DNA from: Gammaproteobacteria bacterium Gsub
Lineage (GTDB): Bacteria > Pseudomonadota > Gammaproteobacteria > PS1 > Pseudothioglobaceae
DNA: 64,000 nt
Direction: 5' to 3'
NCBI GenBank assembly: GCA_002007405.1
Contig: JYIN01000002.1
Coordinates: 124,001 to 188,000, forward strand
Program-made: the position numbers and the translations under genes
The notes under the pieces: model-generated
Databases searched by the model: none
The model's input: only the letters and a program-made list of their open reading frames with translations
Told to the model about the DNA's origin: nothing
In this document: one piece after another, positions 1 through 64,000 of the stretch
How the letters are laid out: every line of letters begins with the position of its first letter
Position numbering within the stretch: position 1 is the stretch's first letter

Positions 1-481
1 CAAAACCTAAATTTAATGATATTTCTTTATCACAAGCATTTATATGTTTAGGTTCTTTTTGTGTGGCATCACTATTATGGTTTATATCCAATAATTGTAA
101 ACCATCTTTAATGGATTCAATCAATACATCTATATGATTCTTTTCCTGAACGCTAATTAAATTATATAATTTTGATAACCCATCATCTAAATGAAGTTTA
201 ACTAATTGTGACCATTGTTCATTTGTGGTTGTATTACAATAGTATTGATTAAATAGTGATCTGTATAAATCTTCACTATTGCTATTAAACAGATTATGTC
301 CTTTGTATTCTTTGCCAGTATTGTCTAAGTTACCTACCTCATCTAAATTAAATTTAGTTAATTTTTGTAGGCTATAAGCAATAGCAATACGAGCAATCAC
401 CGCCTCATTGGGGAAATTAAATTTTTTTGTTAAATAGTTAACAACTTGTTTATTTTTCTGATTTGTCTTTATACTTAACAT
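1..481 (-). CDS. dndE: DndE-like DNA phosphorothioation protein (3' end beyond the window)
   Basis: The reading frame opens with ATG at 481 and stays open to base 1, giving at least 160 residues. The first ~105 residues match the DndE layout: a helical start with VIARIAIAYSLQKL, then a GKEYKGHNLF stretch and a LHLDDGLSKL helix. DndE is the small DNA-binding partner in phosphorothioate modification and is usually about 110-130 residues. Here at least 50 further residues follow, so this is a C-terminally extended form. It starts 9 bases after the dndD stop in the same direction, as expected for a dndCDE operon. The identification rests on motif resemblance and synteny. Confidence 0.7.
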   Translation of the reverse strand, partial: MLSIKTNQKNKQVVNYLTKKFNFPNEAVIARIAIAYSLQKLTKFNLDEVGNLDNTGKEYKGHNLFNSNSEDLYRSLFNQYYCNTTTNEQWSQLVKLHLDDGLSKLYNLISVQEKNHIDVLIESIKDGLQLLDINHNSDATQKEPKHINACDKEISLNLGF

Positions 482-489
482 AAACTATT

Positions 490-2529
490 CTAATTAAAAT
501 AACCTTTATGAATATCACTTTTACCGTTTGTATTGTTTATTAAATAATTTTGTGCAATATACTGGTTTATTTCGTTGTATTTTGATGTAGTTATTTCAGT
601 ATCTGTTGAAAAAATAACAACTTGGTTTGATAATTTAGGGTAATAATGTTTCAAAATATTGTCTCTATGTGTACTATCTAATCTAGCTAATGGGGTATCA
701 ATAAACACAGGTAAATTATGAATTGAATTATCCAAAATAGATTTAAGTAAGGCTGAGATATATAATTGTTGTTCGCCTTTTGATAATTTTTCTGAGTTTA
801 CTGGTTGAAGATTACTATCAAATAATTCAACCTCCATTCCTTTATCATTAGATAGTATAGTTATACGGACATCTTTAACGAGTTCTTTATGCCATAAATT
901 ATTTAATTCAGTTAATAACTTATCTTTAATAGATTCCTTTTTTTCATTTTTTTCTTCTTGAATAAAATCTTTTAATACATTGGTGTATTTTTCTGATAGT
1001 TCTATCTTTTCTTGATTTGTTTTATTTACCTTTGATGTGTCATATAATATTGAAAGCCTCTTTTCATCAGTTGAATTCTCTGTTTCAAGTTTAGATATAT
1101 CATTCTCTATACTACCTATTTTTTTATTCAAATCGTCCTTTTTATTTTCAAAATTTTTTTTATCATCAATAAAGGATTTTGTAAGATCATCGGCACTCAT
1201 AAGTTCCGATTGTTTTATAGTTTTTTCTAATGTTTCTAATTCATTTTTTGTTTTAAAAAACTGGGTAATTACTTTAGAGAAGTTAGTATCAGATTTATTT
1301 TTAATATTATCATAATTACTATTTAAATCTTTTATTTTAGATCTGTCTAAATTATGTTTAAATGGCAATGAATACTCGATGTTATCGGTACTATCAATAA
1401 AACATTTTGCTAACTTTTTAGATTTATCCGCATAAAATGTTTTTTGATTAAAGTTAATATCTGGATTAGGTAAATCGCCTTTATTAAAAAGTTGGTCAAT
1501 AAATAAATCTGCTTTTTCAGAAAAACTTTTCTTAGTAAGTTCATTTTCCTTATTGTTCTCTTCAATATCTATATGTTCTTTGGCCTCTTGTATTAAGCTA
1601 GATAACATCAATAACGGCATAACATCTACCATCTTATGAAATTCAAGTTGCACTTCATCTCTTTGTTTTTCTAAATTAACTCTTTCTCCCTGTAAATCCT
1701 CAATATTATTATTGTCTCCACCTTTACGACTAATATCCCTCTCTAATTGTTCTATTTTTCCAATAATCTCTTGAATCTCTTTATTGTATTGTTGTAAGTT
1801 GTTATTCTTAGATTTGATTCGTTGTGTATTGGAACTAATCTTATTTTCAAACTGGGTAATTTGTTCTAGTATTTCATGTGTTGATGAATCCTTTTTTAAT
1901 TTTCTAATATATCCTTCTATTTCATCTAATAAATTTTGATAAATATTTAAACCCAGCATATTTCCTAAGGTTTTATCCATTAATTTAGCTTGTTTTGCCG
2001 AATTCAAGTCGGCTATTTGAGATATTTTTTCAGCATCAAAGAATACAAAACGGGCTATTTCTATTGGCACTAAATAATCATTAATAAAGTTTTGTTTTTC
2101 TTCTTTTGTGTTGAGTTCTAATAACTCTTCATCATTAGGTATTATTTCTAATAATTCTTCTTGTAAATCAGTGTTATAACTTCTTTTAACTGTAATTATA
2201 GATTCTTTATCATTACTGCCATACAATACATCGCTAAATAAGAGTTCCACACTAAAGTTGTGATTCCCTTCTTTTTTTATATCCTTATTCAGTACGCTAT
2301 CCAAAAATTTTGAATAATTGTTATTAATTTCCATTTTAAATGAATCATCAACATTATTAATAGATTCACCGTACAAGCACCAAACAATACCTAATAGAAA
2401 ATTAGTTTTACCATGTCCATTTTTACCACCAATTAAAATAATATTTTTTTCATTATTTGTGGTTAAATCTACACAGACCTCTGCATAAAATTGTCTAAAA
2501 TTTTTTAATACAATACGATTAATTTTCAT
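490..2529 (-). CDS. dndD: DNA sulfur modification ATPase DndD
   Basis: A 679-residue SMC/RecN-like ATPase. The Walker A motif GGKNGHGKTN is at residues 34-43. A long charged coiled-coil middle follows (about 200-560). The ABC-type signature LSKGEQQ lies near residue 582 and the Walker B stretch PVFIDTPLARLD near 606-617. In Dnd systems DndD is thought to supply ATP-driven DNA remodelling during sulfur insertion into the backbone. The gene overlaps the end of dndC by 11 bases, so the two are translationally coupled. Very low GC, like the rest of the island. Confidence 0.93.
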   Translation of the reverse strand: MKINRIVLKNFRQFYAEVCVDLTTNNEKNIILIGGKNGHGKTNFLLGIVWCLYGESINNVDDSFKMEINNNYSKFLDSVLNKDIKKEGNHNFSVELLFSDVLYGSNDKESIITVKRSYNTDLQEELLEIIPNDEELLELNTKEEKQNFINDYLVPIEIARFVFFDAEKISQIADLNSAKQAKLMDKTLGNMLGLNIYQNLLDEIEGYIRKLKKDSSTHEILEQITQFENKISSNTQRIKSKNNNLQQYNKEIQEIIGKIEQLERDISRKGGDNNNIEDLQGERVNLEKQRDEVQLEFHKMVDVMPLLMLSSLIQEAKEHIDIEENNKENELTKKSFSEKADLFIDQLFNKGDLPNPDINFNQKTFYADKSKKLAKCFIDSTDNIEYSLPFKHNLDRSKIKDLNSNYDNIKNKSDTNFSKVITQFFKTKNELETLEKTIKQSELMSADDLTKSFIDDKKNFENKKDDLNKKIGSIENDISKLETENSTDEKRLSILYDTSKVNKTNQEKIELSEKYTNVLKDFIQEEKNEKKESIKDKLLTELNNLWHKELVKDVRITILSNDKGMEVELFDSNLQPVNSEKLSKGEQQLYISALLKSILDNSIHNLPVFIDTPLARLDSTHRDNILKHYYPKLSNQVVIFSTDTEITTSKYNEINQYIAQNYLINNTNGKSDIHKGYFN

Positions 2530-3805
2530 TTCTTGCTTCTTTTTCTATTGCTTGTTCTACTTCTGAACTCATAGAAAATTTTCCTAATTTAAGACTTTTA
2601 TATTTCTCTTTTTCTACTAATTTAAAAATAAATTTATCATGTACATTATGTTTTTTACATAATTGTGCAATTCTACCATTTTGGGCCTTTTTTATTTCAT
2701 CTTGTCTATTCATAATATTGCCTTTAATCAATTCGTTATAAACTTGATAATATATTTTATACACATTTTTATAATAACCATCTCTATCCCATATTATTTG
2801 TATGGCTTTTAATTCTTGTTGGCTAATTAACTTCTCTTGCATGCTTTTTTCAGCACTTAATAATTGAGTCAATAAGAATTTGCGAGTCTGAATATTATAA
2901 GGGCCCTTGCCTTTACCGCCATTACGCAACACACCTGTTCTATATTTATCATTACCCCTATTTTCTACCAACCAATTTCTTATCTTTATCAATGGTTTTA
3001 AATGTTGTTCACCATTGTCAATTAAAGATTGCATAGATTTATCTTTTGCAACCACTGTACAAACCCAACAACCAAATCGACTTTGTCCACAAGATGGTGT
3101 TGTAGTATCAATAACTAAAGGACAATCACCACCGCTTGCTTTTCTATATAAATCGACCAATTTATTATTTGAACCTGCCCAAGGTGAAGATGTTTCTAAT
3201 AAGTACATCCAAATATCATCAGTACTAATATACCTAATCGGTTTATAAGTATACGCAGACTGCAAATCGCTATGTCTACTAAGACGACTATTGCCAACAC
3301 TATATTTTTTCAATGATTTTTTTCTAGCGATACTTTCATATTCTCTAGTACCTAATAAAATAATGACTTCTCCATTCTTTCTCACTTGTTCTTGAATATA
3401 AGCACTAGTGGGTCTAATTTTTAATCTATCAGTACACCACCTAAAACTACTATTAGGAGATGGATAACCTCTTCCAATCAAATTGACCCAGAAAGTATCA
3501 TTTAATGCTGGCATTGTTTTTTTAACAATTATTGGCAACTTGTCTATTTTTGCTTGTTGTTGTATCTGTTGTAATGTTTTATTAATCCAATCAATTACTT
3601 TTGGATTTTCCACAAGTGTATCATTACAAACCACATGAATATCTTTGGTTATTTTTTCTTTTGGTAACTCTTTGAGTGCATACCAAACCAGTTGCAATAA
3701 AGTTGTTGAATCTTTACCACCACTATAACCGATAATCCAAGGCTTATTATCTTGTAAATATTGATCTTTAATTTCTGCTTTTATGTAATCAATCTGCTTG
3801 TTCAT
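2519..3805 (-). CDS. dndC: DNA phosphorothioation sulfurtransferase DndC
   Basis: A 428-residue PAPS-reductase/ATP-pyrophosphatase-family protein. The PP-loop SGGKDST is at residues 28-34. Conserved cysteines are visible in SFRWCTDR, GGDCPLV, PSCGQ and FGCWVC and fit the 4Fe-4S cluster of DndC. The protein activates the target and transfers sulfur supplied by a cysteine desulfurase (DndA or IscS; none is in this window). Its 5' end overlaps the upstream regulator-like gene by 17 bases and its 3' end overlaps dndD, so all are in one transcript. Confidence 0.95.
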   Translation of the reverse strand: MNKQIDYIKAEIKDQYLQDNKPWIIGYSGGKDSTTLLQLVWYALKELPKEKITKDIHVVCNDTLVENPKVIDWINKTLQQIQQQAKIDKLPIIVKKTMPALNDTFWVNLIGRGYPSPNSSFRWCTDRLKIRPTSAYIQEQVRKNGEVIILLGTREYESIARKKSLKKYSVGNSRLSRHSDLQSAYTYKPIRYISTDDIWMYLLETSSPWAGSNNKLVDLYRKASGGDCPLVIDTTTPSCGQSRFGCWVCTVVAKDKSMQSLIDNGEQHLKPLIKIRNWLVENRGNDKYRTGVLRNGGKGKGPYNIQTRKFLLTQLLSAEKSMQEKLISQQELKAIQIIWDRDGYYKNVYKIYYQVYNELIKGNIMNRQDEIKKAQNGRIAQLCKKHNVHDKFIFKLVEKEKYKSLKLGKFSMSSEVEQAIEKEARNEN

Positions 3806-5537
3806 TGATTAGTCCTACAAAAGATCTTTCATAAAAAACAAAATGATTTCTATTATTTATTTTTAAATTTGACATTAATTTATGTTTATTTATTTCTCGC
3901 CATTTTTGTACTTCACATAAAATATCATCAATATGTTTTGGTTCTTCAAATTGCTTTAAATATTCAAGGACAATACTTATTATTGAACCACCTTTAACAA
4001 TAATTTTTTTATTATCGCACCACACTTTAATACCACTTCTATTGTTACTCGTTTTATTGGGTTTAACAATATCAACCAATATACTATTTTGAGTCAACTT
4101 TCTTTCCCACGACTTTAAACCATAAGTGCTATTACGGTCAAAATAAATAAATTTATCATTTCCTACCAAGGCATTACCTATATATTTTTTTGATTGACTA
4201 AATTTTGGATATATTCTTTTAATTTCGTTGTAAATTGTATCTAAATGTGCTGGCTTATTAATATTGTTTAAAACCTCTTTTATATAGAAATCTGTAGATT
4301 TTTTTCTTTTTCCTTTAATAAGAATTTGATTATTAAAATCTGGCACTATGTTAAATTCTAAATTCAATAAATCTTCACAAATAGATTCAATTTCTATTGC
4401 GATTTCATCATTGTTTATTAACTTAAAGTAAGATGATAAAACACCTTTAAAATCTAATTTAGTATCGCTTTTGAATTCTCTTTGTAATATTTTAATTTTT
4501 TTAATAAAACCATTAAAATCAAATGCATCAATAAGATGATTTTTGATTAAAAATCTACAGTTATTTTTATCTTTAATTATTAATTGATAGTCATTTTTTA
4601 AGAGTATAGCAAGCACATTATATAAAAAATTGTCAGAAAAGCGAGTATCATCCCGTTTGTTAATAGTGTTAATATTACTGATAAGGCTACCTTGTAATTG
4701 GTATTGTTGCTTAATCTTAAACAAAAAAACATAAGACGATAATCCTCTTATAACTGACCATAATTTTTTACTTTCCTTTTTTTCTATTTGTCTGACTCTT
4801 TCCCTGGTAATGCCAAATTCTTTACCTAACTTTTCCAATGAAAATTTATTTTCAAGCCAGTAACAAGTTCTATGTTTTAATATTTTCAGCGACCTTTTGT
4901 CAAAACTATATTCAATTAACAAATTCAATATTGTAAAGAAATGAATGCCATTATTAAGATGTTTTTTTTGATATTCATCAATACAATATTGTGGTAAATG
5001 CATATATTCCATTAGGTCTAGTGTTGTATCAATATTCATTCTTTTAGACTTATATAAACATTCAATATCTTGGTGTATATTATTAAGAAACTTTTGAATT
5101 TCTAATTCGGATTTTTTACCAACATTTGGTAGCGTAGATATAGATTGTGAAAATAAATATTTTAAAAAATTAACAATATTATTATGTCGTTTAAATTCTG
5201 AATTAATAGCATTTTGGCTTCTAGTACTCAAATTTTCTATTGCACTTAATAAACAATTTTTTAGCTTAGCCTCTTTAAGAGGAAAATCGGATATATGGTC
5301 TAACCACATATTAACTTTTAGTTCTTTATTGATATATTTTTTAGATACACTCATTCCTAAGCATAAGTCTATTACACTTAGTTTTTCTTTAATCTCTTTT
5401 AATGATTTAATTCCTAAACTAGGAAAACGCATCAAATGAGATTCATCTAAAACAATTAAATCGTTAATATAATAAATTTGTTGTTGTTTTAAGCAATTTT
5501 CTGACCTAACTGATAATTGCAAAGATTCTATTTTCAT
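3789..5537 (-). CDS. Multidomain DNA-binding protein (alpha-CTD-like, sigma region 4-like, HARE-HTH-like) at the dndB position
   Basis: A 582-residue protein with no DGQHR motif, so it is not DndB. Visible pieces in order are: a helix-hairpin-helix segment like the RNA-polymerase alpha C-terminal domain (about 20-55, INDLIVLDESHLMRFPSLGIKSLKEI); a second short hairpin (about 132-152, STLPNVGKKSELEI); a sigma-70 region-4-like HTH (about 232-262, LEKLGKEFGITRERVRQIE); and two C-terminal HARE-HTH-like segments (about 416-478 with FIYFDRNSTYGLKSWE, and about 518-578 ending FVFYERSFVGL). HARE-HTH domains recur in restriction and chromatin proteins. The gene overlaps dndC by 17 bases, tying it to the Dnd system. 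A role as transcriptional regulator or DNA-recognition subunit is inference. Confidence 0.75.
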   Translation of the reverse strand: MKIESLQLSVRSENCLKQQQIYYINDLIVLDESHLMRFPSLGIKSLKEIKEKLSVIDLCLGMSVSKKYINKELKVNMWLDHISDFPLKEAKLKNCLLSAIENLSTRSQNAINSEFKRHNNIVNFLKYLFSQSISTLPNVGKKSELEIQKFLNNIHQDIECLYKSKRMNIDTTLDLMEYMHLPQYCIDEYQKKHLNNGIHFFTILNLLIEYSFDKRSLKILKHRTCYWLENKFSLEKLGKEFGITRERVRQIEKKESKKLWSVIRGLSSYVFLFKIKQQYQLQGSLISNINTINKRDDTRFSDNFLYNVLAILLKNDYQLIIKDKNNCRFLIKNHLIDAFDFNGFIKKIKILQREFKSDTKLDFKGVLSSYFKLINNDEIAIEIESICEDLLNLEFNIVPDFNNQILIKGKRKKSTDFYIKEVLNNINKPAHLDTIYNEIKRIYPKFSQSKKYIGNALVGNDKFIYFDRNSTYGLKSWERKLTQNSILVDIVKPNKTSNNRSGIKVWCDNKKIIVKGGSIISIVLEYLKQFEEPKHIDDILCEVQKWREINKHKLMSNLKINNRNHFVFYERSFVGLINEQAD

Positions 5538-5619
5538 TATTTATAGTATGATTTAAATTACCATCTATGGATTTACTTATTAGTATTTATTTAGTACTGT
5601 TTTGAATTCATCTAACTCC

Positions 5620-6768
5620 TTAATTCGCATAATGAACACCTAATAATTGCTTGAAATACTGGGTAATTTTTTGTTTTGCTTTATCCAATAAATGCGTTTG
5701 TGAAAAATCAAATGGGGCAAAATATTGGCGTAAGTTTTGGTGTCTATTTAATGCTTCTAAAATAAAATATTTTTTATATTTTTGAAACAAATCATTGTCA
5801 ATTAGTACATTACAATTACCAAAATAATAGGGCACACGATGTGCAAATTGTTTAAAAACATCAATATAAATGTAATAATCTAGTTTGGATTTATCAATAA
5901 TAATGCTATTATTGCTATGCTTAGTCACAAAAGTTTGATTGCGTTTTAAGGCGTTAATATCACGCATTGTCCAGAAAAAAATATCATCATTTTTGACTTG
6001 TTGATATTTATTAGGATATTTTTTGACATAATGAGATATGTCGTCAAAATCACTCAATTTAAAATTTTTATCATCTACTTGCCAAGAAAAATCAACTATG
6101 TTGCGATAATTCATCCCAATACTGCTTCTTTTATATAGGGCGATGGCAATGGGAAATTGCATAGATTTAGAAGAGTCATTAAAAACACTGCTACTGATAA
6201 TGTGCCCTTTAATTAATTGATAATTTTTATTAAAATTTTCTAGTAATTTAAAATTACTGGGTTTGATTAAATAAGATAATGGGTGCAAAACACAGATAAA
6301 ACTAGCCTTTAACTTATCGTAAGAAAGTAGAAATGACATCCCCAAATCACGCGTTAAAATATCATTATCAATACTCATCTCAAAAGTTTTGATATGGCTT
6401 CTAATAATGGAAGTTTTATCATTATAAGGCGGGTTTCCAATAATAAAAAGCACTTGATTCTCATCAATGCTGTATTGTTTTCTAGCAACATTTTTTAGGG
6501 CATTATGATTTAAAAAAACAGCATCACTGATATTTTCTTGTGCTTTTTTAACAGCCAAAGTATCAATATCATTGCCAATTTTTTTGCCGATAAAAGGCAT
6601 ATTTAAAAAATTACCATAACCACAAGAATTATCCAAAATAACGGCTTGTTTATTAAGGTAGGGCGTTATCATCTCCCAAACAGTTTGGACATAAATCTCC
6701 TTTGTGTAATACGCCCCCATGTTGACTCTATCAACATAGTTTAGATGGTTTTGCTTAGCCAGATTCAT
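5620..6768 (-). CDS. N6-adenine-type DNA methyltransferase
   Basis: A 382-residue gamma-type class I DNA methyltransferase. Motif X-like GAYYT is at residues 18-22, motif I LDNSCGYGNF at 45-54 and catalytic NPPY at 112-115. The C-terminal half would carry target recognition. No endonuclease gene adjoins it in the window, so it is an orphan as seen here. The ATG overlaps the nuoD stop by one base (TAATG on the minus strand). An 82-base gap separates it from the Dnd genes that follow in the same direction. It may add a second modification to the island or be an independent solitary enzyme. Confidence 0.85.
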   Translation of the reverse strand: MNLAKQNHLNYVDRVNMGAYYTKEIYVQTVWEMITPYLNKQAVILDNSCGYGNFLNMPFIGKKIGNDIDTLAVKKAQENISDAVFLNHNALKNVARKQYSIDENQVLFIIGNPPYNDKTSIIRSHIKTFEMSIDNDILTRDLGMSFLLSYDKLKASFICVLHPLSYLIKPSNFKLLENFNKNYQLIKGHIISSSVFNDSSKSMQFPIAIALYKRSSIGMNYRNIVDFSWQVDDKNFKLSDFDDISHYVKKYPNKYQQVKNDDIFFWTMRDINALKRNQTFVTKHSNNSIIIDKSKLDYYIYIDVFKQFAHRVPYYFGNCNVLIDNDLFQKYKKYFILEALNRHQNLRQYFAPFDFSQTHLLDKAKQKITQYFKQLLGVHYAN

Positions 6769-8021
6769 TATCTATCTATCTCACCAAATACAATATCTTG
6801 AGTGCCGATAATGGTTACCACATCGGATAGCATATGTCCTTTTGTCATCTCGTCCATTGCCGCTAGATGGGCAAAACCAGGCGCTCTGATTTTTACTCTA
6901 TAGGGTTTATTGGCACCATCTGAGATTAAATAAATACCAAATTCACCCTTGGGATGCTCAATCGCACAATAAACCTCACCCTTTGGCAGGCAGTAACCTT
7001 CGGTAAAAAGTTTAAAGTGGTGAATTAAGGATTCCATATCATCTTTCATTGCCACTCGACTGGGTGGGGCAACTTTGTGATCATCACTCATAACCTCACC
7101 AGGGTTGTCTTTTAGCCACGCCACACATTGTTTGATAATACGGTTGGATTGGCGCATTTCTTCCATCCGCACCAAATAGCGGTCATAACTATCGCCAGTA
7201 ACTCCCACAGGAATATCAAAATCTAATTGGTTATAAACGCTGTAGGGTTGTTTTTTTCTAAGGTCCCACGCTACGCCAGAGCCGCGTAGCATCGGACCGG
7301 TAAAACCCAGTTGTTTAGCACGCTTTGCGGTAACGATGCCAATATTAACCAGCCGCTGTTTCCAAATCCGATTATCAGTTAATAAATCATCATATTGCTG
7401 GATGCTTTTGGGGAATTCTTCGGTGAAATCAGCAATAAAATCTAATAATGAACCTTGACGGTTTTTATTCATTTGTGCCAATTCTTTATTAGTGCGAAAA
7501 TCGGATTCTAAATATTGCGGCATTTTATCAGGCAAATCACGATAAACTCCGCCCGGACGGTAATAAGTTGCGTGCATTCGCGAACCTGAGACCGCTTCAT
7601 AACAATCAATGAGTTTTTCGCGTTCGCGAAAAGCATAGAGAAAAATACTCATTGCCCCCACATCAAGCCCATGAGTACCGAGCCACATAAGATGATTGAG
7701 GATACGGGTAATTTCATCAAACATCACCCGAATATATTGGGCGCGCTGTGGCACTTCAATCTCTAGCATTTTCTCAATCGCCATCACAAAAGCATGTTCA
7801 TTACACATCATTGATACATAATCAAGCCTATCCATATAACCAATAGAGTGGTTGTAAGGCTTGGACTCGGCTAACTTCTCAGTGCCACGATGCAACAAAC
7901 CAATATGCGGGTCGGCGCGTTTAATGACTTCGCCATCAATCTCTAAAATAAGACGCAAAACTCCGTGTGCCGCTGGATGTTGAGGACCAAAATTTAAGGT
8001 GTAGTTGTGAATTTCAGCCAT
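6768..8021 (-). CDS. nuoD: NADH-quinone oxidoreductase subunit D
   Basis: The 417-residue 49-kDa-type subunit of respiratory complex I, in the peripheral arm next to the quinone-binding site. It is full length, with family signatures GPQHPAAHG near residue 13 and [12 protein letters not shown], and a C-terminus ending in DIVFGEIDR as is usual. It lies in a nuoA-B-C-D order on the minus strand. The usual next gene, nuoE, is absent: the stop codon is shared with the start of a DNA methyltransferase instead. Confidence 0.98.
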
Positions 8022-8099
8022 GTGTTGGTTTTTTGTTTGTATTTACCTAAAATGTTGTTATTTTATAAAATTATCAATGCCCAATAGCCTAAGTTATGT

Positions 8100-8714
8100 T
8101 CATTTTCTAATCACCCTAGGCACACTTATATTGGGCTCAATACTCACTGGCTCATACACCACCCGGGCTAAGTCTTCGTCATAACGCATTTCCACCTCGC
8201 CAATTAGAGGGAAATCTTTACGCAATGGATGTCCTTTGAAGCCGTAATCAGTCAAAATTCTGCGCAAATCAGTGTGATTTTCAAATAAAATACCAAACAA
8301 ATCAAAGGCCTCTCGCTCATACCAGTTTGCTGATTTCCAAACATTGGTAACCGATTGAATAATCGGCTGAGCTTCATCAACATAAGCCTTTACTCTAAGC
8401 CTTTGGTTTTTACTCACGGACAATAGTTGATAAACCACTGCAAAACGCTGTTCATGAGTGTTTTCATCACTTTGAATTTCACGCCCTCTACTAAAACCAG
8501 ATGAGCTAGCATCGGCATCCCAATCAGATTGCCCATAAGCCAAATAATCAACCCCACAAAGGTCAATTAAAGTATCAAAAAAAAAGGAGTCTCTAAGTTT
8601 TAGACAAGTTTTGACAATGTCTGCACTATCAACATTTAAACTCAGCTCACCAAAGGCATCCAACAAATTCTGTTTGCCAAATTCTGCCATTAATTGTGTT
8701 TTTAAATCTGCCAT
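8100..8714 (-). CDS. nuoC: NADH-quinone oxidoreductase subunit C
   Basis: The 204-residue 30-kDa-type complex I subunit. Signatures are [28 protein letters not shown] and [10 protein letters not shown]. It pairs with NuoD and NuoB in the connecting module of the peripheral arm. Its start overlaps the end of nuoB by one base, which indicates translational coupling; a 78-base gap separates it from nuoD. Confidence 0.97.
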
Positions 8715-9193
8715 CAGGTTCTTGCAATGGTATTAGTGCGGTGGATTTTTTCCTGTAATTGTAAGATACCGTACAATAGCGCCTCTGCCGTTGGCGGACA
8801 ACCTGGCACATAAACATCTACTGGCACAATCCGGTCGCAACCGCGTACCACCGCGTAAGAATAATGATAATAGCCACCACCATTGGCACACGAACCCATA
8901 GAAATAACCCATCGTGGCTCTGGCATTTGATCATAGACTTTTCTAAGAGCTGGCGCCATTTTGTTGGTCAGCGTGCCAGCCACAATCATCAAATCAGATT
9001 GCCGTGGGGTCGGTCTAAAAACAATGCCAAAACGATCCAAGTCATAACGCGACGAACCGGCTTCCATCATTTCTACCGCACAGCAGGCTAAGCCAAAAGT
9101 CATCGGCCATAATGAGCCTGTCCTTGCCCAGTTAATCACTTTGTCCATTGAGGTGGTAACAAAACCCTCTTTTATTAAACCTTCAATTGCCAT
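8714..9193 (-). CDS. nuoB: NADH-quinone oxidoreductase subunit B
   Basis: The 159-residue complex I subunit that holds the terminal 4Fe-4S cluster N2. Cluster cysteines are visible in [18 protein letters not shown] and [11 protein letters not shown]. Length is typical for the family. It is second in the nuoABCD block, coupled to nuoC. Confidence 0.98.
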
Positions 9194-9289
9194 GTTTTTA
9201 TTTTATTTTAAAAAACCGGTTCCAATGTATCTGAAACCCATACATAATTATGTATGGGTCTGTCTATCATTCTGCATAGATAAGGTTTT

Positions 9290-9646
9290 TTATTCCCATT
9301 CTAAGGCGCCGTTTTTCCATTCAAAAATAAAACCCACCACCAATAAAAATAGAAAAATACTCATACCAACAAATCCAAACCAGCCTAAATCTGATTGCAC
9401 CACGGCCCAAGGAAAGAAAAAGGCAACCTCCAAATCAAACAAAATAAATAAAATTGCCACTAAATAATAACGCACATTAAAATGCATGCGTGAATCATCA
9501 AAAGCGGGAAAACCACATTCAAATTGAGAATTTTTCTCTTCATCAGGCTTACTAGGACCTAACAAATGACCGATTAGCATTGGTCCAATACCAAAAGCAA
9601 TGCCCAGAAAAATAAAAACCATAATTGGTAGATAATTTGCTAACAT
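9290..9646 (-). CDS. nuoA: NADH-quinone oxidoreductase subunit A
   Basis: A 118-residue membrane subunit of complex I with three hydrophobic segments and the conserved [24 protein letters not shown] region. I chose the ATG at 9646, which gives the usual MLANYLPI start; the frame is open ten codons further, to a TTG at 9676. It is the first gene of the operon, with a good -10 element about 90 bases upstream. Confidence 0.95.
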
Positions 9647-9735
9647 GCTACTGATTCTACTTTTAATAAACGCCAAATTTTTGATTGAGATAAACGATTC
9701 ATTTAGGTTTATATAAATTTACGCAAAAAGGGCTC

Positions 9736-9741
9736 ATTATA
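9736..9741 (-). promoter_or_regulatory. Probable -10 element of the nuo operon
   Basis: On the minus strand the sequence reads TTGATATAATGAG, a perfect TATAAT hexamer 90 bases upstream of nuoA. A convincing -35 at 16-18 bases is not visible. If this is the only promoter, it would also drive the methyltransferase and Dnd genes by read-through. Confidence 0.5.
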
Positions 9742-9802
9742 TCAATTTTAAGAAAATAACAAAGTATTTTTTATGCAAAGCTTTCCTATGGACAGGTATT
9801 TT

Positions 9803-11221
9803 TTAATTAACTCGTGTGCCACCCACTGTCAATTCATCAATTTTAAGACTGGGTTGTCCAACACCAACCGGTACGCTTTGTCCGTCTTTACCACAAACAC
9901 CAACTCCATTGTCTAATTTTAAGTCATTCGCCACCATAGAGATTTTTTTTAAAACCTCATTGCCTGAACCAATCAAAGTAGCGCCTTTTAACGGTGTGGT
10001 GATTTTGCCATTTTTAATCAAATAAGCCTCATTGGCTGAAAATACAAATTTCCCTGAAGTAATATCCACCTGCCCGCCGTCAAAATTTACTGCGTAAATG
10101 CCGTTATCCACTGAATCAATCATATCCGCTATTGCGTCTTTCCCGTTCAACATATAGGTATTGGTCATTCTTGGCATGGGAATATGAGCATAAGATTCGC
10201 GCCGCCCATTGCCGGTAGAATGCTCACCCATTAATTTGGCGTTTAATTTGTCAAATAAATAGTTTTTAAGAATACCATTTTCAACTAAAATAGTTTTTTG
10301 CGTTGGCACCCCTTCGTCATCAATGGTTAAGCTACCGCGTCTGTTTGCCAATGTGCCGTTGTCAACGATGGTGCATTTTTCACTGGCTATTTGCTGCCCA
10401 ATTTTCCCAGTAAAAACAGAGGTTTTTTTTCGGTTAAAATCCCCTTCCAAGCCATGACCAACTGCCTCATGCAATAATACTCCAGGCCAACCTGAGGCTA
10501 ATATAACGGGTAATTTTCCAGCAGGAGCAGCCTTTGATTTTAGGGCAACTAATGCTTGGCGAATTGCCTCATGGGTATAGAGTTCAGCTAAATTATGGTC
10601 AATAAAATAGCGATAATCATAACGCCCGCCACCGCCACTTGAGGCACGCTCAACCCGAGCATTATCCTCTACAATAACACTCACATTAATACGCACCATA
10701 GGACGATAATCTTTTTGGTAAATACCCTCATTAGAGGCAATCAAAATTTCGCTGTATGCCCCTGATAAAGAAGCATTCACTTGTTTTACTTTAGGCTCTT
10801 TTCTAGCAATAAAATTAATTTGTTTTAACAAATCAACTTTTTCTTTTGAAGTTAGACTATCAAGTGGATTTAACCCGCTATATTTAGCCACTTCTGGCAC
10901 AGTATAAAAGGTTTGAATTTTTTGGGGTGGTTGGCAACAAATACCTTTGGCAAATCCAAGCGCTTGTTCAATGGCTTGGATGTTTAAATCATCCGAATAA
11001 GCAAAGCCCGTTTGCTCACCTTTAACACAACGAGCACCGACACCATGACTAACATGATAAGTGCCTGATTTAATAATCCCGTCTTCTAAAAACCAAGATT
11101 CTGCTAACGAATGTTGAAAATATAAATCTGCATAATCTGCCCCTCTATCTGCCAAAGAAGACACTAATGTGAAGATTTTGTCTTGACTTAAGCGATGCTC
11201 ATCTAATAATTGTGTAATCAT
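9803..11221 (-). CDS. tldD: Metalloprotease TldD
   Basis: A 472-residue U62-family zinc peptidase. The metal-binding motif HEAVGHGLEGD sits mid-protein and the C-terminal region carries the family's GSGNEVL and GVCGKDGQ stretches. TldD with its partner TldE (PmbA) degrades or matures peptides; the partner gene is not in this window. It lies directly after the YhdP-like gene, 5 bases away, as in many gammaproteobacteria. Confidence 0.96.
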   Translation of the reverse strand: MITQLLDEHRLSQDKIFTLVSSLADRGADYADLYFQHSLAESWFLEDGIIKSGTYHVSHGVGARCVKGEQTGFAYSDDLNIQAIEQALGFAKGICCQPPQKIQTFYTVPEVAKYSGLNPLDSLTSKEKVDLLKQINFIARKEPKVKQVNASLSGAYSEILIASNEGIYQKDYRPMVRINVSVIVEDNARVERASSGGGGRYDYRYFIDHNLAELYTHEAIRQALVALKSKAAPAGKLPVILASGWPGVLLHEAVGHGLEGDFNRKKTSVFTGKIGQQIASEKCTIVDNGTLANRRGSLTIDDEGVPTQKTILVENGILKNYLFDKLNAKLMGEHSTGNGRRESYAHIPMPRMTNTYMLNGKDAIADMIDSVDNGIYAVNFDGGQVDITSGKFVFSANEAYLIKNGKITTPLKGATLIGSGNEVLKKISMVANDLKLDNGVGVCGKDGQSVPVGVGQPSLKIDELTVGGTRVN

Positions 11222-11226
11222 AGCAA

Positions 11227-13689
11227 CTAAAGCTTCTCAATGATAGGTGCATCCCAGGGACCAATAATCCTATATTCAAATTCACTCACACTGCCCACAA
11301 TAGCGCCCATAATTTTGCCATCAAATAACACTTTATCTGCCAACCAAACCCCCAACCCAGTCAAACCGCCACCCGCCAGATAAGTGGCAATTGGCACAGA
11401 ATCAACAATTGCAGGACGGACTTTTGCCAACAAATTGTATTTTTGATCAATAATATGACTATTACCTGTTATCTTGATTGTTGATGAAGTCGCATTCAGT
11501 TCAAATCTTTCAATCTGTGCCAATGCCTTGCTCAAATAAACACTGGCTTGAATATCATCATAGACAAAACCCTTGCTGGTTAAGTCATTGACTTTGAGTT
11601 TTAGGCGTCTGGCAATAGATTGGATATTAAGCAGTGATAATACCCTGCCAATATTTGAGTCTTTATCGCTAAATATACCCTCTTTAACATTGATGGACAC
11701 ATGCCCAGTAATATCTTTAAAATTCATATTCCACGGCGCACACTGACAAAACAGGCGTATATCTAAATCAAATCCACCGCCTTTGACTTTTTCTTTAATA
11801 TTTATTTTTTTTAAAAAATCAGAAAGATTGTCGTCATTAGCTTGTGCAACCAGTGTGGTTACTCCCCCTAACCAACTGCCATTAAAATTAAGATTATTTT
11901 GATTAACCCCAATACCCTCAAATTCTAAATTATGAATATTTAATACATCTTGTTGGGAATGCAAATCTACTTTAAAGTCTGGTAATTTATAATTATCAAC
12001 AGAAATACCATTGGATTTAAGATACATACTAGGAATATCATTGGGGACAATATGCCAATCACCTTTGATTTTACCTAAATCTGTTATCTTCAGATTTTCC
12101 AATGTTACGCTTGGCAAATCTTTATCATTTAGCATAATTTTTACATCGGTTGAGACTACATCAGAGTCAATTTTTCCAAACCATATTTGCTGCGTTTGTT
12201 GGCTAATAAACGCCCTAATCCCACTTTCTTCATTAAACAATTCTACCTCAAATAAAGCATTTTCTTTGCTTGCTACATCCTTTGGATTAAGCCGAATATT
12301 AAAGGTTATATCACGAATACTGCCCATACCTTCTGTAGTAACTGTATTGTCATAAATCTTTACTTGAGAAGTAAAATCTTCAACCACAATCGCACCATTT
12401 AAGGTGCTAAGACGATTGTTTTTAACTTCCGCAACAACATTAATAATAGGTACTCTATCGTCTAAAGGAATCAATAAATTCATATCTCCTACGAACTCAC
12501 CAGACAAACTAAATTTATCAAAAATTGATTTTATTGTATGACTTATAGGTACGGTTTTTAAAAACGCGACCAATTTTTCACTTTGGGTGCTAACCTTGCC
12601 TACTACCCTGACTTCTAAAGTACCTTTGCGTATATCAGACATTTTCACCTTGATATTTTGTAAAGGCAGCTTGTTTAACACTGCACTATTGACCTCAACC
12701 TCCAATTGCTGATTATTAAGGCTAATATTAGCGTCTAATTGCTTCAAAGCCTGCCAATCGGCATTAAACAATAACTCAGCATTATTAAGATGGGCATTAA
12801 AACGCACTTGGGGTGGGGTATTGGCTAATAAATCTTGTTTAATATTAAATTTAATATCATTAAGATTACCGGATTTAAAAGCATCATTCAACCATTGATT
12901 AAGCGCCCCACCGACAATTTCTGCAGAAAGATAATGAGCGATATTATCTGCATCCATATAATCAATAAAACCACTAAATTCAACAAAATCACTACCTTGC
13001 TGGGAATAAAATTGAAGCGTTGATGAGAGTTTAAAATCTTTACCAGAAGCCGTCATAGAAAGTTTTAAAGGATATTCATGCTCAATTTGGTCAAGTGAAA
13101 AAACAGCATTTATATCAAAATTTTTATTACCAATCTTTTGGGTGGCTACATTAAGTTGTAATTTATTGTCGTCAAATGTTAATAATAGTGGCATAAGCAT
13201 AAATTGATATTGGCCGATAATGTGAGTTTTATTAATATGCAGGGGCATAAATAAATTAAACGCTTGCACAATCTTAGCTGAGAAAAACGCCTTAATGTCA
13301 GCAATGTTAAAATCACTAACATTAGAATAAATGTTAAGTGTATCAATAAAAATTTTACTGGGATGATAAATACCATCAAAAAAATCCACCCAATTCACCT
13401 GCCAGCGCACATTGTTAGCAAAAAACAAGGGTTGTTGAGTATCTGAGAAAACCTCAATATCATGTGCTTTTAAAAAGATACTGCCAGCCTCAAAGTCAAA
13501 AGTGATTTTTGACAAACCCACATTTAACCCACTCATATTGGATAATTGTTGCTCAATAGGCGTCTTTAACGATGCTGGAAAAATAACAAAAAACCCAACC
13601 AATAAAACCACCAAAAATGCTGCAATACCGCTAATCCAAGTGCTAATTTTGAGTACTTTAACACTATGCGCTAGGGTTTTTCTTGTCAT
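11227..13689 (-). CDS. YhdP-family AsmA-like envelope protein
   Basis: An 820-residue protein with one N-terminal membrane segment (about residues 17-40) and a long beta-rich periplasmic region ending in a conserved SVPIATYLAGGGLTGLGVWLADKVLFDGKI stretch and EYRIIGPWDAP, typical of YhdP C-termini. YhdP of Escherichia coli is about 1260 residues, so this is a shortened form. The family is associated with phospholipid transport between the membranes. Its start overlaps the asparaginase-like gene by 4 bases. Confidence 0.85.
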   Translation of the reverse strand: MTRKTLAHSVKVLKISTWISGIAAFLVVLLVGFFVIFPASLKTPIEQQLSNMSGLNVGLSKITFDFEAGSIFLKAHDIEVFSDTQQPLFFANNVRWQVNWVDFFDGIYHPSKIFIDTLNIYSNVSDFNIADIKAFFSAKIVQAFNLFMPLHINKTHIIGQYQFMLMPLLLTFDDNKLQLNVATQKIGNKNFDINAVFSLDQIEHEYPLKLSMTASGKDFKLSSTLQFYSQQGSDFVEFSGFIDYMDADNIAHYLSAEIVGGALNQWLNDAFKSGNLNDIKFNIKQDLLANTPPQVRFNAHLNNAELLFNADWQALKQLDANISLNNQQLEVEVNSAVLNKLPLQNIKVKMSDIRKGTLEVRVVGKVSTQSEKLVAFLKTVPISHTIKSIFDKFSLSGEFVGDMNLLIPLDDRVPIINVVAEVKNNRLSTLNGAIVVEDFTSQVKIYDNTVTTEGMGSIRDITFNIRLNPKDVASKENALFEVELFNEESGIRAFISQQTQQIWFGKIDSDVVSTDVKIMLNDKDLPSVTLENLKITDLGKIKGDWHIVPNDIPSMYLKSNGISVDNYKLPDFKVDLHSQQDVLNIHNLEFEGIGVNQNNLNFNGSWLGGVTTLVAQANDDNLSDFLKKINIKEKVKGGGFDLDIRLFCQCAPWNMNFKDITGHVSINVKEGIFSDKDSNIGRVLSLLNIQSIARRLKLKVNDLTSKGFVYDDIQASVYLSKALAQIERFELNATSSTIKITGNSHIIDQKYNLLAKVRPAIVDSVPIATYLAGGGLTGLGVWLADKVLFDGKIMGAIVGSVSEFEYRIIGPWDAPIIEKL

Positions 13690-14186
13690 AATTTACCATC
13701 AGATAAAGCTTCAAAAATGCCTAAATTTTTATTTTTTTTAACCTTATCAAAATCAAAAACTTGCCCATTCATCGCAATATAAACTCCATTATCTTTATTT
13801 TGCACTGCATTTAATGCCACCCCAAAATTAAATAACGCATCAGAATTTTTAACTTGATACGGAATCATAGCACCGAACAAAACAATAGTTTTATCCGCTA
13901 TTTTTTCATTCAACAAAGTTGCGGTTTTGACCATAGTATCGGTGCCGTGGCTAATCAAAATACGCCTTTTTTCAGTTTTGTAACATCTGTCCAAAATCAA
14001 CGCTCTATCCGCATCATTTAACATTAAACTATCTTTTAAAAACAGAACTTCAGTCGCAACATCAAACCCTATCCGCCCGCGCTTTAACATCTTGGGCAAA
14101 CACGACTGGGTAAATTCCAACCTCCCATTGGATGGATTATAAATCTTATCAATAGTGCCGCCTGTAATTAAAAGTTTGATTGTCAT
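13686..14186 (-). CDS. Single-domain asparaginase-like protein
   Basis: A 166-residue protein matching only the N-terminal half of L-asparaginases, which are usually about 330 residues. Both catalytic stretches are present: ITGGTID near residues 7-13 and SHGTDTM near 99-105. The C-terminal domain that completes the active site in classical enzymes is missing. Such short forms recur near housekeeping genes in proteobacteria, but their reaction is not known to me. It overlaps its neighbours by 4 bases at both ends. Confidence 0.75.
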   Translation of the reverse strand: MTIKLLITGGTIDKIYNPSNGRLEFTQSCLPKMLKRGRIGFDVATEVLFLKDSLMLNDADRALILDRCYKTEKRRILISHGTDTMVKTATLLNEKIADKTIVLFGAMIPYQVKNSDALFNFGVALNAVQNKDNGVYIAMNGQVFDFDKVKKNKNLGIFEALSDGKL

Positions 14187-14383
14187 ATTTTAAAAACTCT
14201 GTCAAAATATTTAGAATTTAATAAATCGCATGGCGTTACCCAATAACCCCCATCTTTATCAATATCTAAATCATAACCTAAATCTTTGACACTTTTCCAA
14301 TACAAATACCAAATATATTGCGAACAATAAAATCCACTGTTATTAGAAAAAGAACAAGCGCCTAACAAGACGGTTATCAACAA
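14183..14383 (-). CDS. Small predicted lipoprotein with non-ATG start
   Basis: About 66 residues with a short hydrophobic leader and lipobox LLGAC, then a cysteine-containing soluble tail (CSQYIWYLYW, WVTPCDLL). There is no ATG: TTG codons at 14383 and 14386 are the nearest candidates. The same frame runs upstream to the yggS stop, and reading from there gives a better signal peptide (KALINLLFILLITVLLGAC). It overlaps the asparaginase-like gene by 4 bases. No family recognised. Confidence 0.5.
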   Translation of the reverse strand: MLITVLLGACSFSNNSGFYCSQYIWYLYWKSVKDLGYDLDIDKDGGYWVTPCDLLNSKYFDRVFKI

Positions 14384-14410
14384 AATAAATAATAGATTGA
14401 TTAGCGCTTT

Positions 14411-15063
14411 TTATTGTGTATCAACATTTCTTTTACCAAAAATGTCACTGCCGACTCTTACCATAGTGGCAGCGTTTTTAATAGCTAATTCTAAATCACC
14501 ACTCATACCCATTGACAAACTGTCTAAATGCGAATATTGTTTGAATATTACAGCCATTTTAGCAAAGCTTACGGGCAAATTATCCGTATTTGGGATGCAC
14601 ATAAAGCCTCTTAAAATCAGTTTATCAAAATTTTTAAAATATACAACCATATCCTCAATTTGGGAAACCGATATACCTGATTTTCTGGGCGCATTATCAA
14701 TATTAACTTGTAATAATATATTGAGTTTGGCTAAATTTTCTGGACGCTGATGGTTTAATCTTTTAGCAATTTTTATACTGTCTACACCATGTACCCAAGT
14801 AAAATTCTTAGCAATTTTAGCAGTTTTATTAGATTGAATACTGCCGATAAAATGCCAAACTAAATCTTGATTTTTTGCATTCAATACTGCAATTTTTGCT
14901 AATGCTTCTTGCAAATAATTTTCTCCAAAATGCCTCTGCCCAACATCAATTGCTTGTTGGATCTCGTCTGTAGTTTTGGTTTTGCTAACGGCAATTAGAC
15001 TAACCTGCTGATTTTTATCAACAGCATGAATACGCGCTTGAACTTTTTTTAGATTTTGAGCAA

Positions 15064-15067
<4 letters not shown>
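14411..15067 (-). CDS. YggS-family pyridoxal-phosphate homeostasis protein
   Basis: A 218-residue PLP-binding TIM-barrel protein without known enzyme activity. The lysine-bearing strand is SLIAVSKTK (about residues 23-31), followed by HFGENYLQEA and WHFIGSIQSNK, and the phosphate-binding SMGMSGDLELAI near the end. It buffers free PLP in the cell. It overlaps the following PyrK-like gene by 4 bases. Confidence 0.95.
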
Positions 15068-16798
<1,731 letters not shown>

Positions 16799-16876
16799 TT
16801 ATATAAGTTTGCTATTTTACCGATAAGAATAATGCCCTAATGGCAAGCTTTTTGTAATTTTTTAAGACACCAGTAA

Positions 16877-16966
16877 TTATAAGGCAATGGGGTAATAAAA
16901 CCAAAATAATAAATTAGCACCACCCACCAAGATACTGATAATAATGCTGTTTAATGTCGCCCACAA
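16877..16966 (-). CDS. Possible 29-residue membrane peptide after the cytochrome c gene
   Basis: In frame with the cytochrome c gene and three codons beyond its TAG stop, a TTG opens a 29-codon frame made mostly of one membrane span (NSIIISILVGGANLLFWFYYPIAL). No clear ribosome-binding site is visible. It could be a small subunit peptide, a read-through extension anchoring the cytochrome, or chance. Weak evidence. Confidence 0.2.
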   Translation of the reverse strand: MWATLNSIIISILVGGANLLFWFYYPIAL

Positions 16967-16975
16967 AAAAAAATA

Positions 16976-17392
16976 CTATTTACCTCTGCCAAATTGTTTA
17001 AATTTTGCATCGTATTTTTGTTGAATTTCTTTGGGCCAAAGACTATAAATATAATCTAGTAAAGCTTGTTTTTCAGCCGCATTCAACTTATTTTTAAAAC
17101 CCGGCATACTGCCACCAAATCTAACACCACCGTTGTCAATAATACTGAGCAATACTTTTGGTGAATGGTGCCATGTGTGTGCTGTGCCATTCAAAGGTGG
17201 TGCGGGAAATCTGCCATCTGCTTGGCGTTTTTTCCAATCTTTGACAACACCTTGTGCGTCCTTCCCATGACAGGTAACACAATTTTTATCAAATGTAATT
17301 TTTCCAAATTTAATATTATTTTTCTCGGTTTTATCAGCTTCAAAACAAGCGTTTAAAAATAATACCAAAGACAGTAATAAAATAATTCTCAT
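16976..17392 (-). CDS. Class I cytochrome c, lipoprotein type
   Basis: 138 residues with an N-terminal signal ending in a lipobox-like LFLNAC, so it is probably anchored in the periplasmic face of a membrane. One haem site CVTCH lies near residue 38, and a likely axial methionine in GGSMPGFK. The fold matches small single-haem cytochromes (YIYSLWP helix at the end). Electron carrier in respiration or sulfur oxidation; the partner is unknown. It overlaps hemW by 4 bases. Confidence 0.9.
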   Translation of the reverse strand: MRIILLLSLVLFLNACFEADKTEKNNIKFGKITFDKNCVTCHGKDAQGVVKDWKKRQADGRFPAPPLNGTAHTWHHSPKVLLSIIDNGGVRFGGSMPGFKNKLNAAEKQALLDYIYSLWPKEIQQKYDAKFKQFGRGK

Positions 17393-18489
17393 AAAAATAA
17401 TGCCTGCAGATCATTTAGAAAATTATAACCTTTTTTGCTTGGCAAAACACGCACCTTGTCAAACTCAACCAATCCTAATGATTGTGCTTGTTTGAGTTTT
17501 TCGTCAATACTATTTATTGATTGACCAGTGCGAAGATTAAACAAATCAATCTCAAAACCATTTTTCAAACGCAGTGCATTGAGCATAAATTCAAATGCTA
17601 AATTATCAATTCTACGCAGTGTTTTTTTTCTATTATGTAAATAATCTTTTGGTAATTTAGCCTTATGTGTTCTAAACAATCCTTGCCCATTTATACTAAT
17701 TTTCCCGTGGGCACCAGCACCGATGCCAATGTAGTCGCCAAATTCCCAATAATTTAGATTGTGCTTTGATAAAAATTTTCCAAATGCTGAAACTTCATAA
17801 TGTAAAAATCCATTTTCTTCCAATAATCTGCCCCCTAAATCACCCATTTTTACAACCATATCATGCCTAGGTAGAATGGGTGGAAATTTAGCAAAGTAAG
17901 TATTTGGCTCAATCGTGAGTTGATAAAATGAGACATGACTTGGATTAAAATCTATGGCTTGCCTAACATCATTCAAACATTCATTAAGGGTTTGTTTTTC
18001 AAGCCCATACATCAAATCAATATTAAAATTATCAAAAATTTTTCCTGCCTCTGAACATGCCCTAGCGGATTCACGGGCATTATGGATTCGCCCCAATGAT
18101 TGCAAATGTTTGTCATTAAACGATTGCACGCCGATAGAAAGGCGATTGATTCCAATCTCTTTAAAAAATTGGAATTTTTCACTCTCAAAAACACTGGGAT
18201 TGGCTTCTAGGGTAATTTCAATATCCTCAGCAAATATTAATGTTGATTTCAAACCAATAAATAATTTTTCCAAAGCCTGGGCATTCATCAAACTCGGAGT
18301 GCCGCCGCCAATAAAAATAGAACCAATAGAGCGTCCCTGAAGATAGCCTAAATCAGCTTCTAAATCTTTTAATAAAGCATTGATATAACCCGCATTATCA
18401 CCATTTTGATGAGAATTAAAATCACAATACGGGCATTTTTTAACACACCACGGGTAGTGAATATACAACGATAGCGGCGGTAATTTCAA
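17389..18489 (-). CDS. hemW: Radical SAM haem chaperone HemW
   Basis: 366 residues. The radical-SAM cluster motif CVKKCPYCDFNSH is near residues 15-27, followed by FIGGGTPSLM, RLSIGVQSFND and the C-terminal HemW domain. HemW, formerly annotated as a coproporphyrinogen oxidase, delivers haem to target proteins. It sits between a cytochrome c gene and rdgB, overlapping both by 4 bases; the rdgB-hemW pairing is common in gammaproteobacteria. Confidence 0.95.
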   Translation of the reverse strand: MKLPPLSLYIHYPWCVKKCPYCDFNSHQNGDNAGYINALLKDLEADLGYLQGRSIGSIFIGGGTPSLMNAQALEKLFIGLKSTLIFAEDIEITLEANPSVFESEKFQFFKEIGINRLSIGVQSFNDKHLQSLGRIHNARESARACSEAGKIFDNFNIDLMYGLEKQTLNECLNDVRQAIDFNPSHVSFYQLTIEPNTYFAKFPPILPRHDMVVKMGDLGGRLLEENGFLHYEVSAFGKFLSKHNLNYWEFGDYIGIGAGAHGKISINGQGLFRTHKAKLPKDYLHNRKKTLRRIDNLAFEFMLNALRLKNGFEIDLFNLRTGQSINSIDEKLKQAQSLGLVEFDKVRVLPSKKGYNFLNDLQALFL

Positions 18490-19070
18490 ATTTTTAACGC
18501 CTGCAACAAAGCTTGTAACGCCTGTGCTCGGTGAGATATTTGGTTTTTTTCATAAAGACTTAATTGTGCCGCTGAACAAGAGTGAGTCAGGGGCCTAAAA
18601 ATTGGGTCATAACCAAAGCCATTTTCACCCATTTTCTCACTCAAAATCTCCCCCTCCCAGCCGCGTTGAATAATAATCGGTGTGGGGTCATTTGCATATT
18701 TGACAAACGCAATCGCACACCAAAATCGTGCTGTTGGTTTTCCATCAACAAGCTTTATTTTGGTTAGAAGTTTTTGAATGTTTGCCTCATCATCACCATG
18801 ATTACCTGCATAGCGTGCAGAATAGATTCCGGGTGCGCCATTCAAAGCATCAACCACAAGCCCTGAATCATCTGCCAAAGCGGGTAAATGTGCTTGTCTG
18901 GCAGCATTTCGTGCTTTAATGAGTGCATTTTCTACAAAGGTTAGGGCTGTTTCTGGCACTTCCATAACCTGCATTTGTGTCATTGAAACGAGCTCATAAA
19001 TATCACCTAATATAGCATTAAATTCTTTAATTTTCCCCTGATTGTTACTGCTAAGAATAATTTTTTTCAT
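18486..19070 (-). CDS. rdgB: XTP/dITP diphosphatase (RdgB/HAM1)
   Basis: 194 residues, full length. Signatures are ILSSNNQGKIKEF at the start, LADDSGLVVDALNGAPGIYSARYAG in the middle and GENGFGYDPIF near residue 149. It hydrolyses non-canonical purine nucleoside triphosphates to keep them out of DNA. Divergent from rpiA. Confidence 0.97.
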   Translation of the reverse strand: MKKIILSSNNQGKIKEFNAILGDIYELVSMTQMQVMEVPETALTFVENALIKARNAARQAHLPALADDSGLVVDALNGAPGIYSARYAGNHGDDEANIQKLLTKIKLVDGKPTARFWCAIAFVKYANDPTPIIIQRGWEGEILSEKMGENGFGYDPIFRPLTHSCSAAQLSLYEKNQISHRAQALQALLQALKI

Positions 19071-19074
19071 CCTG

Positions 19075-19080
19075 TATAAT
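19075..19080 (+). promoter_or_regulatory. Probable -10 element of rpiA
   Basis: TGTATAAT, with a perfect TATAAT hexamer ending 28 bases before the rpiA ATG in the short rdgB-rpiA intergenic space. A clear -35 is not seen. Confidence 0.4.
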
Positions 19081-19108
19081 TGTTTAGATTTTGCAAAAAG
19101 GAATGATT

Positions 19109-19771
19109 ATGACGCAAGACGAAATGAAACAAGCGGTCGCCCAAGAAGCGCTCAAATATGTGGCAAAAGATACTATTATAGGCGTTGGTACAGGCTCTAC
19201 AGCAAATTTTTTTATTGATGCCTTAGCCAGTATGAAAAACGACATTAAAGGTTGCGTCGCCAGCTCAATTGTTACCCAAAAAAATTTAGAAAGCCACGGC
19301 ATTAAAATATTTGATTTAAATACGGTAGAGGCAATATCGGTTTATATTGACGGCGCTGATGAATCTGATGCCAAACTTAACCTCATTAAAGGGGGTGGTG
19401 GCGCACTCACACGAGAGAAAATTGTCGCCAGTGTGGCAGACAAATTTATCTGTATTGCTGATGAATCAAAATTAGTTAATGTAATGGGTGATTTTCCTCT
19501 ACCAGTTGAGGTTATTCCCATGGCAGTTAATCATGTTAAACACCAAATCACCAAAATAATTGGAGGTACGCCCTTTGTGCGTGAAAATTTTATTACCGAT
19601 AACGGTAATCTTATTGTTGATATTAAAGGGTTAAAAATCACCGATCCTAAAGCTATGGAGATACAACTTAATAATATTGTTGGTATGGTTACCAACGGTT
19701 TGTTTGCCAATCGTGGCGCTGATATCTTATTATTAGGAACGCCAAAAGGGGTTAGAGTCATTGAGGGTTGA
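19109..19771 (+). CDS. rpiA: Ribose-5-phosphate isomerase A
   Basis: About 220 residues. Start chosen at 19109 (MTQDEMKQA), six bases after an AAGGA ribosome-binding site; an ATG at 19103 and a TTG at 19091 are also in frame. Signatures are [36 protein letters not shown] and [12 protein letters not shown]. It interconverts ribose-5-phosphate and ribulose-5-phosphate, serving the pentose phosphate and Calvin cycles. Confidence 0.97.
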
Positions 19772-19781
19772 ATACTTTTAT

Positions 19782-21119
19782 TCAGGGCAAATTTTTATAT
19801 AGGTCTAATATTTGTTGTAAATCTCTAATTTTAACATTCAAAATATCATGCAAATCTTGGGAGCTGGTAATTGATTTTGCGCGTTCATAATGTTTAATTG
19901 CCTGATCCAAATCGCCACGGACAATAAGTGCTTTTGCACTTTCAATATGTGCTCGGTCAAACAAACCTTGCCTAACAAACAAAGAAGAGAGCAATTGATA
20001 TGATTGATAACAAGCAGAATTTTTCCGTAAAAAAGGCTTTAATATTGCCACAGCTTTTTGGATTTTTTGATTATCAGCATAAGTTTTAGCTGCGTAATAT
20101 ACACTTATCTCGTCTTTTTTTAGCCTATTATTTTGCAAAAAAAACTCCTGCGCACGCTCAATATCGCCTAATTTAGCATATATTCGCCCTGCTAAAATAA
20201 CACTGGGCTGGTTTTTGTTGAGGGTCAATAATTTATCTATATGCTCTTTAGCCTCTTGGTATTTTTCTCGCTCAAAAGCATGATAAGCTTGCATATAATG
20301 TCCAATTTCTGTTTCCTTTTCTGCTTTAATAAACCCATATTTTTGGTAATATAATTTTGCCCGAATGGTCTGATAGGCAAATGAATTTTTTTTATAATTA
20401 CCCGAGTCTCTAGCTGTGCGTTGAAGGCTGTCAGAGGCACGATTAATACTCAAAGGGTGTGAGCGCAGAAATTCCTTAGCGCCCGGCTCATCTTTTAATT
20501 TTTTAAAAAAATCTGCCATCTTTTGAGGATTAAAACCAGATTTTTTTAATATTAACACAGCAATTCTGTCAGCTTCCCATTCGTGCTCCCGAGTAAAATT
20601 AATGTTTTTCTGTGCTGTTCCAGCAATCGTTGAGGCAACAATTGCCTCAGATGTGTCGCCTTTAGTCAAAGCAGCAAGCAATAAACCAGCTAATATCAAA
20701 TAGCTTTGTTTATCGGTTTTTTGATTAAAACGGTTCAAGTGATTTTGGGTTACATGAGCGATTTCATGTGCCAATACCCCTGCTAATTCAGATTCTGAAT
20801 CTGACGCTAATAACAAACCCGTATTCACACCAATATAACCGTAGGGACCAGCAAAAGCGTTAATATTATCGTTATTTAATAATAAAAATTCAAAATGCTT
20901 GGCAGGATTTTTACTGTGTTGAACTAATTCATGACCCAATTTTTTCAAATAAATTGTCATTTCTATATCTGTAATTACCGAGTCGGTATTCCAAATCAGT
21001 TGTAAAAATGTGTTGCCTCGTTTTTCCTCATTCAAAGATTCCAACAACCTCGGCTCAGGTACATTCAATGCAAATGTAGTTGCACAGAGAAAAAAAATCA
21101 GGGTTAGAAACTTTTGCAT
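19782..21119 (-). CDS. BepA-like periplasmic M48 metalloprotease with TPR region
   Basis: 445 residues: an N-terminal signal peptide (about 1-17), an M48 peptidase domain with HEIAHVTQNH near residues 131-140, the third zinc ligand in REHEWEADRIA, and a C-terminal TPR-like half. This layout is that of BepA (YfgC), which cares for outer-membrane protein assembly. Convergent with rpiA with an 11-base gap. Confidence 0.9.
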   Translation of the reverse strand: MQKFLTLIFFLCATTFALNVPEPRLLESLNEEKRGNTFLQLIWNTDSVITDIEMTIYLKKLGHELVQHSKNPAKHFEFLLLNNDNINAFAGPYGYIGVNTGLLLASDSESELAGVLAHEIAHVTQNHLNRFNQKTDKQSYLILAGLLLAALTKGDTSEAIVASTIAGTAQKNINFTREHEWEADRIAVLILKKSGFNPQKMADFFKKLKDEPGAKEFLRSHPLSINRASDSLQRTARDSGNYKKNSFAYQTIRAKLYYQKYGFIKAEKETEIGHYMQAYHAFEREKYQEAKEHIDKLLTLNKNQPSVILAGRIYAKLGDIERAQEFFLQNNRLKKDEISVYYAAKTYADNQKIQKAVAILKPFLRKNSACYQSYQLLSSLFVRQGLFDRAHIESAKALIVRGDLDQAIKHYERAKSITSSQDLHDILNVKIRDLQQILDLYKNLP

Positions 21120-21211
21120 AATTTTATTTTATATTTAATTGACAGAAAAAAACTAAAGGTTTAAAATCGCACCCATTACTATTTTTATCAACTAACGGAG
21201 TCTCATTTTCC

Positions 21212-21436
21212 ATGGCTAACGAAATTTTAGATGCATCTGGCTTAAACTGCCCACTACCTATTTTAAAAACTAAGAAAACGCTCAGTAAAATGGATGCTGG
21301 AAAAATCTTGGATGTCATTTCAACAGACTCTGGATCAGTAAAAGACATTGAGGCTTTTTGCAATCAAACCGGCAATAAACTCATCTCAACCGTTGAAGAA
21401 AGCGGTAAATACATTTTTACCATTGAAAAAGTATAA
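21212..21436 (+). CDS. tusA: Sulfur carrier protein TusA
   Basis: 74 residues with the CPLP motif (residues 11-14, GLNCPLPIL) whose cysteine carries persulfide sulfur. In sulfur oxidisers TusA passes sulfur between DsrE-type proteins and cytoplasmic oxidation pathways. The gene is directly followed by a DsrE2-like gene (28-base gap), the usual pairing. Confidence 0.96.
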   Translation: MANEILDASGLNCPLPILKTKKTLSKMDAGKILDVISTDSGSVKDIEAFCNQTGNKLISTVEESGKYIFTIEKV

Positions 21437-21464
21437 AACAAACTAAAAACAACAGAGGTTAACT

Positions 21465-21980
21465 ATGTCAGACAGTAATAAAATGACCATCATCGCCACC
21501 AAGGGCACTTTTGACTGGGCCTTTCCGCCCTTTATTATCGCATCTACTGGCATCGCCATGAATAAAGAAGTTAGTATTTTCTTTACTTTTTATGGTCTCA
21601 ATCTTTTATTAAAAGACATCTCAAAACTCAAAGTAACCCCAATTGGCAACCCATCTATGCCAATGAAAATGCCATTTGGTCCCAAATGGCTACAAAATAT
21701 TGACTTCGGTCCAAAAATTCCTAATTTTATTTGGAATATCCCATTTGCCGATACAATGGTTACTTATTTAATGAAAAAAACCATGCACAAACATGGCATT
21801 GCTAAGCTTGAAGATCTGCGTGCCATGTGTCAAGAATTTGAGGTTAAATTTATCGCCTGTGATATGACAGTTGACTTGTTTGGTTACAATAAAGAAGATT
21901 TTATTGATGGTATTGAATTTGCTGGTGCTGCCTCTTATTTTGATGAGGCCGCTAGCGGTAATCACCACTTATATATGTAG
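21465..21980 (+). CDS. DsrE2-like membrane-associated sulfurtransferase
   Basis: 171 residues of the DsrE/F superfamily. Cysteines lie in RAMCQEFEVKFIACDMTVDLFGY (about 124-146), the C-x10-C-like pair of DsrE2. A hydrophobic stretch (FPPFIIASTGIAM) is near residue 20. DsrE2 with TusA, often with a rhodanese, moves sulfane sulfur in the cytoplasm of sulfur oxidisers. A good ribosome-binding site (CAGAGGT) precedes the ATG. Confidence 0.92.
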   Translation: MSDSNKMTIIATKGTFDWAFPPFIIASTGIAMNKEVSIFFTFYGLNLLLKDISKLKVTPIGNPSMPMKMPFGPKWLQNIDFGPKIPNFIWNIPFADTMVTYLMKKTMHKHGIAKLEDLRAMCQEFEVKFIACDMTVDLFGYNKEDFIDGIEFAGAASYFDEAASGNHHLYM

Positions 21981-22018
21981 AGACCTTTTGCATGATTATT
22001 CATAACATGATGCAAGAA
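21979..22018 (+). repeat. Dispersed intergenic repeat, copy 1 (AGAGACCTTT type)
   Basis: AGAGACCTTTTGCATGATT opens a stretch that is similar to one at 22819. The two copies flank the HAD hydrolase gene. Shorter relatives occur at 35626 and 39829. They may be remnants of insertion-sequence ends or a small dispersed repeat; there is no transposase here. Confidence 0.35.
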
Positions 22019-22027
22019 TCTCATAAT

Positions 22028-22681
22028 TTAGCGCCAATCCAAACTACGCCAACCTCTGTGATTGGCGATTTGTGTCAATTTTTCATCAGCATTGACAATC
22101 ACAGGATTATCCACCAATTCTAACATCGGTAAATCATTGTGCGAATCCGAATAAAAACTGGCGCCCTTAATGCTTTTGCCGGTTTTTTTTAACCATTTGT
22201 TTAAATGACGGATTTTCCCTGATTGAAAACAAGGCTCGCCTAATACTTTGCCAGTATAGCGTCCATTGTTAATTTCAGGCTCAGTCGCCAGCAGATGCTC
22301 AATGCCATATTGCAAAGCAATGGGACCGGCAATAAAGCGATTAGTCGCGGTAACCACAAGTAGTGTATCTCCTTTTTGAGCGTGTGTATCAACCACTTTT
22401 TGCGCTTTTGGCAATAAAATTGGCTGTATTTTTTCACGCATAAATTGCCAGTGCCATTTATTTAATATGGCCATTGAGTATGCGGACAAAGGCTCCATGC
22501 AAAATTCTAAATATTTGTTAATATCTATCTTTCCAAGTGCATATTGATCAAAAAAAATCTGATTTTTTGCTTGATAAGTATTAGCATCAACCGCACCAAT
22601 TTCGCTTATAAATTCACCCCAAAGAAAATCACTGTCACCACCAATTAGGGTTTGATCAAGATCAAATATTGCAAGTGGCAT
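22028..22681 (-). CDS. HAD-IB family phosphatase (SerB-like)
   Basis: 217 residues. HAD motif I is FDLDQTL (residues 5-11), motif II VVTATNRF (about 111-118) and motif III with FYSDSHNDLPMLELV (about 176-190). The HAD-IB group contains phosphoserine-phosphatase-like enzymes acting on small phosphorylated substrates; the substrate here is unknown. Isolated between two copies of a short intergenic repeat. Confidence 0.88.
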   Translation of the reverse strand: MPLAIFDLDQTLIGGDSDFLWGEFISEIGAVDANTYQAKNQIFFDQYALGKIDINKYLEFCMEPLSAYSMAILNKWHWQFMREKIQPILLPKAQKVVDTHAQKGDTLLVVTATNRFIAGPIALQYGIEHLLATEPEINNGRYTGKVLGEPCFQSGKIRHLNKWLKKTGKSIKGASFYSDSHNDLPMLELVDNPVIVNADEKLTQIANHRGWRSLDWR

Positions 22682-22818
22682 AACTATTTCCTTATATTCA
22701 AGTGAGTGTTTTTTGAATTATTATATTTACCTAAGCAAAGTTTATGCAAGAAAAGAATAATTATTTTGAGAGATATTTGAGGTAAAATTCAGCAATTTTT
22801 CCTTTCTTCTCCTTAAAA

Positions 22819-22859
22819 AGAGACCTTTGTAATTATAAATAATCATACAAAATTCTCAA
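22819..22859 (+). repeat. Dispersed intergenic repeat, copy 2 (AGAGACCTTT type)
   Basis: AGAGACCTTTGTAATTATAA followed by AATAATCATACAAAATTCTC, similar in order to the copy at 21979 (shared AGAGACCTTT, ATAATCAT-like and ATTCTCA-like blocks with small gaps). The match was judged by eye. Confidence 0.3.
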
Positions 22860-22870
22860 AAAAATAGATT

Positions 22871-24181
22871 ATGCAATTATTACTGTTAGTTTGCAATAGA
22901 TTATCAAAATTCCTCGGTAATGTCAGTAAAATAATGCTTTGTTATCCCTTTCATTTTATATTACCTAAAAAACGCTTTACTATCCCCGAATATAGCAAAG
23001 CTATCATTAAAGGGAAAAATCAGACTATCCCTAAACATATTTGGCAAACAAATTATTCTAATAAAGTCAGCCTTCCAATTTATTTGAATTATTTGTTTAA
23101 TCGCTTGCTAAGTTTGGATTACGAACATCATTATGTCAGCACTGAACAGCGTCTAGCATTTGTTCAAGCCTATGCTAATACGGACATTATCCAAACCTAT
23201 CAGCGTTTAAACGACGGAGCAGCACAGGCTGACCTTTGGCGGCTATTGGTATTAGAGTATTTTGGCGGTGTTTATATAGATATTGATGCACATCTTATTT
23301 TCCCTTTATCCAAACTAATTAAAAAAAACGCTAAAGAATTGTTTATTTTCAGAAGAAAAGACAATACCTATACCAATTATTTTATCGCAGCAGATAAAAA
23401 TCACCCCGTATTAACAACGGCAATCTGTATTGTTAAAAACAATATTAACAGTGCCAAACCAGTAGGGGTTTATTCACTCACTGGACCCAAACCATTTGAC
23501 CAAGCCATTAACAAGATAAAATCAAACAACAACAGCAAACTTTATCGTTATGTTTGCATTCAAGGAAATTTTACCAATGAATATTTTCAATATATTGATA
23601 AACCCAAAAGCAAATGGACGCATAAAAAGCCAGATGAAATTTTAAAAAAACCTCCAAATGACAAAAAAATTATTTTTCTTGACCGTGACGGTGTCATCAA
23701 CGAAGAATTTGGCTACCTGCATAAAATTGAAGATTTTGAATTTATTGATGGAGTGTTTGATTCATGTTTGCATTTTCAAAAATTGGGCTTTGAGATTATC
23801 ATTGTTACCAACCAATCTGGTATTGGTATAGGGCTTTATACACAACAAGATTTCGCTAAATTAAACGCTTGGGTGATAGATAAATTCAAACAAAATGGAG
23901 TTAAAATCTTGGCGGTGTTTTTCTGCCCACATACCGCAGAGGATAATTGTAAATGTCGCAAACCTAAAGCTGGGATGTTTTTACAAGCACAGCAAAAATA
24001 CGCCATTGATATGCAAAATTCATGGATGATTGGTGATAAAGAAGCCGACATACAAGCCGCTAATACGGCAAATATCAGCAATACAATTTTAGTTAGAAGT
24101 GGACATAAAATTGATGAGAAAAATTCTAATGCCAAATTTTTTTTAGACTCAATCAAACACGCAAAGACAATAATTGTTTAG
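22871..24181 (+). CDS. Fusion of a GT32-type glycosyltransferase and a GmhB heptose-bisphosphate phosphatase
   Basis: 436 residues in two parts. Residues about 50-250 are a DXD-type sugar transferase related to OCH1/GT32 enzymes (IPKHIWQTN, then AAQADLWRLLVLEYFGGVYIDID with the DID metal-binding site). Residues about 262-430 are GmhB: FLDRDGVINEEFGYL, TNQSGIGIGLYT, the zinc-loop FFCPHTAEDNCKCRKPKAGM and MIGDKEADIQAA. GmhB removes the 7-phosphate in ADP-heptose synthesis. The convergent neighbour is heptosyltransferase WaaC, so both serve the lipopolysaccharide inner core. The 3' ends of the two genes overlap by 29 bases. The fusion is unusual. Confidence 0.88.
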   Translation: MQLLLLVCNRLSKFLGNVSKIMLCYPFHFILPKKRFTIPEYSKAIIKGKNQTIPKHIWQTNYSNKVSLPIYLNYLFNRLLSLDYEHHYVSTEQRLAFVQAYANTDIIQTYQRLNDGAAQADLWRLLVLEYFGGVYIDIDAHLIFPLSKLIKKNAKELFIFRRKDNTYTNYFIAADKNHPVLTTAICIVKNNINSAKPVGVYSLTGPKPFDQAINKIKSNNNSKLYRYVCIQGNFTNEYFQYIDKPKSKWTHKKPDEILKKPPNDKKIIFLDRDGVINEEFGYLHKIEDFEFIDGVFDSCLHFQKLGFEIIIVTNQSGIGIGLYTQQDFAKLNAWVIDKFKQNGVKILAVFFCPHTAEDNCKCRKPKAGMFLQAQQKYAIDMQNSWMIGDKEADIQAANTANISNTILVRSGHKIDEKNSNAKFFLDSIKHAKTIIV

Positions 24182-25163
24182 CCATACTTGCAATATCCGC
24201 CACCTTTATATTTTTAATTGAAAAATCATTTTTATCAATTTTATAAGGATTAACCTGTGAGTTTGATTCAAGCACGCGGTTAATATCCGTTACATAAGTA
24301 TTACGGGTGCTAGGTGTTGCACTAAACAATGTAATTGAAGCAATATTAAGCGCCCACGCCATGTGAGAAGGTCCTGTATCAGCACCAATCACCAAATCCA
24401 TTTGTTTGATCAGTATTTTCAAGGCATTTAATGAGAGTTTATCTGCAAGTTGTGTTTTTGGTGCGATTTTTTGAATTTGTTGTGCCATGCGCTTTTCTGC
24501 TAAATTACCCCATATAAGCATTACATTGGCATTTAATGTTTGTGCTAATTGAGCGTATTGCGCTGCAGGATAAATTTTAGATTCGGACGATCCTCCTACT
24601 ATCAACGCAACATTTGGTTTGGCATTATTGGGTAAATTAAATAATTGATGATTAGTATATAAAAAAGGTTGTTTGTTTAATAAATCCGCATCTGAAACCG
24701 TTATTTTTAAAGCAACAGATATAAGCGCAATATTGCGTTTAACTATATTTTGAGCATAATCTATTTTGCATGTATTAAGGTAAAATTTAGCCGCCAAAGG
24801 CTCACGAATTGAATGCTTATCAAACCCCCAAGTTTGTTTTCCAGGAATGAGCTTAGTTACTATGGCAGATTTAAGTAGCCCTTGAATGTCAATTACCATA
24901 TCATATTTGGGCAATTTTGTAAGTTTTTTAAACTCTTTGAATAACAATATTAGAGATTTTTTGCGTTTGGCTTGTTTTAAATTGAGCTTGTGTATTTGAT
25001 AAATATTAGGATTATTACTCAAAATATCAGCAAATTCCGCCTCTATCACCCAATCTATAAGTACATCCGGTAGTTGTTTTTTAATAAATTGTAAAACAAC
25101 CATTGTGTGGATGATGTCCCCTAAGGCAGACAATTTAACAATAGCAATTTTCATCCTTCTCAT
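24153..25163 (-). CDS. waaC: Lipopolysaccharide heptosyltransferase I
   Basis: 336 residues, GT9 family. Signatures are [15 protein letters not shown] at the start, [12 protein letters not shown], and the nucleotide-sugar site [17 protein letters not shown] near residue 250. It adds the first heptose to Kdo2-lipid A. An alternative start at 25154 (MKIAIVK) is equally plausible. Its context, beside a GmhB fusion, supports the assignment. Confidence 0.92.
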
Positions 25164-25180
25164 TTTACTGTGCTATGGGT

Positions 25181-25186
25181 TATAAT
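25181..25186 (+). promoter_or_regulatory. Probable -10 element of glnS
   Basis: A perfect TATAAT ends 9 bases before the glnS ATG at 25196. A start site about 7 bases downstream would leave a leader of only a few bases, so the transcript may be nearly leaderless. No strong -35 is visible. Confidence 0.35.
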
Positions 25187-25195
25187 TTAACGCTT

Positions 25196-26851
25196 ATGGA
25201 AGAGAGCGCACGCACAAATTTTATTCGTCATCAAATTGATACAGATTTAACACAAAAAAATACGAGCACTATCAAAACTCGTTTTCCACCTGAACCAAAT
25301 GGTTATTTGCATATCGGTCATGCCAAGTCAATCTGCCTAAATTTTGGATTGGCGCAGGATTATGGTGGCACATGCAATCTGCGTTTTGATGACACCAATC
25401 CTGAAAAAGAAGAAACCACTTTTATTGAATCAATCAAAGCTGATATTAGATGGCTGGGTTTTGAATGGGACGAAATTCATTATAGCTCTGATTATTTTCA
25501 AACTTTCTATAATTGTGCAATTGAATTGATTAAAAAACGCTTGGCGTATGTTTGTTTTTTAAATACAGAAGAAATACGCAAATATCGCGGCACTTTAAAA
25601 CAAGCGGGTAAAAATAGCCCGTATCGTGATACTTGTATAGAAGACAATCTATCCCTGTTGGCAAAAATGAAAGACGGTAAATTTAGTGAGGGTGAATGCG
25701 TTTTGCGCGCTAAAATTGATATGTCAAGTCCGTTTATGTGCTTGCGTGACCCAACACTTTACCGGATTCGTTTTGACAAACACCACCAAACTGGCAATGA
25801 ATGGCGAATTTATCCCATGTATGATTTTGCTCACCCAATCAGTGATGCAATTGAAGGTATTAGCCACTCTTTATGCACCTTAGAATTCCAAGATAATCGC
25901 CACCTATATGATTGGATACTTGATAATTTGGATGATTTTAATCAACCCAATCGCCCACACCAGTATGAATTTTCGCGCCTTAATCTTGAATATACAGTAA
26001 TGTCCAAACGCAAATTACAGCAACTGGTTAAAGAAAATTTAGTTTCGGGTTGGGATGATCCGCGAATGCCTACCCTCTCTGGCTTGAGACGACGCGGTTA
26101 CACAGCTGCGAGTATTCGTGATTTTTCTGAGCGTATTGGTGTTTCTAAAGTTGATGCTACGACCGACATAGCAATTCTAGAATCCTCAATACGAGATGCC
26201 CTCAACAATAGTGCCGCACGCACTATGGGGGTAATTGACCCAATTAAAGTAATCATTGAGAATTATCCATTTGATCAAGTAGAAACTCTATATGCCCCCA
26301 TTCATCCTCAAAATGAATTGATGGGCAAACGCAAGATATTTTTTTCCCGAGAAATTTATATTGACCGCGCCGATTTTACCGAAACCATGCCGAATAAAAA
26401 ATACAAGCGTCTCGCCCTGAATAAAGAAGTGCGCCTGCGCAACGCTTATGTGATTAACGCCACTACTTTTGACACCGATTTTGATGGCAATATTACCACT
26501 GTATATGCTACCTATGACGCTAATACTCTGGGGAAAAATCCAGCTGATGGGCGAAAAGTAAAGGGTGTGATTCATTTTGTTGAAGCCAGCCACGCATTAC
26601 AAGCAGAATTTAGAATCTATAAACCTTTATTTACTTTAGAAAATCCGGGAAAAAATGATAATTTTCAACAGTTAATTAACCCAAAATCATTGACCATCAC
26701 TGATGGTGTGGTTGAGCCAAATATGGAGAATGCAAAGCCTGAAGTGGCTTACCAATTTGAGCGAGAAGGATATTTTTGCCGTGATAATCAATCAGGCGAT
26801 AAATTAGTTTTTAACAAAACAGTCGGATTACGCAACACTTGGAATCAATAA
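25196..26851 (+). CDS. glnS: Glutaminyl-tRNA synthetase
   Basis: 551 residues, class I aminoacyl-tRNA synthetase. The HIGH motif is in [15 protein letters not shown] and the KMSKS-like motif in YTVMSKRKL. The N-terminal [15 protein letters not shown] start aligns with the family; an ATG seven codons earlier (25175) lies across the probable -10 element and is less likely. Charges tRNA-Gln directly. Confidence 0.97.
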
Positions 26852-26877
26852 TTATGGTATCGTTTTAGAGTGGAAAA

Positions 26878-27624
26878 ATGCTGGGTAAAAATATGATAAA
26901 AATAGCGGTTTCTGGGAGTACAGGACGCATGGGGAAAGCCGTCATTGAGGCAATTAAACAAAATAATAATTTAAATTTGGGTATTGCTATAGATGAAAAC
27001 AAAAATTTAAACTTAGTTTTAGATAAATTTGATATATTGATTGATTTCACCAGTCCCGAGGCAACACTTAAATACTTAGCTGAGTGTCAAAATGCAAACA
27101 AACCAATGGTAATTGGCACCACAGGTTTTAATGATAAACAATTAAAAATAATTCATACTGTCGCTAACAATATACCGATAGTATTGGCACCAAATATGAG
27201 CATTGGGGTTAATTTATCACTTAAATTATTGGCGATGACAGCGCGTGTGATTGGTAAAGATTCGGATATTGAAATTATTGAAGCCCATCACCGCCATAAA
27301 GTTGATGCCCCATCTGGTACTGCACTGAAAATGGGCGAAATAATCGCTAACACACTTGGTCGGGATTTATCACAATGCGCCGTTTATGGTCGCCAAGGCA
27401 TTGAGAAGCCACGCGATCGCCAAACCATTGGTTTTTCTACCATTCGTGGCGGTGATGTGGTGGGTGAGCATACAATTAGTTTTTTTATGCAAGGCGAGCG
27501 TGTGGAGATTACCCATAAAGCCTCTTCACGCCTAACCTTTGCAAATGGGGCAACACATGCGGCGAGTTGGCTATTGCACCAACCTGCTGGATTATATTCC
27601 ATGCAAGATGTATTAAATTTATGA
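26878..27624 (+). CDS. dapB: 4-hydroxy-tetrahydrodipicolinate reductase
   Basis: About 248 residues. Signatures are the NAD(P)-binding [10 protein letters not shown] and the active-site block [20 protein letters not shown]. Lysine and diaminopimelate pathway. An internal ATG at 26893 (MIKIAVSG) gives the more usual family start. It begins 26 bases after glnS in the same direction. Confidence 0.96.
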
Positions 27625-27631
27625 GGTTTTT

Positions 27632-27931
27632 ATGTTATATGCAATTATTGCCCAAGATACACCTAACTCATTAAAAAAACGCTTGCCTGTGCGTGTAGAA
27701 CATATAGAGCGTTTGCAAGTTTTAAAAAATACAGGACGCTTAATTTTGGCAGGTCCCCATCCAATGATTGACAACAACGACCCTGGTGAGGCTGGCTTTA
27801 GCGGCTCACTCGTAGTAGCAGAATTTGATTGCCTAGAAGATGCAAAAACTTGGGCTGATGCTGATCCATATAAAACTTCTGGTGCATATGCAAACATTAT
27901 TGTAAAACCATTTAAAAAAATATTACCATGA
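27632..27931 (+). CDS. YciI-family protein
   Basis: 99 residues of the dimeric alpha-beta barrel YciI family, with the conserved histidine-aspartate region AGPHPMID near residue 46 and a C-terminal DADPYKTSGAYANIIVKPFKK. The function is not established for most members. It starts 7 bases after dapB and overlaps the persulfide dioxygenase gene by 4 bases. Confidence 0.88.
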   Translation: MLYAIIAQDTPNSLKKRLPVRVEHIERLQVLKNTGRLILAGPHPMIDNNDPGEAGFSGSLVVAEFDCLEDAKTWADADPYKTSGAYANIIVKPFKKILP

Positions 27932-28632
27932 GCTTGTTTTTTAGACCTTTATTTGAAAAAGAAAGTGCAACTTACACCTATTTATTGGCAGATTTACAAA
28001 CTAAAGAGGCGGTTATTATTGACCCAGTTGATACCACAAAACAACGCGATATTGCCCTGCTTGAAGAATTAGGGCTAGATTTAAACTACATTATTGAAAC
28101 CCACATACACGCAGACCACATCACTAGTTCCTGCCCTTTAAAACAAAAATTTACCCATGCTAAAATTGTAATCGGCGCAGCAAACGCCACCAGTTGTGCT
28201 GATATTTTAATTAAAGATGGCAACACTCTAAATTTTGGCACTCATACCATCACTGCAATAGCAACCCCAGGTCATACCATTGGCTGCATGTCTTTTGTGT
28301 GTGGAAATAAGGTTTTTACTGGTGATGCACTGCTGATTAGAAGCTGTGGTCGTTGCGATTTTCAAGGTGGATCGGCAGAAACATTATTTACCTCTATTAA
28401 ACGACTATTTACCTTACCAGACACAACTTATGTTTATCCTGCGCATGATTATAATGGTCGAATCTGTAGCTCAATTTGGGAAGAGAAAGTCTTTAATACC
28501 ATGATCGGTGGTGGTGTCAAAAAAACGGAATTCGTCCACCGTGTCAATGCCATGAAACTCTCACTACCTGCCAAAATTCATGTCGCTGTACCTGCCAACC
28601 AAGTTTGTGGTGCAAAAATCATCGGCGAATAA
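27928..28632 (+). CDS. ETHE1-like persulfide dioxygenase
   Basis: 234 residues, metallo-beta-lactamase fold. The metal ligands THIHADHITSS (about 56-66), TPGHTIGCM (about 113-121) and FTGDALLIRSCGRCDFQGGS (about 130-149) are diagnostic for the persulfide dioxygenase branch. It oxidises glutathione persulfide to sulfite. This fits the sulfur-oxidising lifestyle suggested by tusA-dsrE2. Confidence 0.92.
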   Translation: MSLFFRPLFEKESATYTYLLADLQTKEAVIIDPVDTTKQRDIALLEELGLDLNYIIETHIHADHITSSCPLKQKFTHAKIVIGAANATSCADILIKDGNTLNFGTHTITAIATPGHTIGCMSFVCGNKVFTGDALLIRSCGRCDFQGGSAETLFTSIKRLFTLPDTTYVYPAHDYNGRICSSIWEEKVFNTMIGGGVKKTEFVHRVNAMKLSLPAKIHVAVPANQVCGAKIIGE

Positions 28633-28878
28633 ATGGTAACTGGCTATTCCTTAGACCCCCACCACCAAGCAAATTTTGCCAAACAACAATTTGCCGTCAT
28701 TCACCTCCCTCGCAAAAAACGCGACCGTATCCCAGCCACCAGCGTCAAAATTACCTCAGACTTACCAACTGCTATAACCCAGTCTAACCCCAAAAACTAC
28801 TTTTACCCTGCTAAAGTAGTCGGTCCTGCCCGCTCTTCCGAAGGCACATTGCTATACTATATTATTGAACTCTACTAA
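28633..28878 (+). CDS. Hypothetical protein, 81 residues
   Basis: The frame begins with ATG immediately after the stop of the persulfide dioxygenase gene (TAAATG), so it is probably co-translated. The product is basic and proline-rich (LPRKKRDRIPATSVKITSDLP), with no membrane span or cysteine. I do not recognise the family. Confidence 0.5.
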   Translation: MVTGYSLDPHHQANFAKQQFAVIHLPRKKRDRIPATSVKITSDLPTAITQSNPKNYFYPAKVVGPARSSEGTLLYYIIELY

Positions 28879-28921
28879 CTCCAAATATTCAAACAATTCA
28901 AAGCCTTTAGTAAATCATCAG

Positions 28922-28968
28922 TTTGCAGTATTTTTTGTCATTCATTTTGCAGTATTTTTTGTCATTCA
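28922..28968 (+). repeat. Tandem 24-bp repeat, two copies
   Basis: The 23-base string starting TTTGCAGTATTTTTTGTCAT occurs at 28922-28944 and again, identically, at 28946-28968, a period of 24 bases. It lies in the 394-base space between the 81-residue gene and the EF-hand gene. No gene function is evident. Confidence 0.85.
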
Positions 28969-29115
28969 TATACAAGCCCAAAACATATCATTTTCTCTAA
29001 CAAAAAAGACCTAAACAATCCTTAAACTAGGATAAATAAGTGATTATTTGTTTTGGTATAGTGCTAAAAAGCCCATTATTCACCTGGGTAAATACCGCCG
29101 ATTGAATATATTAAA

Positions 29116-29193
29116 ATGAATGAGAAAGAATATAGGGAAAGTGTAATCTCTTATAAGAATGGACATAGCATATATAAAAAAATGAAAAACTAA
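29116..29193 (+). CDS. Possible 25-residue peptide
   Basis: The only short frame worth noting in the 394-base space before the EF-hand gene: MNEKEYRESVISYKNGHSIY and a KKMKN end. There is no clear ribosome-binding site. It could be a remnant or chance. Confidence 0.15.
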   Translation: MNEKEYRESVISYKNGHSIYKKMKN

Positions 29194-29239
29194 GTAAAAT
29201 TATGTTTATAATGACTCTTAACCAACCAGTTAATGGTTG

Positions 29240-29245
29240 TATAAT
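29240..29245 (+). promoter_or_regulatory. Probable -10 element of the EF-hand gene
   Basis: GTTGTATAAT contains a perfect TATAAT 27 bases before the ATG at 29273, followed by a strong AGGAGAGAGAAG ribosome-binding site. The -35 is poor. Confidence 0.4.
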
Positions 29246-29272
29246 TTAATTTTTAATAAAAGGAGAGAGAAG

Positions 29273-29668
29273 ATGAGTTTTAAAAAAATATTTGCAGCCG
29301 CTTTGGTTTCTTCAGCTGTTTTTAGTGCTAACGCATTTGAAGATAGCATAGGCGGTGAAAGAGATGTATTTTCTGTTTTTGATGCTAACCAAGATGGCAA
29401 AATTTCTATGACAGAAGTTGTTGAAGCAATGATGAGAGTAGTAAAAATGGATAAAGATGGAGATCATTTTATCTCTATTCAGGAGCTACAACATCAAGAA
29501 GACTATAGCCATTGGATGGCCATATTTGACTTTAACAAAGATGGCAGACTATCTGCTACAGAGATTCCTCAAACAATGCACGATTCTATGCATAAAATGG
29601 ATGCCAATAAAGATGGTTTTCTTAGTATTGAAGAGCTAACAGGTGAGGCTGATGTTTTTTCAAAATAA
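29273..29668 (+). CDS. Exported EF-hand calcium-binding protein
   Basis: 131 residues from the ATG at 29273, chosen for its AGGAGAGAG ribosome-binding site and the signal peptide MSFKKIFAAALVSSAVFSANA; the frame is open 12 codons further up. Four EF-hand loops are visible: DANQDGKISMTE, DKDGDHFISIQE, DFNKDGRLSATE and DANKDGFLSIEE. A calcium-binding periplasmic protein; its partner is unknown. A hairpin terminator follows. Confidence 0.88.
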   Translation: MSFKKIFAAALVSSAVFSANAFEDSIGGERDVFSVFDANQDGKISMTEVVEAMMRVVKMDKDGDHFISIQELQHQEDYSHWMAIFDFNKDGRLSATEIPQTMHDSMHKMDANKDGFLSIEELTGEADVFSK

Positions 29669-29682
29669 GATATAAAAGCAAT

Positions 29683-29712
29683 AAAAAAAAGCGAGTATAG
29701 GCTCGCTTTTTT
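29683..29712 (+). terminator. Rho-independent terminator after the EF-hand gene
   Basis: AGCGAG and CTCGCT form a six-base-pair stem around a six-base loop, flanked by a run of A before and a run of seven T after. It can also serve the convergent hppA transcript. Confidence 0.8.
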
Positions 29713-29749
29713 TATTTTTAAAAACTCCTCATTTTTATTTATAAAGGTC

Positions 29750-31732
29750 TTATAAGATAGGAATAATCATAATCGCCACAATATTAATAATCTTAATCAA
29801 TGGATTGATTGCAGGACCTACGGTATCTTTATAAGGGTCGCCAACGGTGTCTCCAGTTACTGCGGCCTTGTGCGCATCTGACCCTTTGCCGCCATAATTA
29901 CCATCTTCAATGTATTTTTTGGCATTGTCCCATGCACCGCCACCTGTAGTCATAGAAATAGCCACAAAAATACCTGTGGCAATAGAACCAATTAACAAGC
30001 CACCTAACGCCTCAGCGCCTAACAATAAACCTACAACAATAGGAAAAGCAATGGGTAGGATAGAAGGTACGATCATTTCTTTAATGGCAGATTTGGTGAG
30101 CATATCCACTGCTTTGGAATAATTGGGCTTTTGGGTGTAATTCATAATACCTGGTAATTCGCGAAATTGGCGGCGCACCTCATTAACGATCCCACCAGCA
30201 GCATGAGCTACCGCTTCCATAGCCATAGCTCCAAACAAATAAGGCACCGCTCCTCCTAAAAATAAACCAATAATAACTAGATGGTTTGAGAGATCAAAAA
30301 AAGTTTTGCTATCACCAAGGGCATTAGTAAAATCAGTAAACAATACCAATGCAGCTAGCCCTGCCGAACCAATCGCGTAGCCTTTAGTAACGGCTTTAGT
30401 GGTATTACCTACAGCATCTAAGGGGTCGGTAATATTGCGAATTGCCTCAGGTAATTCTGCCATTTCAGCAATCCCGCCAGCATTATCGGTAATTGGACCA
30501 TAAGCATCTAATGCAACGATAACTCCAGTCATTGACAGCATTGCAGTAGCAGCAACAGCGATGCCATATAAATCGGCAAACCCGTATGCCCCCCAAATGC
30601 TAATACAAACTGCCAAAACGGGTAGTGCTGTAGATTTCATTGACAAACCTAAACCTGCAATAACATTGGTGCCACTCCCCGTAAGCGATGCTTTGGCAAT
30701 GTGTTGCACTGGCTTGTATTTGGTTGAGGTGTAATATTCAGTAACAACAACCATGACCCCAGTCAACACCAATCCGATTAGGGCAGCATAGAATAAATTT
30801 ATATCTATATCCATATTGACAGTAATAAAATAAAAAGCAACTCCTGCCAACCCTGCAGAAACGATAAGACCTTTATACAAAGCCCCCATAATAGAGCCAC
30901 CAGAAGATACTTTAACAAAAAAGGTGCCAATAATAGAAGCGATAATAGAAACCGCACCCAAAGCCAATGGATAGAGAATAGCACTTTCGCCCATATTTAA
31001 AACACTAGCCAATATCATTGTGGCAATGATAGTTACAGCATAAGTTTCAAACAAATCAGCTGCCATACCTGCACAGTCGCCAACATTATCACCCACATTA
31101 TCAGCAATCACTGCGGGATTGCGCGGATCGTCTTCGGGAATGCCAGTCTCTACCTTGCCGACAATATCCGCACCCACATCTGCACCTTTGGTGAATATGC
31201 CACCTCCTAAACGGGCAAAAATAGAGATCAGCGAACCACCAAAAGCAAGCCCAATTAAAGCATGCAAAGCATCATTTTTTTCAACGCCAACTGCCAACAT
31301 ACCCGCATAATAAGCGCTAACGCCTAGTAATGCCAAACCCACTACCAACATGCCCGTTATTACACCACCTTTGAATGCCACTTGAAAAGCGGCGTTAATA
31401 CCTTTTTTGGCAGCCTCAGTAGTGCGCGTATTAGCCCTAACAGATACATTCATGCCAATATAGCCAGCTGCACCTGAGAGAGTTGCACCGATTAAAAAAC
31501 CAAGCCCCACCACTGTGCTTAAAAAATAAGTAATAATTGTCAATAAAATGACCCCGACTATACTAATGGTGGTATATTGACGGTTCAGATAAGCATTTGC
31601 ACCTTGGGAGATGGCAGCTGAGATTTCACGCATTTTATCATTCCCAGTGGGCTGTTTATCAATCCAAATAATGGTTAATAATCCATATAATATCGCAATG
31701 ATTGATGCCATAATGGCAAAGTTGAGTATCAT
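29750..31732 (-). CDS. hppA: Membrane-bound proton-translocating pyrophosphatase
   Basis: 660 residues with about 16 membrane spans. The pyrophosphate-binding signature [18 protein letters not shown] and [19 protein letters not shown] are intact. The [10 protein letters not shown] motif has lysine where potassium-dependent enzymes have alanine, so this should be the potassium-independent, H+-pumping type. It couples pyrophosphate hydrolysis or synthesis to the proton gradient. The PPi-type phosphofructokinase gene is about 2.6 kb away. A strong AAAGGAGG ribosome-binding site precedes the start. Confidence 0.97.
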
Positions 31733-31815
31733 TTTTCCTCCTTTAAAATCAAGGTCTCTTATTAAATAAAATGTAGTTGATTATAAATTAGCTGCTTTGC
31801 ATTCAGAGACTAAAT

Positions 31816-31845
31816 TTGACTTTTTAATAATAACAGTGTTAGAAT
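31816..31845 (+). promoter_or_regulatory. Promoter of the DoxX-family gene
   Basis: TTGACT (31816-31821) and TAGAAT (31840-31845) are separated by 18 bases and lie 31 bases upstream of the start codon, which has a GCAGGAGG ribosome-binding site. Confidence 0.55.
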
Positions 31846-31876
31846 GAGGCCGTTTTTATAACTTGCAGGAGGTTGT

Positions 31877-32254
31877 ATGTTAGAAAAAATGAATTGTTGC
31901 CCTTATACTTTGTTAGTGGGGCGTGTGTTATTGGTATTGATTTATTTTATTGGTGGTTTGGGTTTATTGTCTGGCGATATTCCAGTTGACTTCGCCGCCT
32001 CTAAAGGCATGCCAGCATTGCTAGTTTGGATTGGGTTTGGGATTAAATTGCTCGCTGGTTTTGCAGTCATTATCGGTTACCAAACGCGAGTCGCGGCATT
32101 GGCATTGGCAGTATTTACAATAATAACCGCATTTATGTTCCATGATTTATTTGGCACCATATTTATGAAAGAAATCTCTATGATTGGTGGTTTATTAGTT
32201 TTAGTTGCGGCTGGTGCGGGTAAATTTAGTTTAGATGGTAAATTAAACAAATAA
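31877..32254 (+). CDS. DoxX-family membrane protein
   Basis: 125 residues with four hydrophobic segments (about 11-30, 45-66, 73-92, 100-118). The layout LVGRVLLVLIYFIGGLGLL, GIKLLAGFAVIIGYQTRVAAL is typical of DoxX/DoxD-like proteins, whose role in most bacteria is unsettled (thiosulfate:quinone oxidation in archaea, redox homeostasis in others). Confidence 0.85.
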   Translation: MLEKMNCCPYTLLVGRVLLVLIYFIGGLGLLSGDIPVDFAASKGMPALLVWIGFGIKLLAGFAVIIGYQTRVAALALAVFTIITAFMFHDLFGTIFMKEISMIGGLLVLVAAGAGKFSLDGKLNK

Positions 32255-32398
32255 TGGAGGTTGTTTTTTGTAGTGAAGGTTCAAAACCATCAAAAAAACC
32301 TTAACAAAATAAAAACAACAAAACGGGTTTGCTTCGCTACTCCTCGCCTATGTAACTTTTGCCGTGTGGATTTTTTTTGGGATACCACTAAGTTTTTT

Positions 32399-33562
32399 TT
32401 ATTGATTCCAATGTTTAGTTTGAATGCCATGCCCTAAATAGGCGTCAACTAAGCGTTTTCTGAGTTTTAGTAGTTTTTCAATCAATTGGGGCTCGGAGTT
32501 TTCGTAAGCCTTTGCATCTGGGGTGCGATTGACTACTACGCCCAGAAGTTCAGTAATGGCGTTACCAATTGAATTTTGTGAGATAGTAACAATCAAGGCG
32601 CCTCTATCATTGCGATAAAGCAATTGTTTAAATGCTGGTTGCCAACGAATAGAAGTGGCGTATCTGGCATCACTGATACATTTATCACGCACTTTTTTAG
32701 CGGCTGATAAAAAACAATTATTAAATAACAAAATTTTTTCAATTTGCTTGGGAAAATAGGCGTTTTTCGGCACCCCAGAATTTATACTTGAGACTTGGGC
32801 AAAAAAAGTGCGATAAAAATCCAAAAAACCTTTAAGCACCAAATCGTATTCTTTCCAAAAGTTAATGTTTTTTAAACTCTCAACACCGCCAGAAACCCGC
32901 CAACTTGGTAGCCCTTGAGGATAGCCGGTTAATTCTAAAGAGGCGAACTCACTAGAGATTGGGTTTAAGATTTCCAAATCAAGTGAGGATAAAAACTCAA
33001 CATATACGGTTTGCATATAAGTGGCAAATAACGAGTGCTGCCCACCGTCAGTTAAATTAGGGTTGTTGACATCAGCGAGTTTTGCATTTTTTAATTGGAT
33101 TTTATCAAAAACGATAAAGTGATTATGCAACATTCGAATACTCGGCACTCCAGAAGAGGCAATAGGCCAAGTGGCATCAAGCGATGCTTCACCAGCTAAA
33201 ACCAGATGTTTATTTGGGTCTGGATAATGTTGCAACATAAAATCAATGATAATTTGATTCATGCGATTCCACATATTTTTAACATTATCAGGCAATTGTG
33301 TGCGCCGCACTGGGCGGCCTAAGGGGTTTAACACACTTTGTGAGGTGTTATAAATAACCGAACAATCAAATTCATTTGAATGCCCTATGGCTTTGCGATA
33401 AAGCACTAAATCTTCTTTATTGGATAACAATCCATTGTTTTGGATTAAATCTGCCAAATTCTCTGGCGAGTTAAAAAACTCATTCAGCTTCATCCCTTTT
33501 GGCACTTCTATAGGGATAGGACGAAACGGAACGCTAATTTCTCTTGGACCGATTCTTATCAT
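32399..33562 (-). CDS. Conserved-looking hypothetical protein, 387 residues
   Basis: A soluble protein with no signal peptide or membrane span. Noticeable blocks are SGVPSIRMLHNHFIVFDKI (about 140-158, faintly like a HIT-type histidine strand), ELTGYPQGLPSWRVSGGVESL and TISQNSIGNAITELLGVVVNR. I do not recognise the family. It lies 62 bases upstream of adk in the same direction order (this gene is downstream of adk), possibly co-transcribed. Confidence 0.75.
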   Translation of the reverse strand: MIRIGPREISVPFRPIPIEVPKGMKLNEFFNSPENLADLIQNNGLLSNKEDLVLYRKAIGHSNEFDCSVIYNTSQSVLNPLGRPVRRTQLPDNVKNMWNRMNQIIIDFMLQHYPDPNKHLVLAGEASLDATWPIASSGVPSIRMLHNHFIVFDKIQLKNAKLADVNNPNLTDGGQHSLFATYMQTVYVEFLSSLDLEILNPISSEFASLELTGYPQGLPSWRVSGGVESLKNINFWKEYDLVLKGFLDFYRTFFAQVSSINSGVPKNAYFPKQIEKILLFNNCFLSAAKKVRDKCISDARYATSIRWQPAFKQLLYRNDRGALIVTISQNSIGNAITELLGVVVNRTPDAKAYENSEPQLIEKLLKLRKRLVDAYLGHGIQTKHWNQ

Positions 33563-33624
33563 GGTTTTTTGTTAAAAACTACGCCATTTTCGTCCATAGA
33601 TCTGGTGTATTGGTTAAGGATTTT

Positions 33625-34302
<678 letters not shown>

Positions 34303-34336
34303 TTAAACTTAGCTACAAGCAAGATTTATCGTTCTA

Positions 34337-35581
34337 TCATGCTTCAAATGGTGGTAATTTTTTCTCTACCATGTGTTTTTTCATCACCACATAATCAGGT
34401 AAGCCGTTTTTATAGGGGGGATAATCCTCACCAGCAATTAAAGGTTGTAAATATTCACGGCAGGCCTTGGTAATGCCAAAACCATCTTTAGAAATGTAGT
34501 TTGCTGGCATCATTTTTTCAACATTGGCAATATCTTTTAATTCGCCTGATTCAATTTTCCAAGTATAGGGATTGTTTGCGGTGCGAATAATTGCTGGCAT
34601 CACTGAGTTCTTACCAGCCAATGCCATATTAACCGCTGCCTCACCCAGTGCATAAGCCTGTGATACATCTGTTTTGCTGGCTAAGTGGCGTGCTGCGCGT
34701 TGTAAATAGTCTGCCACTGCCCAATGGTATTTATAACCCAGTGTGTCTTTAATTAAATTTGCAACAACTGGGGCGGCGCCACCAAGTTGTGCGTGCCCAA
34801 AATCATCACGCGTGCCTTGTTCAGCTAAAAAACGCCCATCTGCCCATTTTGTACCTTCAGATACCACGATGGTGCAATAGCCAAATTTTTTGACATTTTT
34901 ATCAACGGCAGTTAGAAATTTTTCTTGATTAAAATCAACCTCTGGAAACAAAATAACTACTGGAATATTATCTGCAACCAAACCACCAGCTGCCGCAATC
35001 CAGCCCGCGTGCCGCCCCATGACTTCTAAGACAAAAATCTTAGTTGAGGTTGCCGCCATTGAGGCAACATCAAAACTGGCTTCCATCGTAGAAACTGCAA
35101 TATATTTAGCCACCGAGCCAAAGCCAGGACAATTATCAGTAATAGGCAGGTCGTTATCAACGGTTTTGGGCACATGAATGGCCTGGATGGGATAACCCAT
35201 GCTTTCTGATAATTGAGATACTTTTAAGCAAGTATCTGCGGAATCACCCCCCCCATTGTAGAAAAAATAACCAATATTATGGGCTTTAAAAACCTCAATC
35301 AATCTTTCATATTCAGCCCTGTTGGATTCCAAAGATTTCATTTTATAACGACACGAACCAAAGCCACCACTCGGCGTGTGTTTGAGTGCTTTAATGTCAG
35401 CCTTTGATTCTTTTGAAGTGTCAATTAAATTTTCAGTGAGCGCGCCGATGATACCGTTTTGACCTGCATAAACAGTGCCAATTTTGCTTGCATTTTTTTG
35501 CGCGGTCTCAATCACCCCGCAAGCCGATGCGTTAATTACCGCAGTAACGCCCCCTGATTGTGCATAAAAAGCATTTTTCAT
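34337..35581 (-). CDS. Pyrophosphate-dependent 6-phosphofructokinase
   Basis: 414 residues. The PKTVDNDL motif (ATP enzymes have PGTIDND) and GGGDSADT mark the PPi-using branch; YAQSGGVTAVINASA is the N-terminal phosphate loop. The reversible enzyme interconverts fructose-6-phosphate and fructose-1,6-bisphosphate with PPi. In sulfur-oxidising symbionts it is proposed to replace fructose bisphosphatase in the Calvin cycle and to feed PPi to HppA, whose gene is close by. Confidence 0.93.
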   Translation of the reverse strand: MKNAFYAQSGGVTAVINASACGVIETAQKNASKIGTVYAGQNGIIGALTENLIDTSKESKADIKALKHTPSGGFGSCRYKMKSLESNRAEYERLIEVFKAHNIGYFFYNGGGDSADTCLKVSQLSESMGYPIQAIHVPKTVDNDLPITDNCPGFGSVAKYIAVSTMEASFDVASMAATSTKIFVLEVMGRHAGWIAAAGGLVADNIPVVILFPEVDFNQEKFLTAVDKNVKKFGYCTIVVSEGTKWADGRFLAEQGTRDDFGHAQLGGAAPVVANLIKDTLGYKYHWAVADYLQRAARHLASKTDVSQAYALGEAAVNMALAGKNSVMPAIIRTANNPYTWKIESGELKDIANVEKMMPANYISKDGFGITKACREYLQPLIAGEDYPPYKNGLPDYVVMKKHMVEKKLPPFEA

Positions 35582-35689
35582 TGTCGCCCTTTGTTAAAAA
35601 AAAATTGTCAATTATTATACATTGAGAGCTTTGCATAATTCGTGAATAATCCTAAAAACGCAGTCTTCTCCCAGCTTAGTAATTTTTTC

Positions 35690-36175
35690 TTAATACCCGG
35701 GATAAGAAAAAAGATAGGGGTTAATCTCCCATTCTTTGGTATCGCTTGCATCAAGTAACAAACATTTGGCACTGCCATAATTGCGAATTTTTCCAGCAGC
35801 ACCTGGATTGATTACCCAAGGATTTTCGCCTTTGTCAATCACTTGTTTGTGGGTGTGCCCATAAATGATAACTCTGGCATCTGGGTAAGTAACCCTAAGT
35901 GAGGTATGAGAAGGGGTATGCCAGCCGTGTTGATGCCCGTGTTCAATGATGATTTTCCCACTTGCTAAGTTGAGATTTTCCACAGTTTTTAGTTGGGTTA
36001 AATGGCTATCATTATTGCCTTGAATGGCAACGAGTTTTTGTTTGGGTTGTAGTAACTTAAGTGTCCTTTGCTCAATAATATCACCTGCATGAATGATAAT
36101 ATCACAACCATTCATCAGTTGGATAATTTGTGGATGAATAAAACCGTGCGTATCTGAAAGAATCCCAATTTTCAT
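35690..36175 (-). CDS. YfcE/MJ0936-type metallophosphodiesterase
   Basis: 161 residues. Metal-binding motifs are GILSDTHGF (residues 3-11), HAGDI, QGNNDSH and EHGHQHGW, with YGHTHKQ. Small calcineurin-like phosphodiesterase of uncertain physiological substrate. It overlaps the small upstream gene by 4 bases. Confidence 0.93.
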   Translation of the reverse strand: MKIGILSDTHGFIHPQIIQLMNGCDIIIHAGDIIEQRTLKLLQPKQKLVAIQGNNDSHLTQLKTVENLNLASGKIIIEHGHQHGWHTPSHTSLRVTYPDARVIIYGHTHKQVIDKGENPWVINPGAAGKIRNYGSAKCLLLDASDTKEWEINPYLFSYPGY

Positions 36176-36360
36176 AATTTAATCGATAAGGCGCTTTTAA
36201 AAGTTTCAATGTTGATAAAATTTTTATCTTGGGCACGGAAAATAGGGTAGATTTGGTTTTTTGAATAAAAAGCTAATAAACCGTCCATATCTGATAAAGT
36301 GGTGTTAATGCTTATCTGTTTAATCTTACTTGTCTTATTTTCGACGCCAAGTTGTGCCAT
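36172..36360 (-). CDS. Small hypothetical protein, up to 62 residues
   Basis: A frame overlapping the 3' end of cysS by 26 bases and the phosphodiesterase start by 4 bases (ATGA), a spacing consistent with a real coupled gene. The product is soluble (IYPIFRAQDKNFINIETFKSAL). An internal ATG would give about 39 residues. No family recognised. Confidence 0.4.
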   Translation of the reverse strand: MAQLGVENKTSKIKQISINTTLSDMDGLLAFYSKNQIYPIFRAQDKNFINIETFKSALSIKL

Positions 36361-37723
36361 CTACACTGTCCTCCAATAAAATACCAAACTCGTAAAGTTC
36401 GTCTCTGATTTGGTCAGATAAAATAAAATTTTTATCATCTTTGGCATCATTTCGTTGTTTAATTTTTTCATCAATATCCGTAGCCGATAGTGCCGTGCCC
36501 TGCTTTAAAAACATATCTGCCTCTACTTGCAAAATACCGATATAGCCACCGAGTTTTTTTAATAATTGTGCCAAAGCATTAGCAAGGTCAAAATCTTGCT
36601 GGCGTTGTGAATTTACCATTTTTGCTAATTCAAATAAAATACTGAGCGCAATTGGAGTATTGAAATCGTCATCTAAAGCAGTATTAAAACGCACCTCATA
36701 ATCAAACCGCTGTGAAACCTCATCCATTGCCGCTTTGCTGGCACTCAAACCACGAATAGCAGTGTAGAGGCGTGTGAGAGAAGTTTTGGCATGGTTGAGG
36801 TTAGTTTTGCTAAAATTTAACGGGCTACGATAATGGCTGCTGACAATAAAATAACGCAAAACTTCGCCACTATAATCTTTCAACATCTCACGAACGGTAA
36901 AAAAATTGTTTAGCGATTTGCTCATTTTTTCCTCGTTGATATTCACAAAACCAACATGCATCCAAGTATTAACAAAAGCATGACCATTCGCCCCTTCAGA
37001 CTGGGCAATTTCATTTTCATGATGCGGAAAAGTTAAATCCATACCACCTCCATGAATATCAAAATGGTTGCCTAAATGCTGGGTGGACATTGCTGAGCAC
37101 TCAATATGCCAACCTGGCCTCCCCTCACCCCAAGGAGATTGCCAGCTGGGTTCGTTTGCTTTGGCGATTTTCCACAACACAAAATCAAGTGGATTTTTTT
37201 TGTCGGTTTCAATATCAACCCTGCTACCAGCTTCTAGTTCATCAAGATTTTTACCCGATAATTTTCCATAGCCTGCAAAATCATGCACCGAATAATACAC
37301 ATCTCCATTTTTGCCTTGATAAGCAATGCCTTTTTCCATCAAAGATTCAATCATATAAAGTATTTGGTCTATGGCGTCTGTTGCCTTCGGCTCAGCGTCT
37401 GGCTTTAGAACACCGAGGGCACGCTCGTCTTCGTGCATGGCATCTATAAAACGCTTGGTTAGATCGTTAATACTTTCCTTATTTTTTAATGCACGGTTGA
37501 TAATTTTGTCGTCAATATCAGTAATATTACGCACATATTTAACATTGGGAAAACGCCGTCTTAAATGGCGCACTATCACATCAAAAACTACCAGCACTCG
37601 GGCGTGACCCATGTGGCAATAATCATAAACGGTCATGCCACAGACATAAATTGTAATTTTGTCAGGATTGATTGGGTGAAATTCTTCTTTTTGCCTATTC
37701 AAAGTATTGTAAATTCTAAGCAT
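36335..37723 (-). CDS. cysS: Cysteinyl-tRNA synthetase
   Basis: 462 residues. Zinc and ATP motifs are YVCGMTVYDYCHMGHAR (HIGH-like) and EEKMSKSLNNF (KMSKS), with WHIECSAM and GGMDLTFPHHENEIAQSE. Complete. Divergent from the peroxiredoxin gene. Confidence 0.98.
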   Translation of the reverse strand: MLRIYNTLNRQKEEFHPINPDKITIYVCGMTVYDYCHMGHARVLVVFDVIVRHLRRRFPNVKYVRNITDIDDKIINRALKNKESINDLTKRFIDAMHEDERALGVLKPDAEPKATDAIDQILYMIESLMEKGIAYQGKNGDVYYSVHDFAGYGKLSGKNLDELEAGSRVDIETDKKNPLDFVLWKIAKANEPSWQSPWGEGRPGWHIECSAMSTQHLGNHFDIHGGGMDLTFPHHENEIAQSEGANGHAFVNTWMHVGFVNINEEKMSKSLNNFFTVREMLKDYSGEVLRYFIVSSHYRSPLNFSKTNLNHAKTSLTRLYTAIRGLSASKAAMDEVSQRFDYEVRFNTALDDDFNTPIALSILFELAKMVNSQRQQDFDLANALAQLLKKLGGYIGILQVEADMFLKQGTALSATDIDEKIKQRNDAKDDKNFILSDQIRDELYEFGILLEDSVDGTTWRRK

Positions 37724-37789
37724 AGCACTATTTTACGCTAAAGTTTTATCAACAGACTGACTACAAACTTCTCTTATGTATAAATATTG

Positions 37790-37795
37790 TATAAT
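37790..37795 (+). promoter_or_regulatory. Probable -10 element of the peroxiredoxin gene
   Basis: TTGTATAAT with a perfect hexamer 28 bases before the ATG; TTTTTAGGAAAA gives a modest ribosome-binding site. The -35 is not clear. Confidence 0.4.
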
Positions 37796-37823
37796 CGGTG
37801 TTTTAACTTTTTAGGAAAAAAAT

Positions 37824-38423
37824 ATGAGTGTTTTAGTTGCTCAACAAGCCCCAGATTTTACTGCCGCTGCTGTTTTAGCGAACGGATCTATTATTGATGA
37901 TTTTCAATTATCTAATTTTAAAGGCAGGAAAATTGTCCTGTTCTTTTATCCATTGGATTTTACCTTTGTTTGCCCGTCAGAGATTTTGGCACATCACAGC
38001 CGCATAGCACAATTTGCTGATAGAGGTGTTGAGGTAATTGGCATCTCAGTTGATTCACAATTTACCCATAACGCTTGGCGAAATACCGAGCATCAAAATG
38101 GCGGCTTGGGGGCAATTGATTTCCCATTGGTAGCAGATACCAATCATGCAATTATGAAGGCTTACGGAGTTGTACATCCAGCGGGCATTGCCTTGCGTGC
38201 CTCGTTTTTAGTTGATGAGGATTTTGTAGTGCGACATCAGGTGGTTAATGATCTACCACTGGGCAGAAATGTAGATGAGATGTTACGCATGGTTGATGCG
38301 CTTGATTTTCACAGCAAACATGGCGAAGTTTGTCCTGCAGGTTGGAGCAAAGGCGATGAAGGTATGAAAGACACGCCTACTGGGGTAGCACAGTATTTGG
38401 CAAAAAATGCAGGTAATTTATAA
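37824..38423 (+). CDS. 2-Cys peroxiredoxin (AhpC/Prx family)
   Basis: 199 residues. The peroxidatic cysteine is in FTFVCPSEI (about residue 51) and the resolving cysteine in HGEVCPAGW near residue 172. Reduces hydrogen peroxide and organic peroxides. A rubredoxin gene follows by 33 bases in the same direction and could take part in electron delivery; that link is inference. Confidence 0.96.
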   Translation: MSVLVAQQAPDFTAAAVLANGSIIDDFQLSNFKGRKIVLFFYPLDFTFVCPSEILAHHSRIAQFADRGVEVIGISVDSQFTHNAWRNTEHQNGGLGAIDFPLVADTNHAIMKAYGVVHPAGIALRASFLVDEDFVVRHQVVNDLPLGRNVDEMLRMVDALDFHSKHGEVCPAGWSKGDEGMKDTPTGVAQYLAKNAGNL

Positions 38424-38456
38424 TTGATTGTGGTTTTTTTATTAGGTAAATAAAAG

Positions 38457-38627
38457 ATGAAATTTAAAAAATACAGATGTGGGGTTTGTGATTGGATATA
38501 TGATGAATATTTAGGTGCGCCAAAAGAAGGTATTGCCCCAGGTACTAAATGGGAAGATGTGCCTGAAGATTGGGTCTGTCCTGATTGTGGCGCATCTAAA
38601 CAAGAATTTAAAATGATTGAGATCTAA
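38457..38627 (+). CDS. Rubredoxin
   Basis: A 56-residue iron protein. The two iron-binding pairs CGVCDWIYDE and VCPDCGASKQEF are both present, with the usual WEDVPEDW between them. Small electron carrier, probably with the upstream peroxiredoxin in oxidative-stress defence. Confidence 0.95.
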   Translation: MKFKKYRCGVCDWIYDEYLGAPKEGIAPGTKWEDVPEDWVCPDCGASKQEFKMIEI

Positions 38628-38648
38628 AACACACCAAGTTTTAGAAAA

Positions 38649-39719
38649 ATGTCAAAAGTATTAATATTGCCAGGTGATGGTATCGGCCAAGAAATTATCA
38701 TCCAAGCCCTTAAAGTGATTGACCACCTCAACGCAAATGATGACTTAGGCATGGAATTGACACATGGCTTGGTTGGCGGTAGTGCATATAATGAAACTAA
38801 ATCCCCCTTACCACCAGCAACATTAAAAGCAGCCCACGAATGCGACAGTATTTTGCTTGGTGCGGTCGGTGGTTATCAGTGGGAGGGGCTACCACGAGAT
38901 TTGCGACCTGAGCGGGGTTTATTGGGCTTGCGTGCTGAGATGGATTTATTCGCAAACTTACGACCAGCGATTTTGTATCCACAATTAGCAACAGCTTCAA
39001 CGCTAAAAAAAGAAGTGGTTTCAGGTTTGGATTTGATGATTGTGCGTGAATTAGTAGCAGGCATATATTTTGGTCAGCCACGCGGGATTGAAGAAAGAAT
39101 GGGAGAGCGTTACGGTTTTAATACGGCTACCTACACCGAATCAGAAATCAAACGTATTGCTCATTCAGCTTTTAAAATTGCACAAAAGCGTAATAAACGC
39201 CTGTGTTCGGTAGATAAAGCAAATGTGTTAGAAGTGTGTGAATTATGGCGTGAAGTGATAATTGAGGTAGGCAAAGATTACCCAGATGTTGTACTTTCTC
39301 ATATGTATGTGGATAACGCTGCCATGCAGTTAGTCAAGGCACCAAAGCAATTTGATGTCATAGTTACCTCAAATCTATTCGGTGATGTATTATCCGATTG
39401 TGCTGCAATGCTAACCGGCTCAATCGGTATGTTGCCCTCAGCCTCGCTAAATAAGGACGGCTTTGGAATGTATGAGCCAATTCACGGCTCTGCACCTGAT
39501 ATTGCTGGCAAAGATATTGCTAACCCTTTAGCAAGTATTCTATCAGTTTCAATGATGTTGCGTTATTCCTTAAACCAAACTCCATTAGCAAATAAAATTG
39601 ATTTGGCCGTGAATAGAGTCCTAGACCAGGGCTGGCGCACCCAAGACATCGCCAACCCCGATGATTCAATTATCGGCACCAACCAAATGGGTGATTTGGT
39701 AGTCGCCGCCTTACAATAA
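38649..39719 (+). CDS. leuB: 3-isopropylmalate dehydrogenase
   Basis: 356 residues, NAD-dependent decarboxylating dehydrogenase of leucine synthesis. Signatures are [10 protein letters not shown] at the start, REL(V/T)-type [13 protein letters not shown], and [26 protein letters not shown]. It stands apart from other leu genes here, 21 bases after the rubredoxin gene. Confidence 0.96.
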
Positions 39720-39931
39720 AAACACACAAGAGAAAACACTCGCTTGAATTGTTTTAAAACCTTCAACCCCTATTCTCAGTATTCTCAAGTAATCCAGCTT
39801 GTGTTTTGCATCTATAAAACTTAGACCTTTGCAATAAATTAGCAGTATGGGAGATTTTGCCGAATTGATAAAAAATGATGCTTTAGTGATATTATTTATA
39901 ATTATGTAAAAATCTCATTTAATAGACCACC

Positions 39932-40606
39932 TCACCTAGTGTGAATTACAATAAGTTGTGTATCATCATTTGCACTAAACTCAAGTCTATCATCTTGTAT
40001 TAAGTCACCATCCTCGACAAGCTGACCGTTAAGTATGCCTAAGCCACGCGTTATATATACCATTACAGGTGTATTCAAAGATACACTCTTTCCTGCCAAA
40101 ATAACCCCAACATCAATCAATGTATTACTGTCCAGTGTTTCTTGCTGAGTAGGTTTGCCACCGTAAATGCGTGTTAATCCTCCCTCTATAAGAGAATACA
40201 ATTTGTATCCAGCAGCTTGGTCTGGGCATTCTGGCATAACCCAGAGTTGAATCATTCGGTTTTCAATGTCATCTGGATTGATTTCGTTATGCGAAAAACC
40301 TTCACTACCAGCGCGTTGTGCTTGCACATGGTAACTTTCCATTTTTTGCCCATGTTTTAGCGATCCTTCATGTATGATTCTACCTTTTACCATCACAGAA
40401 ATGACATCTATTTCTTTATGATTGTGGAGATGGGTTTCGCCTTTAGGTAAAAATTGTGCGTCGGCCAAATAAACAAGGTTCCCTATACCATTCCATGCTT
40501 CGACAGGCTTATGCTCACCAAAAAAGCGTGAATCTATTACCAAACGATGCTCTCGTAGCCCAGCAAAACCACCATATTCTAAATCATCTCTGTGTAGTAT
40601 TCTCAT
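39932..40606 (-). CDS. Pirin-family protein
   Basis: 224 residues of the bicupin pirin family. Metal ligands are in PKGETHLHNHKEIDV and the following Glu-containing GFSHNEINPD region. It is shorter than classical pirin (about 290). Bacterial pirins include quercetin dioxygenase-like proteins and regulators; the role here is unknown. Composition is slightly richer in GC than the neighbours. Confidence 0.85.
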   Translation of the reverse strand: MRILHRDDLEYGGFAGLREHRLVIDSRFFGEHKPVEAWNGIGNLVYLADAQFLPKGETHLHNHKEIDVISVMVKGRIIHEGSLKHGQKMESYHVQAQRAGSEGFSHNEINPDDIENRMIQLWVMPECPDQAAGYKLYSLIEGGLTRIYGGKPTQQETLDSNTLIDVGVILAGKSVSLNTPVMVYITRGLGILNGQLVEDGDLIQDDRLEFSANDDTQLIVIHTR

Positions 40607-41179
40607 GCTGTCTTAGGGTCATGATAATTTAAGCGACTCTTTTTAAACTCAATAAATAAAATACCGTAAAGATTTTGACGACGATATGTTGAATTTAAGT
40701 TTGCATTCTTTATACATAAAAATCAAACATCTTTTTATTCATTTTTCATTGGATTTTACCAACCTTATTTTTGCATATTCCTAACAATGATTCTATTCTT
40801 TTTTAGAAAAAAAGTTAAATCAAAGTCATAATGGTGTGCTACAAAAATTTATACCTAAATCTATGCAACTGGACAATATCAGTAAAAAATATTGTTACTG
40901 GAGTGCTAAATTTAATGAATAATAGACCAAAGAAATGTTTGGGGGCATAAAATATTTTTGGGAGATTTTGCCAGTATGATTAGTAAGGATTGTTCTTTTT
41001 AAATCATAGTATTGTACTTATGGGTTGAATTTGCCATTTTAAAAGGCAAGAAATTATGAATTATGCAAACATCTCGCATAGAAAATGTATAACAAATCAT
41101 TCCAACCGACTGCTAATATGTCGTTCGAATTTGAGTATTGGCACATACGGACTTATTGTTTATTTTGTCGATACAAACC
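40607..41179. other. Intergenic space without a recognisable gene
   Basis: A divergent space of about 570 bases between the pirin and the antiporter. No RNA gene or convincing frame was found. A 14-base string TGGGAGATTTTGCC at 40959-40972 repeats at 39848-39861 on the other side of the pirin gene, which may hint at decayed insertion-sequence ends. Promoters for both genes probably lie here. Confidence 0.5.
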
Positions 41180-42793
41180 ATGGATCCAGAACTCCTCTCT
41201 ATCCACTACAGTGATCCTCTCTGGATAGCCATTGCGTTCCTCTTTGGTCTGGCTATCAGAGTGGTAAAACTGCCACCTATGGTCGGCTTCCTAATGGCTG
41301 GTTTTATACTCAATGCACTGGGAGCAGAGGGAGGGGAATTCCTCAGTTCAATGGCCGATTTGGGTATTACTCTTTTGCTATTTTCTATCGGACTCAAGCT
41401 CAAGTTAAAGTCGCTGGAAAAACCTGAAGTGTGGGGCGTAGCGACCCTACATATGGCTATGATTACGCTACTGATTGCCATGATGGTTCTGTTGCTATCA
41501 TATACCAACTTACCCCTTTTGTCTGGTATTGATATTAAAACGGCTTTACTCATTGGCTTCATCATGTCTTTTTCTAGCACTGTGTTCGCGGTAAAGATAC
41601 TTGATGAGTTGGGGGCTACAAGTGCAAGGCATGGCAGTACAGCAATTGGTGTGTTAGTATTGCAGGATATCTTGGCAGTAGTTTTCATCGCCGTCTCAAT
41701 AGGTAAGTTGCCTTCTCCATTAGCACTAACTTTAATCATGCTTATACCGCTAAAGTTCTTGTTGCATAGAATACTTGATAAGGTGGGACACGGCGAACTA
41801 CTGATACTGTTTGGCATTACACTGGCACTGATCGGCGCAGATATTTTTGAGTTAGTTGAAATCAAAGGAGATGTCGGTGCGCTCGTTTTTGGTATGCTAC
41901 TCGCCAATCATCCTAAAGCTAATGAACTGGCGAAAACACTACTCGGATTTAAAGAATTATTCCTAGTGGGTTTTTTCCTCAGCATAGGTATGACTGCCCT
42001 ACCGGGCTGGACCGAGGTGCTGGTTGCACTGTTGTTCATCCTGTTCCTACCAATCAAAGTGGCAATGTATTTTGGTCTGTTTAACCTTTTTTACCTAAGA
42101 TCAAGTACTTCTTGGCGCACCTCTGTCAACTTGGCGAACTATAGTGAATTTGGTCTGATCGTCGGTGCTTTGTCTGTCTCAATAGGCTGGTTGCCTAAAG
42201 AATGGCTGGCTATTTTTGCTGTCGTGATCTCACTCTCTTTCGCCCTTTCCTCTCCGTTGGTAAATACCCGAGACAACTTATATCAAAAATGGCGACTTAA
42301 ACTGAAACGATTTGAGCGTTTGAACCGTTTATATGGAGAAGAAAACCTAGACCTTGCCCATATCAAGGTGGTGGTGTTTGGTATGGGTAGGATGGGCACA
42401 GCAGCCTATAATGCGGTGGAAGTGGACTACCCAGGCAATCTGGTTGGAGTGGAAATCGAGCAAGAAAAGGCAGATAAACACACTACAGAAGGTAAAAATG
42501 TGGTCTCTGGAGATGCAACCAATCCAGATTTCTGGACTCGTGCGCCCGATTTGATAGACGGGCTGGAGTGGGTGTTGTTGACTTTACCAACACACAAAGC
42601 CAATATGGATGCAGCATTACGACTCAAAGAGAGGGGGTATCGTGGTTACATCGCCGCAACGACTAAATACCACGATGAGGAGGTTGCTTTGAAGGCTATT
42701 GGTGTTAAATATACTTTTAATATCTACTCGGAAGCCGGTCTTGGTTTCGCCAATAAACTACAGAATTTCGTAGTGCAAAAAAAGCGAATTTAA
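41180..42793 (+). CDS. Kef-type monovalent cation:proton antiporter with TrkA-N domain
   Basis: About 537 residues from the ATG at 41180; the frame is open to a TTG at 41138. The N-terminal ~380 residues hold about 12 membrane spans of the CPA2 family, and the C-terminal ~150 carry a Rossmann NAD-binding TrkA-N domain (VVVFGMGRMGTAAYNAV). A potassium efflux or pH-balancing transporter. Codon choice is visibly more GC-rich (many CTG, CTA, GGC) than in the flanking genes, a hint of transfer. Confidence 0.92.
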   Translation: MDPELLSIHYSDPLWIAIAFLFGLAIRVVKLPPMVGFLMAGFILNALGAEGGEFLSSMADLGITLLLFSIGLKLKLKSLEKPEVWGVATLHMAMITLLIAMMVLLLSYTNLPLLSGIDIKTALLIGFIMSFSSTVFAVKILDELGATSARHGSTAIGVLVLQDILAVVFIAVSIGKLPSPLALTLIMLIPLKFLLHRILDKVGHGELLILFGITLALIGADIFELVEIKGDVGALVFGMLLANHPKANELAKTLLGFKELFLVGFFLSIGMTALPGWTEVLVALLFILFLPIKVAMYFGLFNLFYLRSSTSWRTSVNLANYSEFGLIVGALSVSIGWLPKEWLAIFAVVISLSFALSSPLVNTRDNLYQKWRLKLKRFERLNRLYGEENLDLAHIKVVVFGMGRMGTAAYNAVEVDYPGNLVGVEIEQEKADKHTTEGKNVVSGDATNPDFWTRAPDLIDGLEWVLLTLPTHKANMDAALRLKERGYRGYIAATTKYHDEEVALKAIGVKYTFNIYSEAGLGFANKLQNFVVQKKRI

Positions 42794-42900
42794 TATTTTT
42801 TTGTTTAAATTTAACCAATAAAATTCATTGCCTAACTAACCCCAATATTGTCGTATTTAGTGGCAATCTATAAGCCCATAAAACATAGCGTTATTTACAT

Positions 42901-45757
<2,857 letters not shown>

Positions 45758-45766
45758 CTGTTATGT

Positions 45767-45772
45767 TATAAT
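45767..45772 (+). promoter_or_regulatory. Probable -10 element of the coiled-coil gene
   Basis: GTTATAAT contains TATAAT 30 bases before the ATG at 45803, immediately after the hemB stop. Confidence 0.35.
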
Positions 45773-45802
45773 TCAATCTTTCGTTATTTTTAAAAGACCA
45801 TT

Positions 45803-46537
45803 ATGGAGAATAAATCACTTTTTGCTGCAATGACGCTATCCGTAGCACTGGTTGCTACGGTTATTTTTTATCAACAAACAACCACACAACTTAAGACAAA
45901 AATTAAGCACCTAAATGCTGCATCTGTGCCCAAGGATATTGTTTTGGAACCCTGCCCAGAGGTTAAATCTACTGATAATATCAAAGTCAGTACTGTGCCT
46001 ACACCTCAATTTTCCACATTAGACGAGATTAATAATCAGCTCATCAATACACGCACTTTATTAAAACAAACACAACAAAAATTATTATTAGCCACTAGCA
46101 AATCTCAGGTATTGGAAGATGAAATGGCCCAAATGCGTGATGTCCGCCCTAAAATAAAAACACTACAAAATTCACTCAAAAGCACGCAACAAAAATTAAA
46201 ACAAGCGAATAAAAAAATGCACCATTTTACTAAAATGCTCAAATCACAAAACAAAACAATTGCTGGTAAAAATATAGTGCGTATTCAAGAACTTAAAAAA
46301 ACTTCAACTGGTATTGCAGTAGGTGGGCTACTCGTTCCAGCGGTTGGTTTGACAATACTTGCTGCCCATACTATTGAAGAAATTAACAACTACTGTGCGA
46401 ATATTAAAAATATTATAACAACAGAGAAAAAACTGTTTGGCAAAACCATTTCGTTAGATAAAAAAATGCTGGATAATTACCGCCAACAATGCTCCGTTAG
46501 CTTAAAAAAAGAACCTAAGGCGTCTTCTATAAAATAA
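45803..46537 (+). CDS. Membrane-anchored coiled-coil protein of unknown function
   Basis: 244 residues. One N-terminal membrane segment (about 6-24), a long lysine- and glutamine-rich coiled coil (about 75-160, with TQQKL-type repeats), then a second hydrophobic stretch (about 172-195, GIAVGGLLVPAVGLTILAAH) and a basic tail. I do not recognise the family; an envelope structural or division-associated role is possible but not shown. Confidence 0.75.
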   Translation: MENKSLFAAMTLSVALVATVIFYQQTTTQLKTKIKHLNAASVPKDIVLEPCPEVKSTDNIKVSTVPTPQFSTLDEINNQLINTRTLLKQTQQKLLLATSKSQVLEDEMAQMRDVRPKIKTLQNSLKSTQQKLKQANKKMHHFTKMLKSQNKTIAGKNIVRIQELKKTSTGIAVGGLLVPAVGLTILAAHTIEEINNYCANIKNIITTEKKLFGKTISLDKKMLDNYRQQCSVSLKKEPKASSIK

Positions 46538-46550
46538 AAAAATAAGGCGT

Positions 46551-48473
46551 CTAAATAAGGCGATTTTTAATTAAATCCCCCACCACTTCAGGATCTGCCA
46601 GCGTTGATATATCGCCCAAATTATCATCATCATGCTCGGCAATTTTACGCAAAATACGGCGCATAATCTTACCACTACGAGTTTTGGGTAGGTTGGGTGT
46701 AAACTGGATTTTATCTACCAGTGCAATCGCACCAATTTCGTGGCGAACCAGATCAACCAATGCCAGCTTCAACTCAGCGCTCGGATCAATACCACTCATC
46801 ACCGAAACATAGGCGTAAATCCCCTGCCCTTTAATATCGTGCGAATAACCAACAACTGCTGCCTCGCTCACATCTTCATGCAATACTAAAGCAGATTCAA
46901 TCTCAGCACTGCCAATCCGGTGCCCAGATATATTCAACACATCATCTACTCTGCCCGTAATCCAATAATAACCTTGGTCATCACGCCTTGCCCCATCTCC
47001 AGTAAAATATTTACCTGCAAAAGTAGAAAAATAAGCCTGCATAAAGCGCTCATGATTATTATATAGGGTTCGCATTTGCCCAGGCCAAGAACGCACTAAT
47101 ACCAACATGCCTTCAGCCTCACCCTTTAATACCTCACCCCCCTCATTCACTATTTGTGGCTCAATGCCAAAAAATGGCTTGCTGGCAGATCCAGGTTTAA
47201 GCTTTGTAGCATACGGTAAGGCAGTTATCATATGCCCGCCAGTTTCTGTTTGCCACCAAGTATCTACTATTGGGCAGCGACCATTACCCACAATATGGTA
47301 ATACCACTCCCATACTTCAGGATTGATAGGCTCTCCAACAGTGCCTAGAATACGCAAACTGGCACGCGAAGTTTGACGAACAAACCCATCACCCGCACCC
47401 ATTAATGCCCGAATTGCCGTTGGCGCTGTGTAAAAAATATTCACCTGATGTTTGTCAATCACCTGCCAAAAACGAGAAGCATCGGGATAAGTAGGCACTC
47501 CCTCAAACATCAGTGTTGTAGCACCGTTTGCCAATGGTCCATAGATAATATACGAATGCCCCGTAACCCAGCCAACATCTGCCGTACACCAATAAATATC
47601 GCCGGGCTGATAATCAAAGGTGTATTTATGCGTTATTGCCGCATAAAGCAAGTAACCGCCACAAGTATGGAGTACGCCTTTAGGTTTGCCGGTTGAGCCT
47701 GAAGTATAGAGAATAAATAATGGAGTTTCTGCATCAAACGGCTCGCAAGGGCAATTTGCCGTCATATCAGCAACCAACTCATGATACCAAATATCTTTTT
47801 TGCCCCAATGTAGTGCATTTTTTCTATTTTTCACCACAATCACTGCCTCGACACAATCACAGGCACCGATGGCTTTATCTACATTGGCTTTTAGAGAAAT
47901 TGGCTTACCTGAACGCACACCTTCATCAGCGGTAATTATAATTTTACATTGTGAATCTAATACTCTGTCCTTGAGTGCTTCAGGCGAAAAACCACCAAAT
48001 ACCACCGAATGAATTGCCCCAATACGCGCACAAGCAAGCATGGCGTAAGCCGATTCAACAATCATCGGCATATAAATACAAACTCTATCGCCTTTTTCTA
48101 CCCCCAATTTTTTAAGTCCATTCGCAAGTTTTGCCACCTCATTATGGAGCTGTTGATAACTGATGTGTTTGGATTTTTCTAGATTATCACCCTCCCAGAT
48201 AATTGCAGTTTGGTTGGCTTTTTCTGGCAAATGTCGATCAATACAATTATAAACAACATTCAATTTGCCGCCTTTAAACCATTCAATTTTGCCTATATCA
48301 TAATCAACATTTGAGGTCTTTGTCCAATCTTTGTCCCAGTCTAAAAATAATTTGGCTTGACGCGCCCAAAACCCATCACAATCGTTAATTGACTCATCAT
48401 ACATTGCCTTATACTTTGCCTCATCAATCAAGGGCGAAGTGTTTGACTTTACAATTGGATAAGTTTTTATCAC
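46551..48473 (-). CDS. acs: Acetyl-CoA synthetase
   Basis: 640 residues, AMP-forming. Signatures are [36 protein letters not shown] and the C-terminal [12 protein letters not shown] with the acetylatable lysine. Activates acetate to acetyl-CoA. Convergent with the coiled-coil gene, 14 bases apart. Confidence 0.97.
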
Positions 48474-48497
48474 TGATTTTTACTTTTCTTAGAAGTT

Positions 48498-49388
48498 TTA
48501 TTTTTGTAAATATTTGCGAATAAAAGCAGCCGTTCTTTGATTGGCATCTTTACTGGCTAAATCATCGGCAAAAGTTCGAATATGGGCGGGTCTAAAATCA
48601 AAAGCTCTGCCAACCCCAGGATAGATAATCAGCTGTGCATCAATGCCTCTATCTTGTAGTGTTTTAATACCAGCCATAATCGGGCGTAATCTTTGATATT
48701 GCTCATGCTCGCCTACAAAAACTAAACTGGGCACATTCAGTTGATTCAACTCAGATGCATATTGATAAATTTGTTCAGCCTCAGGAGCATTAGGGTTCTG
48801 CCAATGTGGATAATACGACACATAACAAGCCACATTATTTTCTTGTTGTTTGTGGGTTACCAAAGCCTTCAAAGTCATATATCCCCCGCGTGTATGCGAC
48901 ACTGTGCAAACCTTATCACCAATAATATCTACGCGTTTAAGCAAAACATCAATGCCTTTTGCCACATGCGCATCATAAATATCATGATGTTTAATTGGAA
49001 ATGGTGGTTTTAAATAAGTGCCGAACATATCTGGTGCTAACACGATAAAACCGCGTGCCGCTAAGCGTTTAATTCTAGGTAGAGTCCAAGAATCTAAACC
49101 TCTACGCCCATGCTGAAATAAAACTGGCAAATATTTACCTGATTTTTTGGGTTTAAACAAATACGCTTCAACTTCAACATCACCATCTTTATAAGTGATT
49201 TCTTCTACGCTAATGGGGTAATTTTTGGGCGTGGTTAATACACCTTCTTGCCACCAAGCATCATCCCACCAGTGCTTGTTTTCATCTTGTGGATAATTAA
49301 TATCAATCCAAGGTTTAGAGGGATGAGGCTGTGCATACAACATAGTGGAAAACAATAATAATACAAAGAATTTAATGATAGATTGCAT
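48498..49388 (-). CDS. Secreted alpha/beta-hydrolase-fold protein with altered catalytic residues
   Basis: 296 residues with a signal peptide (about 1-19). It resembles dienelactone-hydrolase-type enzymes (LPVLFQHGRRGLDSW, FIVLAPDMFGTY, YPGVGRAFDFR). At the nucleophile elbow SHTRGG there is a threonine where relatives have serine (GHSRGG), and at the usual histidine site GAGHAF the sequence reads GVGRAF. It may have lost hydrolase activity or use other residues. It lies 24 bases downstream-side of acs in the same direction. Confidence 0.8.
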   Translation of the reverse strand: MQSIIKFFVLLLFSTMLYAQPHPSKPWIDINYPQDENKHWWDDAWWQEGVLTTPKNYPISVEEITYKDGDVEVEAYLFKPKKSGKYLPVLFQHGRRGLDSWTLPRIKRLAARGFIVLAPDMFGTYLKPPFPIKHHDIYDAHVAKGIDVLLKRVDIIGDKVCTVSHTRGGYMTLKALVTHKQQENNVACYVSYYPHWQNPNAPEAEQIYQYASELNQLNVPSLVFVGEHEQYQRLRPIMAGIKTLQDRGIDAQLIIYPGVGRAFDFRPAHIRTFADDLASKDANQRTAAFIRKYLQK

Positions 49389-49418
49389 GACTTTAAAACA
49401 ACTTTAACTGTTATTTTG

Positions 49419-49742
49419 TTATTCAATGACAATCATATCATCAGTATCAATAGCTGTTATGGATAATTCTTCTTTAACTTCTGCCATTTTGGTATTGTCA
49501 CCTGCTTTTTGTTGTGCTGGTAATTCTTCTTTTATGGGGTATTTTTCACGCAAAATTGAGGCATCAATTAAACCGGCTTCAATTTCTCTAAGAGCAACCA
49601 CTGTAGCTTTGTCTTTGCCAATATCTAAAGTTGATTTATAGCCACCCAAGTTAAGTTGGTGGGCGCGTTTGGCGGCCACTAAAACCAATTCAAAACGATT
49701 TTTAATAAAATTCAAACACTCTTCAACGGTTACCCTTGCCAT
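49419..49742 (-). CDS. rpoZ: RNA polymerase omega subunit
   Basis: 107 residues. The conserved start [29 protein letters not shown] is clear, followed by a divergent tail. Stabilises the beta' subunit. Usually followed by spoT; here it is followed by the hydrolase-like gene. Confidence 0.95.
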
Positions 49743-49795
49743 AATTCCAACTTTAAATACGATAAAATGGAGTAATTTTACGCCATTTATAGTCC

Positions 49796-50470
49796 ATGGA
49801 AAGACTAATTGTTTTAGATACAGAAACCACTGGTATTGAACCCAATGAGGGGCATCGTATTATTGAGATTGGATGCACCGAAATTATCAATCGTCAGATT
49901 ACCAAAAACAACGAATACCACCGATATATACAGCCCAATCGCCATGTTGGCGAATCGGTAAAAATTCACGGCATTACCGATAAATTTTTAATTGGAAAAC
50001 CTAAGTTTGAAGAAATTTTTGAAGAATTCTTAGCTTATATTAAAGGTGCAACACTGGTCATCCATAACGCTGCATTTGACCTTGGCTTTTTAAATCATGA
50101 ACTACAACTGATGAATATCAAGCAGCGTATTGAAGATAATTGTAAAATTATTGATTCATTAGAACTCTCTAAACAACAACGCCCCGGCAGCATGCATAAT
50201 TTAGATGCACTGTGCAGACGCTTTGAGATTGACGCCAGTGCACGAACCATCCATGGTGCGCTGTTAGATTCACAAATCTTAGCACAGGTTTATTTGGCAA
50301 TGACAGGCGGTCAATCGTCTCTTTTTGCTGAGCACAGTCTAAACAACACACAAAAGAAAAATGATAACACAATTAGACGGGTTGATAAAAATCGCAAGAA
50401 AATTAAAATTATTATCGCCAATAAAGCCGAACTCACGGCACATGAATCCTACTTTAGCAAAATAAATTAA
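49796..50470 (+). CDS. dnaQ: DNA polymerase III epsilon subunit (3'-5' exonuclease)
   Basis: 224 residues, DEDDh exonuclease. Exo I is [11 protein letters not shown] (residues 6-16), Exo [18 protein letters not shown] (about 92-107), and Exo [13 protein letters not shown] (about 152-161). Proofreading subunit. Divergent from rpoZ. Confidence 0.96.
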
Positions 50471-50507
50471 AATAATATAAAAAATTACTTTTTTTAAACT
50501 TTCACGC

Positions 50508-50536
50508 TTGGATTGCAATAACCTCTCAAGTATAAT
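50508..50536 (+). promoter_or_regulatory. Promoter of the tRNA cluster
   Basis: TTGGAT (50508-50513) and TATAAT (50531-50536) are separated by exactly 17 bases and end 14 bases before the first tRNA. Confidence 0.65.
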
Positions 50537-50550
50537 TGAATATTTTTTTT

Positions 50551-50627
50551 CGGAGTGTAGCGCAGCTTGGTAGCGTACCTGGTTTGGGTCCAGGTGGTCG
50601 TGGGTTCAAATCCCTCCACTCCGACCA
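50551..50627 (+). tRNA. tRNA-Pro (anticodon TGG)
   Basis: A 77-base cloverleaf with encoded CCA. The acceptor stem CGGAGTG pairs with CACTCCG; the anticodon loop reads TTTGGGT with TGG at the centre; the T-loop GGTTCAAATCC is normal. Confidence 0.97.
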
Positions 50628-50658
50628 AAATACCAAATTTTCTAATTAAGATAATAAA

Positions 50659-50735
50659 GCGCCCATAGCTCAGCTGGATAGAGCAACGGCCTTCTAAGCC
50701 GTAGGTCACACGTTCGAATCGTGTTGGGCGTGCCA
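50659..50735 (+). tRNA. tRNA-Arg (anticodon TCT)
   Basis: 77 bases with encoded CCA. The acceptor GCGCCCA pairs with TGGGCGT (one G-T pair at the end); the anticodon loop CTTCTAA carries TCT; the T-loop CGTTCGAATCG is normal. Confidence 0.97.
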
Positions 50736-50743
50736 AAATTTAT

Positions 50744-50820
50744 GGCGGGAATAGCTCAGTTGGTAGAGCCCCGGATTGTGATTCCGGTTGTCGCGGGTTC
50801 AAGCCCCGTTTCTCGCCCCA
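50744..50820 (+). tRNA. tRNA-His (anticodon GTG), prophage attachment site
   Basis: 77 bases including the G at position -1 opposite C73 that marks tRNA-His, and encoded CCA. The anticodon loop ATTGTGATT carries GTG. Its 3' end, from the T-loop onward, is repeated at 61859, so the prophage integrated here and left the tRNA gene whole. Confidence 0.97.
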
Positions 50821-50824
50821 TTTT
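50798..50824 (+). repeat. Attachment site attL core (27 bp)
   Basis: From the T-loop of tRNA-His through its CCA and four following T. The identical 27 bases are at 61859-61885 in the same orientation. The repeat starts TTCAAGCCCCGTTTCTCGCC. Confidence 0.95.
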
Positions 50825-50862
50825 ATCCCTTTAAAATCAACGGTTTTAGAGGTATCACCTTA

Positions 50863-50887
50863 AAAGTTTCACCACATTTTAACCACA
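50863..50887 (+). repeat. Second end repeat, left copy (25 bp)
   Basis: AAAGTTTCACCACATTTTAA plus CCACA, overlapping the 3' end of the integrase gene. It matches 61744-61768 at 24 of 25 bases in the same orientation. A possible arm-type integrase-binding site or an older recombination footprint. Confidence 0.6.
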
Positions 50888-51832
50888 GGCGAAAATTTAA
50901 GCACATCATTAAGGTGGTCAGGTGCAAGGTGTGCATAACGCATTGTCATTTTAAGATCGCTATGCCCCAATATTTTTTGAAGTGTTAGGATGCTGCCACC
51001 GTTAGCGATAAAATGGCTGGCGAAAGTGTGGCGTAATATGTGGGTATTTTGCCCTTGCGTTTTTGGTATATCTGCCCTCTTGTAGCATTTAGCAAAAACT
51101 TTACCGCAAGCCTCGTTAAAATCAAAATCCAAAATATCAAGCACATTAGGCGGAATAGGGATATATCTATTCTTGCCACTTTTGGTATTAAACAGGCTGA
51201 TTTTACCGCCTCTAATATGTTCTTTTTTAAGCCTCAGTGCTTCGCCCCAGCGTGTGCCACAACTAAGGCAGATTAAAGCCACTTGATAGGTTGGTTTGTG
51301 CGTTTTCTCTAACTCAGCAAACAAGGCTTTTATATCCTCATCGCTTAAATATGCCAATTCTCGCTCAGGTATCTTGACTTGCCTAACCTCTGCTATTGGG
51401 TTGTTATAATCTATCTCTCTTAAGCGTTTTAATTCATTAATAGACGCTAGATAAATACACATACTCATTGTTTATCGTCTTTGGCTTGACTTTCTTTAGG
51501 CGTTCGGCTCTATAGTGACTAAACTGGTTAGCAGTAAAATCTTTGGCTACTGGGTCGCCTAAGCCGTGAGCAGTGTTATTTAGGATTTTGACACGATTAT
51601 CAACATCACGCAGATTGACGCCGTGCAACTTATGCCATACGGCTATCAATTCGCTTAGTGTTCGTTTGTCTTTTTGGTTGGGTTGCCAAGGCTTACCGCT
51701 GTCTAATTCAATTAAAAATAGGCGTTCGTAGCGTTGGGCTTCATCTTTGGTTTTAAAGCGTTTTTGATGTCGCTTTGCTCTGCCCTGTCTAATGTCAACA
51801 GTAAATGTGCCGTTGGTATTTTTGCGTATCAT
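50869..51832 (-). pseudogene. Phage tyrosine integrase, split by a frameshift
   Basis: Two frames on the minus strand together make one integrase of about 320 residues. The N-terminal part (51437-51832) ends NNEYVYLSSVY and hits TAA; the C-terminal part continues at NELKRLREIDYNNPI in the next frame, so one extra base near 51440 breaks the gene. All catalytic residues are in the second part: Arg in CGTRWGEAL, Lys in KSGKNRYIP, His-x-x-Arg in HILRHTF, His in LGHSDLKMTMRYAH and the tyrosine in RYAHLA. It adjoins attL as expected. Either a real lesion or a base-calling error. Confidence 0.85.
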
Positions 51833-51873
51833 TTAGATCATAATGTTGAACAGCGGAAACCCCTACTACTAAA

Positions 51874-51895
51874 GCATTTTTATTTTTAAAAATGC
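51874..51895. other. Perfect inverted repeat between integrase and repressor
   Basis: GCATTTTTA and TAAAAATGC form a nine-base-pair stem with a TTTT loop, 42 bases upstream of the integrase start and 6 bases after the repressor stop. It could end the repressor transcript or bind a protein; no long T run follows. Confidence 0.55.
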
Positions 51896-51900
51896 ACTAA

Positions 51901-52155
51901 TCAAGCAGTTTTATCTGACTTCGCAGTCTTATCGTGTGGGCTTATTTGGTCGCCCGAGGTTTTGCCAGTCATAAGCCATAATGTATATTCGGGGAATTGC
52001 TGGCAGAGTTTTTGCATGACTCCGGTGTGTGGTTTTTTTCGTTCATTTTCGTAATTTTGGACACTTGCCTCGCTCACTTCAAGTATTTGTGCTAACTGCA
52101 CTTGTGTATACCCCTCTGCTTTTCTTATAAGTTTTAGTTTTTCATTTAACTGCAT
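51901..52155 (-). CDS. XRE-family prophage repressor
   Basis: 84 residues with one Cro/CI-type HTH (LKLIRKAEGYTQVQLAQILEVSEASVQNYENERKKP, about 7-43). No cleavable C-terminal domain, so induction would not be by RecA-driven self-cleavage. Its start lies only 10 bases from a strong plus-strand promoter with operator-like sequence. It most probably keeps the lytic genes off. Confidence 0.85.
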   Translation of the reverse strand: MQLNEKLKLIRKAEGYTQVQLAQILEVSEASVQNYENERKKPHTGVMQKLCQQFPEYTLWLMTGKTSGDQISPHDKTAKSDKTA

Positions 52156-52164
52156 TTTTACTCC

Positions 52165-52194
52165 TTGACATTGACTTTAGTTAGTGTTTATAAT
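52165..52194 (+). promoter_or_regulatory. Prophage early promoter 1 with operator-like sequence
   Basis: TTGACA (52165-52170), an 18-base spacer and TATAAT (52189-52194). The spacer and flanks are near-identical to promoter 2 at 52638 (shared TTGACATT, CTTTAGTTAGTG-like and TTTATAAT blocks), which suggests the same repressor binds both. Confidence 0.75.
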
Positions 52195-52219
52195 TTAATT
52201 TTTGATTATGAGGCGGGTT

Positions 52220-52366
52220 ATGAGTGATAAGGGTTGGGCATATTTTTTTATGGGCTTGGCTATACTGGCTATTGGTGGACGCAACGAACCACAAAAATTA
52301 CCTACTACGACCAGCAAAGTAAGAGATAACACTACCGAGGATAGTGGCAAGCATTCCAGCGCCTAA
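52220..52366 (+). CDS. Small membrane protein at the cro position
   Basis: 48 residues with one N-terminal membrane span (GWAYFFMGLAILAIGG) and a polar tail; an in-frame ATG at 52208 is an alternative start. It is the first plus-strand frame after promoter 1. Its 3' end overlaps the convergent membrane-protein gene by 69 bases. No family recognised. Confidence 0.45.
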   Translation: MSDKGWAYFFMGLAILAIGGRNEPQKLPTTTSKVRDNTTEDSGKHSSA

Positions 52367-52603
52367 TGCTTTATCTCCTATGTAGATTAGGCACATAGAA
52401 AAGATAGTAGCCAAGAACACAAAAATAGATACTCTATTAAATACACTTTTTTGAAATTCGCTTGATTTTTCTGTGTCTTTCTGCCATATATCAAGACCTT
52501 TGTAAATAAGTTTTGTTAATTCGTCATTACTCAAATTGACCCCGTCTTTATTAGGTTTTTTTGTTATGACTTCCCCTTCTTTTGCTTTTGTTTCATCACT
52601 CAT
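52298..52603 (-). CDS. Two-span membrane protein of the lysogeny side
   Basis: 101 residues from the ATG at 52603, which has a GGGGG ribosome-binding site at good spacing. A charged N-terminal half precedes two membrane spans (about 57-75 and 80-96, ending GSVISYFAGRSR). Being on the repressor strand it may be expressed in the lysogen, where small membrane proteins often block superinfection; that is inference. Confidence 0.7.
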   Translation of the reverse strand: MSDETKAKEGEVITKKPNKDGVNLSNDELTKLIYKGLDIWQKDTEKSSEFQKSVFNRVSIFVFLATIFSMCLIYIGDKALGAGMLATILGSVISYFAGRSR

Positions 52604-52637
52604 ATTTACCCCCAAAAAAAATAATTTAAAAAAAGTC

Positions 52638-52667
52638 TTGACATTAACCTTAGTTGGTGTTTATAAT
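52638..52667 (+). promoter_or_regulatory. Prophage early promoter 2 with inverted operator half-sites
   Basis: TTGACA (52638-52643), an 18-base spacer and TATAAT (52662-52667). TAACCTTAGTTGGTG inside the spacer is mirrored downstream by CACTGACTAAGGTTA (13 of 15 bases as an inverted repeat), a good operator candidate. It drives the plus-strand early genes from 52734. Confidence 0.78.
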
Positions 52668-52733
52668 TCTCAACACTGACTAAGGTTAGTGAAAAACAAT
52701 AAATACAGACAAATAAGCAAAGGATTATAACAC

Positions 52734-52994
52734 ATGAATATCAACACCAAAGAAATGCAAACCGTAATACAGCACGAGGTTGATGTGGCAGTGATGCTGG
52801 CAACGGCTCAAGTAACGGAAGTAACGCCAAAGAAATACAGCGAAATCACAGGCATTAGTTATGAAAAAGTAATGAATTGGTGCAAAAACAAAACACTACA
52901 AGCACGCAAGGTTAATGCAGATGGTGTGCAGGTAGAGAGTGGTGGCAGTTGGCTAATTGATATTAAAGCCCCTATTTTGGCTAAAAATTCATAA
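52734..52994 (+). CDS. Excisionase/AlpA-like DNA-binding protein
   Basis: 86 residues with a MerR/AlpA-type HTH: VTPKKYSEITGISYEKVMNWCKNKTLQARKV, then a wing ending GGSWLIDIKAP. Such proteins serve as directionality factors or early regulators. It is first in the plus-strand early operon. Confidence 0.65.
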   Translation: MNINTKEMQTVIQHEVDVAVMLATAQVTEVTPKKYSEITGISYEKVMNWCKNKTLQARKVNADGVQVESGGSWLIDIKAPILAKNS

Positions 52995-53022
52995 TGAAAA
53001 AAAACCGAATACAGCAAATATT

Positions 53023-53286
53023 ATGAGTGAAAAAACAACAAGACTAAGACTCTCACAAGAGCATTTGCGGATACTTAAAGACGCAGACGCTCGGAAACCA
53101 CATTACGCGCAGGAGAAAACATTATCTAAACGCACTTTGCATGTGATAGAGGAATACGAAGCACTTTATAACAGAGTTTTAAATCTTGAAAACCAACTTC
53201 AGAAAACAGAGCAAACAATAAAACAGGCAGCGGCTTTTAGAACCCAATTACTTCAATTTTTAGAAAATGAAAATGGAACAGTATAG
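53023..53286 (+). CDS. Hypothetical prophage protein, 87 residues
   Basis: Start chosen at the ATG at 53023 (MSEKTTRLRLSQEHL). A basic N-terminus and a coiled-coil middle (EEYEALYNRVLNLENQLQKTEQTIKQ). The 3' end runs into the first copy of a 41-base repeat. No family recognised. Confidence 0.55.
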   Translation: MSEKTTRLRLSQEHLRILKDADARKPHYAQEKTLSKRTLHVIEEYEALYNRVLNLENQLQKTEQTIKQAAAFRTQLLQFLENENGTV

Positions 53287-53324
53287 GCCAGAGCAGCAAA
53301 CCACTGATCACTCAAAACGGAACA
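53284..53324 (+). repeat. Prophage 41-bp repeat, copy A
   Basis: Begins TAGGCCAGAGCAGCAAACCA and ends GGAACA. It matches the two copies at 60765 and 60809 at about 35 of 41 bases. It sits just before the replication gene; the preceding bases AATGGAACAG also match. Confidence 0.85.
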
Positions 53325-53356
53325 AAACCGACCAATGACTAACAGAGACTAACCCA

Positions 53357-53959
53357 ATGACTAAAACGATGACTAAAACGATGACTAATAAAGTGATTAA
53401 ACAGGATACATTTGTATTTTTTCGGTCATTTTATGAGGCAGGGCAAGATTTAGACGATAAAAGCAGATTAGCATTTTATGACGCAATAGCAAACTACGCC
53501 CTAAACCATACAGAGCCTACCTTACAGGGGATTGAAAAGACTTGTTTTACTTTGATAAAACCTAACTTATTAAATTCTAAAAACCAATATTTAAACGGAA
53601 AGAAGGGTGGGCGACCAATGACTAATAACCCCCCTTTAGAAATGACTAAAACCTATAAGGATAAGGATAAGGATAAGGATAAGGATAAGGATAAGGATAA
53701 AAAAACAGCAAAAGCAATTTTTGAAAAATTCAGAAAATCTTATCGCGGAAGCAAAAGAGGTTTGGAAACCGAATTTGTAAATTTCAAAAAAAAGCACAAG
53801 GACTGGCGAGAAGTGTTGAAAGTCTTACCCACCACCGATGTGTCATTTTCTGGGGTTGCACAAAAATTTATCCCACATTTTCAAACCTACATAAATCAGA
53901 GGAGATGGGAGCAAGAAATATCAGGCACTGATTTATCAAGTGAGGTGTATCCACAATGA
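53357..53959 (+). CDS. Phage replication-initiator-type protein (DUF6291-like)
   Basis: 200 residues. The N-terminal ~70 residues (FVFFRSFYEAGQDLDDKSRLAFYDAIANYALNH) match the DUF6291-type domain found at the start of phage replication proteins. A lysine-aspartate repeat linker (about 101-114) encoded by tandem hexamers follows, then a C-terminal domain (FEKFRKSYRGSKRG...WEQEISG). The next gene is a helicase loader, the usual partner of an initiator. Three ATG codons in a row open the frame; the exact start is uncertain. Confidence 0.7.
   Translation: MTKTMTKTMTNKVIKQDTFVFFRSFYEAGQDLDDKSRLAFYDAIANYALNHTEPTLQGIEKTCFTLIKPNLLNSKNQYLNGKKGGRPMTNNPPLEMTKTYKDKDKDKDKDKDKDKKTAKAIFEKFRKSYRGSKRGLETEFVNFKKKHKDWREVLKVLPTTDVSFSGVAQKFIPHFQTYINQRRWEQEISGTDLSSEVYPQ
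53655..53700 (+). repeat. Hexanucleotide tandem repeat (ATAAGG)7
   Basis: Seven perfect copies of ATAAGG followed by ATAA, encoding Lys-Asp repeats inside the replication gene. Gain or loss of units keeps the frame and changes linker length. Confidence 0.95.
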
Positions 53960-54000
53960 AATTCAGTTGAACACTAAAAATTACCAAAGGAGTAAAAAAA

Positions 54001-54841
54001 ATGATAGAAGTTGGATCAATAGCGCAATACAAAAAAGAGTTAAAACGAATAGAAAAGCACAGAGAAAAAGGTGTTATATGTGATAGAAAATGTTGGTGTT
54101 GGGAACAGGAAAACGAAGTGAAGAACTTTATTGGCGGCGTGAATTGTGAATTTTTAATGAGTTTAAACCACAAAGCCCATAAACGCTGTGATAATCACGG
54201 TGATTATTACGGCTATGTATGCGATAAATGTTGTAAGGAGAGAGAAGTAAGGGAAGCTAAAGAAAAACGCCAAAAATTCATAATTGAGCAAATCGAAAAA
54301 CTGGATTTACCCAAGAGATTTAAAAACGCAGAATTTAAGAATTTTGAGACGAAAACCGATAAACAAAGGCAAGTTCCTAAGAGAAGTTAAAAACTACGCT
54401 AAAAAGGCTATTGTCGGCTCTCACAATGGCGGTTTTTTGTCTTTGTTGGGTGGCGTTGGCACTGGCAAGACATATTTAGCCTCAGCTCTTGCTAATAATC
54501 TTATTCGCAACGGTCTAACTGTCAAATATCAAACGACAAACCAAATCATCGCCACACTTACCGACGCAAAACGCAATTATGCAACTGATGTGTGGCGAGA
54601 AATTAACCGCTTAACCCAGTTTGATATGATTATTGTAGACGAAATAGGCACGCAAGACCCGAAAGATAATAATTACCTGTTTGAGTTGGTTAATAAATAC
54701 TACGCAGCTGTCAAACCAATGGTTTTAATCTCTAATTTTGGGCTTAAAAGTTTGGAGGCAAATACTGGCGAGCGTTTTGTTGATAGGATGAAGCACAACG
54801 GCACTGTTTTAGGGCTAGATTGGGATAGTTACAGAAAATGA
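54001..54841 (+). pseudogene. DnaC-like helicase loader, split by a frameshift
   Basis: The first frame (54001-54390) has a cysteine-rich zinc-binding-like region (CDRKCWCWE, CDNHGDYYGYVCDKCC) and ends after KDKQ-type residues; the second frame carries the AAA+ part with Walker A GGVGTGKTYLA and Walker B FDMIIVDEIG. Removing one C at the CC near 54378 joins them smoothly (VLREVKNYAKKAIVG), giving a normal DnaC-like protein of about 280 residues. The product would load the host replicative helicase. Real lesion or sequence error cannot be told here. Confidence 0.8.
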
Positions 54842-54963
54842 ACACCGATATTAAAAAAAGCCCTGTTTGGCAAATTGTTAAACGCTATTTTTTTTATAAA
54901 TTTGCATATTCTTTCATGATGTTTCTATTTTTAATTTTTTTAATTTTTTTGATAAAGGAGTAA
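54838..54963 (+). CDS. Small membrane protein, 41 residues
   Basis: ATGA overlap with the DnaC-like stop. A polar start (MNTDIKKSPVWQIVKRY) and one strongly hydrophobic span rich in Phe, Leu and Ile. No family recognised; could be a virion membrane or host-interaction peptide. Confidence 0.5.
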   Translation: MNTDIKKSPVWQIVKRYFFYKFAYSFMMFLFLIFLIFLIKE

Positions 54964-54966
54964 AAT

Positions 54967-55281
54967 ATGTCCAGAGCAAACCATCCAAATGTTTTAGTAA
55001 AAGGCTGCCCTTTTTGCCCGAAGGGGAGGTGGTATATAAGGCACTTCAATGGTAACGAGCAATGCACCCGTTACGCGACTTGCTCATGTGGCGGTCAAGT
55101 GCGGGCGAACAATAATCAATCAATTTTTTATGGTGACCCTGTAGATGACCCCCTAACGGGGCAACCCGACCCCCAGCCCGTAAAGGACACAGAAAATAAA
55201 CAAACCCAGCAACCTACTACAGGCAAACCCATAACGGATGATGGGATTGATGAAGGGACGGGCGAATGGATACCATTTTAA
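54967..55281 (+). CDS. Zinc-ribbon protein, possible late-gene activator
   Basis: 104 residues. The N-terminal half has cysteine pairs GCPFCPKG and CTRYATCSCGG, a zinc-ribbon arrangement resembling Ogr/Delta-type phage activators. The C-terminal half is polar and disordered (PDPQPVKDTENKQTQQ). PM2 also has a zinc-finger transcription factor (P14) for late genes, so a similar role is plausible but unproven. GATAAAGGAG supplies the ribosome-binding site. Confidence 0.6.
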   Translation: MSRANHPNVLVKGCPFCPKGRWYIRHFNGNEQCTRYATCSCGGQVRANNNQSIFYGDPVDDPLTGQPDPQPVKDTENKQTQQPTTGKPITDDGIDEGTGEWIPF

Positions 55282-55736
55282 ACCACCCATATAAAGAACC
55301 AACGCAGATAGCTGAGTTTAATGCGGTTGCCGAGTTAATCGGGTGTAAGCCATTGCATTATGAAAAACCAGAAACCCAAGAAAACAGCGAGCCGATAGAG
55401 GGCGTGGTGATGGATGAGAGCGAGCCACCGCCAAAAACCCAGCCGAGTTTTGATATCAAAGATATATTAAACAATGTATTTACCAGTGTTTTTAGCCTTA
55501 TGCCTCAATGGGGGGTTACGGTTAGAGAGGTAGATATGCTCTCTGAGGCGTGGGGCGGAGCGGTTGATTATTGGTTTCCAAGCCTTAATGAAAATTTAAC
55601 ACCTGCTAGCAATGCGTATTTAACCACTGCTATAGTTATAATGCCACGACTACTTGGCAAACAAGAACAACAATCACAAAGCAAACCCAAACCAACAGAA
55701 CAAACACAGACATTTGGTGATTTGAAAAATGAGTAG
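55266..55736 (+). CDS. Hypothetical prophage protein, 156 residues
   Basis: Starts inside the end of the zinc-ribbon gene (16-base overlap) and overlaps the ATPase gene by 8 bases, so the three are tightly coupled. It has a proline-rich middle, a helical segment (FDIKDILNNVFTSVFSLMPQWGVTVREVDML) and a Gln/Lys-rich tail. No family recognised. Confidence 0.65.
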   Translation: MDTILNHPYKEPTQIAEFNAVAELIGCKPLHYEKPETQENSEPIEGVVMDESEPPPKTQPSFDIKDILNNVFTSVFSLMPQWGVTVREVDMLSEAWGGAVDYWFPSLNENLTPASNAYLTTAIVIMPRLLGKQEQQSQSKPKPTEQTQTFGDLKNE

Positions 55737-56346
55737 AATAAATGAAAATGCGCCCATCAAGCATATAATTAGCAGCGGTAGTAGTGGCTCGGGTAAGAGT
55801 TATTACATTAAAAATTTGATTAAAAAACAAAACCCCTCGCGTTTGTTGGTCTGGGATACCGCTGATGAATTTGGTGGCGTCCCAGACATTAAGCGCGTTG
55901 ATAATATACAATCGCTTTATGGTGAGTTGATTAGAAATACGATGGGCAAATATCGCCTCGTTTGCGATGATGATCATTACACCGCTTTTACAAAACTTGC
56001 TAAAGCATGGGGTAATTGGGATTTGGGGGAAAGTGTGGTAGTGATAGAGGAAGGCGCTGCCGTTTCAAATATTGGCAAGTCAGCTAAGGGCGAATTGCAG
56101 TTGATAACGCAGGGGAGGAAATACGGAATATCTGTTTGCTACATTATTCAATCTCTAGCAGAAGGCAGTAAAACTGCGCTTAAAAATATCAACATTATTA
56201 GAATTGGCAGCTCTGATGAACTAGATATTAAATACTTGACTAACCGATATGGTAAAGATTTAGGCGACTCTGTGCGCTCGCTTAAAGGATACGACTATAT
56301 TGTTTTTGACAAAACAGAAAAGGAATTTGTTGTAACTAGGGCTTGA
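55729..56346 (+). CDS. FtsK/HerA-type packaging ATPase (PM2 P9-like)
   Basis: 205 residues. Walker A GSSGSGKSYYI is near residues 17-27, Walker B SVVVIEEGA near 101-109, and the sensor-like YIIQSLAEGS near 141-150. Small single-domain ATPases of this type package DNA in tailless, internal-membrane phages (PRD1 P9, PM2 P9). Position just ahead of the capsid genes supports this. There is no membrane segment. Confidence 0.78.
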   Translation: MSRINENAPIKHIISSGSSGSGKSYYIKNLIKKQNPSRLLVWDTADEFGGVPDIKRVDNIQSLYGELIRNTMGKYRLVCDDDHYTAFTKLAKAWGNWDLGESVVVIEEGAAVSNIGKSAKGELQLITQGRKYGISVCYIIQSLAEGSKTALKNINIIRIGSSDELDIKYLTNRYGKDLGDSVRSLKGYDYIVFDKTEKEFVVTRA

Positions 56347-56362
56347 TGTTATAATCCACCAC

Positions 56363-56680
56363 ATGAAAGCACAAATAACATTGGATATTAAAGCAGAATT
56401 TATCAGAGTCAATGGTGGTTATAACGCCATTGCTGATATTTTTGCCTGTGTTGGTACTGGTAGCACTAAAGCTCAAGCAGAAAAAAGCCTTAAAGAAGCG
56501 TTGAATTTGTCTATCAATTGGTGTATTGATAATAGAACATTATTTGAAGCATTGGAAAAAGAAGGCTTTAAACAAAAAGTGGTTATTCCAAAATCAGGTA
56601 AGGGAAAGAGCTATAAAAAATTACATTATGATATTCCTTTAAGTGGTTATGGTAAAGAAAAAGAAAGGTTATACGCCTAA
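56363..56680 (+). CDS. HicB-like antitoxin
   Basis: 105 residues with a HicB-type degraded-RNase-H core (AEFIRVNGGYNAIADIFACVGTGSTKAQAEKSLKEALNL). It is followed by and overlaps a HicA-like gene, so the pair forms a toxin-antitoxin module. Order is antitoxin first, the reverse of the classical hicA-hicB. Confidence 0.7.
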   Translation: MKAQITLDIKAEFIRVNGGYNAIADIFACVGTGSTKAQAEKSLKEALNLSINWCIDNRTLFEALEKEGFKQKVVIPKSGKGKSYKKLHYDIPLSGYGKEKERLYA

Positions 56681-56909
56681 AATCACACCAATTAAAGCTT
56701 TAAAACTTAAAAAAATTTTTATTAAACTGGGTTTTGAGGTTTTACAGGGCAGGGGCAGTCATATCGTTGTAACTGGTAAAAAAATACCGTTCCCTATCGC
56801 ATTTGGAAACCATCCGTCGTTTGATTTATCTGCAAAAACGGTAAAAATTCTTATAAAAAAAGCAAAAATCAGTAAAAAGCAATATCTAGACGCTTTTAAT
56901 TCTATTTAA
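56649..56909 (+). CDS. HicA-like mRNA-interferase toxin
   Basis: 86 residues from the ATG at 56649 (a GTG at 56643 is also possible). The dsRBD-like HicA core with the catalytic-type histidine is visible in LGFEVLQGRGSHIVVTGKKIPFPIAFG and the helix KTVKILIKKAKIS. HicA cleaves mRNA unless held by HicB. Its genes lie between the packaging ATPase and capsid genes and overlap by 32 bases. Confidence 0.72.
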   Translation: MVKKKKGYTPKITPIKALKLKKIFIKLGFEVLQGRGSHIVVTGKKIPFPIAFGNHPSFDLSAKTVKILIKKAKISKKQYLDAFNSI

Positions 56910-57037
56910 TTTTTCATTTATACCTCGTTACGGGTTATGCCCATTACGGGTTTTTGTTGTTTTTTTTAAAAAAAGTTTGATAATTAAAAATAATCTGTAT
57001 TGACGACAGGTTTTTTTAATAACAGGGTATATAAACA

Positions 57038-57157
57038 ATGACAAAAACGAATATGAAAAAATATGCGACTACAGCTGGAATTGTGGTCTTAACAATGGCA
57101 ATAGTTAACCGCGTGACAGCGGCTAAACCAATCAAGAAATTAGTATACGGGGGTTAG
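57038..57157 (+). CDS. Small one-span membrane protein before the capsid gene
   Basis: 39 residues: MTKTNMKKYATTAGIVVLTM, continuing AIVNRVTAAKPIKKLVYGG. One membrane span (about 10-23) and a basic end. It stops 3 bases before the capsid gene start. Membrane-containing phages encode many such peptides, so it is probably a virion membrane protein. Confidence 0.6.
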   Translation: MTKTNMKKYATTAGIVVLTMAIVNRVTAAKPIKKLVYGG

Positions 57158-57160
57158 TAT

Positions 57161-57958
57161 ATGAGTGTATCTAATTTACTAACGCTGCCAAGCGTGTCAA
57201 ATGTTGCGCCTGGTAACACGGCGACTATTGAGTGCCCAGTGGGCGGTCATACTTATGACAAAATCCACATTGAGCATAGCGTAGGTGGTGTTGACAGGAT
57301 TGAGCGGATTGAGTGTCTGATAAATGGTAAAGTGTTTCAAACATTTAGGTCGGCTACATGGCTCCGAAAATTAAATGAGTATAGAAATATAACTCAGGCT
57401 AACAATATTATCACCTTACACTTTGATATGCCTCATCTCAGACAACTAAACGATATTAAAAGTTTTGGCGTGGGTACGGCTGATGTTACTAATTTTCATA
57501 TCCGAATAGTGCTGGCAAGTAACGCCTCGAACCCCACGCTTAAAGCAACCGCACAGGTTTCGCAAGTTAAACCGCTCGGTCTCATAAATATAATCCGCTC
57601 GTTTCCAATAAGCACAAGCGTAGCTGGAAAAGTTGATATTGATAATCTGCCAAAAGGTGCCAGAATTTTAGCAATTCATCTAGAAAAAAGCGGCATTAGC
57701 CATTGTGAGGTCAAAGTTAATAACACCACTTACTATGAGGCGAGCAATGCGTTAAACACTTTACAACTTCAGCAGGCGACTCCCAGACCTCGCGACCCGA
57801 TGACCAATATATATAGTTTGGATTTCACGACTCAGGGCACACCAGCTGGTGCGTTAATTACTGAGGGAGTCCGTGATTTACGGTTGAAACCAACGGTTAG
57901 CAGTGCAGGCAGTATTGAAATGGTGGTTGAATATTGGGGCTTGTTAGGCTCAGCCTAA
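57161..57958 (+). CDS. Major capsid protein, corticovirus PM2 P2-like
   Basis: 265 residues, close to the 269 of PM2 P2, a double-jelly-roll capsid protein. The order of blocks agrees with P2 as I remember it: an N-terminal LLTLPSVSNVAPGN, alternating beta strands, ILAIHLEKSGISHCEVKVNN in the middle, and IYSLDFTT, VRDLRLKP and EMVVEYWGLL at the end. No signal peptide or membrane span. The flanking small membrane proteins and packaging ATPase support the assignment. Sequence similarity is modest, so structure-based comparison would be the decisive test. Confidence 0.78.
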   Translation: MSVSNLLTLPSVSNVAPGNTATIECPVGGHTYDKIHIEHSVGGVDRIERIECLINGKVFQTFRSATWLRKLNEYRNITQANNIITLHFDMPHLRQLNDIKSFGVGTADVTNFHIRIVLASNASNPTLKATAQVSQVKPLGLINIIRSFPISTSVAGKVDIDNLPKGARILAIHLEKSGISHCEVKVNNTTYYEASNALNTLQLQQATPRPRDPMTNIYSLDFTTQGTPAGALITEGVRDLRLKPTVSSAGSIEMVVEYWGLLGSA

Positions 57959-57968
57959 AGGAATTGAG

Positions 57969-58361
57969 ATGACAAGAGAATATACCCACGATGATTTTGA
58001 CAACTGGGGCATCACAGACGAATGGAGCGCTGAGAATTATTCAGGCGATGATTGGTGGGGTTTTTTTAATAATACCAACGAGACGGGCGACTGGGAAGAC
58101 CCAAGCACTGGAAACGGTGCAGGGTGGGATTTGTTTGGTAATTTGAATAATCTAGCTAGAGATTATTACAACTTTGATAGCAACCGCGCTATCCGCGGCG
58201 CCCGTTTGGAGCAAATTAGATTACAAGGCGCGATACCGCTGCCTAATAATAATCCTAATAATAATTTAAACCCGAATAGGGGCGGCAATAGCGACATCAA
58301 TTTAATAACGGCTGGCGCAATGGTTGTCGGTGTGTTGCTTTTACTAAACATGGGGAAATAA
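57969..58361 (+). CDS. Putative virion membrane protein, 130 residues
   Basis: An acidic, aromatic-rich N-terminal region (DDFDNWGITDEWSAENYSGD), an asparagine-rich linker (NNNPNNNLNPN) and one C-terminal membrane span (about 111-128, ITAGAMVVGVLLLL). This is the layout of a capsid-to-membrane bridging protein. It begins 10 bases after the capsid gene. No homologue recognised. Confidence 0.6.
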   Translation: MTREYTHDDFDNWGITDEWSAENYSGDDWWGFFNNTNETGDWEDPSTGNGAGWDLFGNLNNLARDYYNFDSNRAIRGARLEQIRLQGAIPLPNNNPNNNLNPNRGGNSDINLITAGAMVVGVLLLLNMGK

Positions 58362-58570
58362 TGCCGCTCCTCCTCCCGTTATTATTTTTGGGCAGCGCCG
58401 GTTATGCTGTCAACGATCTAACAGGCTGGATCGGCAGGGACGATGGAACCCCGCCTATCATTCACCAAAACAATTTACCAAGCAGTAGCGTGCTTGTTAA
58501 AAATGCACTTACTTTGGGAGTGGTAGGGGTGGTAGGTTTTTACGCTTACAAAAAAATAAAGAAATCTTAA
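58361..58570 (+). CDS. Putative virion membrane protein, 69 residues
   Basis: Two hydrophobic segments: residues 2-17 (PLLLPLLFLGSAGYAV) and about 46-63 (VKNALTLGVVGVVGFYAY), with a basic KKIKKS end. Start and previous stop overlap (TAATG), so translation is coupled. Confidence 0.6.
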   Translation: MPLLLPLLFLGSAGYAVNDLTGWIGRDDGTPPIIHQNNLPSSSVLVKNALTLGVVGVVGFYAYKKIKKS

Positions 58571-58580
58571 AAAGGGTTTA

Positions 58581-58790
58581 ATGTTTGAACAACTGGCGGG
58601 TAGAGCAATTAGCGGGGCAATCGGGGGTAGTGGCTCTAAACCACAAGCACTGCACTCGCGAACAGGCACAACTGGAGTAAATATTGGTGGTTTTAGCGTT
58701 GGAAATTATGAAAGTGAGACTGTTAAAATGGTCAAGTATGCAGCTGTCGCCGTGGTGGCGGTTGTTGTTTTTAGGAAAATATTGAAATGA
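58581..58790 (+). CDS. Putative virion membrane protein, 69 residues (glycine-rich)
   Basis: A glycine-rich N-terminal half (GRAISGAIGGSGS) and one C-terminal membrane span (about 49-66, VKYAAVAVVAVVVFRKIL). It overlaps the following gene by 4 bases (ATGA). Confidence 0.6.
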   Translation: MFEQLAGRAISGAIGGSGSKPQALHSRTGTTGVNIGGFSVGNYESETVKMVKYAAVAVVAVVVFRKILK

Positions 58791-59152
58791 TAGAAATTCA
58801 CGCTACTCTTGCAGATAATGTATTTTTTGATTCGCTCGGCGGGACGATGGGTGACGATATTGACAAGGCGCTGTTAACCAGACAGCTGGCGGAAGGAATC
58901 GCTGGCGCTTACGATGTCAGGTTGGACGATAAGCATATTGGTAGCGCCATTATGCGGACTGAGGAAACTGATTTAGTTATATGTTGTTACGCAGGAAAAG
59001 AGGCTAAAAAATTTACAGAGAAGGTAAAAGAGATAGCGAGATTAAACGGATTAAAACGAGTTCGCTTTCACACCTCGAGGAAGGGAGCGGATAGGTTTCT
59101 GCTAAACACGGATTTTGAAAAAATGGAAACAGTCTATGGGGTTGTGCTATGA
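58787..59152 (+). CDS. Hypothetical structural-block protein, 121 residues
   Basis: A soluble alpha/beta protein (DDIDKALLTRQLAEGIAGAYDV; DLVICCYAGKEAKKFTEKVKEIARLNGLKRVRFHTS). No membrane span, in contrast to its neighbours. It has no cysteine pattern of zinc type. It is coupled at both ends by 4-base overlaps. Unknown role, possibly assembly. Confidence 0.55.
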   Translation: MIEIHATLADNVFFDSLGGTMGDDIDKALLTRQLAEGIAGAYDVRLDDKHIGSAIMRTEETDLVICCYAGKEAKKFTEKVKEIARLNGLKRVRFHTSRKGADRFLLNTDFEKMETVYGVVL

Positions 59153-59517
59153 GTGGGGGGAGTTCGTCAAAAAGCACTAGCCAAACATCCACTACGACGG
59201 TTAATAATTCGTTGCAGGGAATTGACGGGGACGCTATAGTCATCAATGGTAACGAGAACACCCTAACAGACCATGGAGCGGTTGAAAAAGCCTTAGATAC
59301 AACACAGCATATATACGACGAAACGATTGATTTGATTAGGCAGCAAAACGCTAACACGCTTAAATACGGGGAGGACGCGACAGAAAACGCGCTAGATTTT
59401 GCGAGCAATATAAGTAAGCCAAGCGATGAACGGACTACCGATAGTATTATTAAATACACGGGCATCGCACTAATAGGCGTTGTCGTCTCTAAGGCATTCA
59501 ATCGGGCTGTGCCATGA
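59149..59517 (+). CDS. Putative virion membrane protein, 122 residues
   Basis: A Ser/Thr-rich beginning (MSGGSSSKSTSQTSTTTVNN), a helical middle (about 43-85) and a C-terminal membrane span (about 101-116, YTGIALIGVVVSKAF). Overlaps the next gene by 4 bases (ATGA). Confidence 0.58.
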   Translation: MSGGSSSKSTSQTSTTTVNNSLQGIDGDAIVINGNENTLTDHGAVEKALDTTQHIYDETIDLIRQQNANTLKYGEDATENALDFASNISKPSDERTTDSIIKYTGIALIGVVVSKAFNRAVP

Positions 59518-60134
59518 GGCATTACCTTCAAACTTTGGCACTTAGGCAGGAAACTGATTTAGCGGTTGTCGGCGATTTTGTGTATGTATATTCAAGCACT
59601 GGTGATGTTTTAATAGATATTGGGGACGATACTGTGATTATGGAAACCAGCGCAACTTACCGCGCTCCCCATATCTTTGATAAAATCCGCATTAAAAATA
59701 ATCATACTGGCACGAATAAAATAAATCTGATCATCGGCATGGGCGAATATTCACCAGCGCCCAAACTGGGTGGCATTTTACAAACAGAAACAAAAAGCGG
59801 TAGCGGACAGATTTACAAGACGATAGACATTGACGGCGACCCAACAAAGATTTTGGATTTTAACGCAGACCGTTTGTTTTTTAGTATTGAAAATAAAACG
59901 GGGTCGGTATTAAAGATAGGAGGCGTTGATGTGTTACAAGCATTTATTGAAGTTGACACAGGTGCAAAATATAGTGATAGTTTTGCTCCAACAAGTGAGG
60001 TTTGGGTTGTTGGGGAAGGCAAGGTATCAATTGCAAGTAAATACAAAACTCAGCAGGCAATCATAGGGTTAAGAAATTTAACAGCCAACGGCTCACCATT
60101 AGTAGCCAATGGGGATAATTTAGTTAGTTTTTAA
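59514..60134 (+). CDS. Putative minor capsid or vertex protein, 206 residues
   Basis: Beta-rich, no membrane span. Features such as GDVLIDIGDDTVIMETSATYRAP and KINLIIGMGEY suggest jelly-roll-type strands. By position in the late operon it is a candidate for a vertex or spike-base protein. No homologue recognised. Confidence 0.5.
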   Translation: MRHYLQTLALRQETDLAVVGDFVYVYSSTGDVLIDIGDDTVIMETSATYRAPHIFDKIRIKNNHTGTNKINLIIGMGEYSPAPKLGGILQTETKSGSGQIYKTIDIDGDPTKILDFNADRLFFSIENKTGSVLKIGGVDVLQAFIEVDTGAKYSDSFAPTSEVWVVGEGKVSIASKYKTQQAIIGLRNLTANGSPLVANGDNLVSF

Positions 60135-60151
60135 AAAAAAGGAGTAAAGAA

Positions 60152-60757
60152 ATGGCAAATTTAGAGTTAAGAAGCCTCCCGCTGGAATCAGAAGGGACGC
60201 CCATAGGAGTAAAAAGTGATGGGAGCGCTATAAGGTTGAACGGTCGGAATAAAGTTTTACAGACCTTATTCGTTGAACAATCCGACGAATTGACGACTAC
60301 CAGCATAATTCCAAAAACTGACGACCTCCCGACAATTGCTCAGGGAGTTGAGATAATGAGTGTTGATATTACCCCTCAAAGTCAATCAAGCGCTCTGATT
60401 TTTGCAATATCTGTTTATGGAAGTGAGGGTGAGATTAATACAGGTAATGATTATAATAGAAATAGTAATATAGTTTTTCCGTTGTTTAAAGATGATGTAT
60501 TGATCGCCGTGGGGGTCATGAGCACAACATCTGGGGACGCTGGTAACAACTCAAATTGGGCTTCCTTATCTTTCAATGTAAAACATCAGCAAGGTGATGT
60601 TAATACATCTACATACTCCCTGCGCGGAGGCTGTAATCATGGCGGCTTTAACCATTTATCATCCACTAGGGATGTTGGACAAGCGGCTGGAAATAGTAAT
60701 AGCCATTATGGCAGCAAAACCTCATCAACCATGGTTATTCAAGAGGTTGCTATTTAG
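60152..60757 (+). CDS. Putative receptor-binding spike protein, 201 residues
   Basis: A compact N-terminal section, then a beta-rich, Ser/Asn/Gly-rich C-terminal region (TYSLRGGCNHGGFNHLSS, GNSNSHYGSKTSS) typical of phage spike or fibre tips. It is preceded by AAAAAAGGAG. Immediately after the stop lie two tandem 41-base repeats, which could promote exchange of this gene. The spike role is inference. Confidence 0.5.
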   Translation: MANLELRSLPLESEGTPIGVKSDGSAIRLNGRNKVLQTLFVEQSDELTTTSIIPKTDDLPTIAQGVEIMSVDITPQSQSSALIFAISVYGSEGEINTGNDYNRNSNIVFPLFKDDVLIAVGVMSTTSGDAGNNSNWASLSFNVKHQQGDVNTSTYSLRGGCNHGGFNHLSSTRDVGQAAGNSNSHYGSKTSSTMVIQEVAI

Positions 60758-60764
60758 GGCACAT

Positions 60765-60849
60765 TAGGCCAGAGCAGCAAACCACCAGCCAGTCAAAATG
60801 GAACAGTATAGGCCAGAGCAGCAAACCACCAGCCAGTCAAAATGGAACA
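60765..60849 (+). repeat. Prophage 41-bp repeat, tandem copies B and C
   Basis: Copies at 60765-60805 and 60809-60849 are identical over 41 bases, with a period of 44. Copy C runs into the first codons of the DUF1353-like gene. A diverged copy A lies at 53284-53324 before the replication gene. Confidence 0.92.
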
Positions 60850-61273
60850 AATAGAGCCAAAATTCAGCAACGCTAATAAGTTGCAAATTGAAGTCTTAGC
60901 GGACGGTAAATTTTTGTTAATAAAGGATTATTTTTATCGGGATTTTTACGGCAAAACATACAAAGTTGACAAGGGTTTTATAACGGATTTAGCAAGTGTC
61001 CCTCGTTTTTTTTGGCGCTACATCGCTCCAACTGACATCCCTTTCTCTGCTGTCATACATGATGATTTACTTGCTAGATTGTGTGACCAAAAAATCAAAA
61101 ACAGATTTAAGCGATTCGCCGCTTGGAAACAAGCCAATGCTATCATGGTAAGCGCGATGGCTCTTTCGCCGCGTAAAATTCCATTTTGGCGCAAATCCAT
61201 GGTGAAATTAGCAATAGATTTAAACGCGACAATTAGGTGCGTGATTTTTAATAAACATCCTAAAAAAATATGA
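60842..61273 (+). CDS. DUF1353-like phage protein
   Basis: 143 residues with the DUF1353 signature FITDLASVPRFFWRYIAP followed by AVIHDDLL. The family is common near lysis genes in phages, and its function is not established to my knowledge. The 5' end is formed from a copy of the 41-base repeat. ATGA overlap with the next gene. Confidence 0.75.
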   Translation: MEQIEPKFSNANKLQIEVLADGKFLLIKDYFYRDFYGKTYKVDKGFITDLASVPRFFWRYIAPTDIPFSAVIHDDLLARLCDQKIKNRFKRFAAWKQANAIMVSAMALSPRKIPFWRKSMVKLAIDLNATIRCVIFNKHPKKI

Positions 61274-61425
61274 AACAAGAAGTGGATAGACTTGATAAAG
61301 TGTTAATATCGCACGATAAACGCCTTACTTTCATTGAACGCGTAATGTGGTTGGTAATGGGCTTAACTGTTGGCGTAATTTTGAAACATCCGATAGAAAT
61401 TGTAGAGTTTTTTGTGAGATGGTGA
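61270..61425 (+). CDS. Small holin-like or haemolysin XhlA-like membrane protein
   Basis: 51 residues: a charged helical start (MKQEVDRLDKVLISHDKRLT), then one membrane span (about 26-38, MWLVMGLTVGVIL). This is the layout of XhlA-type lysis-associated proteins. It overlaps DUF1353 and the lipoprotein gene, suggesting one lysis operon. Confidence 0.55.
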   Translation: MKQEVDRLDKVLISHDKRLTFIERVMWLVMGLTVGVILKHPIEIVEFFVRW

Positions 61426-61742
61426 AAAAAATAATAACAATCTTTGCGATAATTATATTATCAGGTTGCGTAACATTTGATAATATTGCATACAAATACG
61501 GCAATGGAATTAAAAACGGTATTGGCGGCGTGAGCGCAGCGATTGCCTGCGCGTCCGTATCTACGAGTGTATGCGCGTCTGTTGGTGCACTGAGCGGGTA
61601 TATAGATGGGAAACAGGAAGCGCGTGATAAAATTATAGCAAAAAACGACGCTAAGTTGATTAAAAAATTAGCGGAAAAACAAGCCAAAGACCAGGGCGTA
61701 AGAGTTAAAGATTGTGCATTTTTAGGTTTTTTTTGTGATTAA
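61419..61742 (+). CDS. Prophage lipoprotein, spanin-like
   Basis: 107 residues from the ATG at 61419 with a lipoprotein signal (MVKKIITIFAIIILSGC). A small-residue-rich segment (about 40-65, GGVSAAIACASVSTSVCASVGAL) and a Lys/Glu-rich coiled tail follow, ending LGFFCD. It could act as an outer-membrane lysis component or be a virion factor. It is the last gene before attR. Confidence 0.6.
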   Translation: MVKKIITIFAIIILSGCVTFDNIAYKYGNGIKNGIGGVSAAIACASVSTSVCASVGALSGYIDGKQEARDKIIAKNDAKLIKKLAEKQAKDQGVRVKDCAFLGFFCD

Positions 61743-61743
61743 A

Positions 61744-61768
61744 AAAGTTTAACCACATTTTAACCACA
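61744..61768 (+). repeat. Second end repeat, right copy (25 bp)
   Basis: AAAGTTTAACCACATTTTAA plus CCACA, differing by one base from the copy at 50863-50887 and lying 90 bases inside attR. A shorter AACCACATT follows. Possible integrase arm site. Confidence 0.6.
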
Positions 61769-61858
61769 TTAAATTAAAAATAACTAAAAACACACAAACT
61801 TAAAAACAAAAACCTTATATAGTGGTATATTATTGTGTATGTTGTTTTCTTTGGTGGT

Positions 61859-61885
61859 TTCAAGCCCCGTTTCTCGCCCCATTTT
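61859..61885 (+). repeat. Attachment site attR core (27 bp)
   Basis: Identical to 50798-50824. It repeats the 3' part of tRNA-His without the rest of the tRNA, and lies 46 bases upstream of htpX. Confidence 0.95.
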
Positions 61886-61931
61886 TTTGAAAAATCAGAT
61901 AGAATAATAAGAAAAAATAAGGAGAAAAATT

Positions 61932-62819
61932 ATGCAACGAATATTTTTATTTTTAATGACCAATATTGCCATTATGGTAGTTTTGAGCGTTAGTCTTAAT
62001 TTGTTAGGAGTTGATAACCTATTACAACAAAATGATTCTAGTCTTAATATTCAAGTTTTAATCATATTTTCTGGGTTATTTGGTTTTGGCGGGGCATTTA
62101 TATCGTTGGCCATTTCTAAATGGATGGCAAAACGCACAACAGGTGCTGTGGTGATTGAATCTGCTACTAATAACACCGAAAAATGGTTGCTTGAAGTGGT
62201 TGCAAAACAGGCAAAAATCGTTGGTGTTAAAATGCCAGAAGTGGCAATTTTCCCCTCAAATTCTATGAATGCATTTGCCACTGGCGCTAGTAAAAATAAA
62301 TCTTTAGTAGCCGTTTCTCAAGGGCTGCTCAACACCATGCATAAAGGCGAAATTGAGGCTGTTATTGGACATGAAATGAGCCATGTTGCTAATGGTGATA
62401 TGGTTACTTTGACTTTGATTCAAGGTGTGATTAATACTTTTGTGATTTTTTTCTCACGGGTGATTGGGTATATGGTTGATCGGCTGATTTTAAAAAATCA
62501 ACACGGCTACGGAGTTGGCTATTATGTAACCACAATTTTTGCCCAAATTGTGTTGTCTATTTTGGCATCAATAATCGTTATGTATGTTTCTAGAAAACGC
62601 GAATTTGTAGCGGATACTGGCGGTGCTGATTTGGCAGGTCATCAAAATATGATTAACGCTCTCAAACGCCTGAGCCAAGTTGAGCCACAGCCCCTGCCAG
62701 AGCAAATGGCAGCTTTTGGTATTGATGACAAAAAAAGTTTTAGCGCTTGGTTTTCATCACATCCGCCACTTGAGATGCGTATTAACGCTTTAAAAAAACG
62801 CGCCATGAATCAACGCTAA
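61932..62819 (+). CDS. htpX: Membrane zinc protease HtpX
   Basis: 295 residues, M48 family. Two N-terminal membrane spans, the zinc motif GHEMSHVANGD near residues 139-149, two more spans, then the third ligand in SRKREFVADTGGADL. Quality control of inner-membrane proteins. AAATAAGGAG is a good ribosome-binding site. It would have followed tRNA-His directly before the prophage arrived. Confidence 0.97.
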   Translation: MQRIFLFLMTNIAIMVVLSVSLNLLGVDNLLQQNDSSLNIQVLIIFSGLFGFGGAFISLAISKWMAKRTTGAVVIESATNNTEKWLLEVVAKQAKIVGVKMPEVAIFPSNSMNAFATGASKNKSLVAVSQGLLNTMHKGEIEAVIGHEMSHVANGDMVTLTLIQGVINTFVIFFSRVIGYMVDRLILKNQHGYGVGYYVTTIFAQIVLSILASIIVMYVSRKREFVADTGGADLAGHQNMINALKRLSQVEPQPLPEQMAAFGIDDKKSFSAWFSSHPPLEMRINALKKRAMNQR

Positions 62820-62821
62820 AT

Positions 62822-63598
62822 ATGGCAATTGATGTTAAATCTGCTGAAGAAATCAAAAAAATGCGCCTGGCTGGGCGTCTGACAGCCGATGTTTTAGATA
62901 TGATTGGTAAGCATATCAAAATTGGTGTTACCACAGGTGAATTAGACAAAATTTGCCATGATTATATTGTTAATAAACAAAAAGCTGTCCCCGCACCACT
63001 GAATTATCAGGGCTACCCGAAATCAATTTGCACCAGCGTTAATCATGTCGTCTGCCACGGTATTCCGGGAGATAAAAAACTCAAAAAGGGGGATATTATC
63101 AATATTGATATCACCATCATCAAAGATGGCTACCATGGCGACAGTTCAAAAATGTTTATTCTCGGAAAATCCAGTATTAAAGCCCAGCGCATTTGTAGAA
63201 TTGCCCAAAAATGTTTATATATTGGCATTCAACAAGTCAAGCCAGGGGTTCGTTTGGGTGAGATTGGTAAAGCCATTGGTGCTTATGCAAATAAAAATAA
63301 TTGTTCAATAGTACGCGACTATTGTGGTCACGGTATTGGCACCCAATTCCATAGCGAGCCTCAAGTAGTGCATTATGATGATGGCAATACAGCAAGTAGC
63401 CCAGTGCTTGAGGCAGGTATGACTTTTACTATCGAGCCAATGGTCAATCTGGGCGGCTTTGAAGTAACAACTTCAAAAATAGATGGCTGGACTGTTACCA
63501 CCAAAGACCGCTCACTTTCTGCGCAGTGGGAGCATACTATTTTGGTTACAAAAGAAGGTTGTGAAATCTTAACTCTGCGTGAGGAAGAGTCGGTATAA
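62822..63598 (+). CDS. map: Methionine aminopeptidase, type I
   Basis: 258 residues. The metal ligands are in INIDITIIKDGYHGDSSKMF, GHGIGTQFHSEP, FTIEPM and AQWEHTILVT. Removes the initiator methionine. It starts two bases after htpX and ends normally. Confidence 0.97.
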   Translation: MAIDVKSAEEIKKMRLAGRLTADVLDMIGKHIKIGVTTGELDKICHDYIVNKQKAVPAPLNYQGYPKSICTSVNHVVCHGIPGDKKLKKGDIINIDITIIKDGYHGDSSKMFILGKSSIKAQRICRIAQKCLYIGIQQVKPGVRLGEIGKAIGAYANKNNCSIVRDYCGHGIGTQFHSEPQVVHYDDGNTASSPVLEAGMTFTIEPMVNLGGFEVTTSKIDGWTVTTKDRSLSAQWEHTILVTKEGCEILTLREEESV

Positions 63599-63655
63599 AA
63601 ACAAACCCATGGTTATGCTAAAATAGCGTTTTTATTTTATTCAAACATTCAAACA

Positions 63656-64000
63656 TTGAAAAACCTAAAAAAATATTTTATCTCCGGCATGTTATTTTGG
63701 GTACCACTGGGGCTGAGTATTTTAGTCATTAAATTTTTTGTTAATTTATTAGACGGCATTATTCCAGAGCAATATCAAAGCAAAATTTTACTCGGATTAG
63801 ATCTTAATATTCCCGGTACGGGGATGATTTTAGTGCTGATTATTATTCTCTTCACTGGTGCTTTGGTGAGTAATTTTATCGGTCAAAAACTATTTACTCT
63901 TTGGGAAAAGGTACTTCATAAAATCCCCGGTTTTCGCAATATTTACTCTTCCATCAGACAACTCTCATCTACCATACTAAACTCATCAAATGATAGTTTT
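63656..64000 (+). CDS. DUF502-family membrane protein (3' end beyond the window)
   Basis: The frame opens with TTG at 63656 and stays open to the end, at least 115 residues. Two membrane spans (about 10-30 and 54-74), with the family signature ISGMLFWVPLGLSILVIKFFV and the IPGTGMIL, KIPGFRNIYSSIRQL stretches. Function unknown; widespread inner-membrane family. An ATG start is not available nearby. Confidence 0.85.
   Translation, partial: MKNLKKYFISGMLFWVPLGLSILVIKFFVNLLDGIIPEQYQSKILLGLDLNIPGTGMILVLIIILFTGALVSNFIGQKLFTLWEKVLHKIPGFRNIYSSIRQLSSTILNSSNDSF

Follow-up and report, generated by a model that had tools for sequence, protein, structure and literature searches.

A protein that combines RNA-polymerase-type DNA-contact modules with two HARE-like winged helices is encoded at the head of a phosphorothioation (dnd) operon in Gammaproteobacteria bacterium Gsub, and related genes occupy the same position in a small clade of dnd loci spanning two phyla. 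We tentatively propose that this protein (the αCTD/σ4/HARE protein) serves a DndE–HerA-type phosphorothioation system as a dedicated subunit for DNA recognition. The window (the whole stretch of DNA analysed, 64,000 nucleotides) belongs to a genome of 1.37 Mb in 14 contigs. Read 5′ to 3′ along the minus strand, the gene order is nuoD, DNA methyltransferase, αCTD/σ4/HARE gene, dndC, dndD and dndE:

6768–8021, minus strand: nuoD, the left border of the insertion
5620–6768, minus strand: orphan DNA methyltransferase (382 amino acids), its start codon overlapping the nuoD stop
3789–5537, minus strand: αCTD/σ4/HARE gene (582 amino acids), heading the dnd operon (dndC, dndD, dndE–HerA)
2519–3805, minus strand: dndC (428 amino acids), assigned by PADLOC and NCBIfam profiles and conserved residues
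490–2529, minus strand: dndD (679 amino acids), an ABC ATPase, assigned by PADLOC and NCBIfam profiles
1–481, minus strand: 5′ part of the dndE–HerA fusion gene (open reading frame from the dndE start codon to the window edge, 2–481), assigned by Pfam DndE

The first-pass annotation of this DNA had called dndC, dndD and dndE clear, and profile scores and coordinates agree. DndC scores 494 bits with PADLOC and 447.8 bits with the NCBIfam equivalog (cut-off 290.4), and its PP-loop SGGKDST and cysteines 124, 228, 239, 246 and 249 are invariant in an alignment of eight DndC sequences. DndD scores 350 bits with PADLOC and 308.7 bits with the NCBIfam equivalog (cut-off 245.85). The DndE part is recognized by Pfam (47.5 bits against a cut-off of 25) and lies under the NCBIfam DndE cut-off; its gene crosses the window edge and runs on to G000:C6:122934, giving a product of 515 residues. 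The reported 17-base overlap of the αCTD/σ4/HARE gene with dndC is exact (3789–3805). The dnd cassette contains no dndA; four aminotransferase-V family genes elsewhere in the genome could be DndA substitutes.

The αCTD/σ4/HARE protein is a linear array of small modules, in the order αCTD, second αCTD-like module, σ region 4, middle domain and two HARE-like winged helices:

5346–5537, minus strand: αCTD module 1 (residues 1–64), from Pfam, PDB, Foldseek and a residue table
5046–5264, minus strand: second αCTD-like helix-hairpin-helix module (about residues 92–164), from hhalign
4752–4925, minus strand: σ70 region 4-like helix-turn-helix (about residues 205–262), from Pfam, PDB σ70 region 4 and alignment
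4314–4685, minus strand: middle α/β region (about residues 285–408), conserved within the dndC-linked clade
4104–4304, minus strand: HARE-like winged helix 1 (residues 412–478) with an STYGLKxW motif, from a homologue, profile and model
3807–3992, minus strand: HARE-like winged helix 2 (residues 516–577), from TFIIE_beta, profile and model

Residues 1–54 match Pfam RNA_pol_A_CTD above its cut-off (E 7e-20), αCTD module 1 matches a PDB αCTD at 7.9e-13, and the αCTD of the full-length structure model aligns with solved αCTDs at Foldseek target TM values of up to 0.9. The second αCTD-like module aligns with module 1 at an hhalign probability of 96.6%, a pairwise value and not a database E-value. 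Pfam Sigma70_r4 covers residues 224–254 (E 8e-7; 29 bits against a cut-off of 24.1). Family matches were sought for the middle α/β region and none was found. At the C terminus, Pfam gives a winged-helix match under threshold (TFIIE_beta, residues 522–563, E 0.0016), and the protein itself does not reach the Pfam HARE-HTH cut-off; at the aligned position, however, a homologue from Bacteroidota (locus L055) does (31.7 bits against 25.9; 2e-7). Residues 411–480 align with the HARE domains of Dnd-linked HARE-Mrr nucleases at a probability of 86% and with residues 512–578 at 95.5% (both pairwise profile–profile values, not database E-values). Structure models were built on six sequences. The AlphaFold model of the C-terminal part (pLDDT 86) contains two H-H-H-E-E winged helices, for which Foldseek returns forkhead domains and the N-terminal HARE of RNAP delta at probabilities of 0.93–0.99 with E above 0.07; the full-length model has moderate values (pLDDT 73.6, pTM 0.44). 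Against the PDB, the C-terminal half as a sequence profile gives insignificant matches only. Pfam, the L055 homologue, profile–profile comparison and the model thus converge on the architecture first suggested, polymerase-like DNA-contact modules plus two HARE-like domains, with segment limits (1–60, 225–265, 415–480 and 515–580) that proved right; the concern that profile searches might miss these domains was not borne out.

Which functions of the polymerase modules survive can be judged from individual residues. The E. coli αCTD residues R265, N268, C269, G296, K298, S299 and E302, which we take to be its DNA contacts, are all retained in αCTD module 1, and the same set except C269 is retained in the αCTDs of the Bacteroidota homologues L054 and L056. 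At positions 259 and 261, presumably the contacts to σ4, the Gsub protein has S and Q in place of D and E. The core of the σ4 recognition helix, ERxRQ, is invariant across six homologues that are 23–31% identical to the protein. Pfam gives no match to σ region 2 (Sigma70_r2, up to E 10) and none to the N-terminal dimerization domain of the RNA polymerase α subunit, of which the CTD alone matches. Because σ region 2 is absent and the σ-contact residues of the αCTD are altered, the protein is not a working sigma factor, and for the same reasons DNA binding looks kept whereas the polymerase roles look lost. Judged by its sequence, the protein is a set of polymerase DNA-contact parts without those that make a sigma factor or an α subunit. 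This pattern, with αCTD DNA-contact residues and the ERxRQ core kept and polymerase roles lost, is one reason for favouring a DNA-recognition subunit. αCTD module 1 (5346–5537) also resembles true RpoA CTDs of the order (52–57% identity), and its score is far above those of the αCTDs of L054 and L056; the module could have been renewed from a proteobacterial rpoA.

The linkage to dnd genes claimed in the first-pass annotation extends beyond Gsub. A single-sequence DndC query against genome contigs returned nothing, whereas an eight-sequence alignment used as query for the genome collection succeeded, and the best 80 of 579 DndC loci were examined. Among these, the three best DndC matches, L054 (59% identity), L055 (58%) and L056 (55%), are all from Bacteroidota, and all three have the neighbour that the annotation had proposed looking for in other dndCDE loci: a homologue of the αCTD/σ4/HARE protein (2.7e-36, 7e-22 and 7e-27, respectively) lies immediately before dndC, with an overlap of up to 4 bases or a gap of at most 4 bases, and dndD and then dndE–HerA follow. 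In a tree of 88 DndC sequences, these three and Gsub DndC form one clade (SH-aLRT 99). That the gene stands directly before dndC in all four clade members, from two phyla, is a second reason for favouring a DNA-recognition subunit. In L056 (Flaviaesturariibacter), a HARE-HTH fused to an Mrr nuclease domain is encoded directly after dndE–HerA (14930–15748, plus strand). A different explanation, that the DNA-binding protein is a passenger carried by chance in one mobile cassette, is improbable: the linkage persists at 26–31% protein identity across two phyla while the rest of the neighbourhood differs among the four members, reading frames are intact, motifs are conserved and the genes overlap or nearly touch. 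A passenger would nevertheless fit the rarity of the gene, since only four members in the slot before dndC were found (none in any other of the best 80 of 579 loci) and 398 other Pseudomonadota genomes sampled lack it.

The searches for further carriers were as follows. DndC was found in no other genome among 83 of the order PS1 at the threshold used. When 399 Pseudomonadota genomes (Gsub included) and viral contigs were searched with a profile of the C-terminal half, no further carrier turned up in either set, and a Bacteroidota homologue as query found none among plasmids. Used as a query for the order, for plasmids and for phages, the full-length protein retrieved RpoA CTDs; the protein minus its αCTD returned σ factors. 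One candidate, L106, was rejected because its gene, which lies near dndC, is a genuine rpoA. The αCTD/σ4/HARE gene is missing from most of the DndE–HerA loci seen, which counts against a recognition subunit; the gene is therefore unnecessary for modification in general.

In two loci from Bacteroidota, the gene immediately preceding the phosphorothioate restriction helicase encodes a longer protein with the same module order:

L126, 6796–9012: longer αCTD/σ4/HARE-like protein, between dndE and a PLD/HKD-type SF2 helicase
L128, 13858–16332: longer αCTD/σ4/HARE-like protein, between dndE and a PLD/HKD-type SF2 helicase

The C terminus of the L126 protein weakly matches a ‘helicase associated’ domain. 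On plasmids of Ruegeria, Pontibrevibacter and Rhizobium (two), longer relatives likewise adjoin the restriction helicase, and canonical dndB is also present. As relatives stand either before dndC or by the helicase, the architecture is tied to two parts of phosphorothioate systems, and its coexistence with dndB in the four plasmid loci means that it is no general substitute for DndB. The constant pairing of the longer relatives with an enzyme, even beside dndB, is a third reason for favouring a DNA-recognition subunit; the HARE domain fused to Mrr beside dndE–HerA in L056 is a fourth.

The cassette, five defence genes in all, sits cleanly inside the nuo operon, on the same strand, at the nuoD/nuoE junction (window 1–8021, G000:C6:122472–124481). 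The right border, nuoE, lies outside the window and begins 3 bp past the dndE–HerA stop. The G+C content of the dnd cassette is 24–30%, against 35–47% for the nuo genes. Both genes are visible in 37 relatives, and in 36 of these nuoD and nuoE are no more than 200 bp apart and the junction is empty; the exception, from another genus (G060, locus L192, G060:C20, 2908–4822), carries in the junction a methyltransferase and an R.PabI-type nuclease. One site within nuo has accordingly taken up defence genes in two genera. The methyltransferase was considered as a part of the dnd system and rejected, because a copy 67% identical to it occurs with R.PabI at the same junction without dndC. A 16-codon open reading frame (MRIKELDEFKTVLNKY; 5580–5630, minus strand) has its ATG overlapping the methyltransferase stop, where R.PabI starts in G060. 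It shows no resemblance to R.PabI and is possibly debris of a lost partner gene. The likely history is a restriction–modification pair in the junction, loss of the nuclease and arrival of the dnd cassette, an order of events that we infer.

The first-pass annotation had described dndB as replaced, which is too strong. The αCTD/σ4/HARE protein shares with DndB the slot before dndC and has no sequence relation to it: the DndB family (PF14072/DGQHR) matches neither the protein nor anything else in the Gsub genome. The annotation's own counter-scenario, a true dndB next door with this gene unlinked in relatives, likewise fails. None of the DndE–HerA loci seen has dndB directly before dndC. In about half of them (a count that takes in L108, which entered through another long open reading frame, its dndE being separate and its dndB canonical) the stretch seen includes a divergent DGQHR/DndB-like gene, in most cases downstream; L054, L055 and L056 have none in the stretch seen. 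Because the slot never holds dndB in the DndE–HerA loci seen, an addition within one clade is the best reading of the gene, and because sister loci without dndB in the slot also lack the αCTD/σ4/HARE gene, nothing has visibly been swapped.

These loci bear on the main competing explanation, a transcriptional regulator in the role of DndB, whose αCTD and σ4 modules would bind the promoter and repress or tune dndCDE, perhaps through HARE-sensed modification. Such a regulator would suit a gene in the dndB slot of a genome without dndB, given that DndB represses dndCDE in Salmonella (PMC4507180), and it would suit the retained promoter-DNA contact residues; σ4 and αCTD are promoter-binding modules, which fit a regulator as well as a recognition subunit. 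The sister loci with neither gene in the slot speak against it, as does the coexistence of relatives with dndB on the four plasmids. A further point against it is the position of the gene within the nuo operon, following a methyltransferase gene that overlaps nuoD. Upstream of the gene there is no inverted-repeat operator and promoter matches are no better than chance, absences that count as weak evidence; the operator motif of Salmonella DndB does not occur in the 64,000-nucleotide window. On balance a regulator appears rather unlikely, and we favour, still tentatively, a DNA-recognition subunit.

As a DNA-recognition subunit, the protein would contact double-stranded DNA through several of its small modules simultaneously: the αCTD-type helix-hairpin-helix modules would grip the minor groove, the σ4 helix would enter the major groove, and the HARE-like winged helices at the C terminus may respond to modification state or to a partner protein. 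Holding on to DNA or scanning it, the protein may direct DndC, DndD and DndE–HerA to sites or report the modification state of those sites. We infer that the protein binds DNA, touches Dnd proteins and influences whether sulfur enters and at which positions. Passages of Rakesh et al. 2024 (PMC10853773) propose HARE as a modification sensor, and cytosine modification has been given as the likelier HARE target (PMC11037411); that the published proposal concerns mostly modified bases, not phosphorothioates, counts against a recognition subunit. In Salmonella only a fraction of Dnd consensus sites is modified (PMC4507180). A co-encoded protein made of known DNA-binding modules and retained with dndC in two phyla would be a candidate for choosing among consensus sites or for sensing modification. 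A more elaborate possibility, a modification reader built from polymerase modules that would couple the state of promoter-like DNA to DndCDE–HerA and aim modification at or away from promoters, strikes us as quite improbable.

Polymerase-type DNA-contact modules recur in modification-based defence. MzaA of the MZA anti-phage system has a C-terminal σ4-like region resembling that of the αCTD/σ4/HARE protein, but only 49–87 residues match, and the protein falls far below the NCBIfam cut-off for full-length MzaA (39.6 bits against 800). PglW of type 2 BREX joins an αCTD-like domain to winged helices that follow it; it differs in being a kinase/nuclease protein of 1400–1600 residues, for which passages of PMC12839542 describe this arrangement and report no σ4. 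These likenesses, together with the restriction helicase beside the longer relatives, would accord with a phage-sensing or effector component that binds promoter-like or modified DNA of an invader or competes with RNA polymerase, with HARE discriminating self. Against this, Pfam detects neither a nuclease nor another effector domain in the protein, and the rest of the Gsub genome yielded no HARE-HTH or Mrr domain; we regard such a component as unlikely.

DndE–HerA fusions and their Dnd systems are already published, as passages of Rakesh et al. 2024 (PMC10853773) make clear. The main text of that paper, searched by terms, contains no αCTD–σ4–HARE protein before dndC, and literature searched by terms yielded no description of such a protein linked to dndC, an earlier mention elsewhere being possible. 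The Dnd systems with DndE–HerA/FtsK fusions treated in those passages resemble that of Gsub in that a single operon holds dndC, dndD and a DndE–HerA fusion; they differ in that HARE is joined to a nuclease and some DndH proteins carry a σ-like helix-turn-helix. HARE-HTH domains (RNAP delta, HARE-Mrr nucleases) share fold and sequence profile with the C-terminal modules, which differ in lying under the Pfam cut-off and in that the extra helix of classical HARE is not resolved. Proteins named ‘Sigma factor-like helix-turn-helix DNA-binding protein’ (for example, WP_152460869.1) also occur in dnd loci and have αCTD-like, σ4 and winged-helix modules; their overall sequence similarity to the αCTD/σ4/HARE protein is weak, and unlike it they are 748–1026 residues long, lie by the restriction helicase rather than before dndC and coexist with dndB.
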